Positions 1 to 34,482 of a DNA stretch of 34,482 nt are shown here, in pieces (the stretch's first letter is position 1; each line of letters opens with the position of its first letter). Under the pieces are notes generated by a model. That model worked only from the letters and a program-made list of their open reading frames with translations, ran no database searches and was not told where the DNA came from. This DNA comes from a virus: IMG/VR virus record IMGVR_UViG_3300031659_000041, positions 1 to 34,482 of that record. One strand, 5' to 3'. The position numbers were made by a program, and so were the translations under genes.

Positions 1-339
1 TCTACTGCTCTGCAAGTAGACGATACAGGCAACACTTTTGCTGGTGTCCTTAACGGTCGCATCAAGGTCTACATAGACCCCTATGCCGTTGCTGACTATG
101 TAACTGTTGGTTACAAAGGTTCTAACCCATATGACGCTGGTGTTTTCTACTGCCCATACGTACCTCTGCAAATGGTTCGTGCGGTTGGCGAGAATGACTT
201 CCAACCACGTATCGGATTCAAGACTCGTTACGGTATGGCATCCAACCCTTATGTTGGTGCTACTCCTGCTGACGGTCTTGCTGCTGTGAAGACTAACCAA
301 TACTACCGTATCTTCCGTGTGGACAACATCCTCACATAA
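1..339 (+). CDS. 23: Major capsid protein gp23, 3' end only
   Basis: The open frame enters from the left edge and ends at TAA 337-339, giving the last 112 residues. The translation carries the gp23 C-terminal signature: GRIKVYIDPYA, VGYKGSNPYDAGVFYCPYVP, and QPRIGFKTRYGM, which align by eye with T4 gp23 (KVYIDQYA, VGYKGPNEMDAG, QPVMGFKTRYGI). This protein forms the hexamers of the head shell after prohead cleavage. The start and the delta-domain cleavage site lie outside the window. A strong terminator follows, as expected for the most heavily transcribed late gene. Confidence 0.93.
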   Translation, partial: STALQVDDTGNTFAGVLNGRIKVYIDPYAVADYVTVGYKGSNPYDAGVFYCPYVPLQMVRAVGENDFQPRIGFKTRYGMASNPYVGATPADGLAAVKTNQYYRIFRVDNILT

Positions 340-427
340 GATAGTGTATCGGTAAAATAGAGGAGTCTTGGATATTCCAAGACTCACCTACTATAAAAAG
401 AGTGGCATCTAAAGCCACCACTTTTAG

Positions 428-456
428 GGACAGTCTGCAATGACTGTCCTTTTTTT
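428..456 (+). terminator. Rho-independent terminator after gp23
   Basis: A perfect 8-bp stem GGACAGTC / GACTGTCC with loop TGCAAT is followed directly by seven T residues (450-456). A weaker hairpin (AGTGGC / GCCACC, about 401-419) precedes it. It lies about 90 bp after the capsid gene stop and separates high-level capsid transcription from the downstream genes. Confidence 0.9.
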
Positions 457-460
457 ATGC

Positions 461-484
461 CTAAATAAAAGTAACATATAAATA
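461..484 (+). promoter_or_regulatory. T4-type late promoter(s) for the 508 gene
   Basis: TATAAATA at 477-484 is the exact T4 late -10 box recognised by gp55-RNA polymerase. A variant CTAAATA lies just upstream at 461-467. No -35 is needed for late promoters. The gene at 508 starts 23 bases after the box, so a transcript starting near 491 would have a short leader. Confidence 0.75.
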
Positions 485-507
485 AAGATAAACTATCGGG
501 GAAACTA

Positions 508-786
508 ATGAAAACTTTCGAAGAAATTCGTGAAGCGACCTATATAGGAAATACGGTTGCCCTCAATAAACCTATGTCTGGTGATGTTAAAAAATCTAAA
601 GTGTTTGTTAAAGACCCCAGTACTGGAAACGTCAAGAAAGTGAACTTTGGCGATAAGAACATGAGTATTAAAAAGGATCAGAAAAGCAACAAATCATCCT
701 ATTGTGCAAGGTCTGCTGGTATTAAAGGTGGTGGTAAAGATAAGACCAAAGCAAACTACTGGTCAAGAAAGGCATGGGACTGTTAA
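508..786 (+). CDS. Small capsid-targeted-looking protein, conserved in marine T4-like phages
   Basis: 92 residues, basic, late-promoter driven, directly after gp23. The N-terminus MKTFEEIRE|A resembles the capsid targeting sequences of T4 internal proteins (e.g. MKTYQEFIAE|A) and fits the gp21 prohead protease rule (I/L-x-E before A/G). The rest (KVFVKDPSTGNVKKVNFGDKN, then Cys-Ala-Arg-Ser, then KTKANYWSRKAW at the C-terminus) belongs to a small family I recall from many marine T4-like phages; I know no established function. RBS GGGGAAAC lies 8 bases before ATG 508. Inference: a head-internal or head-bound protein processed during maturation. The cleavage is a prediction. Confidence 0.75.
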   Translation: MKTFEEIREATYIGNTVALNKPMSGDVKKSKVFVKDPSTGNVKKVNFGDKNMSIKKDQKSNKSSYCARSAGIKGGGKDKTKANYWSRKAWDC

Positions 787-794
787 TAAAGTGC

Positions 795-822
795 TTGCAT
801 TCTCATTCTGAATGCTTATAAT
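795..822 (+). promoter_or_regulatory. Class 1 sigma70-like promoter, tail-tube-like gene
   Basis: TTGCAT (795-800), 16-bp spacer, TATAAT (817-822), within the shared box GAATGCTTATAATAGTGT. First of eight closely related promoters in the window. The predicted start is near 829. An ATGAATAG sequence follows at 831, as in two other copies, but here it opens only a 7-codon frame. Confidence 0.8.
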
Positions 823-846
823 AGTGTGTAATGAATAGGAAAACCA

Positions 847-1359
847 TTGAATAATTTAACAGAAAATATTAATCTATTTCAACCCACATCGTTTAACGTT
901 GTCATAGATCGAGAGAATTACTCCAATTTGCGCTTCTTTGTGCAGAGGGTGAATCACCCAGGTGCGGCAAACAGTGCGGTAGAAGTTCCCTTCTCTCGTA
1001 TTGGTAGTGTGCCGATGCCAGGAAATACTATGACTTACGGTTCTCTGACTATGGATATTTTACTCGATGAAGATTTCAATTCTTATATAGAAATGTACAA
1101 CTGGATGCTTAGACTCGTTAACACGAAACAAGTTAATGCGCGTGATGCTTATAGTCAGAGTTCTAGTCCTACAGCAACTTATTCCGACATAGTGATAACC
1201 GCGCTAACAAACTCTAACAACAAGAATATAGAGTTTAAATATGTAGATTGTATCCCTGTAAGTGTAGGGGATGTTTCTATGGAAGCAACTAACTCTGGTG
1301 TAGACTTCCTCACCTTTAATGCGGAATTTAGATTTTCTTATTTTGAAATAGTAACTTAA
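847..1359 (+). CDS. Tail-tube-fold structural protein (gp19/gp54-like)
   Basis: 170 residues. The pattern NINLFQPTSFNVVIDRENY, FFVQRVNHPG, PFSRIGSVPMPGNTMTYGSL, LDEDFNSYIEMYNWM and a C-terminal VGDVSMEATNSG...FNAEFRFSYFEI follows the T4 gp19 tube-protein layout (PNLFQVEI, FQCKATALPAG, MNDEAHDARQKFVDW, VGELQLDWDS, TFEVTLALDYW). Proteins of this fold form the tail tube or its baseplate initiator (gp54). The start is TTG 847, with AGGA at 837-840 six bases before it; an ATG at 831 is in another frame and closes after 7 codons. It has its own class 1 promoter, which is odd for a tail gene and suggests early supply. I cannot say which of gp19 or gp54 it replaces. Confidence 0.72.
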   Translation: MNNLTENINLFQPTSFNVVIDRENYSNLRFFVQRVNHPGAANSAVEVPFSRIGSVPMPGNTMTYGSLTMDILLDEDFNSYIEMYNWMLRLVNTKQVNARDAYSQSSSPTATYSDIVITALTNSNNKNIEFKYVDCIPVSVGDVSMEATNSGVDFLTFNAEFRFSYFEIVT

Positions 1360-1368
1360 AGAGACAAT

Positions 1369-1809
1369 ATGGATTTAGATGATATACTTGGGCAATGGTC
1401 TCAAGACTGTGAAATTGAGCATAAACTAGATGAAGCGTCCCGCAACACTCCCAAACTACATTCTAAGTATCTGGGATATCTCACACAAGCAAAGTTTCTT
1501 CTCAAACGAACCGAAGACAAACAGAACGTACTGCTTAAAAAGAAGTGGTTGTGGTTCAATGGTAAGATGTCCCAAGAAGAAATACGTTTTCTCAATTGGG
1601 CAGACGATCCATTTGATGGACTGAAGGTGATGAAGGGCGACCTCAAATACTATGTTGAGTCTGACCCCGAAATCATTGACAGCGAGTCTAAGGTCTATTA
1701 CTACAAGACAATGATAGAAGCAATTAAAGAGATAGTGGACAACATCAAGTGGCGACATTCCACGATAAAGAATATGATTGAAGCAAGGAAATTTGAGGCA
1801 GGTTCTTAA
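1369..1809 (+). CDS. uvsY: UvsY recombination mediator
   Basis: 146 residues, close to T4 UvsY (137). It helps load the UvsX recombinase onto single-stranded DNA covered by gp32. Evidence: the opening MDLDDILGQWSQDCEID-like stretch, a central SKYLGYLTQAK / LLKKKWLWFNGKMS (T4: SKWLNKHSSIKKE / LKARLDYYSGRG) and the C-terminus IKNMIEARKFEAGS (T4: IKHIQDMRAFEAGK). It lies 9 bp after the tail-tube-like gene and just before the DUF2452-like gene, in the same transcription unit as uvsW. Its partner UvsX is at 23699. Confidence 0.88.
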   Translation: MDLDDILGQWSQDCEIEHKLDEASRNTPKLHSKYLGYLTQAKFLLKRTEDKQNVLLKKKWLWFNGKMSQEEIRFLNWADDPFDGLKVMKGDLKYYVESDPEIIDSESKVYYYKTMIEAIKEIVDNIKWRHSTIKNMIEARKFEAGS

Positions 1810-1810
1810 T

Positions 1811-2236
1811 ATGAAAAAGAAAGCGTTATTAGAATATGGAACGCATCCATCATTCCCCGCGATGACTGTTCCCTCATCAAATTTGATGAACAGCGAAGTT
1901 GTGATGGCATCCGAGTGGTTGGTTGAACGCAAAACCGAAATAGAAAATGAGTTTGAAGCGAAGGCAAAAGAACTCTATGACATGGCAGTCACTACCACAA
2001 GACTCAACTCTGCTATTAAGTCATTCAAACCCATCATAGGGAAAGTCTATTTCTTGTATGAAAGGACAGCAGGGGACGAGTTCGTCAGTCACATTGAACC
2101 CCACACATGGACACCCTCTACGCAACCCTATAAGTATAATGGCATGTTTAAATTAAACTCCAATTCCATATGGGTTCGTGTTAAGAGTACAGGCGGTCTA
2201 CATGACGAAAGGGATTGGCGACACTGGGGGCAGTAA
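1811..2236 (+). CDS. DUF2452-like conserved phage protein
   Basis: 141 residues from ATG 1811, one base after the uvsY stop, with GAGGCAGG as RBS; a TTG at 1778 in the same frame would run inside uvsY and is not favoured. The block PIIGKVYFLYERTAGDEFVSHIEPHTW resembles the core of the DUF2452 family found in marine T4-like phages, here recalled rather than searched. Mixed alpha/beta with a central charged helix (WLVERKTEIENEFEAKAKEL). No function is known to me. Position between uvsY and uvsW suggests a minor role in recombination or virion assembly, but that is a guess. Confidence 0.6.
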   Translation: MKKKALLEYGTHPSFPAMTVPSSNLMNSEVVMASEWLVERKTEIENEFEAKAKELYDMAVTTTRLNSAIKSFKPIIGKVYFLYERTAGDEFVSHIEPHTWTPSTQPYKYNGMFKLNSNSIWVRVKSTGGLHDERDWRHWGQ

Positions 2237-2243
2237 AATCTAA

Positions 2244-3713
2244 ATGAGTAGCAATATAATAACTATTCAAATGCAGAGTCATTCAACTATGGCGATTCTT
2301 TGCGAACCTAATATTCGCCAAGAACTATCTGACTATTTCTGCTTTGATGTTCCAGGTGCAAAGTTCATGCCTATTGTTAAGCGTGGGCAATGGGATGGGA
2401 AGATACGGTTATTCAATACACTGACTTGTGAATTGCATGTTGGACTCTACGCAAAACTCTGTCGTTTCTGTGCAGACCGTCACTATCATATGGCACTCAA
2501 GAAGTCTGCCTATGGATTGCCAAACGCAAAGAATACCGTTGACCATCAAGTTATGGTGAAACAGATTGCATCTTACAAGTCTACGTTTGAACCTCGCCCA
2601 TACCAATATGATGCGATTGTTCACGCGATTGAGCGAAAGCGAGCGGTGCTTTTATCACCCACTGGTTCGGGCAAGTCGTTTATTATCTACAATCTTATGC
2701 GATGGTTCCTTGAGGAATACGAAAGCAAAGTATTGATTGTTGTCCCCACTACATCCCTTGTTGAGCAGATGTATAAAGACTTTGCTGACTATGGGTTTGA
2801 TTCAGAGAAAGAAGTCCACCGCATTTATTCTGGTAAGGATAAGATAACAAACAAGCGCGTCATCATAACCACATGGCAGTCTGTCTACAAACTGGGGCAA
2901 CCTTGGTTTGAACAATTCGGGTGTGTGTTTGGAGATGAGTGTCACCTATTCAAAGCAAAGTCTCTTACGAGTCTTATGGACAAATGCACCAACGCATCCT
3001 ATCGTTTTGGCACCACAGGGACGCTTGACGGGACGCAGGTAAACAAGTTGGTATTGGAAGGTCTCTTTGGCCCTACTAAACAAGTAACCTTCACACGCGA
3101 CCTTCAGGACAGTGGTACGCTTGCTAAACTAAAGATTGACATCCTTGTGGTGGAGTATCCTGAACTCAGCAGACAGATTGTTAGCAAACTAAATTACCAA
3201 GAGGAGGTTGATTACCTTGTTACACACGAAGGACGCAATAAACTAATACGCAACCTCGCGGTGACGCAGAAGGGCAATACTCTGGTGTTGTTTCAGTTTG
3301 TGGAAAAGCATGGTGAGGGACTATACAACTCTATCAAGAAGTTGAATGAAAACTCTTACTATGTGCATGGTGGAACAGATGTCTCTGACCGTGAGGCGAT
3401 ACGAGGAATCGTAGACGGAAGTGATGGCGCAATCATCGTTGCCTCTATGGGAACGTTCTCCACAGGTATAAATATTAAGAACCTACATAATATTATTTTC
3501 GCCTCTCCATCTAAGTCTCAAGTGAGGGTGCTTCAATCAATTGGTCGTGGTTTGCGTAAGTCGGATAACGGAGTAGAAACAAAGTTAATAGATATCGCAG
3601 ATGATCTTCAATGGGAATCAAAGAAGAATTACACTCTTAATCACTCGGCAGAACGAATAAAGATTTATAAGAGAGAGCAATTCGACTTTGACATACATAA
3701 GGTGTTACTATGA
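2244..3713 (+). CDS. uvsW: UvsW ATP-dependent helicase
   Basis: 489 residues (T4: about 500). A superfamily 2 helicase that unwinds branched DNA and R-loops, shutting off origin-dependent initiation and driving recombination-dependent replication. Seen: the UvsW N-terminal domain with GAKFMPIVKRGQWDGKIRLF (residues about 38-57), Walker A TGSGKS (140-145), DECH box (231-234), TTGTLDG motif III region, and the C-terminal motifs VASMGTFSTGINIKN and QSIGRGLRKSDNG (motif VI). ATG 2244 follows the upstream stop by 7 bp. A TATAAATA inside the gene (3467-3474) encodes part of the GINIKN motif and is probably chance. Confidence 0.95.
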   Translation: MSSNIITIQMQSHSTMAILCEPNIRQELSDYFCFDVPGAKFMPIVKRGQWDGKIRLFNTLTCELHVGLYAKLCRFCADRHYHMALKKSAYGLPNAKNTVDHQVMVKQIASYKSTFEPRPYQYDAIVHAIERKRAVLLSPTGSGKSFIIYNLMRWFLEEYESKVLIVVPTTSLVEQMYKDFADYGFDSEKEVHRIYSGKDKITNKRVIITTWQSVYKLGQPWFEQFGCVFGDECHLFKAKSLTSLMDKCTNASYRFGTTGTLDGTQVNKLVLEGLFGPTKQVTFTRDLQDSGTLAKLKIDILVVEYPELSRQIVSKLNYQEEVDYLVTHEGRNKLIRNLAVTQKGNTLVLFQFVEKHGEGLYNSIKKLNENSYYVHGGTDVSDREAIRGIVDGSDGAIIVASMGTFSTGINIKNLHNIIFASPSKSQVRVLQSIGRGLRKSDNGVETKLIDIADDLQWESKKNYTLNHSAERIKIYKREQFDFDIHKVLL

Positions 3714-4144
3714 GAGAAGAAGAAGAAGAATTTAACATACAACAGATTAGATTTTCAAACGGTACTGAAGTCCTCGCCAATGTAATACTTTGGCAAGATG
3801 ATGAATTAATGGAAGCGAACTGTATACTAGAAATAGACAGACGCACATATGATCCTGACTTTGATGTTGAAGAGAATAAGTCATATTATGTCCTAAAACC
3901 TTGGATATCATATATCGATAATATGCACAAGGTGAGTGTTATTAATCCAGTTAGTATACTTTCTGTTACCACTCCTGCCCCAATCGTGGTTGAACAGTAT
4001 GCTAATTCTCTGACTGAAATCATCAAATACATGGCAGATAAAGTAGAACCCGAAGATGAGGCGGAAACTGAACTACGCACAGATAATATTAATGTTATTC
4101 CATTTACTCCCAAAAAGAATATTCAACTGCTCACTGAAGATTAA
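3710..4144 (+). CDS. Predicted Sm-like (LSm/Hfq-fold) protein
   Basis: 144 residues; ATG overlaps the uvsW stop (ATGA). After an acidic start it reads IRFSNGTEVLANVILWQDDEL, then VLKPWISYID, then SVINPVSILSVTTPAPIVVEQY. This order (strand with NGxEVxA, bent barrel strands, KPW, then VxPxSILxVxxP and a C-terminal helix with VVEQY) matches small Sm-like proteins of marine T4-like phages. Sm folds usually bind RNA or act as protein scaffolds. The last 40 residues are acidic and probably disordered. Fold assignment is by pattern only. Confidence 0.5.
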   Translation: MREEEEEFNIQQIRFSNGTEVLANVILWQDDELMEANCILEIDRRTYDPDFDVEENKSYYVLKPWISYIDNMHKVSVINPVSILSVTTPAPIVVEQYANSLTEIIKYMADKVEPEDEAETELRTDNINVIPFTPKKNIQLLTED

Positions 4145-4153
4145 AAAATTCCC

Positions 4154-4181
4154 TTGACATCTTAGTCTGAATGCTTATAAT
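4154..4181 (+). promoter_or_regulatory. Class 1 promoter, gp55-47-46 operon
   Basis: TTGACA (4154-4159), 16-bp spacer, TATAAT (4176-4181) in GAATGCTTATAATAGAGT, 36 bases before the gp55 start. The consensus -35 makes this one of the best copies. It drives the late sigma factor and the recombination nuclease ahead of late transcription. Confidence 0.88.
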
Positions 4182-4216
4182 AGAGTATCCAGATTGAGTA
4201 ATAAGGAAGTTTAAGT

Positions 4217-4834
4217 ATGACCGATAAAACCGTAGAACCTAAGAAGTTAAAACCCCGCGAAAAACCCCACTATGTCAACAACTCTGATTTCAGTGACGCA
4301 GTTGTAGATTTTGCAAAATCATCACAAAAAGCAGTATCAGAGGGAAAACCAATTCCTGTTGTGGGAGACTATATTGCAAACTGTCTATTGAAAATATGCG
4401 AAGGTTTATCACACAAATCAAACTTTGTTCGCTACACCTATCGTGATGAAATGGTCATGGATGCTGTAGAGAACTGTCTCCGCGCCATAGGTAACTATAA
4501 TGTTGAAGCAGCGACACGCAAGGGCAAACCTAACGCATTCGGTTACTTCACGCAGATAGCATGGTACGCCTTCCTACGAAGGATTGCTAAAGAGAAGAAG
4601 CAACAAGATGTCAAACTTAAATATATTGCTGAGTCTGCACTTGACGAATTTATGGTAGACCCTGATGAAGACCCTGAAGTGGCAAAGGCAGTGCAGTCCT
4701 TTGTTGATAATTTACGACAAAGGATTGACGAAGTGAAAGAGAAAGATCAGAAGTTTGAGTATTATAAGAAGAAGAAACTGTCAAACAAAAAGAAGTCTAC
4801 CGACTCCGACCTTACAGATTTTATTGAGGAATAA
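4217..4834 (+). CDS. 55: Late sigma factor gp55
   Basis: 205 residues (T4 gp55: 185). It directs host RNA polymerase to TATAAATA late promoters. Matches: HYVNNSDFSDAVVDF (T4 YNYVNNKELLQAIIDW), IANCLLKICEGLSHKSNFVRYTYRDEMVMDAVENCLRAIGNYN (T4 [30 protein letters not shown]), NAFGYFTQIAWYAFLRRIAKEKK (sigma region 2-like). The last residues DLTDFIEE resemble the hydrophobic/acidic tail by which T4 gp55 (SLDFLYEAND) docks on the sliding clamp. Own class 1 promoter, RBS AAGGAAG. Several late promoter boxes in this window are its predicted targets. Confidence 0.92.
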   Translation: MTDKTVEPKKLKPREKPHYVNNSDFSDAVVDFAKSSQKAVSEGKPIPVVGDYIANCLLKICEGLSHKSNFVRYTYRDEMVMDAVENCLRAIGNYNVEAATRKGKPNAFGYFTQIAWYAFLRRIAKEKKQQDVKLKYIAESALDEFMVDPDEDPEVAKAVQSFVDNLRQRIDEVKEKDQKFEYYKKKKLSNKKKSTDSDLTDFIEE

Positions 4835-4837
4835 GAC

Positions 4838-5899
4838 TTGCGATTAGCCATACTTAACGACACTCACTGCGGCATTCGTAATAGCAGTGATATTTTTATT
4901 AACTATCAAGAAACTTTTTACAGAGATGTGTTTTTTCCATATCTAATAAAGAATGATATCAGGCATATTATTCATCTGGGCGACTATTACGAGAATCGTA
5001 GGTTCATTAATTTCAAAGCACTGAATGCTAACCGCAAACATTTCCTTGAAAAACTACGAGAGTATAATATCACTATGGATATTATTCCAGGAAACCACGA
5101 CACCTATTATAAAAATACAAACAACCTGAACTCGCTCAAAGAGTTGTTGGGTCACTACATGAATGAAGTGAACATCGTTGAAGAACCAACTGTATTAGAC
5201 TATGATGGTATGAAGATGGGACTTGTCCCTTGGATATGTCAAGACAATGAAGAGAAGATTCAAACCTTCCTCAAGAATTGCCCTGCTGATGTTATTGGTG
5301 GACACTTTGAACTTATCGGTTTCGATATGATGCGCGGTGTCCCATGCACACACGGAATGACTTCTGACAATCTCAAGCGATTTGAGTTGGTCATGTCAGG
5401 TCATTATCACGCTAAATCAAACCAAGAGAACATACACTACCTTGGTTCACAAATGGAGTTCTTTTGGAATGATGCACACGATGATAAATTCTTTCACATC
5501 CTCGACACGGATACTAGGGAACTACTGCCAGTTCGAAATCCCGTCACTTTGTTTGAGCGCATACGGTATGATGATACCAAGCATGATTATAATACAATGG
5601 CTCTGGAATATCTAGACAATAAATTTGTAAAGGTTGTCGTTATTAACAAAACTGATGCATTCACCTTTGACAGATTCCTTGATAGAATACAGCAGAAAGA
5701 TATCTATGAGTTAAAAATTCAAGAAGATTTCTCTGAGTTTAATAGTGACAATGTGAATGATGAAGGACTTGAGGTTGAAGACACCAGCGAACTTTTGAAC
5801 CAGTATGTCGATAATGTAGAAACCCTATTGAACAAAGACCGTATTAAAATGGAACTATCAGAACTGATGAAAGAAGCACAGAGTATGGAAGTCGCGTAA
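4838..5899 (+). CDS. 47: gp47, Mre11/SbcD-like nuclease subunit
   Basis: 353 residues (T4: 339). Nuclease half of the gp46/gp47 complex that resects DNA ends to start recombination and degrades host DNA. Phosphodiesterase motifs are intact: D8-T-H10, G48-D49, G85-N-H87-D88, G155-H156, G188-H189-Y-H191. The start is TTG 4838, 3 bp after the gp55 stop with GAGGA at 4826-4830; the only ATGs downstream would remove motif I. The last base overlaps the gp46 ATG (TAATG), coupling the two subunits. Confidence 0.94.
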   Translation: MRLAILNDTHCGIRNSSDIFINYQETFYRDVFFPYLIKNDIRHIIHLGDYYENRRFINFKALNANRKHFLEKLREYNITMDIIPGNHDTYYKNTNNLNSLKELLGHYMNEVNIVEEPTVLDYDGMKMGLVPWICQDNEEKIQTFLKNCPADVIGGHFELIGFDMMRGVPCTHGMTSDNLKRFELVMSGHYHAKSNQENIHYLGSQMEFFWNDAHDDKFFHILDTDTRELLPVRNPVTLFERIRYDDTKHDYNTMALEYLDNKFVKVVVINKTDAFTFDRFLDRIQQKDIYELKIQEDFSEFNSDNVNDEGLEVEDTSELLNQYVDNVETLLNKDRIKMELSELMKEAQSMEVA

Positions 5900-7629
5900 T
5901 GATTAAGTTTCAGAGTGTAAGATATCGCAACTTCCTTAGTACAGGTGACAACTGGACAACTATCAATCTAAATAAAGATAGGCACACTCTCATCGTTGGA
6001 GACAATGGTGCTGGTAAGTCTACTATGCTGGATGCCATATCCTTTGGGTTATTTGGTAGGTCACACCGTAACATCAACAAACCCCAACTTGTTAATAGCA
6101 TTAACAACAAAGGCACTGAGGTTGAAATTGTCTTTGCTGTTGGAGCATCTGGATACAAGGTAAAACGAGGACTGAAACCAGCAATCTTTGAAATCTACAA
6201 AGACAAAGTTCTGCTGAACCAGAACTCTCACAGTAAAGAGTATCAGAAGATACTAGAGCAGAACATCCTAAAGTTAAGTCACAAGACTTTTCATCAGGTT
6301 GTCATCCTTGGTTCGTCTTCCTTCACTCCATTCATGCAACTTGGCACCCCTCAACGCAGGGATGTTATTGAAGACCTATTGGATATCAATGTCTTTTCTA
6401 AGATGAACTCGCTACTCAAGGAGCAGTCTGGTGCTTTGAAAGAAAAGATAAACCAAGCATATCACTCAATAGAAATCAATGAGACTAAGACTGAGGCACA
6501 GAAAAAGTATCTCCGTGATATATCTAAGATAAACAGCGATGCGAAGAAAGAGAAAGACACCTTTGTTGAGGAGGCAAGGAAAGAGATAGAGGAACTGGTC
6601 AATAAGAATGCTGTCTATCAGGAGCAAGCAGCAAACCTTGAGGAACTGTTTCGCCCACAACTGAACACAAAGACCGAGAAGTTGCAGCAGTTGCATTCTT
6701 ACAAGACTGAGTTTAAGACTAAAATCAATGCGCTTGTCAAGGAAGCGAAGTTCTATGAGAACAATGAGAACTGCCCGACCTGTCATCAGGACATTGACGA
6801 AGAACTAAAGACGGTTAAACTCACAGAAGCACAGAGTAAAGCAGGTGAACTGCAAAGTGGTTCTGAGATGGTAGAGAAGGAGTATGACGAGACTTCCGAA
6901 ACTATCACTAGTCTCCAAGAGAAGATGGGTGAAGTTGCCACCATGTTGCAGAATGTGCAAGGCAACCTGCAAAGCATAACCACACTCAATAAAAATATTG
7001 ATAAGATGAACGGTGATAACGATAAACTTTCGGATAAGCATTCTGACCTTGCAAAAGCAAACGATGACTACGATACCTTGATGAAAGAGTATCATGCGCT
7101 TATGGAAACTCGCAACAAACTGAATGACCAGCACTCATACAATGCAGTCATTGGGGAAATGTTAAAGGATACAGGGATAAAGACGAAGATAATCAAGCAG
7201 TATCTTCCTGTCATAAACAAACTGGTCAACCAGTATCTCACCATCCTTGACTTCTATGTTCACTTTGACCTTGACGGTTCCTTCAACGAAACCATCCGCT
7301 CCAGACACAGAGACTCATTTACCTATGACTCTTTCAGTGAAGGCGAGAAGCAGCGCATCGACCTTGCACTTCTTTTCACTTGGCGACAGATTGCGAAGAT
7401 GAAGAATAGTATTTCAACTAACCTGTTGGTGTTGGACGAGACATTTGATTCATCTCTGGATGAGGCAGGAATTGAGAACCTGTTGAAAATCATCCACACA
7501 CTGGGTGACGATACAAGTGTATTCATCATCTCACACAAGCGTGAAGAGTTGGATGGCAAGTTTGATTCCAAGATAGAGTTCTACAAAGATAAGAACTTTA
7601 GTAAGATAAGAGGTAAGGAGACACCATGA
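5899..7629 (+). CDS. 46: gp46, Rad50/SbcC-like ATPase subunit
   Basis: 576 residues (T4: 560). ATPase that regulates gp47 and tethers DNA ends. Walker A GDNGAGKST (residues 34-42), long coiled coil from about 170 to 450, zinc hook CPTC at 292-295, ABC signature SEGEKQR (480-486), Walker B with D513/E514 (LLVLDETFD) and a closing ISHKREE H-loop. ATG overlaps the gp47 TAA by one base. Its stop overlaps the next small gene (ATGA). Confidence 0.95.
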   Translation: MIKFQSVRYRNFLSTGDNWTTINLNKDRHTLIVGDNGAGKSTMLDAISFGLFGRSHRNINKPQLVNSINNKGTEVEIVFAVGASGYKVKRGLKPAIFEIYKDKVLLNQNSHSKEYQKILEQNILKLSHKTFHQVVILGSSSFTPFMQLGTPQRRDVIEDLLDINVFSKMNSLLKEQSGALKEKINQAYHSIEINETKTEAQKKYLRDISKINSDAKKEKDTFVEEARKEIEELVNKNAVYQEQAANLEELFRPQLNTKTEKLQQLHSYKTEFKTKINALVKEAKFYENNENCPTCHQDIDEELKTVKLTEAQSKAGELQSGSEMVEKEYDETSETITSLQEKMGEVATMLQNVQGNLQSITTLNKNIDKMNGDNDKLSDKHSDLAKANDDYDTLMKEYHALMETRNKLNDQHSYNAVIGEMLKDTGIKTKIIKQYLPVINKLVNQYLTILDFYVHFDLDGSFNETIRSRHRDSFTYDSFSEGEKQRIDLALLFTWRQIAKMKNSISTNLLVLDETFDSSLDEAGIENLLKIIHTLGDDTSVFIISHKREELDGKFDSKIEFYKDKNFSKIRGKETP

Positions 7630-7817
7630 AACAAGTAATTTATTTGATGCAGGAGCGTGTCGGTGATAGTGCATGGCAGACTCTCCATTACACAACTGGT
7701 ATGGATTGGAAACGCGCAGATGAGTGGTCTAAGGTATGCCCAAGGTCTATTGCGATAGATGGGTTTCCTGTCTCGCGAAGATTAGTCTCAGTTCCAGCAA
7801 AGGAATGGGTAGTGTGA
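7626..7817 (+). CDS. Hypothetical protein, 63 aa
   Basis: Starts on the ATGA overlapping the gp46 stop, with AGGTAAGGAG upstream as RBS. Reads MKQVIYLMQERVGDSAWQTL, then WKRADEWSKVCPRSIAIDG and ends VPAKEWVV. Small, no membrane segment, no motif I recognise. The chain of 4-bp stop/start overlaps through 8151 shows that this and the next three small genes are translated as one unit with gp46. Confidence 0.7.
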   Translation: MKQVIYLMQERVGDSAWQTLHYTTGMDWKRADEWSKVCPRSIAIDGFPVSRRLVSVPAKEWVV

Positions 7818-7975
7818 AACACGCTTGGAACCTCTGGGCTAAGGCACTTGGAGAGAAGACGGGAACCTCTGACCGTGATGCAGACATAGTTGCTGCCATA
7901 CGGACAACTATTGTTCTTGTCAATTTCGTAACTTGCATATTCATTATGACAAACATAGCAGGGTGGTGGCAGTGA
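7814..7975 (+). CDS. Small single-pass membrane protein, 53 aa
   Basis: Start GTG 7814 overlaps the previous stop (GTGA). N-terminal amphipathic charged part (KHAWNLWAKALGEKTGTSDRDAD) is followed by one membrane segment TTIVLVNFVTCIFIMTNIAG. I recall similar short proteins with HAWNLWAKALGE after gp46 in marine T4-like phages; function unknown. An earlier ATG at 7736 in the same frame lies deep inside the upstream gene and is not favoured. Confidence 0.65.
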   Translation: MKHAWNLWAKALGEKTGTSDRDADIVAAIRTTIVLVNFVTCIFIMTNIAGWWQ

Positions 7976-8151
7976 GTAAGAAAAAGATTTATCAACCAAA
8001 GAAGAAGCAATACAACGACCTTACATCGCTAGCGAAAGAGATGATGCTTGCTGGCGAGAAGATTATTTTTACTGGAGTTGCGATAACTACAAAGAACACT
8101 GTCTACGGTCTGTTTGACGGCACAGTCTCCATAACAGCGAGGACATCATGA
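7972..8151 (+). CDS. Hypothetical basic protein, 59 aa
   Basis: GTG 7972 overlaps the preceding TGA (GTGA). Lysine-rich start (SKKKIYQPKKKQYNDL) followed by a compact domain LAKEMMLAGEKIIFTGVAITTKNTVYGLFDGTVSI. The open frame extends upstream to 7933 but only inside the previous gene. No family recognised. A charged head of this kind often binds nucleic acid, but nothing here proves it. Confidence 0.6.
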   Translation: MSKKKIYQPKKKQYNDLTSLAKEMMLAGEKIIFTGVAITTKNTVYGLFDGTVSITARTS

Positions 8152-8294
8152 GTAAAGGAAGCAAACGAAGACCAACCACTATCTCTGCGAAAGAAGAAGC
8201 AGAACGATGGGAAAGAGCATTCGGTAAAAAGGATAAAGTGACCAACCCAAAGGTGAAAAGTGACCAACCCAAAGGAAAATATGAAAACAAGTAA
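8148..8294 (+). CDS. Small conserved basic protein (MSKGSKRRP type), 48 aa
   Basis: ATG overlaps the previous stop (ATGA). Starts MSKGSKRRPTTISAKEEAER, followed by WERAFGKKDK. Short proteins starting M-GKGSK-RP with a W...FGKK centre occur widely in marine T4-like phages (recalled, not searched), so this is probably a real gene. Its C-terminal part VTNPKVKSDQPK comes from an imperfect 22-bp tandem duplication (8235-8275). It ends 13 bases inside the following ABC-GNAT gene. Confidence 0.65.
   Translation: MSKGSKRRPTTISAKEEAERWERAFGKKDKVTNPKVKSDQPKGKYENK
8235..8275 (+). repeat. 19-bp direct repeat, tandem duplication at a gene junction
   Basis: AAAGTGACCAACCCAAAGG occurs at 8235-8253 and again at 8257-8275 (period 22). 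The second copy supplies the AAAGGA ribosome binding site of the ABC-GNAT gene (ATG 8281). The 22-bp period is not a multiple of three, so the two copies are read in different frames in the small gene. Confidence 0.9.
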
Positions 8295-9351
8295 AGTAAC
8301 GCCAGACGATATCACCACAGAAATCTCTCGAATGTTTGACTACGAGTTTGATGGCACGACCACCTTTCAACCTCCAGAGATCAGCCCCATTGACCGAGAG
8401 ATGACGATGGGTAAAGAGTGGGGCATAGGTGTTATTGTCGGTCCGTCTGGATCAGGCAAGTCTACCTTGCTCGACCAGTTTGGAAAAGAACAAGCAATCG
8501 TTTGGGATGCTGACAAAGCAATTTGTTCTCACTTTGAGAATGCCACCGATGCAGAAGAGAGGTTGTCATCAGTAGGGTTCAATAGTATCCCTTCATGGAT
8601 GCGACCATACCATGTGCTTTCTAATGGTGAACAGTTTCGTGCTGACCTTGCCCGTAGGATACAAGATGGTGCAGTCATCGATGAGTTCACTTCAGTGGTG
8701 GACAGAAACGTAGCAAAGTCTTGTTCGGTTGCTATCAAGAAGTATGCGACAAAGAAAGGCATCAAGAATCTGGTGTTTGCAACATGCCACTATGATATTC
8801 TTGAGTGGTTAGAACCTGACTGGGTGTATGATACAGTATCCCAGTCCGTTGAAAATCGGAGGTTACTTAGGCGACCAGACATTGAGGTGGAAATCGTTCC
8901 TTGCACCGTCAGCGCATGGTCGATGTTCCGCGACCATCACTATCTCTCAGGAGACATCAATAAAAGTGCAAGATGCTGGCTCGCAATGTGGCGAGGGCAA
9001 CCTGTCGGATTTTCTGCTGTAATTTCTTTTCCATCAGGCAGTGTGAAAAATGGATACCGAGGACACCGCACTGTTATCCTACCCGACTTCCAAGGTTTGG
9101 GGATAGGAGTGAGACTGTCTGACGCTATGGGTGAGATTTACACTTCAGAGGGTAAACGATACTTTAGTAAGACCGCTCACCCCCGACTTGGAGAGTATCG
9201 CGAAGCATCCTCAAAGTGGAGACCCACCAGTCATAATAAACAGGATCGTGTGGACTACAAAACAGCAGGAACAAATAAGCATAGCAAAGAGTTGATGACG
9301 AAACACCAGAACAGGGTATGCTATGCCCACGAATATGTTGGAAACCTGTAA
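8281..9351 (+). CDS. ABC-type ATPase fused to a GNAT acyltransferase
   Basis: 356 residues from ATG 8281 (AAAGGA 5 bases before); a GTG at 8260 would add 7 residues. N-terminal ATPase: Walker A GPSGSGKST (54-62), degenerate signature LSNGE (113-117), Walker B VIDEF with D134/E135, D-loop SVVDR, H-loop H170. There is no membrane domain, so it is not a transporter. C-terminal GNAT-like domain: DHHYLSG (218-224), a beta-strand CWLAMWRGQPVGFSAVI, then LPDFQGLGIGVRL, the acyl-CoA binding loop Q/R-x-x-G-x-G (271-276). The substrate is unknown. Mu Mom, a DNA-modifying GNAT-fold protein, shows one possible role, but relation to Mom is only inference. Confidence 0.8.
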   Translation: MKTSKVTPDDITTEISRMFDYEFDGTTTFQPPEISPIDREMTMGKEWGIGVIVGPSGSGKSTLLDQFGKEQAIVWDADKAICSHFENATDAEERLSSVGFNSIPSWMRPYHVLSNGEQFRADLARRIQDGAVIDEFTSVVDRNVAKSCSVAIKKYATKKGIKNLVFATCHYDILEWLEPDWVYDTVSQSVENRRLLRRPDIEVEIVPCTVSAWSMFRDHHYLSGDINKSARCWLAMWRGQPVGFSAVISFPSGSVKNGYRGHRTVILPDFQGLGIGVRLSDAMGEIYTSEGKRYFSKTAHPRLGEYREASSKWRPTSHNKQDRVDYKTAGTNKHSKELMTKHQNRVCYAHEYVGNL

Positions 9352-9407
9352 GTCCTTGATTTCATTGAAGTTTTAGGGGTTGCATTTGACCCCAGATAGA
9401 GTATAAT
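9349..9407 (+). promoter_or_regulatory. Class 2 promoter repeat, copy A
   Basis: Begins TAAGTCCTTGATTTCATTGA, then AGTTTTAGGGGTTGCATTTG, ACCCC and TATAAT. -35 TTGCAT 9380-9385, 16-bp spacer, -10 TATAAT 9402-9407. GGGGT/ACCCC arms flank the -35 and could be an operator. The TAA of the ABC-GNAT gene is the first triplet of the repeat. Confidence 0.85.
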
Positions 9408-9444
9408 GGTCACATTGAATAAAGAAATGAAGGAAGAAAAGATT

Positions 9445-9618
9445 ATGTCTACAATGCAAAATGCAGCGAATGCACTCTTTGATCGTCTTAGGGAAGAGGG
9501 TAGTATGAATATGTTTGGTGCTGCACCAGTTGCCGAGCAAATTCTGTGCGTCACTCCCATCGTGGCGCGAGGTCTACTCGCTGAGTGGATGGAAACGTTT
9601 GCAGAACGTCACGCCTAA
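9445..9618 (+). CDS. Hypothetical protein, 57 aa
   Basis: MSTMQNAANALFDRLREEGS start; helical throughout (PVAEQILCVTPIVARGLLAEWM). ATG 9445 chosen because AAGGAAG precedes it and the earlier in-frame ATG at 9406 lies inside the -10 box; ATG 9427 (MKEEKIMS) is possible but has no RBS. First gene after class 2 promoter copy A. Its stop sits in another piece of the repeat (TAAGTCATTGA at 9616). No family recognised. Confidence 0.6.
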   Translation: MSTMQNAANALFDRLREEGSMNMFGAAPVAEQILCVTPIVARGLLAEWMETFAERHA

Positions 9619-9645
9619 GTCATTGAATAAAGAAGGGAAGAAGAT

Positions 9646-9825
9646 ATGTCCACAGAATTGAAGATTGCAATAGAGCAGGTGTTCATTGATCAACTCGCAG
9701 AATTGGACACATGTAGTCCATATGCAGTCTATCCATGCGCGGAAGCACAACGAATTATGGTGAAAATAGTGCAAGAAAAGGTGCAAAGTCTCATCTATCA
9801 GGACAATGAGAACCTAAGTCATTGA
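9646..9825 (+). CDS. Hypothetical protein, 59 aa
   Basis: Reads MSTELKIAIEQVFIDQLAEL, then DTCSPYAVYPCAEAQRIMVK and a helical end IVQEKVQSLIYQDNENLSH. RBS AGAAGGGAAG lies before ATG 9646. Like the 57-aa gene it starts MST and is helical, and it has a CxPxAxxPC segment. Its last codons and stop (CTA AGT CAT TGA) lie inside class 2 promoter copy B, so the coding end and the promoter share bases. Function unknown. Confidence 0.6.
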   Translation: MSTELKIAIEQVFIDQLAELDTCSPYAVYPCAEAQRIMVKIVQEKVQSLIYQDNENLSH

Positions 9826-9873
9826 TTTCATTGAAGTTTTAGGGGTTGCATTTGACCCCCACTCTGGTATAAT
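9815..9873 (+). promoter_or_regulatory. Class 2 promoter repeat, copy B (CobT-like gene)
   Basis: TAAGTCATTGATTTCATTGA then AGTTTTAGGGGTTGCATTTG, ACCCCC. -35 TTGCAT 9846-9851, 16-bp spacer, -10 TATAAT 9868-9873, with GGGGT/ACCCC arms intact. It lies 32 bases before the large VWA/HExxH gene and overlaps the stop of the 59-aa gene. Confidence 0.88.
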
Positions 9874-9904
9874 AGTTGTAAGAATTGAGAAATAGAGATA
9901 TATT

Positions 9905-12280
9905 ATGGAACAAGTGAACAATACAGAATCTAAAGGTAAAATCATAGCAAAGTTACTTGCTACTGAAAACATCACTGTCATACAGGCAAAAGTTTCCACG
10001 GCATCTTTCAATGTCCAGACGCGAGTTCTTACCTTGCCTATGTGGAAAGATGTTACACCATACACTGAAGACCATTTGATAGGTCACGAAGTCGGTCACG
10101 CACTCTACACACCAGAAGAGGGATGGCACGATGCTGTCGTTGAAAATGACCCTGTATTCAGAACTTACTTAAATGTTGTGGAAGATGCGCGTATTGAGAA
10201 ACTGGTATTACGCAAGTATCCAGGACTCAAGCGATCATTCATTGTCTCATATCGTGAAATGCTGGAGCAAGGTTTTTTTGGTGGCACGATTGATGCTATC
10301 AATAAAATGGGTCTTATCGACCGACTGAATACTTACTACAAATGTGGAAAGTCTGCGGGTATTGAATTCAATCAAGACGAAATGCAATTTATTCCTAAAA
10401 TGGATTCCTTAGAATCTTGGGATGACGTTGTCCGAGTCGCAGAAGAACTCTACGCATACTGCCTTGAAAAAGAAGAAGAAAAACAAGAGCAGCAGCAACA
10501 AGAATCTGATGAAGATGAAGCAGAAGAAGATACTGGTGGAGAAACTGAAGACCAAGATGCATCTTCTGCAATGAATGATGGCGAGTCTGGCGAAAGTGGC
10601 GAGTCTGGCGAAAGTGGCGAGTCTAGTGAATCTGGCGAAGAGTCAGACGATTCTGACGAAGACGATTCTGACGAAGACGATTCTGACGATGACGAAGATG
10701 GTGATGCTTCTGACGGTGGAGACCTTGGTGGAGTATCGGGTTCAAAAACAGACATATCTTCTAAAACAGACAAGGCACTGCGCGATAATATCGACCAGCA
10801 AATGACCGAAGACGATGACGTTGAAGCATACAACTTCACCCTTGACGCAATGGACGACTATGAAAAGTTTGTTGTATCCCACAAGCAAATATTTGCAGAA
10901 CTGAGCGGTGCAAAACGAATTGGAATTTATCCATTCGAACACGAAGAGGGAACCGAGGGTTCTATTCATCGCATGCGATACAATCCTGAGCAATGGGTAG
11001 CAATACAACACACTGGTGGATTGCTTTACAAGGCATGGCAGTCTTCTAACAAGAAAATTGTCAACCACATGGTCAAAGAATTTGAGATGCGTAAGTCTGC
11101 TACAGCATACGCTAGAACTACAGTCTCAAAAACTGGTGTCATTGATACACTCAAGATGAACAACTACCGAATCAGTGATGACATTTTCCGCAAGGTATCT
11201 GTCGTTGCAGACGGCAAGAATCACGGATTCATTATGTACCTTGATATGTCTGGATCAATGTCTAACTACATGTATGAGACTGTAGAGCAAACTATTTTAC
11301 TTGCACATTTCTGTAAGCAGATAGGTGTGCCATACAAGGTCTACGGTTTTACTGATCGTCTGCGTGATGACATATGCAGCGATGAAGATAAGCACCGTGA
11401 ATCTACAATTAACACACTAGGACCGAATACGAGAAGTCAGTGTGTCTTGCTAGAATTATTCAGTAACACTATGAAAAGTGTTGATGTCAGCACCATGTCT
11501 AAGGTTTTACTTTCGCAATACTGTCAGTATGCGAGTCGTGGAACTGCTGAAAAACTTGCGGCATTTGATCCTAACCTAAGACCATACCGATTACGATATG
11601 AAAATATCTATTCGCGTTTGTTTCACCTTGGTGGAACACCATTGAATCAGGCGATTGCTTTGGGAATACCACTAGCAATGAAATTCCGTAAAAAGCATAA
11701 CATTGAAGTGATGAATACTTTTGTCTTGTCTGATGGCGAATCAGTTACTATGGGCGCAAGAGAAGCGGGTAAACGGAACTCAATGAGAATTGGTTCATAT
11801 GCTAATGGCACATTCCCCAGTCAAAAAATAAACCGAGTCACTATTCTCAATCCTCACACGAATAAAACATACCGAGTGATGAAAAATGCAGACGGAAGAA
11901 TGACTGATGAGAGTGAAATGGTTTTCAATATGTATCGCGAGACTGTTGGAGGAAACTTCATAGGCATGCGTATTGAGCAACAAAAATCAACTAACATTGG
12001 ATACCTTAGTGCAAACTTGCGCGGTATCCCTTGGTCTGCCGATGACAAAGACTGGGAGTCTATCAAAAAACAAGGATGGGTTCAGATTACAGATTCGAAA
12101 ATGTATGATGAAGTTTTCATCATTGGTAGCAAGTCACTAACTACCAACGATAACAAAATGGAAGAGGTTAAATCAGGATCGCTGACCAAGGCAAAATTGA
12201 GAACCGTCTTCTCTAAGTCTCAGAATTCATCTAAGAATTCTCGCATGATGCTCACTGAATTAGCGAAGAAAATCGCCTAG
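9905..12280 (+). CDS. CobT-like protein: HExxH metallopeptidase domain plus VWA domain
   Basis: 791 residues. N-terminal gluzincin-like site H61-E-V-G-H65 with E93 in NVVEDARIEKL as likely third ligand. An acidic, Gly/Ser repeat tract spans about residues 185-285. The C-terminal half is a von Willebrand A domain with a complete MIDAS: D447-M-S449-G-S451, T578 (GGTPLNQAI) and D610 (LSDGES). Such proteins pair with MoxR/CobS-type AAA+ ATPases, and one is encoded at 12892. CobT/CobS names come from cobaltochelatase, but no CobN-type chelatase is seen and the HEVGH site points to proteolysis or remodelling of a protein target. Own class 2 promoter. Family placement firm, role unknown. Confidence 0.85.
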   Translation: MEQVNNTESKGKIIAKLLATENITVIQAKVSTASFNVQTRVLTLPMWKDVTPYTEDHLIGHEVGHALYTPEEGWHDAVVENDPVFRTYLNVVEDARIEKLVLRKYPGLKRSFIVSYREMLEQGFFGGTIDAINKMGLIDRLNTYYKCGKSAGIEFNQDEMQFIPKMDSLESWDDVVRVAEELYAYCLEKEEEKQEQQQQESDEDEAEEDTGGETEDQDASSAMNDGESGESGESGESGESSESGEESDDSDEDDSDEDDSDDDEDGDASDGGDLGGVSGSKTDISSKTDKALRDNIDQQMTEDDDVEAYNFTLDAMDDYEKFVVSHKQIFAELSGAKRIGIYPFEHEEGTEGSIHRMRYNPEQWVAIQHTGGLLYKAWQSSNKKIVNHMVKEFEMRKSATAYARTTVSKTGVIDTLKMNNYRISDDIFRKVSVVADGKNHGFIMYLDMSGSMSNYMYETVEQTILLAHFCKQIGVPYKVYGFTDRLRDDICSDEDKHRESTINTLGPNTRSQCVLLELFSNTMKSVDVSTMSKVLLSQYCQYASRGTAEKLAAFDPNLRPYRLRYENIYSRLFHLGGTPLNQAIALGIPLAMKFRKKHNIEVMNTFVLSDGESVTMGAREAGKRNSMRIGSYANGTFPSQKINRVTILNPHTNKTYRVMKNADGRMTDESEMVFNMYRETVGGNFIGMRIEQQKSTNIGYLSANLRGIPWSADDKDWESIKKQGWVQITDSKMYDEVFIIGSKSLTTNDNKMEEVKSGSLTKAKLRTVFSKSQNSSKNSRMMLTELAKKIA
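10580..10700 (+). repeat. In-frame low-complexity repeat in the CobT-like gene
   Basis: Alternating GGCGAGTCT and GGCGAAAGT units (18-bp period, encoding GES) run from 10580, followed by 15-bp units GACGATTCTGACGAA (encoding DDSDE) to about 10700. It makes a flexible, highly acidic linker between the peptidase and VWA halves, and the repeat number should vary between relatives. CobT proteins also have an acidic linker here. Confidence 0.9.
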
Positions 12281-12311
12281 TGAGCGGTTGCGGTCTAACT
12301 ATCCATACCCC

Positions 12312-12370
12312 TAAGTCCTTGATTCCATTGAAGTTTTAGAGGTTGCATTTGACCCCCATTAGGGTATAAT
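12312..12370 (+). promoter_or_regulatory. Class 2 promoter repeat, copy C
   Basis: TAAGTCCTTGATTCCATTGA, AGTTTTAGAGGTTGCATTTG, ACCCCC. -35 TTGCAT 12343-12348, 16-bp spacer, -10 TATAAT 12365-12370. One base change breaks the left palindrome arm (GAGGT instead of GGGGT). After the -10 it matches copy A again (GAAATGAAGGAAGAAA). Together with the 31 bases after the CobT-like stop it fills the gap up to 12404. Confidence 0.87.
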
Positions 12371-12403
12371 GGTTACATCAACTAGAGAAATGAAGGAAGA
12401 AAG

Positions 12404-12634
12404 ATGAAAAACGAAGTAACAGCATACGGTATCCTGAAAGCACTCAAGAGTGCCAAAGCACCCAGCATTACTCGCGACATTGCAATTCTTGCAAACATCG
12501 ATACTACTAGCGAGAATCTTATGATGATCAGAGATGAATTATACGACTTTGCAGAGTTGGGATTCGTGGAAGTAATCTACGACCGACTTCAAGATGGTAG
12601 TGGTTCAGTCAGATTTGAAATAGCAGGAGCATAG
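12404..12634 (+). CDS. Small winged-helix-like protein, 76 aa
   Basis: Pattern: helix AYGILKALKSA, then ITRDIAILANIDTTSENLMM, helix IRDELYDFAELGFVEVI and a beta-hairpin YDRLQDGSGSVRFEI. Helix-turn-helix followed by two strands suggests a winged-helix fold, so a DNA-binding regulator is possible, perhaps of the repeated promoters around it. That is inference from pattern only. RBS AAGGAAGAAAG directly before ATG 12404. It sits between the CobT-like and CobS-like genes with its own class 2 promoter. Confidence 0.6.
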   Translation: MKNEVTAYGILKALKSAKAPSITRDIAILANIDTTSENLMMIRDELYDFAELGFVEVIYDRLQDGSGSVRFEIAGA

Positions 12635-12636
12635 AG

Positions 12637-12795
12637 ATGCATCCCTTAGAATACAAAGTCGTCTATAAAGACTTTCAAAACAATACCCATATTGAAAGTG
12701 TTAAAGGTCACGGAGAGTATGATGCTGAGAAAAAGGCATATGTAAAATTCCATGATTGCATGTTAGTAATGAGTGCAGAGGTCATAACCCTTTGA
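12637..12795 (+). CDS. Hypothetical protein, 52 aa
   Basis: Reads MHPLEYKVVYKDFQNNTHIE, SVKGHGEYDAEKKAYVKFHD and CMLVMSAEVITL. Mostly beta strands, as in a small barrel. AGGAG at 12625-12629, inside the end of the previous gene, is the RBS; the start is 2 bp past that gene's stop. Its TGA lies in the first bases of class 2 promoter copy D. Function unknown. Confidence 0.6.
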   Translation: MHPLEYKVVYKDFQNNTHIESVKGHGEYDAEKKAYVKFHDCMLVMSAEVITL

Positions 12796-12799
12796 TTTG

Positions 12800-12843
12800 T
12801 ATAGGGTTTTAGGGGTTGCATTTGACCCCAAATAGAGTATAAT
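12800..12843 (+). promoter_or_regulatory. Class 2 promoter repeat, copy D (CobS-like gene)
   Basis: The upstream box is diverged here (TTTGATTTGTATAGGG), but TTTTAGGGGTTGCATTTG, ACCCC is intact. -35 TTGCAT 12816-12821, 16-bp spacer, -10 TATAAT 12838-12843. The start region GTTGTAAGAATTGAGAAA is identical to copy B, so the two large partner genes share the same promoter downstream box. Confidence 0.87.
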
Positions 12844-12891
12844 AGTTGTAAGAATTGAGAAACACACTTTAAATTGAGTAGGATATATATT

Positions 12892-14094
12892 ATGAACAAA
12901 GCAGAAAAACTAGTTGTATTGTTGAAGAAAAAGTATGGCACGAAGTCTGTTGCTATTACTCGCAAGCAGGTTTTGGAAGTCGCCAATAAAAATGGCATCA
13001 CCACTACATTCAAAGTCATCCATCCTGATAATAAAATCGGGCATGGTGAATATCACTTTCCTCCTATTGGTGACTTTGCTACAATACAATCAACCACAAG
13101 CAAATCTCCGAAGGTGAAAGTGAAAAGCAAAAAAACTCCAAAAGTAAAAGTTTCGGTAAGTAAAAATATTCAAGAGACTGCGCCAGTAGTTGTTGATCAA
13201 CTGTCAATGCAGACCAATGCATTTACTGAAAATCTTGTGCCTGAGAAAGACCCATTGTTCGTGCCATTCGGTAACTTTGCAACTGTCAAGCAGATTGTAA
13301 AATCTAATATGTTCTATCCTGTATTCGTCACTGGTCTATCTGGTAATGGTAAAACCCTGATGGTTGAACAGGCATGTGCCGCACTAAAACGCGAAGTCAT
13401 CCGAGTCAACTTTACAGTGGAGACTGACGAAGATGACCTCATCGGTGGATTCCGACTTGTCAATGGCGAGACCAAATTTTTCAAAGGTCCAGTCATCACT
13501 GCGATGGAACGTGGCGCAGTCCTATTGACTGACGAGATTGACCTTGCTAACCCAGCAAAGGTTATGTGCCTACAATCTATCCTTGAGGGTAGCGGATACT
13601 TCATCAAGAAAACTGGTGAATTTGTTGAACCCAAAGAGGGTTTTACTATCATAGCAACTGCCAATACCAAAGGTAAAGGTTCTGACGATGGTCGTTTTAT
13701 CGGCACTAACGTTCTCAACGAAGCATTCCTTGAGCGGTATCCAGTAACTTGTGAGCAGGAATATCCATCACCTGCCATTGAGACTAAAATCCTCAACAAA
13801 CTTGCTGATGACATTGGTGTTGATGACCCTGAGTTTATCAAGAAACTGATTGACTGGGGTGACATCATCCGCAAGACCTTTGCTGACGGTGGAGTTGACG
13901 AAATCATCTCAACCCGCAGACTTGTGCATATTGTCAAGTGCTACTCAATCTTTGGTGACCGACTTGATGCGATAGTAAAATGCACCAACCGATTCGATGA
14001 AGAGACCAAGGTTGCCTTCATTGACCTCTACACCAAACTGGATGAGACTGCCAATCTAACGCCAGTAGATGAGATAGCGACTGAAAATGTTTAG
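12892..14094 (+). CDS. cobS: CobS-like MoxR-family AAA+ ATPase
   Basis: 400 residues from ATG 12892 with AGGA at 12880-12883. N-terminal basic region (KSPKVKVKSKKTPKVKVSVS, about residues 74-93), then AAA+ core: Walker A GLSGNGKT (148-155), GGFRLVNGETKFFKGPVITA as in MoxR proteins, Walker B LLTDEID (D214/E215), sensor 1 IATANTKG, and a C-terminal helical lid (STRRLVHIVK). Marine T4-like phages carry this gene annotated as cobS (cobalamin biosynthesis). The CobT-like VWA partner next door fits a MoxR-VWA machine better than vitamin B12 synthesis. Confidence 0.88.
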   Translation: MNKAEKLVVLLKKKYGTKSVAITRKQVLEVANKNGITTTFKVIHPDNKIGHGEYHFPPIGDFATIQSTTSKSPKVKVKSKKTPKVKVSVSKNIQETAPVVVDQLSMQTNAFTENLVPEKDPLFVPFGNFATVKQIVKSNMFYPVFVTGLSGNGKTLMVEQACAALKREVIRVNFTVETDEDDLIGGFRLVNGETKFFKGPVITAMERGAVLLTDEIDLANPAKVMCLQSILEGSGYFIKKTGEFVEPKEGFTIIATANTKGKGSDDGRFIGTNVLNEAFLERYPVTCEQEYPSPAIETKILNKLADDIGVDDPEFIKKLIDWGDIIRKTFADGGVDEIISTRRLVHIVKCYSIFGDRLDAIVKCTNRFDEETKVAFIDLYTKLDETANLTPVDEIATENV

Positions 14095-14374
14095 CATAAG
14101 AGGAAACAAAGGATTCCAAATGACATTTGAGAACGGATACACAGTGTCTGTTCAGTTTGGAGAACACAACTATTGTGACAACTATTCCTTGAAAATATCT
14201 GCGATCGATGTCTCAGATTGTAAAAATGCTGAGACTGCCTTGATAGACCCAGATGGTAAATTTGTAAGATATTTGCATAAAGAGGTGCAAGAAGATATGA
14301 CTCCCGAAATGGTTTTGGATTTAATGAACCATGCGCGAGATTTACCAAAATATGAGAAGCAGAAGTATTGTTAA
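14087..14374 (+). CDS. Conserved hypothetical protein, 95 aa
   Basis: Starts MFSIRGNKGFQMTFENGYTV, then SVQFGEHNYCDNYSLKISAI; the GNxGFxMTFxNGxTVSVQFGxxNYC core recurs in T4-like phages as far as I recall. ATG 14087 overlaps the CobS-like stop by 8 bases. ATG 14120 has a better RBS (AAAGGA), but those bases encode the conserved K-G pair, so the longer start is preferred. The second half has DPDGKFVRYLHKEVQEDMTP. Function unknown. Confidence 0.65.
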   Translation: MFSIRGNKGFQMTFENGYTVSVQFGEHNYCDNYSLKISAIDVSDCKNAETALIDPDGKFVRYLHKEVQEDMTPEMVLDLMNHARDLPKYEKQKYC

Positions 14375-15150
14375 TGATGTATAATGAACCCTGCCTAGAA
14401 ACTATGGGCAGATTGTTAAGTAAAACTGTTGATCTAGTTGTCACTTCTCCACCATACGATAATCTAAGGGACTATAACGGATATGCTTTTGATTTTCAAA
14501 GCATAGCAAAGGAACTTTACCGAGTCACTAAGGATGGTGGAGTAGTTGTTTGGATTGTTGGAGATGCGACAATCAATGGTAGTGAAACTGGAACAAGTTT
14601 TAAACAAGCATTATTCTTCAAGGAATGCGGATTCAACTTGCATGATACAATGATTTACCAGAAAGATAATCCTCCACCAGTAGGAGGTAGTAACAGATAC
14701 TATCAGCACTTTGAATACATGTTCGTATTGAGTAAGGGTAAACCGAAAACATTCAACCCCATCCTGGCGGCACGAAGAAACAAGTGGAATGACAAGAGAA
14801 CTGAAAGAACTAAAACTTTTACAAGGGGGAAAGATGGTGACAAGGGTGTCGCTAAAAAAGTATCACTTACAGGCAAAGTAAAAATCGGCAACATATTTAA
14901 GTATGTTGTTGGGGGTGGAAATAGTGTTGAGTATGGAGTAAAACATCCAGCAGCATTTCCAAAGAAACTGGTGGAAGACCATATTCTTAGTTGGAGTAAC
15001 AAAGGCGATTTAGTTTACGATCCATTTATGGGAAGTGGCACAACTGCTATTGTCGCGGAAGAGAATAGTAGAAACTGGATAGGCAGCGAAATAAGCGAAG
15101 AGTATTGCAAAGTTGTTGAAGAAAGAATGAGAAAAACACTTGCAATCTGA
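14374..15150 (+). CDS. DNA methyltransferase, beta class (N6-adenine or N4-cytosine)
   Basis: 258 residues from ATG 14374, overlapping the upstream TAA (TAATG). Catalytic motif IV TSPPY (S25-Y28) comes first and AdoMet motif I DPFMGSGTTA (216-225) is near the end, the beta-class order. Between them lies a basic target-recognition stretch (RRNKWNDKRTERTKTFTRGK). SPPY is compatible with N4-cytosine or N6-adenine, so the base cannot be fixed. No restriction nuclease partner is adjacent. Likely protects phage DNA; a second methylase of a different class is at 30651. Confidence 0.88.
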   Translation: MMYNEPCLETMGRLLSKTVDLVVTSPPYDNLRDYNGYAFDFQSIAKELYRVTKDGGVVVWIVGDATINGSETGTSFKQALFFKECGFNLHDTMIYQKDNPPPVGGSNRYYQHFEYMFVLSKGKPKTFNPILAARRNKWNDKRTERTKTFTRGKDGDKGVAKKVSLTGKVKIGNIFKYVVGGGNSVEYGVKHPAAFPKKLVEDHILSWSNKGDLVYDPFMGSGTTAIVAEENSRNWIGSEISEEYCKVVEERMRKTLAI

Positions 15151-15167
15151 CTCCGAATCCTTATAAT
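15140..15167 (+). promoter_or_regulatory. Class 1 promoter, sliding clamp operon
   Basis: TTGCAA (15140-15145), 16-bp spacer, TATAAT (15162-15167) in GAATCCTTATAATAGTGTAT. The -35 overlaps the last codons of the methylase. The 73-base gap to the clamp start contains only this promoter and a leader with AAAGGAAG. Confidence 0.85.
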
Positions 15168-15223
15168 AGTGTATTCAAGTTGAGTAATATCAATTTTATT
15201 TTAAACGAGAAAGGAAGTATATT

Positions 15224-15898
15224 ATGCAGTTAACTGAAACAACAATGGCAGTTCTAAAGAACTTTGCTACCATCCAACCAAACGTCATTCTTAATGAGGG
15301 AAACACAGTCAAGACTATTGCGGAAGCAAAGAACGTCATGTCTGTTGCAGTACTTGACCAGTCTTTCGATAAGACTGTTGGTATCTATAACCTTGATGAG
15401 TTTTTGAATGTTCTCTCTTTGGTTGACACACCAGAACTAACTTTTGGTGATGACTTTGTTACTGTGTCTGATGCAACTGGTCGTTCTAAAATTAAATACT
15501 TCTACAGTGATGTGGGTATTCTAACCTCACCCGCGAAGGACATTCCAATGCCCGAAGCAGAAGTGAAGTTTACCCTTGACGAAGTAACACTCGGTCGCAT
15601 TCGAAGGGCAGCGTCTGCTCTTGGTCATGAGAAGATGACAATCACCGCAACCGGAGGCGGTATCAAAATCTGTGTTGTTGACCATACGGATTCAACATCA
15701 AACGCATATGAGATTACAGTTCCAGGAACTTGTGACTCAAATGAATTCACCTTTGTGATGAACATTAGCAATCTCAAGTTGATTGCTGGGGACTATGATG
15801 TTGAAGTATCAAGTCGCCTCATCTCAAAGTTTACTAACAAAGGGTCTGACGTATCATACTTCATCGCCCTTGAAAAATCATCAACCTACGGAGCATAA
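15224..15898 (+). CDS. 45: Sliding clamp gp45
   Basis: 224 residues (T4: 228). Trimeric ring that holds DNA polymerase on DNA and activates late transcription with gp55. Matches T4: TTMAVLKNFATIQPNVILNEG (T4 TTALLKNFATINSGIMLKSG), YNLDEFLNVLSLVDTPELTF (T4 YDLNGFLGILSLVNDDAEIS), NEFTFVMNISNLKLIAGDYDV (T4 NTFNFIINMANMKMQPGNYK), and YFIALEKSS near the end. RBS AAAGGAAG, own class 1 promoter. Confidence 0.94.
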   Translation: MQLTETTMAVLKNFATIQPNVILNEGNTVKTIAEAKNVMSVAVLDQSFDKTVGIYNLDEFLNVLSLVDTPELTFGDDFVTVSDATGRSKIKYFYSDVGILTSPAKDIPMPEAEVKFTLDEVTLGRIRRAASALGHEKMTITATGGGIKICVVDHTDSTSNAYEITVPGTCDSNEFTFVMNISNLKLIAGDYDVEVSSRLISKFTNKGSDVSYFIALEKSSTYGA

Positions 15899-15903
15899 TT
15901 AAT

Positions 15904-16125
15904 ATGTCACAAGATAAAAACACTAAGAGCATCCCTCTCGCACAAGCGAAGGAAGTCTACGATTCAAGTTTTCGTGTTGCCCGAACTACTATCTCAGTAG
16001 TCGATGCTATGTGTCAGCGTGGTGCAGTCAAGGGTGAAGAACTCTCTGCTATCGGTCAACTGCGAGATCAATGTGTCCAACTTGCACAACTGTGTGAAGA
16101 ATTTCAAAGCGCAGACGAAGATTAG
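15904..16125 (+). CDS. Hypothetical protein, 73 aa
   Basis: Five bases after the clamp stop. All-helical: IPLAQAKEVYDSSFRVARTT, ISVVDAMCQRGAVKGEEL, then SAIGQLRDQCVQLAQLCEEF and an acidic end. A two- or three-helix bundle is likely. No family recognised. Its place between clamp and clamp loader suggests, but does not show, a replication link. RBS is poor (ATAATTAAT), so translation is probably coupled to gp45. Confidence 0.65.
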   Translation: MSQDKNTKSIPLAQAKEVYDSSFRVARTTISVVDAMCQRGAVKGEELSAIGQLRDQCVQLAQLCEEFQSADED

Positions 16126-16131
16126 GACTAT

Positions 16132-16206
16132 TGGCGAGTAGCACAGCGGTAGTGCGAGTGACTGTTAATCACTAGGTCGCAGGTTCGATCCCTGCCTCGC
16201 CAGCCA
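16132..16206 (+). tRNA. tRNA-Asn (GTT)
   Basis: Full cloverleaf: acceptor TGGCGAG / CTCGCCA (7 bp), D-stem GCAC/GTGC, anticodon stem AGTGA/TCACT with loop CTGTTAA (anticodon GTT at 16164-16166), T-arm GCAGG-TTCGATC-CCTGC, discriminator G, encoded CCA. The only tRNA in the window, placed between the gp45 and gp44 cistrons of the replication operon, so it must be cut from a mixed transcript. The AAC/AAT-rich phage genes could benefit from it. Confidence 0.96.
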
Positions 16207-16233
16207 ACACAATTTGATAGGAACACCTTTATT

Positions 16234-17220
16234 ATGACAGAAACGATAACACACGATACAACCAATGCACTCTGGTGTGAACGATATCGCCCCAAGAGCA
16301 TCAAGGAATGTATCCTCCCTCCCTCACTGAAGGGAACCTTCCAAGAGATAGTAGACACTGGCGAAGTCCCCAACCTACTCTTCAGTGGAACTGCTGGCAC
16401 TGGTAAGACTACAGTCGCTAGAGCAATCTGCGAAGAACTATCTCTTGACTACATCATCATCAACGCATCCGAGTCGGGTAACATCGACACACTGCGTGGT
16501 AAGATCAAACAGTTTGCCTCCAGCATCTCCCTATCTGGTGGATACAAAGTTGTCATACTTGACGAGGCAGACTATCTAAACGCACAATCAACTCAACCTG
16601 CATTGCGCGGATTCATTGAAGAGTTCAGTGCAAACTGTCGTTTCATCCTGACTTGTAACTTCAAGAATCGTATCATTGAACCTCTACACTCACGGTGTGG
16701 TGTCATTGAATTCAACACAACCAAGAAAGAGATGGCAACATTATGTCAGTCTTTTATGGAGCGAACTGTTGAGATACTGAAGAACGAAGGCATCAGCGAT
16801 TATCCAATGGAGCAACTCGCAGAATTGATTATGCGTCACGCACCTGACTGGCGCAGAGTCTTGAACGAACTGCAACGTCACTCCAAAGGCGGTTCACTGT
16901 CTCTGGATGTCATCGGCAAAGTGAGCGGTGGCAACACGGACGAACTCTTTGGATACCTGAAGAGCAAAGACTTTAAGAAGATGCGCGTCTGGGTTGCTAA
17001 CAATATGGATGTAGAGTCTACGGTTATCTTCCGCAGCATCTACGACCAGATGAACGGTTCAGTTGACCCCAACAGCATACCGCAGGTTGTCCTCATCCTT
17101 GCAGACTACAGTTACAAAGGTAGTTTCATGGCAGATGCCGAACTGAATGTCGTTGCATGTTTCACTGAGATAATGTCCCAGTGTAACTTCCTTGACAACA
17201 TGGGTGCTGGCAATGAGTGA
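16234..17220 (+). CDS. 44: Clamp loader large subunit gp44
   Basis: 328 residues (T4: 319). AAA+ ATPase that opens gp45 and loads it at primer ends together with gp62. Opening LWCERYRPKSIKECILPPSL (T4 LEQKYRPSTIDECILPAFDK), Walker A GTAGTGKT (52-59), Walker B LDEAD (D110-D113), and the arginine-finger SRC at 153-155. ATG 16234, 27 bases after the tRNA. RBS ATAGGAAC. The stop overlaps the next small gene. Confidence 0.95.
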   Translation: MTETITHDTTNALWCERYRPKSIKECILPPSLKGTFQEIVDTGEVPNLLFSGTAGTGKTTVARAICEELSLDYIIINASESGNIDTLRGKIKQFASSISLSGGYKVVILDEADYLNAQSTQPALRGFIEEFSANCRFILTCNFKNRIIEPLHSRCGVIEFNTTKKEMATLCQSFMERTVEILKNEGISDYPMEQLAELIMRHAPDWRRVLNELQRHSKGGSLSLDVIGKVSGGNTDELFGYLKSKDFKKMRVWVANNMDVESTVIFRSIYDQMNGSVDPNSIPQVVLILADYSYKGSFMADAELNVVACFTEIMSQCNFLDNMGAGNE

Positions 17221-17389
17221 AGATAAAGTCTTAGATAACTGGTATCGATACCAGATTGAGTGTGATCACACTGATGCCATTAAAGAGAACTATTTGCGAG
17301 ACAAACAAATAGAGCGTTGGAAAGAAGAAGATATGCGGTATCTTGGTATTCGCGCTCTTAACAATGATGGTGAGATGGGATGGAAATGA
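17213..17389 (+). CDS. Hypothetical charged protein, 58 aa (MSEDK start)
   Basis: ATG 17213 overlaps the gp44 stop. Reads MSEDKVLDNWYRYQIECDHT, then AIKENYLRDKQIERWKEEDM. Helical, strongly charged, many Trp/Tyr. The first bases ATGAGTGAAGATAAA recur at 17395 and almost at 17693, so the three neighbours share a start module. No known family. Start 17192 in the same frame is inside gp44 and lacks this module. Confidence 0.6.
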   Translation: MSEDKVLDNWYRYQIECDHTDAIKENYLRDKQIERWKEEDMRYLGIRALNNDGEMGWK

Positions 17390-17394
17390 AGAAA

Positions 17395-17700
17395 ATGAGT
17401 GAAGATAAAATAACATTCTCAATCACAGAGACAACAGTGTATCGCAAGATGGTGCATCTGGATGTAAAGGATGGATGGGAACATGATGATTATGTACAAG
17501 AGATGGAGGAACTGATACGGATAGAACCACATCTTAGACGGATAGACCTCAAAGACGGATGGGTTGCATTTGAAGATGCTACCTTAATGGAAGAGGTCAA
17601 AGGTGAGTGGGACGAACACCAGAAGTGTTGGATAGTTGAAGAGGTGGACATTGCAGACTTTCCAGAAGGACTCGCTTTTATAGGAGCAGACGATGACTGA
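17395..17700 (+). CDS. Hypothetical acidic protein, 101 aa (MSEDK start)
   Basis: Reads MSEDKITFSITETTVYRKMV, then HLDVKDGWEHDDYVQEMEEL and repeats the motif DLKDGWVAFEDA. VKDGW/LKDGW appear 40 residues apart and hint at two related halves. ATGs at 17380 and 17386 are in frame, but 17395 matches the MSEDK start of the neighbours. Very acidic; pI must be low. Function unknown. Confidence 0.62.
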   Translation: MSEDKITFSITETTVYRKMVHLDVKDGWEHDDYVQEMEELIRIEPHLRRIDLKDGWVAFEDATLMEEVKGEWDEHQKCWIVEEVDIADFPEGLAFIGADDD

Positions 17701-17902
17701 AGATAAAGTCATTGAAAAGTTTGCTGAGATGTTTCCAAACTGCCCTGACCCAGAACACCAACCGAAGGTAGTAGAATATCTTGTGAAAGTCTTTAAGCAT
17801 GTGGAAGAGCAAAGAGTTAAACGAGAGTTGATAGACGCGCAAGCGATTGAAGATTCCAAAAAGGAATCCACAGATAATGAAAAGAGTGAAGATGATGAGT
17901 GA
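17693..17902 (+). CDS. Hypothetical protein, 69 aa (MTEDK start)
   Basis: ATG overlaps the preceding stop. MTEDKVIEKFAEMFPNCPDP, then HQPKVVEYLVKVFKHVEEQR (helix) and a disordered acidic tail ending EKSEDDE. Start bases ATGACTGAAGATAAAGTC differ by one from the 17213 gene. Part of the small-gene cluster between gp44 and gp62 that is translated by overlap. Confidence 0.62.
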   Translation: MTEDKVIEKFAEMFPNCPDPEHQPKVVEYLVKVFKHVEEQRVKRELIDAQAIEDSKKESTDNEKSEDDE

Positions 17903-18140
17903 TTATGAATATGACGCAGAAGATTTCCCTTGGGACGAAAAACAGACTGTAATAATAGCAACTAAACTGAAGGATATGTTCGATAACATTCAAAAAGTCG
18001 TAGATGTCGACCTTATGAAGTTTACTGCACATGAGTTAGAAATCCTTGAGACTGTTTATGGTACTAAATTAGTTTATCCCATATACCCTGACATAGAAAA
18101 AATGTTGTCTACACCCGAATCGTCAAAGTTGTTACACTAA
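17895..18140 (+). CDS. Hypothetical acidic protein, 81 aa
   Basis: ATG 17895 (or the adjacent ATG 17892) overlaps the preceding stop; an upstream TTG at 17847 is not favoured. Reads MSDYEYDAEDFPWDEKQTVI, a helix IATKLKDMFDNIQKVVDVDL, then KFTAHELEILETVYGTKLVY. Shares the short acidic MS-D/E start of its neighbours. The last base is the A of the gp62 ATG. Function unknown. Confidence 0.62.
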   Translation: MSDYEYDAEDFPWDEKQTVIIATKLKDMFDNIQKVVDVDLMKFTAHELEILETVYGTKLVYPIYPDIEKMLSTPESSKLLH

Positions 18141-18529
18141 TGAATCCCTTTGAATATGTAAAAAGTATCACCCATAGCAAAGTAGATATTATGATTGGCG
18201 AAGAGGAAGAGAAAGGATACAATTCATTCCTTATCAACCGAGGTCTGTCATACTATCAGGACACAGTCTTGTTTGCCAATGAGATGAACAAGTATGCTCA
18301 CTTGGACAACCGTCTACAGTTTGACTTCTTGCGTGGTTGCATTCGACCTCGTAAGCGGTTCAGTAAGTGGGCAAAGAAGGTTATCCCAGGTGACATAGAA
18401 GTAGTGAAGGAGTACTACGGTTACAGTAACCAGAAAGCAGAGTCAGTGATTGACTTGTTGACTGATGACGATATCAAAAATATGAAGTCGTATCTGTCCA
18501 AAGGTGGAAGTAAGAAAAATGCTAAATAG
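18140..18529 (+). CDS. 62: Clamp loader small subunit gp62
   Basis: 129 residues, shorter than T4 gp62 (187) but like marine relatives. Non-ATPase part of the 4:1 gp44/gp62 loader. Key match is RGCIRPRKRFSKWAKKV (T4 MAAVPRGKRYGKWAKLV), with FLINRGLSYYQDTVLFANEM before it. Order gp44...gp62-regA-gp43 is conserved with T4. ATG overlaps the upstream TAA by one base (TAATG). Confidence 0.85.
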   Translation: MNPFEYVKSITHSKVDIMIGEEEEKGYNSFLINRGLSYYQDTVLFANEMNKYAHLDNRLQFDFLRGCIRPRKRFSKWAKKVIPGDIEVVKEYYGYSNQKAESVIDLLTDDDIKNMKSYLSKGGSKKNAK

Positions 18530-19001
18530 TTTTAGTCAATATGACTATATTATTATTTCACCTGAATTGGAAAACTCTATTATGGATAATTTGGTATCGT
18601 GGACTCCCGCAGACATGCTGGAAATCACATTGAATGAACCTGATGACTTTCTCAAAGTTCGAGAAACCCTCACACGAATAGGAGTGGCATCACGCAAGGA
18701 ACAGAAGTTGTTCCAGTCCTGCCACATCCTGCATAAGCAAGGTCGCTATTTCATACTATCATTTAAGGAGTTGTTTCTCCTTGATGGTAAGAAGTCTAAC
18801 CTTGAAGCGAACGACCTAGAGAGGCGCAATAGCATTGCAACGTTGTTAAGCGACTGGGGACTTATCAATATCGTTGATAGTTCTAAGTGTGTTGACAAAG
18901 CACCTCTACGGCAAATCAAGATTGTCTCATTCAAAGAGAAGAAAGAATGGGAACTCTGTCAAAAATACAATATCGGTGCGAAAATAGTTCAAACCTCTTG
19001 A
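18519..19001 (+). CDS. regA: RegA translational repressor
   Basis: 160 residues from ATG 18519 (GGTGGAAG upstream, overlap with the gp62 end). RegA binds the start regions of many early phage mRNAs and blocks their translation, including its own. Residues 33 onward, MLEITLNEPDDFLKVRETLT, align with the T4 N-terminus (MIEITLKKPEDFLKVKETLT), followed by FQSCHILHKQGRYFI and SIATLLSDWGLINIV. So either this protein has a 32-residue N-terminal extension or it starts at ATG 18615 (128 aa, no visible RBS). T4 RegA is 122 aa. Confidence 0.9.
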   Translation: MLNSFSQYDYIIISPELENSIMDNLVSWTPADMLEITLNEPDDFLKVRETLTRIGVASRKEQKLFQSCHILHKQGRYFILSFKELFLLDGKKSNLEANDLERRNSIATLLSDWGLINIVDSSKCVDKAPLRQIKIVSFKEKKEWELCQKYNIGAKIVQTS

Positions 19002-19025
19002 CTTTCTACTTCAAATGTGTATAAT
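18998..19025 (+). promoter_or_regulatory. Class 1 promoter, polymerase unit
   Basis: TTGACT (18998-19003), 16-bp spacer, TATAAT (19020-19025) followed by AGTAACAAG. The -35 contains the regA stop codon TGA. The spacer lacks the usual GAATCC, so it is a diverged member. Confidence 0.72.
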
Positions 19026-19042
19026 AGTAACAAGTCGGGTAA

Positions 19043-19101
19043 CACTCTGTGCTAAATAAAGGTGTCCCGAAAGGGTTAACTTAATTAACACGGAGAGAGT
19101 G
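19043..19101 (+). promoter_or_regulatory. Late-type box inside an RBS-masking stem-loop
   Basis: CACTCT (19043-19048) can pair with AGAGTG (19096-19101), with GTG/CAC extending it, around the GGAGAG ribosome site of the 36-aa gene. CTAAATA (19052-19058), the variant late box, lies in the loop, as does a CCCGAAAGGG mini-hairpin. Transcripts starting near 19065 would lack CACTCT and expose the site. This is a structural prediction by eye. Confidence 0.45.
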
Positions 19102-19212
19102 ATGAACGAAGTACCATGCACAAAATGTTTTTATGTGCGAACAATATGCGCCAACCTACTGATGGTATCATGGGTTAGTTTCTGCCTGACAACGTTGTTG
19201 ACAGCAGCATAG
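19102..19212 (+). CDS. Small membrane peptide, 36 aa
   Basis: Reads MNEVPCTKCFYVRTICANLL then MVSWVSFCLTTLLTAA. CGGAGAGAG lies just before the ATG, a very strong RBS. One hydrophobic segment of about 20 residues after a CxxC. Fits a small inner-membrane phage protein. It fills much of the gap between regA and the polymerase gene; no homolog is known to me. Confidence 0.5.
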   Translation: MNEVPCTKCFYVRTICANLLMVSWVSFCLTTLLTAA

Positions 19213-19304
19213 TTATTCGCGGAGCATGACCACGATGGTGTCATGCATCTCACAGACAGAGGTCGGGGTCTGGAGCATTATTTTAATTATTATGGAGTTA
19301 CTAC
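19213..19304 (+). other. Polymerase gene leader with a hairpin
   Basis: No further gene seen. GCATGAC (19224-19230) and GTCATGC (19240-19246) form a 7-bp stem around CACGATGGT. It lies about 60 bases before the TTG of gp43. T4 gp43 represses its own translation by binding a leader hairpin, but that hairpin overlaps the RBS, and this one does not. GGAG at 19294-19297 is the RBS. Confidence 0.4.
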
Positions 19305-21827
19305 TTGAAGTTTTACACACAAGTATCAAGAATAGCAAACAGCATATGTTATCGTGGCTATGAGAATGGCGAAAGAGTAACATATAGAAAACCCTTCAAA
19401 CCAACATTGTATGTAACATCAAAGAACCCCAACGCAGAGTGGAAGACCCTTGAAGGTCGCCCTGTTGACCCTGTAAAGTTTGATGATATGAAAGAAGCGA
19501 CTCAGTTCCTCAAGAGGTATGAAGGCGTTCAACACATACAAGTTCAAGGCAATAGCAACTATGCCGCACAATACATCCAAGAGCATTTTCCTCACGAAAT
19601 CAAGTATGACCCAACTCTCGTTAAGGTTGCGAACATCGATATCGAAGTCGCGAGTGACGATGGGTTTCCAGAACCAGAGAAAGCGGAGCGAGAGGTTCAG
19701 TCTATCGCACTCAAATACTTTGGACTCCCGACAGTCTATGTCTGGGCTCTCAAGGCAGGTGGAAAATACGACCCAACTAAAACTAAACTTGACATGGACC
19801 CCAGTGACATAGTCTACATTGAATGCGGTGGTGAGGTTGACTTGCTATTGAAGTTCTTGCAGTTCTGGAATGCCAGCGACACATCACCTGATGTGGTGAC
19901 TGGATGGAACGTGCGTATGTTCGACATCCCCTATCTGGTCAACCGAGTTGAGAAGATGATAGGTGCTGAGTCGGTGAAGAAGTTTTCGCCTTGGGGTATC
20001 GTGCGAGAGAAAGCGGTAACGCGAATGGGGCGACAGTCGCAGGTCTTTGAACTGGTTGGAGTGGAGACACTAGACTACTGGGACTTGTTCCAGAAGTTTG
20101 GTAACCTTATCTACGGTGTGCAGGAGTCATACAAACTTGACAACATTGCCAACGTGGTTCTTGGTGAGAAGAAACTGTCCTATGAGGAACACGGCAACCT
20201 CTACACACTCTACAAGGAAGACTACCAGAAGTTCATTGACTACAACATCAAAGATGTCCTGCTTGTTGAGAAGATAGATAACAAAGTTCAACTGATGAAT
20301 CTTTGTATGATGATAGCATACAAGGGTGGGTGCAACTATCAAGAAGCATTTGGAACCACCCAGTTGTGGGACACATACATCTATCGCGAACTATGTTTGC
20401 AGAAGAAAGTTGTGCCACCAAAGGTAGACCGAGAACTTACCGAGATTGCTGGTGGTTATGTCAAAGCACCACAAGTTGGGCGGCATGCTTGGGTGGTCAG
20501 TCTTGACTTGAACTCTCTGTATCCTCACTTGATGATGCAATACAACATATCACCTGAGACTGTGGTGGACAGACGCACTGCCAATGTCAACGTAGACAAC
20601 TGCCTTGAACATAGGCGACCTGACTCTATTTTACCAGACCATTCCATTGCAGCAAACGGTATTCACTTCCGCAAAGATATTCGCGGTGTCATCCCCAGCA
20701 TCATTGACGGATTGTACAGCGAACGAAAGGTCATCAAGCAAGAGATGCTGAGAGTCACACAGTTGACCGAGGAAGGGAAGACTGATGGTAAAGAACTCAG
20801 TAGTCTTGATGCGTCACAGATGGCGATTAAGATTATGATGAACGCACTTTTCGGCTCATTTGCGAACAAATGGTTTAGATACTATGACCCCCGCATAGCA
20901 GAGGCAATCACCCTGTCAGGTCAGTTGTCTATCCGGTGGGCAGAGAAAGCAGTCAACGACTACATGAACAAAGTCCTATCAACAGAAGGCACAGACTATG
21001 TGATTGCAATTGACACTGACTCGGTCTACATGAACTTCGGTCCTCTCGTTGAGAAGATGGGCATGACAGAGAGGGATAAGATAACAAAGGTCATTGACCA
21101 AATCGTTGAAGAGAAGTTCATCCCACTCATTGAAGATTCATACAATGAACTTGCATACTACATGGACGCATACGAAAACAAGATGGTGATGGGTCGTGAG
21201 GTTATTGCTGATGCTGGAATCTGGACTGCTAAGAAACGCTACATCCTCAACGTCCTGAACAGTGAGGGTGTGCAGTATGCCAAACCTAAACTGAAGATCA
21301 TGGGCATTGAGGCGGTGAAGTCTTCTACACCAGCATCGTGTCGTGATGCACTCAAGGGACTGTTCAACATTCTTATTGTCGGGACAGAGGATAAGACTCA
21401 ACAAGCAATAGCGATGTTCAAGACTCACTTCAACACGCTCCCTCCCCATGACATTGCATTCCCTCGCGGAGTCAGCGACATAGGGAAGTGGAAGCACCCC
21501 GACACTATCTACATGAAGGGGACACCAATCCATGTGCGTGGCGCATTGTTGTACAATGCATTGTTGAAGGAATTAGACCTTGAACGCAAATACACGCCTA
21601 TCAAAGACGGAGAGAAGATAAAGTTTCTCTACCTCAATCCCAAGAATCCTATCAAGGAAAACGTGATAGCATTCCCAGACTATCTACCCGAAGAGTTTGA
21701 CTTGCACAAGTATGTTGACCACAAACTGATGTTTGAGAAAGCATTTATGAATCCAGTCAATCCTATCCTCACTGCTATCAACTGGCAACCCGAACCCACT
21801 ATCTCCCTAGAGGATTTCTTTGCTTGA
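19305..21827 (+). CDS. 43: DNA polymerase gp43 (family B)
   Basis: 840 residues (T4: 898). Replicative polymerase with 3'-5' exonuclease. Exo I NIDIEVAS, exo II GWNVRMFDIPYL, exo III YNIKDVLLVEK; polymerase motif A SLDLNSLYPHL, motif B KIMMNALFGSFANK, motif C AIDTDSVY. The T4-type KxxxNSLYG is NALFG here and the Gly before DTDS is Ile. The tail ISLEDFFA resembles the clamp-binding end of T4-family polymerases. TTG 19305 is the start (GGAG 8 bases before); no ATG is near the conserved KFYTQVSRI opening. Confidence 0.96.
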   Translation: MKFYTQVSRIANSICYRGYENGERVTYRKPFKPTLYVTSKNPNAEWKTLEGRPVDPVKFDDMKEATQFLKRYEGVQHIQVQGNSNYAAQYIQEHFPHEIKYDPTLVKVANIDIEVASDDGFPEPEKAEREVQSIALKYFGLPTVYVWALKAGGKYDPTKTKLDMDPSDIVYIECGGEVDLLLKFLQFWNASDTSPDVVTGWNVRMFDIPYLVNRVEKMIGAESVKKFSPWGIVREKAVTRMGRQSQVFELVGVETLDYWDLFQKFGNLIYGVQESYKLDNIANVVLGEKKLSYEEHGNLYTLYKEDYQKFIDYNIKDVLLVEKIDNKVQLMNLCMMIAYKGGCNYQEAFGTTQLWDTYIYRELCLQKKVVPPKVDRELTEIAGGYVKAPQVGRHAWVVSLDLNSLYPHLMMQYNISPETVVDRRTANVNVDNCLEHRRPDSILPDHSIAANGIHFRKDIRGVIPSIIDGLYSERKVIKQEMLRVTQLTEEGKTDGKELSSLDASQMAIKIMMNALFGSFANKWFRYYDPRIAEAITLSGQLSIRWAEKAVNDYMNKVLSTEGTDYVIAIDTDSVYMNFGPLVEKMGMTERDKITKVIDQIVEEKFIPLIEDSYNELAYYMDAYENKMVMGREVIADAGIWTAKKRYILNVLNSEGVQYAKPKLKIMGIEAVKSSTPASCRDALKGLFNILIVGTEDKTQQAIAMFKTHFNTLPPHDIAFPRGVSDIGKWKHPDTIYMKGTPIHVRGALLYNALLKELDLERKYTPIKDGEKIKFLYLNPKNPIKENVIAFPDYLPEEFDLHKYVDHKLMFEKAFMNPVNPILTAINWQPEPTISLEDFFA

Positions 21828-21851
21828 CACCTCATCCTGAATCCTTATAAT
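21824..21851 (+). promoter_or_regulatory. Class 1 promoter before the primase-like gene
   Basis: TTGACA (21824-21829, containing the gp43 TGA), 16-bp spacer, TATAAT (21846-21851) in GAATCCTTATAATAGTATAC. The predicted transcription start is near 21858, at the ATG of the next gene. Confidence 0.9.
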
Positions 21852-21858
21852 AGTATAC

Positions 21859-22818
21859 ATGAATAGAGATATGCCAATTAATAAATTTTCATTAACGATG
21901 TTCAATTCCAGATACGATAACAAAACCGATAAGGTGATGGAGTTCGTTTCTTGGGATAGTTTTCGTGACCTCCTCTTTGCTTTATCTAAAAAACCAAACA
22001 CAAAGAGTAAAGCACCACTCATCTCTCCCGCACAGTATGAGAAAGGAACCACTCGTTCCAACCGAAGTGTGACACACTGGGGTAAGTGGGCATGCGTGGA
22101 TATTGACGATGTTGATATGACACGCGAAGAAGTCGCGGTGATGTTGAAGAAAATACTGGGCGACACCTATCACCTATGCTACTCCACTGCCAGTTGCAGT
22201 GTTGAGAAAGTGAAGTTCCGCGCAGTGTTTAGACTCAACCGCAATGTTGATGCTGACGAAGTCAAAGGATTCTGGCATGCATTGAACAAGCACCTAAACG
22301 AACTGGTGGACGCGCAGACTAAAGACATGTCTCGTATGTTCTACATTCCAGCACAGTATGAGAATGCAGACAACTGGATTTATGAGACTGGAACAGATGA
22401 CCTCAACGTTGACACCCTGATGCGTGAACATCCTTACACTGTCAAGACAGGTAACTCATTCCTTGACTCTCTCCCTGATGCTATCCGTGAGCAAGTTATT
22501 GAACATCGTATGGGTCAAATGAATAAGACCAATGTGTCTTGGAGTAACTACCACGATTGTCCGTTCTTCCCAAAACGTATGGCAACAGAATACAAGATGA
22601 TAAGCAGCACTGGTTGGTATGCACTAATGTACAAGATAATGGTTGCAACAGCATGCAACGCAGTCAAGAACAAGTACCCTATCACACAGAACCAGATAGT
22701 TGAGATGTGTAAACAACTTGACGGTGAGACTGGTGGTTGGTATGAGTCAAGACCACTTGATGTGGAAGCAGCAAGAGCATTGAAGTTTGCATACAGTAAC
22801 AGTTACATGGGAGAATAG
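21859..22818 (+). CDS. Primase-polymerase-like protein (AEP-type fold)
   Basis: 319 residues from ATG 21859, or 315 from ATG 21871. Core: HWGKWACVDIDDVD with a DxD pair D81/D83, then YHLCYSTASCSVEKVKFRAVFRL, then QTKDMSRMFYIPAQY (D156, S158-R159). Acidic pair, S/T-x-S...K-x-R and D-x-SR in this order are the hallmarks of archaeo-eukaryotic-type primases and VirE-like relatives. No gp61 primase lies in the window. Just after the polymerase gene, it could prime synthesis or repair. If the 21859 start is right the mRNA is nearly leaderless; 21871 has a weak AGAG. Fold by motif only; activity unproven. Confidence 0.55.
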   Translation: MNRDMPINKFSLTMFNSRYDNKTDKVMEFVSWDSFRDLLFALSKKPNTKSKAPLISPAQYEKGTTRSNRSVTHWGKWACVDIDDVDMTREEVAVMLKKILGDTYHLCYSTASCSVEKVKFRAVFRLNRNVDADEVKGFWHALNKHLNELVDAQTKDMSRMFYIPAQYENADNWIYETGTDDLNVDTLMREHPYTVKTGNSFLDSLPDAIREQVIEHRMGQMNKTNVSWSNYHDCPFFPKRMATEYKMISSTGWYALMYKIMVATACNAVKNKYPITQNQIVEMCKQLDGETGGWYESRPLDVEAARALKFAYSNSYMGE

Positions 22819-22821
22819 ATT

Positions 22822-23265
22822 ATGAAGATGAAGAAAGAAGTTTGTAATGCATACATGGAAACAGCAGAGAACTTTGCTAAGTGTTCCACTGCCAAGAGAC
22901 TGAAGGTCGGTGCAATCATCGTTGATCCCTCAACTGGTGCTATCGTATCAGTGGGTTACAACGGCATGCCGAGCGGTATGTCTAACGTCTGCGAAGAGAA
23001 ACGCAACGGAGAAGTACGCACCAAGGAAGCAGTCTTACATGCAGAAGAGAATGCAATCGCAAAGATGGCAAGGAGTTCCTCAAGCAGCGAAGGCACTTGG
23101 ATGTTCATAACACACTCACCCTGTATTAAATGTGCGAAACTAATAATATCCAGTGGCATAGCAAAAGTATTTTACAACGAGCAGTTTCAAGGAACTGCTA
23201 ATTGCGGTCTCGACCTTCTAAGGAAAGGTTCAGTGCGCCCCATACACATAGGAGATAAGAAATGA
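22822..23265 (+). CDS. cd: dCMP deaminase
   Basis: 147 residues, shorter than T4 Cd (193). Converts dCMP to dUMP for dTMP synthesis. Zinc site H73-A-E75 (VLHAEENAI) and PC101-IKC104, with early KVGAIIVDPSTG and GYNGMPSG substrate loop. Starts 3 bp after the previous stop; stop overlaps the MazG-like start (ATGA). The pair supplies and cleans the nucleotide pool. Confidence 0.93.
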   Translation: MKMKKEVCNAYMETAENFAKCSTAKRLKVGAIIVDPSTGAIVSVGYNGMPSGMSNVCEEKRNGEVRTKEAVLHAEENAIAKMARSSSSSEGTWMFITHSPCIKCAKLIISSGIAKVFYNEQFQGTANCGLDLLRKGSVRPIHIGDKK

Positions 23266-23618
23266 TTAACAAATTGATAGAGGATGTAATCGCGTGGCAC
23301 TACGATAGAAACCTCATCAACGGTGCAACAGACAAAGACCAAGTGTGTAAACTCATCCAAGAAGTCGGTGAGTTAAGCGACAACGTATGTAAGGATAATG
23401 ATGTCCGTGATGACATAGGTGATATCATGGTGGTGCTTATCAATATCGCAGAGAGAAATTCCCTGACGATTGGTGAGTGTCTGGAGGTTGCATATGATGA
23501 CATCAAATACCGCAAGGGTAAGATGGTTGATGGGATATTTGTGAAAGAGGATGATGGTGACCACCGGAAGATAACAGATGATGATTACCAACGAAGACGA
23601 AGCAGTGATGCCCCATAA
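23262..23618 (+). CDS. MazG-like nucleotide pyrophosphohydrolase
   Basis: 118 residues. LIQEVGELSDNVCK (E34, E37) and DVRDDIGDIMVVLINIAER (D51, D54) give the ExxE...DxxD metal site of MazG/MazG-like enzymes, which hydrolyse (d)NTPs to monophosphates. KGKMVDGIFVKE follows the core. MazG is frequent in marine phages, where a role in ppGpp or dNTP control has been suggested. ATG overlaps the deaminase stop. Confidence 0.85.
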   Translation: MINKLIEDVIAWHYDRNLINGATDKDQVCKLIQEVGELSDNVCKDNDVRDDIGDIMVVLINIAERNSLTIGECLEVAYDDIKYRKGKMVDGIFVKEDDGDHRKITDDDYQRRRSSDAP

Positions 23619-23633
23619 TAAACGAGAAAGCAC

Positions 23634-23661
23634 TTGCAATCTCACCCCAAATCCTTATAAT
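23634..23661 (+). promoter_or_regulatory. Class 1 promoter, uvsX-gp41 operon
   Basis: TTGCAA (23634-23639), 16-bp spacer, TATAAT (23656-23661) in AAATCCTTATAATAGTGTAT, followed by GAAATCGAGTAATAAAGGAA, which shares GAGTAATA with the gp55 and gp45 copies. Confidence 0.87.
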
Positions 23662-23698
23662 AGTGTATTGAAATCGAGTAATAAAGGAAAGAAGTAAT

Positions 23699-24748
23699 AT
23701 GTCAGTAATGCAAAAACTTATGAAGGCAAGCAAGATTAAAGAGTCTGCCGTTATGAATGAATCTAAAGTCTATGCAGCATCCGCACTAGTAGACACAGGT
23801 GTCCCAATGATAAACGTTGCCTTGAGTGGTGATGTTGATGGTGGACTAGCACCAGGACTTACTGTCCTGGCGGGGCAGTCCAAGCACTTTAAGACATCGT
23901 TTGCTCTGCTTATGGCAGCAGCATATATGCGAGAAAAGAAAGACGCAGTGATGTTGTTCTACGATTCAGAGTTTGGTTCACCTCAAGCATACTTTGACAC
24001 ATTCGGTATTGACACTGGTCGTGTCTTACATGTACCTGTAATGAATGTTGAAGAGTTAAAGTTTGATGTCGTTGCACAACTGGAAGCACTTGATAAGAAG
24101 GACGATGTCATCATCGTCATTGACTCCATCGGTAACCTTGCATCTAAGAAAGAACTTGAAGACACAATGAACGAGAAGTCTGTTGCAGATATGACTCGCG
24201 CCAAGCAACTCAAGAGTCTATTCCGTATGGTCACACCATACCTTGCAATGAAGAGCATACCGATGCTTGCCATCAACCACACATACAAAGAGATTGGTCT
24301 CTTTCCAAAGGACATCGTGTCCGGTGGAACAGGCATCATGTATTCAGCAGACAACGTGTGGATCATTGGTCGCAGACAACAGAAGGTCGGCACTGAAATC
24401 AAAGGGTACGACTTCATCATCAATGTTGAGAAGTCACGGTTCGTCAAAGAGAAGTCTAAGATTCCTATCTCAGTGACATGGGAAGGTGGTATTGAACCAT
24501 ACTCTGGACTGCTTGATGTTGCACTTGCGGGTGCTTATGTAGTCAAACCCAGTAACGGTTGGTATCAGAAAGTGGACACATCCACTGGTGATGTCATCGG
24601 CACTAAGGTGCGCGAGAAGGACACACTGACCGAAGAGTTCTGGCAGTCCATCTTCAATGAGACAGACTTCAAAGAGTTTACTAAAAAAGCATTCCAGATT
24701 GGTGGTGAACTTGTAGACCTATCAGCGATGGAATTAGTCGGAGAATGA
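23699..24748 (+). CDS. uvsX: UvsX recombinase
   Basis: 349 residues (T4: 391). RecA-like strand exchange protein. LSGDVDGGLAPGLTVLAGQSKHFKTS: atypical Walker A GQSKHFKT (59-66, T4 GPSKSFKS). Walker B VIIVIDSIGNL, AINHTYKEIGLFPKDIVSGG as in UvsX, and EKSRFVKEKSKIPI near the end. Own class 1 promoter, RBS AAAGGAAAG. The stop overlaps the next small gene. Works with UvsY (1369). Confidence 0.95.
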   Translation: MSVMQKLMKASKIKESAVMNESKVYAASALVDTGVPMINVALSGDVDGGLAPGLTVLAGQSKHFKTSFALLMAAAYMREKKDAVMLFYDSEFGSPQAYFDTFGIDTGRVLHVPVMNVEELKFDVVAQLEALDKKDDVIIVIDSIGNLASKKELEDTMNEKSVADMTRAKQLKSLFRMVTPYLAMKSIPMLAINHTYKEIGLFPKDIVSGGTGIMYSADNVWIIGRRQQKVGTEIKGYDFIINVEKSRFVKEKSKIPISVTWEGGIEPYSGLLDVALAGAYVVKPSNGWYQKVDTSTGDVIGTKVREKDTLTEEFWQSIFNETDFKEFTKKAFQIGGELVDLSAMELVGE

Positions 24749-24930
24749 AAGCACTGCTAATTACGAGCAGTGGTGACGGTATGCGTTGGTATGCTGATAA
24801 GGTTGGCGAGACAGTTCCACTGCTCGCCATTGAACGCACAGAGTATAAGTCCCGCGAAGATGCGGGATACGTCAACTTTGTGCAATTTGCAGACGCAAAG
24901 ATAGTAGAGGTTACTGATGAAAGAAGGTGA
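24745..24930 (+). CDS. Conserved hypothetical protein, 61 aa
   Basis: ATG overlaps the uvsX stop. Reads MKALLITSSGDGMRWYADKV, GETVPLLAIERTEYKSREDA and GYVNFVQFADAKIVEV. A strand-rich small barrel with the MRWYADK...EDAGYVNF pattern I recall in marine T4-like phages next to uvsX. Function unknown. Confidence 0.65.
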   Translation: MKALLITSSGDGMRWYADKVGETVPLLAIERTEYKSREDAGYVNFVQFADAKIVEVTDERR

Positions 24931-25246
24931 AGATTATATTATAACAGGAGACCCAGAATCAACTGATGATTTTTCTTGGACTCTTATTCTGAAGAAAGGT
25001 GTATATAAAGATTTTATCATTAGAATTAGTGATATTGAAATTCTGGAAAATGATATGAGGATAGACTATTACATAGAGACATTGTTTATTCCAGAAGATA
25101 TGAGATTGGTGGATGTTGATGAAACTGTGAAAAAAGAGTACAATGATTATTGTAATGATTTGGTAGAACATATTATGCGTGACTTCGATAATCGTAAAAT
25201 TAATAAATACTTCTCCAAAAAAACAGGAGAAAGGATTGAATATTGA
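24917..25246 (+). CDS. Conserved hypothetical protein, 109 aa
   Basis: Overlaps the previous gene by 14 bases. Reads MKEGEDYIITGDPESTDDFS, WTLILKKGVYKDFIIRISDI, then IDYYIETLFIPEDM and a helical end. Likely an antiparallel sheet plus C-terminal helix. Proteins of this kind lie between uvsX and gp41 in other marine T4-like phages. It ends 1 base before the gp41 ATG. Confidence 0.65.
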   Translation: MKEGEDYIITGDPESTDDFSWTLILKKGVYKDFIIRISDIEILENDMRIDYYIETLFIPEDMRLVDVDETVKKEYNDYCNDLVEHIMRDFDNRKINKYFSKKTGERIEY

Positions 25247-25247
25247 T

Positions 25248-26636
25248 ATGGAAACTATGGTGTTGCGTAGTTTCTTCACCAATGATGAGTTTATGCGTAA
25301 GGTCGTTCCATTTATGGAACCAGCGTATTTCAGTGATGCTATCAATAAGACCATGTTCAAGCAGTTTGTCAAGTATGTTGCACTCTACAACAAACCACCT
25401 AGCAAGGATAGTTTTCTTATCTCATTGCAAGACGAAGAGTCTGGTCTTACTGAGGAGACATATCAAAGAGGCGTAGCAATACTGCCCGACCTCTTCACCG
25501 AGGACAAAGAGACAGACCTTGAGTGGTTGCTTGTCAACACTGAGAAGTGGTGTCAGGACAGAGCGTTGTTTAATGCTGTGTTGGAGTCTATCAGCATCAT
25601 TGATGGTAAGCATGACACACTGACCAAGACAGCACTGCCTGACATACTCTCTAAGGCACTGGGTGTGACGTTTGACAACAATGTGGGTCATGACTACCTA
25701 ACAAGTTCAGAGTCGCGATACGACTTCTACCACCGTGTGGAAGAGCGCATACCCTTTGACATTGATATGCTCAACACTATCACCAAGGGTGGATTGAAAA
25801 ACAAGTCACTCAATATCATCCTCGCTGGCACTGGTGCGGGTAAGTCTCTGTTCATGTGTCACGCTGCTGCCGCAGCGATGAGTGCTGGTAAGAACGTCCT
25901 CTACATAACCTTGGAGATGTCCGAAGAGTCTATCGCAGAACGCATTGACGCTAACCTGTTGGACACACCTATTGATATGATTCAGACTTTGTCGAAGGAT
26001 GTTTACACATCTAAGATTGATAAGATTGCTGCTAAGACACACGGCAAACTAATCATCAAGGAATATCCAACAGCACAGGCACACTGTGGTCATTTCCGCG
26101 CACTGATGAATGAGTTGAAGTTGAAGAAGAAGTTCACCGCAGATATCGTCTTTATTGATTACCTAAATATCTGTTCATCTTCACGGATGAAGGTCGGTGG
26201 CAATGTTAACACCTACTCATACATCAAGGCGATTGCAGAAGAGATGCGTGGACTTGCAGTAGAGAACAACATCCCGATAATGAGTGCAACACAGACAACC
26301 CGAAGTGGTTATGGTAGCAGCGACCCAGGACTTGAAGACACATCAGAATCATTTGGTCTTCCTGCAACTGCTGACTTGATGCTCGCACTGATTGCGAATG
26401 ATGAGTTGACTGCACTCAATCAGGTAATGGTTAAGCAGTTGAAGAATCGTTATGCAGACCCAAACAACAACAAGAGGTTTGTGATGGGCGTGGACAGAAG
26501 TAAGATGCGACTATATAATGTGGAGAACGCAGACATAGGGTTGGTAAACGATGTGCCAGACCAGAAGGACTCAGGTCCAGTGTTTGATAATACTGCAACT
26601 GGTAAAAGAATATCAACCGAAGGTTTTAAAATGTGA
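25248..26636 (+). CDS. 41: Replicative helicase gp41
   Basis: 462 residues from ATG 25248 (T4: 475). DnaB-like hexameric helicase that opens the fork and works with the primase. Walker A AGTGAGKS (193-200), Walker B VFIDYLNI, KAIAEEMRGLAVENNIPIMS (T4 KAIAEELRALAVETETVLWT), SESFGLPATADLMLALI (T4 AESAGLPATADFMLAVI), LKNRYADPNNNKRFVMGV. Upstream in-frame codons to 25179 lie inside the preceding gene. AAGGA at 25231 is 12 bases from the ATG, a bit far. Confidence 0.95.
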   Translation: METMVLRSFFTNDEFMRKVVPFMEPAYFSDAINKTMFKQFVKYVALYNKPPSKDSFLISLQDEESGLTEETYQRGVAILPDLFTEDKETDLEWLLVNTEKWCQDRALFNAVLESISIIDGKHDTLTKTALPDILSKALGVTFDNNVGHDYLTSSESRYDFYHRVEERIPFDIDMLNTITKGGLKNKSLNIILAGTGAGKSLFMCHAAAAAMSAGKNVLYITLEMSEESIAERIDANLLDTPIDMIQTLSKDVYTSKIDKIAAKTHGKLIIKEYPTAQAHCGHFRALMNELKLKKKFTADIVFIDYLNICSSSRMKVGGNVNTYSYIKAIAEEMRGLAVENNIPIMSATQTTRSGYGSSDPGLEDTSESFGLPATADLMLALIANDELTALNQVMVKQLKNRYADPNNNKRFVMGVDRSKMRLYNVENADIGLVNDVPDQKDSGPVFDNTATGKRISTEGFKM

Positions 26637-26821
26637 TGAAGAATGATGACGATGTACCAGCGTGGGAGAAGAATCCCCCGAAATGGGCATTGAAAGATAA
26701 AGAAGGAAATGTGCATTCAAATACAGTTTGGATGCGTAAGGAGAGGGGAGCAGCAATACGAGTTCCCGCAACAGAGGTTGCCCGATACGAGGGTAACGGA
26801 TATAAACGAGGAAGAAAGTAA
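26636..26821 (+). CDS. Hypothetical protein, 61 aa
   Basis: ATG 26636 overlaps the gp41 stop (TGATG). MKNDDDVPAWEKNPPKWALK, DKEGNVHSNTVWMRKERGAA and RVPATEVARYEGNGYKRGRK. The KDKEGNVHS and ARYEGNGYKRG parts look like short strands of a small domain with a basic tail. Directly abuts the next gene. Function unknown. Confidence 0.62.
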   Translation: MKNDDDVPAWEKNPPKWALKDKEGNVHSNTVWMRKERGAAIRVPATEVARYEGNGYKRGRK

Positions 26822-27109
26822 ATGAGTGGAAGAGAAGAAGAGATTGTTACATTAGTAACTATGTGTGGAGAAATTGTTGGTCGTGTTGCAAGTGAAAACG
26901 ATATGACAATTATGCTAAAGTCGCCATTATTGTTTGTTCCAGGCGGTGATGATAATGCTGGTGGTGGATTTGCTCCAGGAATTAGCATGACAGGCGCACA
27001 AGGTATGCACCGAGGCGAGTTCAACAAGTCTTGCATCCTGACTGTCATTCCAGCACATCCGCAAGTTGCAGACGGTTGGTTGAAAGCAACCAGCAGCATT
27101 GTAATCTAG
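26822..27109 (+). CDS. Second predicted Sm-like protein, 95 aa
   Basis: Starts the base after the previous stop. REEEIVTLVTMCGEIVGRVA, SENDMTIMLKSPLLFVPGGD, GFAPGISMTGAQGMHRGEFN, SCILTVIPAHPQVADGWLKA. The order VTLVTxxGEIVGxV / MTIMLKSPLLFV / GFAPGISMTG follows the Sm1-Sm2 strand arrangement of phage Sm-like proteins. A protein of similar pattern is at 3710. Possibly an RNA chaperone or ring scaffold. Assignment by pattern only. Confidence 0.5.
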   Translation: MSGREEEIVTLVTMCGEIVGRVASENDMTIMLKSPLLFVPGGDDNAGGGFAPGISMTGAQGMHRGEFNKSCILTVIPAHPQVADGWLKATSSIVI

Positions 27110-27118
27110 GGGTAATCA

Positions 27119-27286
27119 ATGGAAGATAACAAGAAACCCGAAATGCTCTTAGAGATAGTTGGGGAATCTAACCAAGGTTCAAAGGATATGTGGAAGCATA
27201 ACTGCCGATACAATGGTGTCCTGATGGTCGGCAAGGAAGAATCTTGCAGTTGGTGCGGAACTTATGAGGATGGCACGACAGACTAG
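27119..27286 (+). CDS. Small zinc-finger-like protein, 55 aa
   Basis: MEDNKKPEMLLEIVGESNQG, SKDMWKHNCRYNGVLMVGKE and ESCSWCGTYEDGTTD. HNC...CSWC (four possible ligands H27, C29, C43, C46) suggests one zinc site. CTAGGGG lies before the ATG. The stop TAG lies directly against a late promoter box. Function unknown. Confidence 0.65.
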   Translation: MEDNKKPEMLLEIVGESNQGSKDMWKHNCRYNGVLMVGKEESCSWCGTYEDGTTD

Positions 27287-27294
27287 TATAAATA
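27287..27294 (+). promoter_or_regulatory. T4-type late promoter
   Basis: TATAAATA, 32 bases before the ATG of the 352-aa gene, just after the 55-aa gene. Spacing and exact consensus support use by gp55. Confidence 0.82.
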
Positions 27295-27325
27295 AACACA
27301 TAAACTAATACTAGGAAAAAGAACG

Positions 27326-28384
27326 ATGCATAAGTTTAACGAGTTCAGCGAAATAATATCGGAAGGTCGTTCTCGCGGTGAGTCAATGGAAGAAGTTATC
27401 ATTGCTGCTGTGAATGGTAAACCTGAAGGCAACGCCAAGCACAATATCGAGAAGGAAGCAGGTGTCAAGGTTGACAAGTTCTTGAAGAAGAACGGCATGC
27501 GTGGTAAGGGTAAAGTTCTTGGTGCCTCCAACTATCCTGTCTCTTCTGAGTGGGCAGAGTTCTGGCCAGGAAAAGTTCCAGGGTCTACTAAAACACCGAA
27601 GACTGATTTTATGATTGGTAAGGCACGAATCAGTTTGAAGTCTGGTAGTCAGGCACAGTTGATGAGTGGAGGTCGCAACGAATCCACTGCCACCTTTAAC
27701 GCAGCACTGCTTGCCACTAAATCTAGCATTGCACCCACAGTTGTCAAGAAGATTGAAAAGATGCTCGAAGGTCTTGCACCAGCATCAGTCGCCAAGGGTA
27801 ACTTGAAAAAAGAAGTTGCCAAGGGTAAAGATAAGATGGTAATGGCAGCAGACAAAGCACATAAAGATATGATGAAAGAGTTGGGAAAACTTTTTAGCAG
27901 CAACAAAGAGTTCGCTAACGCATTCGCATTTGAAGCAATGTCTGGTGATGTCAAGTTTGGCAACAGTGCAGCAACATGTTCACACTTTCTTGTATGCGAC
28001 TTTGATGGAACAAACTGTAGTCTACATAAGGTCACTGATAAATCGTATGTCTCTAAGATTGCAGGAAAGATGGACTTGTCTGTCCGATTCAAAACTACAT
28101 CAGTCAAAAAGAAAGTTGACGGTAAAGAGACTAAGACTGGAGAGTATCGTTACTGGTCTGTTGTTGGTTTAATTGTTGGTAAACTCACCGAAGAGTTTGA
28201 TGCACTGGAGAACAATCCAAATTTGAACGAAGGTATGATAAGCAATGTGTTTGATAAAATCAAGGCGTGGATGCAGAAGTTTCTCGCTAAAGTCACTGAC
28301 TACATGCTCCAATCCACCGCTCACATTTTCAAGTTCATGCAGATTCAACCAGTCGTATCAATCGCTAGTAACATAGCATTCTAA
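27326..28384 (+). CDS. Probable internal head protein with nuclease-like motif
   Basis: 352 residues, late promoter, RBS AGGAAAAA. N-terminus MHKFNEFSEIISE|GR fits a T4 capsid targeting sequence with a gp21-type site (I11-S-E13 before G14). A second fitting site L300-N-E302|G303 would remove a hydrophobic C-terminal 50 residues (KAWMQKFLAKVTDYMLQSTA). The middle has E76, D94 and S103-L-K105 in TDFMIGKARISLKSG, resembling the PD-(D/E)xK nuclease core although the acidic residue before xK is Ser. Inference: a protein packed with DNA and possibly injected. Activity is unproven; it could be purely structural. Confidence 0.65.
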   Translation: MHKFNEFSEIISEGRSRGESMEEVIIAAVNGKPEGNAKHNIEKEAGVKVDKFLKKNGMRGKGKVLGASNYPVSSEWAEFWPGKVPGSTKTPKTDFMIGKARISLKSGSQAQLMSGGRNESTATFNAALLATKSSIAPTVVKKIEKMLEGLAPASVAKGNLKKEVAKGKDKMVMAADKAHKDMMKELGKLFSSNKEFANAFAFEAMSGDVKFGNSAATCSHFLVCDFDGTNCSLHKVTDKSYVSKIAGKMDLSVRFKTTSVKKKVDGKETKTGEYRYWSVVGLIVGKLTEEFDALENNPNLNEGMISNVFDKIKAWMQKFLAKVTDYMLQSTAHIFKFMQIQPVVSIASNIAF

Positions 28385-28396
28385 AGGATAATAACT

Positions 28397-28681
28397 ATGA
28401 GCGACTATAAAGAAAGACTAAAAATAGCAAAGAAATCTTATGTAGCAACGGACGGTCCAGGGGAAGCAGGTGTTCGCCTATGGTGGTGTCTAATGCAAGT
28501 GACACATTCATACACCAACATGGACGTTGAAAACTTGCGCGTTCTCTTCCCAGATTTCATGTTGAAGGAAAGTCCATTTTTCGGTGGTAAAGATTGGGGA
28601 TATGTCATTGGACATATAACCCAGTTCTTCATCGTTCCTACTATCGTTATGCAGATTTTGACCTTAATCAAGGTCAAATAG
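28397..28681 (+). CDS. Hypothetical protein with C-terminal membrane segment, 94 aa
   Basis: Twelve bases after the previous stop, RBS AAAGGATAA. MSDYKERLKIAKKSYVATDG, GVRLWWCLMQVTHSYTNMDV, then a hydrophobic end GYVIGHITQFFIVPTIVMQI. Likely read on the late transcript of the 352-aa gene. Membrane end may anchor it. A GAAA-loop hairpin follows the stop. Confidence 0.62.
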   Translation: MSDYKERLKIAKKSYVATDGPGEAGVRLWWCLMQVTHSYTNMDVENLRVLFPDFMLKESPFFGGKDWGYVIGHITQFFIVPTIVMQILTLIKVK

Positions 28682-28688
28682 TCCCCAA

Positions 28689-28708
28689 ATGGGGCAGAAA
28701 TGCCCCAT
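28689..28708 (+). terminator. Stem-loop with GAAA loop, possible terminator
   Basis: ATGGGGCA / TGCCCCAT, a perfect 8-bp stem with a GAAA tetraloop, 8 bases after the 94-aa gene. There is no T-run (ATATCTCCCTTCCCC follows), so it may protect the RNA end or pause rather than terminate. An alternative CCCC-AAAT-GGGG pairing competes. Confidence 0.45.
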
Positions 28709-28726
28709 ATCTCCCTTCCCCCTCCG

Positions 28727-28785
28727 TAAGTCATTGATTTCATTGAAGTTTTACCCCTTGCATTTCACTCCCAGTATGGTATTAT
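28727..28785 (+). promoter_or_regulatory. Class 2 promoter repeat, copy E (diverged)
   Basis: TAAGTCATTGATTTCATTGA then AGTTTTACCCCTTGCATTTC. -35 TTGCAT 28758-28763, 16-bp spacer, -10 TATTAT 28780-28785. The GGGG arm is CCCC here and the right arm is ACTCCC, so the palindrome is lost. Lies upstream of a class 1 promoter for the same gene. Confidence 0.8.
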
Positions 28786-28819
28786 AGTTGCAAAGAAAAT
28801 GATGATGATAGATGAGGAC

Positions 28820-28847
28820 TTGACTTCTCATCCCGAATCCTTATAAT
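28820..28847 (+). promoter_or_regulatory. Class 1 promoter before the secreted-protein gene
   Basis: TTGACT (28820-28825), 16-bp spacer, TATAAT (28842-28847) in GAATCCTTATAATAGTATAC. With copy E this makes a double promoter; the 28682-28879 gap holds only these elements and the hairpin. Confidence 0.87.
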
Positions 28848-28879
28848 AGTATACAAGAAATCGAGAAAGAGTTATAAAT

Positions 28880-29452
28880 ATGAACAAGTTTATCGCAGCA
28901 GCATCCGCACTAATACTCAGTACTGCCTTATATGCTAACGCGACTACAACGCTACAAACAGTCCCATTTATAATCCAGACCTTAGATGGGCAAGAGTGGT
29001 TGGTTGCAAACGATGAGAAGAATGTGGTGACCATAGTAATAGGATATCTGGATGACGAGAAAAACTGCACCAACTTGTACTTGGGTGTGTTGTCTTGGTT
29101 TCCATCAAACGATGTAGAGGAAAAGAATGTTGAAGTCAATACAGTGTGGATAGTTGATGATAACGATGTCCGTCCCCAAGTAATGTTAGGTCAGTTGGTC
29201 GCGCTAGAATCAGCAGACCTCTACACCTTTGGTATCCTCGTATACAAAGAATTAATCAGCGAAATGATTAATGGCAAACACCTTCACTACAAGGATGAGA
29301 TGTATGCAGAAACTTCCGTCACCACCATTGATTTGACAAACTTCCAAGAAATGTTAGCAGAAGTTATGGGTGCATGTTTAGACCGTGGTGGAGAGTTCAA
29401 AGACTTTGACACAGAACCTGTTCAAAAAGTGTTCCCTAAGACCCGCGCATAG
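28880..29452 (+). CDS. Secreted or periplasmic protein with signal peptide
   Basis: 190 residues. MNKFIAAASALILSTALYANA|TTT is a classic Sec signal: Lys, hydrophobic core, A-N-A cleavage box. The mature part is a soluble acidic domain (IIQTLDGQEWLVANDEKNVV, YLDDEKNCTNLYLGVLSWFP, GKHLHYKDEMYAETSVTTID) with a few Cys. No known family seen. A phage protein exported to the periplasm could act in exclusion of other phages or envelope change, but this is inference. Two promoters precede it, and RBS GAAAGAG. Confidence 0.7.
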   Translation: MNKFIAAASALILSTALYANATTTLQTVPFIIQTLDGQEWLVANDEKNVVTIVIGYLDDEKNCTNLYLGVLSWFPSNDVEEKNVEVNTVWIVDDNDVRPQVMLGQLVALESADLYTFGILVYKELISEMINGKHLHYKDEMYAETSVTTIDLTNFQEMLAEVMGACLDRGGEFKDFDTEPVQKVFPKTRA

Positions 29453-29460
29453 GAGTTAGC

Positions 29461-29769
29461 ATGAGTAACAATGATCCGTTCGATTTTGGATTTACAGCAA
29501 CAACAGTTGAAGAGTTGGATTACATTCAACAGTCTAAATCTGATCATCAAGAAGAGACCGATCTTCTATTCAACCAGATTGAGAGAGTGAAAGCAACTAA
29601 TGCTGTCGCCTTAAAGAAGTTGGAGAAACTATACAATACCATCTTGCCACTTCTTACAAATTTAGAGAAAGACGCTGATACCAGAGATTATATTTATTGG
29701 CCGAAGCGTGGACAAAAGATAGAAGAGTTTAGACAAATTCTGACCAACATTTACACGGAAGTTGAATGA
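29461..29769 (+). CDS. Conserved marine T4-like phage protein, 102 aa
   Basis: RBS AGGAG. NDPFDFGFTATTVEELDYIQ, a coiled central helix (HQEETDLLFNQIERVKATNA), LEKLYNTILPLLTNLEKDAD and RDYIYWPKRGQKIEEFRQIL. The DPFDFGFTA start and YIYWPxRxxKIEEF end recur in marine T4-like phages from memory. Function unknown. Stop overlaps the next ATG. Confidence 0.7.
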   Translation: MSNNDPFDFGFTATTVEELDYIQQSKSDHQEETDLLFNQIERVKATNAVALKKLEKLYNTILPLLTNLEKDADTRDYIYWPKRGQKIEEFRQILTNIYTEVE

Positions 29770-30281
29770 GCATAATCAAACATTGGAAAAAGGAAGAGTA
29801 TACTGACCTGATAGAGTCGCTAGTTTATTCTAGTAAGGATATGAATGTCTCATATTATCTCAGTATCATGTCATATCAATCAGGCGAAAAGGAAGGCAAC
29901 CGAAGAGGTTACAGGTTGATTGCTACTGCGATGACTTTGAATGATGGTGAATACGGTGAGCATATCAGTAGTCACTCATTGAGCAATTTCTACGACACAC
30001 CCAACATCCCATTCCTACTTGCACAGATGGTTGCTATGTCTGTGAAGATGACCGAGGGGTTTATTACTGACGACCTTCACTTGGATTGGATTCATGACTC
30101 TTTGGAAATAAAGGACACGTTGTATCAAGAAAGCATTGACCTTTATTCCTCAACTTTTGAAACTGTGTGGTCGGAGTTTGAATCAATGAGTGAAATGTTT
30201 ACTGATGACGTTTTCTGTGATGAATCCATTGGTGAACCAGAAAGACCCGTATTGAAATTGGTGGTGAATAACGATGCCTAA
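29766..30281 (+). CDS. Hypothetical protein, 171 aa
   Basis: ATG overlaps the previous stop (ATGA). Helical, acidic: KEEYTDLIESLVYSSKDMNV, MVAMSVKMTEGFITDDLHLD and a C-terminal FESMSEMFTDDVFCDESIGE. No motif or family recognised. Lies between a conserved phage gene and two small zinc proteins and overlaps the next by 8 bases. Confidence 0.65.
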   Translation: MSIIKHWKKEEYTDLIESLVYSSKDMNVSYYLSIMSYQSGEKEGNRRGYRLIATAMTLNDGEYGEHISSHSLSNFYDTPNIPFLLAQMVAMSVKMTEGFITDDLHLDWIHDSLEIKDTLYQESIDLYSSTFETVWSEFESMSEMFTDDVFCDESIGEPERPVLKLVVNNDA

Positions 30282-30468
30282 ATGCCGATACTGTGGATGC
30301 GACTATCCTGCTGCACACGGTGAGTTGTGCTTCCTCAACCCAGACAATGTTGCTAAGTGCTTGGGGTGCAAGTCACTCATGCGTAAGGACAACATAAATA
30401 ATGAGCGCGTCAATGTTGATACGCTCTATCACTCAAAAGAGTGCGAAGAAAAGGGATTACCCAAATGA
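30274..30468 (+). CDS. Small zinc-finger protein, 64 aa
   Basis: CRYCGC near the start, ELCFL, then KCLGCKSL and HSKECEEKG. C4-C7 and C31?-C34-like CxxC pairs plus H-C at the end allow two zinc sites. Typical small phage zinc ribbon; partner unknown. Overlaps both neighbours. Confidence 0.68.
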   Translation: MPKCRYCGCDYPAAHGELCFLNPDNVAKCLGCKSLMRKDNINNERVNVDTLYHSKECEEKGLPK

Positions 30469-30614
30469 TAGAATATCTAAGTTATTACTTTAATGCGGTT
30501 TACACTTGGTGGTACAGACTGCAATGCAAACACCTCAAAGGATTTTCAGAATTACATAACGGCAAGTTGAGATGCCCGACATGCAGTCAAGAAATTGACG
30601 AAGACCATGTTTAA
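30465..30614 (+). CDS. Small zinc-knuckle protein, 49 aa
   Basis: ATG overlaps the previous stop. MIEYLSYYFNAVYTWWYRLQ is aromatic and amphipathic, followed by CKH...LRCPTCSQEIDEDHV. One C-x-H...CxxC zinc site is likely. Its stop is two bases before the -35 of the dam promoter. Function unknown. Confidence 0.62.
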   Translation: MIEYLSYYFNAVYTWWYRLQCKHLKGFSELHNGKLRCPTCSQEIDEDHV

Positions 30615-30615
30615 C

Positions 30616-30643
30616 TTGACATCTCATCCTGAACCCTTATAAT
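30616..30643 (+). promoter_or_regulatory. Class 1 promoter giving a leaderless dam message
   Basis: TTGACA (30616-30621), 16-bp spacer, TATAAT (30638-30643) in GAACCCTTATAATAGTGTAC. The expected start, about 7 bases after the -10, falls on 30650-30651, the A of the dam ATG. Confidence 0.9.
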
Positions 30644-30650
30644 AGTGTAC

Positions 30651-31532
30651 ATGAATAGAAAATTAGTCACACCAATACGATACCCAGGCGGCAAGTCAAG
30701 AGCAACAAAGTTCCTCATGCCCAAGTTCCCCGATGGCATCACAGAGTATCGTGAACCATTTGCGGGTGGATGCAGTATGGCATTTGCCTTCTCACAAGCA
30801 CATCCCGATGTTCCTGTCTGGATCAACGACAAGTATTACAATCTCTATTGCTTCTGGACTGCACTGCAAGCAGACCCGAAGGCATTTGCTCAAGAAGTAA
30901 TAGACAAGAAAATCCTTGCTGGGTATGATCTCGAAGAGGGACACCGCTCACTTTTCGCAGAGTGTAAGAAAGTATTGAAAGAGTTTGAGTGGCACACCAT
31001 ACACGATATTGGTGTTGCGTGGTGGTGTCTTAACAAGATGTCATTCTCTGGACTCAGTGAGTCAGGCACATTATCAAAGCAAGCATGTGTGTCAAACTTC
31101 AGCATGTTGCAATGCACCAAGTTGGAAGCATATGGTCACCACATCAAGGATTGGAAGATTACTAATCAGGACTATAGCACCCTCCTAGACGCTCCTGATG
31201 ACCGCACACTGGTCTTTCTTGACCCACCCTATGACAAGGTAGGCAAGGACGGAAAATCTATCCTGTATGGTAAAAACGGTGAAATGCATAAAGGTTTTAA
31301 TCACCTCAAGTTTTTTGAGGATTGTGAAAAATCAGCAGCATCGATGCTAGTCACCTATGACTCTAATCCTGAACTGATAGAACTATGGAAGCAATGGTAT
31401 CCTGAATCGTGGGACTTAACATATACGATGCACTCAGGCAAGAACTATCGCAAAGACCAGAAGCAGAGACAAGAGTTGCTGTTGTCTAACTATGATAGAG
31501 AATCACACATAGCAACATTGGATTTTGGATGA
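30651..31532 (+). CDS. dam: Dam-like N6-adenine DNA methyltransferase (alpha class)
   Basis: 293 residues. Motif X RYPGGKSR near the N-terminus, motif I EPFAGGCSMAF, motif IV LDPPYDK, and NKMSFSGLSESG as in D12-class Dam enzymes. T4 Dam (GATC) is 259 aa; the recognition site here cannot be told. ATG 30651 is chosen since motif X requires a start here; GTG 30645 is upstream of the predicted mRNA start. No Shine-Dalgarno is present. The stop overlaps the endonuclease gene. Confidence 0.92.
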   Translation: MNRKLVTPIRYPGGKSRATKFLMPKFPDGITEYREPFAGGCSMAFAFSQAHPDVPVWINDKYYNLYCFWTALQADPKAFAQEVIDKKILAGYDLEEGHRSLFAECKKVLKEFEWHTIHDIGVAWWCLNKMSFSGLSESGTLSKQACVSNFSMLQCTKLEAYGHHIKDWKITNQDYSTLLDAPDDRTLVFLDPPYDKVGKDGKSILYGKNGEMHKGFNHLKFFEDCEKSAASMLVTYDSNPELIELWKQWYPESWDLTYTMHSGKNYRKDQKQRQELLLSNYDRESHIATLDFG

Positions 31533-32176
31533 GTGAAGCATTCGTTTATATGTGGTATGATTCCAAGAATAGTATGTACTATATCGGTTATCACAAAGGC
31601 ACACCTGATGATGGTTACACCCATACATCATCTATTATGGAATCGTTTAAGATTGCACCCAAAGGATTCCGTAGACGCATCCTTGCCTATGGTACGCGAG
31701 ATGAGATGATGCAGTTGGAATCTGACCTTCTTAAAAATAGGAAGGAGAAGTGTTGGAATAAGTATTATAATGTTATTATCCAATTCCCACCACTACCAAT
31801 GTATGGTAAGAATAATCCGAACTGGAAGCATGGATTGGCAGGGACTCCCGAATACGAGGCGATGCGAAAAAAGAAGTATAAGACAGAGAATGTTGAAAGG
31901 TTGCGAGAGGCGAGAAAGAAGCATTCTCTAGAGAATGTTGAAAGGTTGCGAGAGTCGACAAAGAAGTATCGACAAGAGAATCGTGAAAAGATAGTAGAGT
32001 ATCAAAGGAAGTATAGCGATAGGTATAGGGAAAAGAATCGTGAAGAGATACTAGAGAAGAAAAAGAAGTACCGTGAAGAGAATCGTGAAAAGGCGAATGA
32101 ATACGCTAAGAAGCGTTATCAAGAGAAGAAAAAACAACAGAAGGAATGTACATTCATTCCAGTGGATCAATATTGA
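31529..32176 (+). CDS. GIY-YIG family endonuclease with repeat tail
   Basis: 215 residues; ATG overlaps the dam stop. Catalytic module: FVYMWYD...YYIGYHKG (residues 5-24, GIY-YIG variant), arginines at 48-50 (GFRRRILAYG), E64 (QLESDLL). NUMOD3-like DNA-binding motif YGKNNPNWKHG (92-102). The C-terminal half is lysine- and glutamate-rich and built of about five 15-residue repeats (ENVERLRE..KKY). Seg/Mob-type homing nucleases of T-even phages have this layout. Target unknown. It is translationally coupled to dam. Confidence 0.82.
   Translation: MSEAFVYMWYDSKNSMYYIGYHKGTPDDGYTHTSSIMESFKIAPKGFRRRILAYGTRDEMMQLESDLLKNRKEKCWNKYYNVIIQFPPLPMYGKNNPNWKHGLAGTPEYEAMRKKKYKTENVERLREARKKHSLENVERLRESTKKYRQENREKIVEYQRKYSDRYREKNREEILEKKKKYREENREKANEYAKKRYQEKKKQQKECTFIPVDQY
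31886..31954 (+). repeat. 45-bp tandem repeat in the endonuclease gene
   Basis: A 24-base stretch starting GAGAATGTTGAAAGG occurs at 31886-31909 and again at 31931-31954, period 45 (15 codons). Further diverged copies (GAGAATCGTGAAAAG) follow at 31976. The near identity of the first two shows recent duplication. Confidence 0.9.
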
Positions 32177-32280
32177 TGAAAGACTTACCTGATTGGGGAT
32201 ACTTTGTAATAGGGGTATTCATGCTATATCAAATGGTGATATCATACAGGATACTAATGGTATTAGAGGCAGCACTATGA
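32176..32280 (+). CDS. Small membrane peptide, 34 aa
   Basis: MKDLPDWGYFVIGVFMLYQM then VISYRILMVLEAAL. ATG overlaps the endonuclease stop (TGATG); stop overlaps the next ATG (ATGA). One membrane helix. Position in a gapless chain supports translation although the gene is short. Confidence 0.55.
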   Translation: MKDLPDWGYFVIGVFMLYQMVISYRILMVLEAAL

Positions 32281-32564
32281 GTAAGACAGCATGGATTGGA
32301 AGACTCGCGTGGTTGTCACTGCGTGAGAAAGCGATAGCAGTCAAGAACGCCAAGTATCCAACACGGATAATCGTCACCACAATACAGACTGTCATCTTTG
32401 CAGCGATTGGTGTATTGATGTTTGCGGTTGGAATATTGGTCGCCCTATTACTAATACCATTCATACTGCTATGGTCACTAGAACACTTCATCATGTATTT
32501 GGAAAAGGAATTTGATGAACTAGAAATACTAAAACACAACCCCGAAGAAAGAAAGGAAAAGTAA
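32277..32564 (+). CDS. Membrane protein, 95 aa
   Basis: From ATG 32277 (overlaps the preceding stop). N-terminal basic part (KTAWIGRLAWLSLREKAIAV), then about 40 hydrophobic residues in one or two segments (IVTTIQTVIFAAIGVLMFAV, LVALLLIPFILLWSLEHFIM) and a charged cytoplasmic tail EELEILKHNPEERKEK-like. Two membrane segments likely. The open frame runs upstream to 32193, in another gene. Size and shape allow a holin-type role but nothing shows it. Confidence 0.6.
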   Translation: MSKTAWIGRLAWLSLREKAIAVKNAKYPTRIIVTTIQTVIFAAIGVLMFAVGILVALLLIPFILLWSLEHFIMYLEKEFDELEILKHNPEERKEK

Positions 32565-32575
32565 GAAAGAACGTT

Positions 32576-32857
32576 ATGAACACACAAAAAATAGCAGCAC
32601 TGAAAGAGAGTGTTGTTGATACAGGGGCAGGTCTGTTGATCAATCTGCCAATGAACTACGCACTATTAGCATTAGGACTTTACCTTGAAATGGGCGCACT
32701 TGAACTTACGCTTTTCATGACCGGAGTCTTCACAGTCATTGCAGTAATCCGCAAGTATCTAATACGCCTCCACTTCATGTCTCGCAATACAGATAGTGAT
32801 TCAACGATAGCAATGGAGCAATACGAAAAAGCAATGCGGAAATTTCAATACAGATGA
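32576..32857 (+). CDS. Phage membrane protein with two segments, 93 aa
   Basis: KIAALKESVVDTGAGLLINL, PMNYALLALGLYLEMGALEL and LFMTGVFTVIAVIRKYLIRL, then a polar tail. The SVVDTGAGLLINLPMNYALL pattern with a closing RKYLIRLHF recurs in small phage membrane proteins of unknown role. RBS is weak (GAAAGAACGTT). Stop overlaps the next start. Confidence 0.65.
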   Translation: MNTQKIAALKESVVDTGAGLLINLPMNYALLALGLYLEMGALELTLFMTGVFTVIAVIRKYLIRLHFMSRNTDSDSTIAMEQYEKAMRKFQYR

Positions 32858-33093
32858 GCAAAAGAACAAAAACAAAATTCATTCATGTCAACATGCATAA
32901 GATTCGTGCTAACCTGAAGAACGGCACTAACGAACCAGTGTTGACAGTGAAGCAAGGTAGCACCAATACCTATGGTCACTCAGTCAAGATACACGGTGAG
33001 AGTGAAGTCATCTATGGTGGAAACGATAGCACCCTCTTACCTTGTGGTGCAAGGGTTGTTATAAAGACAGATGCCGAGGTCAGCATCACTTGA
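32854..33093 (+). CDS. Conserved hypothetical protein, 79 aa
   Basis: KFIHVNMHKIRANLKNGTNE, PVLTVKQGSTNTYGHSVKIH, GESEVIYGGNDSTLLPCGAR and VVIKTDAEV. The FIHVNxHxIxANxKxGTxxPVxTVK and LPCGARVxIxTDAEV blocks recur in marine T4-like phages from memory. All-beta, probably a small barrel. ATGA overlap with the preceding gene. Confidence 0.65.
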   Translation: MSKRTKTKFIHVNMHKIRANLKNGTNEPVLTVKQGSTNTYGHSVKIHGESEVIYGGNDSTLLPCGARVVIKTDAEVSIT

Positions 33094-33103
33094 GGAGAAA
33101 CCG

Positions 33104-33373
33104 ATGACATGGATACCAGTATTAAATAATGCACTGTGGGAATATGATGACAGTCCCTCAGACCCAGGAAAAGGTAGTGCCATGCGACCACTTTGGTTGA
33201 AGCAGACTGGAGGCATTCGCACACATCCTATCACCGGATCGGAAGTTTATGCCAATGTTCGAAGGAGTGGAAGTACGACTGTTCTTGTCAGCACAGTCGG
33301 AATTACGAATGAAGACCTGAGTGAGTTGAGTCGATTTGAGTTGAGTAAAACTGTTGCCACCCAACAATACTAA
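33104..33373 (+). CDS. Hypothetical protein, 89 aa
   Basis: RBS GAGGAG directly before ATG 33104. MTWIPVLNNALWEYDDSPSD, then PLWLKQTGGIRTHPITGSEV, YANVRRSGSTTVLVSTVG. Glycine- and Trp-containing with a tail-fiber-like WIPVLNNxxWEYD opening. No family named. The TAA at 33371-33373 overlaps a CTAAATA box. Confidence 0.6.
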   Translation: MTWIPVLNNALWEYDDSPSDPGKGSAMRPLWLKQTGGIRTHPITGSEVYANVRRSGSTTVLVSTVGITNEDLSELSRFELSKTVATQQY

Positions 33374-33397
33374 ATACTCTTACCCCATAGGAGTATT
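33370..33397 (+). promoter_or_regulatory. CTAAATA late box inside an RBS-masking hairpin
   Basis: AATACTC (33373-33379) pairs with GAGTATT (33391-33397), and the AGGAG ribosome site (33389-33393) lies in the 3' arm. CTAAATA (33370-33376) overlaps the 5' arm; a late transcript starting near 33383 begins in the loop and leaves AGGAG free. T4 uses this layout for genes such as e and soc. Confidence 0.55.
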
Positions 33398-33401
33398 GCC
33401 C

Positions 33402-33623
33402 ATGTCTATCATAGAGAATCAAATAGTCAATGCACTCAGCAAGAAATTCTCAATAACAACAGAAATCATAGAAGATGGTAACGATGTCTCACTGATAGTC
33501 AACTCACACCTGTCAGGTAAAATCATCTTCACGCACAAAACTGATATGACACCTTTCATTAAAATTATTAAGAAGAGAATAGAAGATGAAGACAGGAACA
33601 AAAAAATGGAAACGTACCCGTAG
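33402..33623 (+). CDS. Hypothetical protein, 73 aa
   Basis: ATG 33402, 8 bases after AGGAG. MSIIENQIVNALSKKFSITT, EIIEDGNDVSLIVNSHLSGK, then IIFTHKTDMTPFIKIIKKRI. Alternating strands with a closing helix. No family recognised. Translation seems controlled by the hairpin at 33373-33397. It overlaps the HNH gene by 38 bases, unlike the usual 4. Confidence 0.6.
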   Translation: MSIIENQIVNALSKKFSITTEIIEDGNDVSLIVNSHLSGKIIFTHKTDMTPFIKIIKKRIEDEDRNKKMETYP

Positions 33624-33903
33624 ACAATACTGGCAGAGCAAGTATAAACTTGCTTGTGGTTGTGAGCGATGTGGATACAGAAATAATCCTCGCGTACTTA
33701 CATTCGACCACATTGACCCATCCACCAAACACCCAATCGTAAAAAATGGTTCTGGTTTGGTTGGCATGAAAGCGGGTGGTATGTTTCACTTAACTCACCC
33801 CGACATCCCATTGAAGGTTATGATCGATGAGTGGCGTAAGTGTCGCATCCTATGTTTCAACTGTCATATGGAAGACAAGTATCACGCACATAACTTGAAT
33901 TGA
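33586..33903 (+). CDS. HNH-type zinc endonuclease-like protein
   Basis: 105 residues. Zinc ligands C26-x-x-C29 and C90-x-x-C93, HNH core TFDHIDPSTKHP (D41-H42) and RKCRILCFNCHMEDKYHAHN. The order CxxC, D-H, CxxC-H is that of HNH nucleases, free-standing homing types or repair nucleases. Basic N-terminus (KTGTKKWKRTRRQYWQSKYK) should bind DNA. Long overlap with the preceding gene suggests insertion. Confidence 0.8.
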   Translation: MKTGTKKWKRTRRQYWQSKYKLACGCERCGYRNNPRVLTFDHIDPSTKHPIVKNGSGLVGMKAGGMFHLTHPDIPLKVMIDEWRKCRILCFNCHMEDKYHAHNLN

Positions 33904-33925
33904 TATAGAAGATAAGAAATAATAT

Positions 33926-34345
33926 ATGCTTGAAATGAACGGATTTAGAAAGTTACAAGAGAGATTAACAGAAGAAGGTTGGTATGTTGGATGGGCAGAA
34001 TTGTGTTGTCAAACGTGTGCTTGGGAGAGTCTTCCGTATTGCTTTGATGCTCAGTATGATGAAGACGGATACTTGATTCTAGAAGACAAAGACGGTAACA
34101 TTATAGAATACAATGACCTTGATTATAGTAAGGTGTTATTTAACCACGAACAGGACTGTCAGAAGGATGATTATGCCGCAACCTTCTCACCTGAAGAACA
34201 AGACAATAGCACATTCTGTTTCGATGGTAGTAAAGAAGGTATAGCGAATTTAACTGCTATCATTCCTATTATTGAGGAGTGTGGTTGTACAATACATTGG
34301 AATGGTGAAGGTAATACCCGTCCGACTATTTCTTGGAAGGTGTAA
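33926..34345 (+). CDS. Hypothetical protein, 139 aa (DUF6891-like?)
   Basis: MNGFRKLQERLTEEGWYVGW, AELCCQTCAWESLPYCFDAQ, VLFNHEQDCQKDDYAATFSP, then DGSKEGIANLTAIIPIIEEC and GCTIHWNGEGNTRPTISWKV. Several Cys (CCQTC, C) and an alpha/beta C-terminal layout with THWNG-type end. It recalls small uncharacterised bacterial proteins (DUF6891), uncertain. The leader has only GAAGATAAGAAA as weak RBS. Confidence 0.6.
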   Translation: MLEMNGFRKLQERLTEEGWYVGWAELCCQTCAWESLPYCFDAQYDEDGYLILEDKDGNIIEYNDLDYSKVLFNHEQDCQKDDYAATFSPEEQDNSTFCFDGSKEGIANLTAIIPIIEECGCTIHWNGEGNTRPTISWKV

Positions 34346-34354
34346 ATAAACCCC

Positions 34355-34362
34355 TATAAATA
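34355..34362 (+). promoter_or_regulatory. T4-type late promoter at the right end
   Basis: TATAAATA, 10 bases after the 139-aa gene, with GTAAATA just before it at 34342. The remaining 120 bases are AT-rich with no confident gene; an ATG at 34372 opens only 24 codons. The served gene should lie just past the window. Confidence 0.78.
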
Positions 34363-34482
34363 AACCTCCATATGTCTATCATTAGTATCATAAGTAATAA
34401 CAATAGAGATATCAATAAGAGAAACAATACAATAGTAATAGAGTAATACAGTAAGAAATAAAAATAAAAAAAAGTATTATTA

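Follow-up and report, generated by a model that had tools for sequence, protein, structure and literature searches.

A gene pair of marine T4-like phages, generally listed under vitamin B12 genes and with one member named cobS, is likely to encode a putative protein-remodelling or proteolytic machine rather than a chelatase, as judged from sequence comparison. The pair was studied in a 34.5-kb fragment of such a phage (34,482 nucleotides, hereafter the window), in which a MoxR/CobS-type AAA+ ATPase accompanies a CobT-like protein of 791 residues. This reading is better supported than chelation because the metal and MIDAS sites are invariant, the CobT-like gene is linked to cobS, no CobN is found, genuine CobT has no HExxH, and the VWA model is closest to Midasin and NorD, which partner MoxR-type motors. 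The cobS gene is a cyanophage core gene that many marine virus surveys count as a vitamin B12 auxiliary metabolic gene; if the pair is indeed a remodelling or proteolytic machine, the B12 metabolic inferences drawn from phage cobS would be wrong, and one of the commonest unexplained gene pairs of marine phages would become open to testing.

The gene pair, its promoters and its neighbourhood

Both open reading frames lie where a preliminary description, made from the sequence alone, had placed them, and the Walker A motif falls at ATPase residues 148-155 as stated there, given a start at ATG 12892 and not at TTG 12874. The features, all on the + strand, are as follows.

9376..9407, +, D1-type promoter copy 1 (GGGGTTGCATTTGACCCC, TATAAT), upstream of the small ORF 9406-9618
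9406..9825, +, small-ORF pair 1 (70 and 59 aa), with the same promoter type; the 59-aa ORF has homologues in loci L001 and L011
9842..9873, +, D1-type promoter copy 2, immediately before the CobT-like gene and kept in L001 and L011
9905..12280, +, gene for the CobT-like protein of 791 aa, in which an acidic linker joins a zincin-like N-domain to a VWA/MIDAS domain (phrog_459, 'peptidase')
9938..10474, +, predicted N-terminal zincin-like domain, residues 12-190 (AlphaFold2 model and fold matches)
10085..10099, +, HEVGH, residues 61-65
10181..10186, +, E93-D94 of NVVEDARIE, a candidate for the third metal ligand and the residue next to it, in a gluzincin pattern
10502..10759, +, acidic Ser/Gly/Glu/Asp repeat linker, residues ~200-285, predicted disordered
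11210..12277, +, VWA domain, residues 436-791 (MIDAS D447/S449/S451, T578, D610)
12339..12370, +, D1-type promoter copy 3, upstream of the small ORFs 12404-12634 and 12637-12795
12404..12795, +, small-ORF pair 2 (76 and 52 aa), between the main genes; the 76-aa ORF has homologues in L001 and L011
12812..12843, +, D1-type promoter copy 4, immediately before the ATPase gene
12892..14094, +, gene for the MoxR/CobS-type AAA+ ATPase (400 aa; phrog_249, 'porphyrin biosynthesis')
13333-13356 and 13522-13536, +, ATPase motifs Walker A (GLSGNGKT) and LLTDE

The ATPase matches the Pfam families AAA_5 (1.2e-19) and AAA_3 (5.6e-8), possesses both Walker A and Walker B motifs, and counts among its closest sequence matches MoxR/dynein-related AAA+ proteins of the NorQ-NorD and Midasin type. 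No family in Pfam or NCBIfam names the 791-aa protein, profile searches matched no family to the small ORFs of either group, and a PADLOC search matched neither the CobT-like protein nor the ATPase. The Staphylococcus phage 'CobS' proteins (234 records, ~25% identity) form a separate AAA+ family and were left out.

Both families are common in cyanophages and pelagiphages, and CobS is encoded within 5 kb of the CobT-like gene at 58 of the 60 dereplicated, usable loci, other orders of the pair being seen at L018, L116, L117 and L130. Cyanophage name counts are the same for the two genes (365/61/24; DNA polymerase has 374/61/24), and at the gp46-gp45 junction of phage C48C1 neither gene is found, the junction being empty. 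The pair is gained or lost as one unit.

A 96-nt repeat family (TTGCAT-16 nt-TATAAT) lies upstream of both main genes and of both small-ORF groups, its 18-bp promoter core being exact at 9376, 9842 and 12812 and carrying one mismatch at 12339 (0.01 expected by chance); the claim of matching promoters, as well as that of small genes between the two, was thus right. Sigma70-like promoters stand upstream at 25 of 79 loci, compared with 3.0 by shuffle, and the late promoter TATAAATA at 1 of 79, compared with 1.6. The pair is located in a replication and late-transcription cluster, between gp46 and gp45; of 137 loci, many of them short contigs, 59 have gp46 on the upstream side and gp45 on the downstream side. 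Both the type of promoter and the surrounding genes suggest expression in the early or middle phase in preference to late head assembly; a search of the literature on the pair found neither expression timing nor virion proteomics.

An invariant metal site in a fast-diverging protein

Among 64 relatives, which share 27-59% identity with the CobT-like protein of the window, H61, E62 and H65 of the HEVGH site, N90, E93, D94 and R96 of the downstream segment (EDARIE itself occupying residues 93-98), and the MIDAS residues D447, S449, S451, T578 and D610 are all invariant. Loss of the HEVGH or MIDAS residues in close relatives, which would have spoken against the preliminary description, was therefore not encountered. 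E93 sits 28 residues past H65, so that the combination of HExxH and a downstream Glu recurs in 64/64. Part of the retrieval of these relatives (set A2) used a motif pattern, and the HExxH is likewise present in all 24 loci retrieved by patterns that did not contain it.

The first 200 residues were modelled by AlphaFold2 with a pLDDT of 91, and the model matches Ste24, ArdC, BlaR1, abylysin, BepA, selecase and IrrE, which are zinc metalloproteases or relatives of them; nearly all top fold rows are zinc metalloproteases, each of them weak when taken alone (Z 5-6; Foldseek E 0.1 or worse). CobT (9uka) is missing from these fold matches, which is uninformative because the library may not contain it. 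Searched against the sequences of solved structures, the N-domain profile gave chance matches only, and the matches of the whole protein were confined to the acidic linker of CobT and to other acidic proteins.

The acidic repeat linker and the complete MIDAS (DMSGS at 447-451, with T578 and D610) were likewise found as first described. The VWA model scores Z 16.2 against the Midasin MIDAS domain (218 aligned, 3.1 A) and Z 15.1 against NorQ-bound NorD (259 aligned, 4.8 A), compared with Z ~11-12 for generic VWAs, and its predicted fold is of the MoxR-partner type.

The CobT-like protein is ~57% identical where neighbouring genes reach 90-98%, its variation being concentrated in segments 485-570 and 613-668, inserts that flank the MIDAS loops; identity and divergence comparisons reject the same rate of change for the pair and its neighbours. 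The dS of the cassette is raised too, and part of the divergence therefore reflects allelic exchange, not selection. P-HM1 and P-HM2 do not exhibit this fast divergence, their CobT-like proteins being 95% identical; the diverged P-HM1/P-HM2 'peptidases' that Sullivan et al. mention are different genes, belonging to T4-GCs 573/452, whereas the gene considered here falls into T4-GC 146.

Chelation, virion assembly and pure remodelling

The reading adopted by Liu et al. 2021 (PMC8651126) and in many papers on auxiliary metabolic genes is that the pair replaces or boosts the host CobST, hijacks the host CobN and raises B12 output. We regard it as very improbable, even though one cyanobacterial genome encodes two CobN-family proteins, the ATPase matches the CobS equivalog TIGR01650 (E 4.7e-22) and profile comparison ties the phage N-domain to that of genuine CobT (probability 88, E 3.1e-6). 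The TIGR01650 match reaches 78.6 bits against a cut-off of 558.55, and the CobT profile PF06213 finds nothing in the window and only weak matches in 2 of the 64 relatives (best E 0.037). The HExxH/E/D site invariant in the phages is missing from genuine CobT, in which the HExxH is kept in 0 of 20 proteins and A/S, an aromatic or aliphatic residue, and R/K occupy those positions, and the phage ATPases group in a clade of their own that excludes chelatase CobS (support 0.97). The window contains no match to CobN (PF02514), as had been claimed; since the record is only a fragment, the absence was checked in complete relatives too, and CobN had no match in six complete phage genomes or in five long viral contigs, control genomes being matched, nor in the Nonlabens assembly that contains a phage contig with the pair (L122, G003), although a host CobN could still serve. 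The ribonucleotide reductase of P-HM1 is annotated as class Ia, and enzymes of this class work without B12.

It is improbable, to a lesser degree, that the pair acts as a virion-assembly chaperone or protease that folds or trims structural proteins, notwithstanding that T4-type heads require proteolytic maturation. Precedents for such a role are the jumbo-phage MoxR-vWA proposal (PMC7824862) and what is reported for p618/p892 of Acidianus two-tailed virus, as cited in PMC7824862 and PMC7159879; the jumbo-phage pair, however, belongs to another family. Against this role also stand the siting of the genes among those of replication and late transcription, their sigma70-type promoters, and the fact that C48C1 and most cluster C cyanophages, which lack the pair or cobS, nevertheless form virions. 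Less improbable, but still unlikely, is that the N-domain is a metal binder or scaffolding relic in a pure remodeller resembling NorQ-NorD. MoxR-VWA systems such as NorQD do remodel without cleavage, and both genuine CobT and Pseudomonas phage nickie retain the architecture after losing HExxH, so that the architecture can survive loss of the site; on the other hand, H, E, H, E, D and N never vary across 64 diverged relatives while other parts of the protein change quickly, and the general-base Glu, E62, would be superfluous for mere metal binding.

The proposed machine and known systems

The suggestion of a protein-remodelling or proteolytic unit thus stands as regards a MoxR-VWA pair whose zincin-like site is intact, but has to accommodate CobT ancestry: the N-domain is, on the profile evidence, a distant homologue of the N-terminal domain of genuine cobaltochelatase CobT, so that the pair might conceivably remodel some other large subunit in the manner of a chelatase. 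We infer that the two genes would probably be expressed from sigma70-type promoters alongside replication genes to yield one AAA+ protein-remodelling machine, in which the ATPase would be the ring motor and the CobT-like protein its adaptor, with the VWA/MIDAS face gripping an acidic residue on the target, the long acidic linker tethering the domains of the CobT-like protein, and the putative protease domain at the N-terminus cleaving the target or a portion of it exposed by the motor. Promoter type and replication-gene company make early-to-middle action probable, on a host or a replication or transcription protein. That the putative machine also cleaves peptide bonds we consider slightly favoured, and a host-derived target is possible at somewhat less than even chances. 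More tentative still, and on balance doubtful, is the proposal that this core gene pair of ocean T4-like phages encodes an early AAA+ metalloprotease whose fast-diversifying MIDAS face captures and cuts host proteins, perhaps of defence or transcription, with CobT as a branch that has lost the catalytic site; the loss of HExxH in genuine CobT would suggest a route by which a metal-chelatase accessory subunit arose.

The remodelling/protease idea is not new for phage MoxR-VWA pairs, a similar proposal having been made by Iyer et al. 2021 (PMC7824862) for the jumbo-phage pair; what is new here is the sigma70-type rather than late promoters, the siting among replication and late-transcription genes, the gain and loss as a unit, and the fast divergence of the VWA protein. 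The jumbo phage Atu_ph07 pair (ASV44729.1/ASV44728.2) likewise has a MoxR-type ATPase adjoining a metallopeptidase-VWA fusion but is of the DUF2201_N/DUF2201 family (phrog_1314/phrog_1297), and it exhibits no recognisable sequence homology to the window pair (hhalign probability 4.6 with the DxSGS motif alone aligned; BLASTP E 0.1 or worse). Among the closest known systems are those of Kyanoviridae T4-like cyanophages and pelagiphages, whose phrog_459 and phrog_249/cobS genes agree with the window in family, gene order and gp46-gp45 site, with ~30% identity for the CobT-like protein and 55-70% for the ATPase; unlike these isolates, the window has small ORFs between the two genes, together with a promoter family of its own. 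The CobT-like proteins of ICP2, SSU5, Roseobacter phage CRP-810, Rhizobium phages (among them RHph_N1_10), L137 and Desulfacinum (L138) also contain HExxH, a motif that phage and bacterial CobT-like proteins other than genuine CobT mostly retain; ICP2, SSU5, CRP-810, the Rhizobium phages and L138 have a CobS/MoxR ATPase gene nearby and mostly N-x-x-E-D-x-x-I-E-R or a near variant, but represent a second branch nearer genuine CobT, in other phage families and positions. The aerobic cobaltochelatase CobS/CobT (PDB 9uka family) resembles the phage pair in its MoxR-type ATPase, VWA/MIDAS protein, acidic linker and remote N-domain homology, and differs in its replaced HExxH, its CobS-CobT order (L141) and its CobN partner. 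NorQ-NorD and Midasin (MDN1/Rea1), which act on NO reductase and on pre-60S ribosome factors, respectively, share with the window pair a MoxR/dynein-related AAA+ motor with a MIDAS domain, but are devoid of the zincin domain.

The gene pair and its setting

The 34.5-kb IMG/VR fragment that forms the window derives from a T4-like phage, and its genes run in the order tail tube, UvsY, UvsW, gp55, gp47, gp46, the pair, gp45, gp44, gp62, RegA, gp43, UvsX, gp41. The pair comprises:

9905-12280, plus strand: CobT-like gene (791 aa; N-terminal zincin-like domain 12-190, acidic linker ~200-285, VWA domain with MIDAS 436-791)
12892-14094, plus strand: MoxR/CobS-type AAA+ ATPase gene (400 aa)

The 791-aa protein belongs to phrog_459, labelled 'peptidase' (E 1.7e-175), and the ATPase to phrog_249, labelled 'porphyrin biosynthesis' (E 2e-121). 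The coordinates and residues that the preliminary description assigned to both proteins are correct, ATG 12892 being most likely the ATPase start codon, which places Walker A at 148-155.

Among dereplicated loci with enough flank, the CobS gene lies within 5 kb of the CobT-like gene in 58 of 60, and in 56 of these 58 it is downstream on the same strand. Since other arrangements occur on a few contigs (L018, L116, L117, L130), this linkage is not merely inherited gene order. Counted by name, not matched record by record, cyanophage records give identical numbers for both genes (Synechococcus 365, Cyanophage 61, Prochlorococcus 24), the polymerase giving 374, 61 and 24. cobS is missing from most cluster C cyanophages (PMC10665884), and in phage C48C1, whose polymerase scores highest among the polymerase relatives listed, gp45 directly follows gp46 and the pair is absent; phages can thus lack the pair, which behaves as a single unit.

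Other features of the window include an ABC-type P-loop ATPase-GNAT acetyltransferase domain fusion adjoining the pair (8260-9351; phrog_11143, unknown function; 92% conserved in the close relative L011), a 215-aa, E/N/R/K-rich ORF (31529-32176) with imperfect 45-nt tandem repeats (31887-32092), and two orphan/type II-like DNA methyltransferases (14368-15150 and 30645-31532), the former 97% identical in the close relative L001, against only 57-83% for the adjoining pair. Besides the pair, a 188-kb contig (L122) belonging to the genome assembly of the isolate Nonlabens xiamenensis encodes gp55, gp47, gp46 and gp44; it therefore looks like a T4-like phage contig, perhaps from a phage in the carrier state.

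Predicted structure, metal sites and relation to CobT

In the full-length AlphaFold2 model of the CobT-like protein (mean pLDDT 75.5) the linker is disordered, and most of the N-domain and of the VWA core scores 80-96. Structural matches of the modelled VWA domain are the UBL-bound Midasin MIDAS domain (8ql1; Z 16.2, 218 aligned, 3.1 A) and the NorQ-bound NorD VWA (9qh6; Z 15.1, 259 aligned, 4.8 A), whereas generic VWAs reach only Z 11-12; the strongest relatives of the ATPase among solved structures are Midasin, CobS and NorQ. Modelled alone (pLDDT 91), the N-domain matches Ste24, ArdC, BlaR1, abylysin, BepA, ZMPSTE24, selecase and IrrE, nearly all zinc metalloproteases, each at only Z 5-6, so that the consistency of this list, not any single score, supports a zincin fold.

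H61, E62, H65, N90, E93, D94, R96, D447, S449, S451, T578 and D610 are invariant in 64 relatives (27-59% identity to the window protein), part of which were retrieved by a pattern containing HExxH; HEVGH is also present in 24/24 site-covering loci of an earlier set retrieved by unrelated patterns.

Comparison with genuine CobT (25 alphaproteobacterial loci gathered, 20 used) reveals a remote profile relation in the N-domain (probability 88, E 3.1e-6), the direct score of the N-domain alone being weak (E 0.013); a bacterial protein from Desulfacinum bridges both (1e-9 against the phage profile, 3.2e-15 against genuine CobT over ~500 columns). HExxH is kept in none of the 20 genuine CobT, which have A/S/Q/G, an aromatic or aliphatic residue, and R/K/Q at the aligned positions, and which keep the equivalents of E93 (19/20), R96 and E98. 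CobT-like proteins retain the motif in ICP2 (HECYH), SSU5 (HEVAH), CRP-810 (HEAGH), RHph_N1_10 (HEVGH), Desulfacinum (HEAGH) and Succinatimonas (HEAAH), all six except ICP2 also keeping the downstream ED pair. Judged by sequence, the names CobT and peptidase are each half right: the protein is CobT-related and carries a peptidase-like site that CobT has lost. In Pseudomonas phage nickie (L181, 1340-3424) the putative active site has been lost naturally: the CobT-like protein has SEISK in place of HExxH, with the VWA motif kept and a CobS-like ATPase still next to it.

The preliminary description had favoured a MoxR-VWA machine over cobalamin biosynthesis. A small tree of the ATPases separates the marine clade from chelatase CobS (support 0.97), and CobN is absent from the six phage genomes searched (P-SSM2, Syn19, DLP_6, vB_OspM_OC, HTVC008M, Mosig). 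The Desulfacinum genome likewise has no CobN; its locus (L138, 5766-9494) comprises a MoxR ATPase, a middle ORF and the HEAGH protein, and the tyrosine recombinase and primase-like gene nearby suggest a mobile element.

Promoters and divergence

Of 79 loci, 25 have a sigma70-type promoter no more than 150 bp upstream of the CobT-like gene, against 3.0 in shuffles, and 1 has the late TATAAATA box there, against 1.6. The window phage group has a private promoter whose core, GGGGTTGCATTTGACCCC, forms an imperfect inverted repeat over the -35 box and is a possible operator:

9376-9393: private promoter with GGGGTTGCATTTGACCCC
9842-9859: private promoter with GGGGTTGCATTTGACCCC
12339-12356: private promoter with GGGGTTGCATTTGACCCC
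12812-12829: private promoter with GGGGTTGCATTTGACCCC
28722: fifth, weaker copy

The window also has a general sigma70-like promoter repeat (D2, 7 copies), which differs from this private type. The exact core of the private promoter is present on very few IMG/VR contigs; both close relatives are among these and have it in the same positions.

In these relatives gp44, gp45, gp46 and gp62 are 90-98% identical, against only 57-61% for the CobT-like protein and 81-83% for the ATPase. The replication genes have dN values of 0.01-0.06, the CobT-like gene 0.33-0.36. Its dS is raised too (1.5-1.6 against 0.3-1.0), and allelic exchange therefore contributes to its divergence. The trend holds over 3515 locus pairs, where replication genes 75-85% identical accompany 57% for the CobT-like protein and 76% for CobS. 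Variable segments 485-570 and 613-668 adjoin the MIDAS loops (T578, D610), and conservation is highest in the segments with the metal sites. We infer a diversifying target-binding face with motor and metal sites fixed; CobN, a conserved host enzyme, suits this pattern less well than a target that changes.

Proposed mechanism and known systems

By analogy with Midasin and NorQD, the ATPase ring would couple ATP hydrolysis to pulling on a target bound through the MIDAS metal, and the zincin domain, to judge from its motif, would cut it. A phage or host replication or transcription protein is a plausible candidate target because of the neighbourhood, which includes a recombination nuclease, the sliding clamp and the late sigma factor.

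The concept is already published: for group 2.2 jumbo phages, Iyer et al. 2021 (PMC7824862) predicted a chaperone pair of MoxR and vWA proteins with a metallopeptidase at the N-terminus, and suggested that it serves virion assembly. In the openly licensed literature searched, we did not find use of the concept for the phrog_459/phrog_249 family, the CobT comparison, the promoter type or the divergence pattern. In Agrobacterium phage Atu_ph07 (L179, 454-3070), the match of phrog_1314 is a DUF2201 metallopeptidase-like/VWA protein, and the PHROG name 'HNH endonuclease' looks wrong. The example that Iyer et al. give, ASV44728.2/ASV44729.1 of this phage, belongs to the DUF2201 type and shows no alignment with the window pair beyond DxSGS; the window pair is real, widespread and mislabelled, a predicted phage machine and a variant of MoxR-VWA systems.
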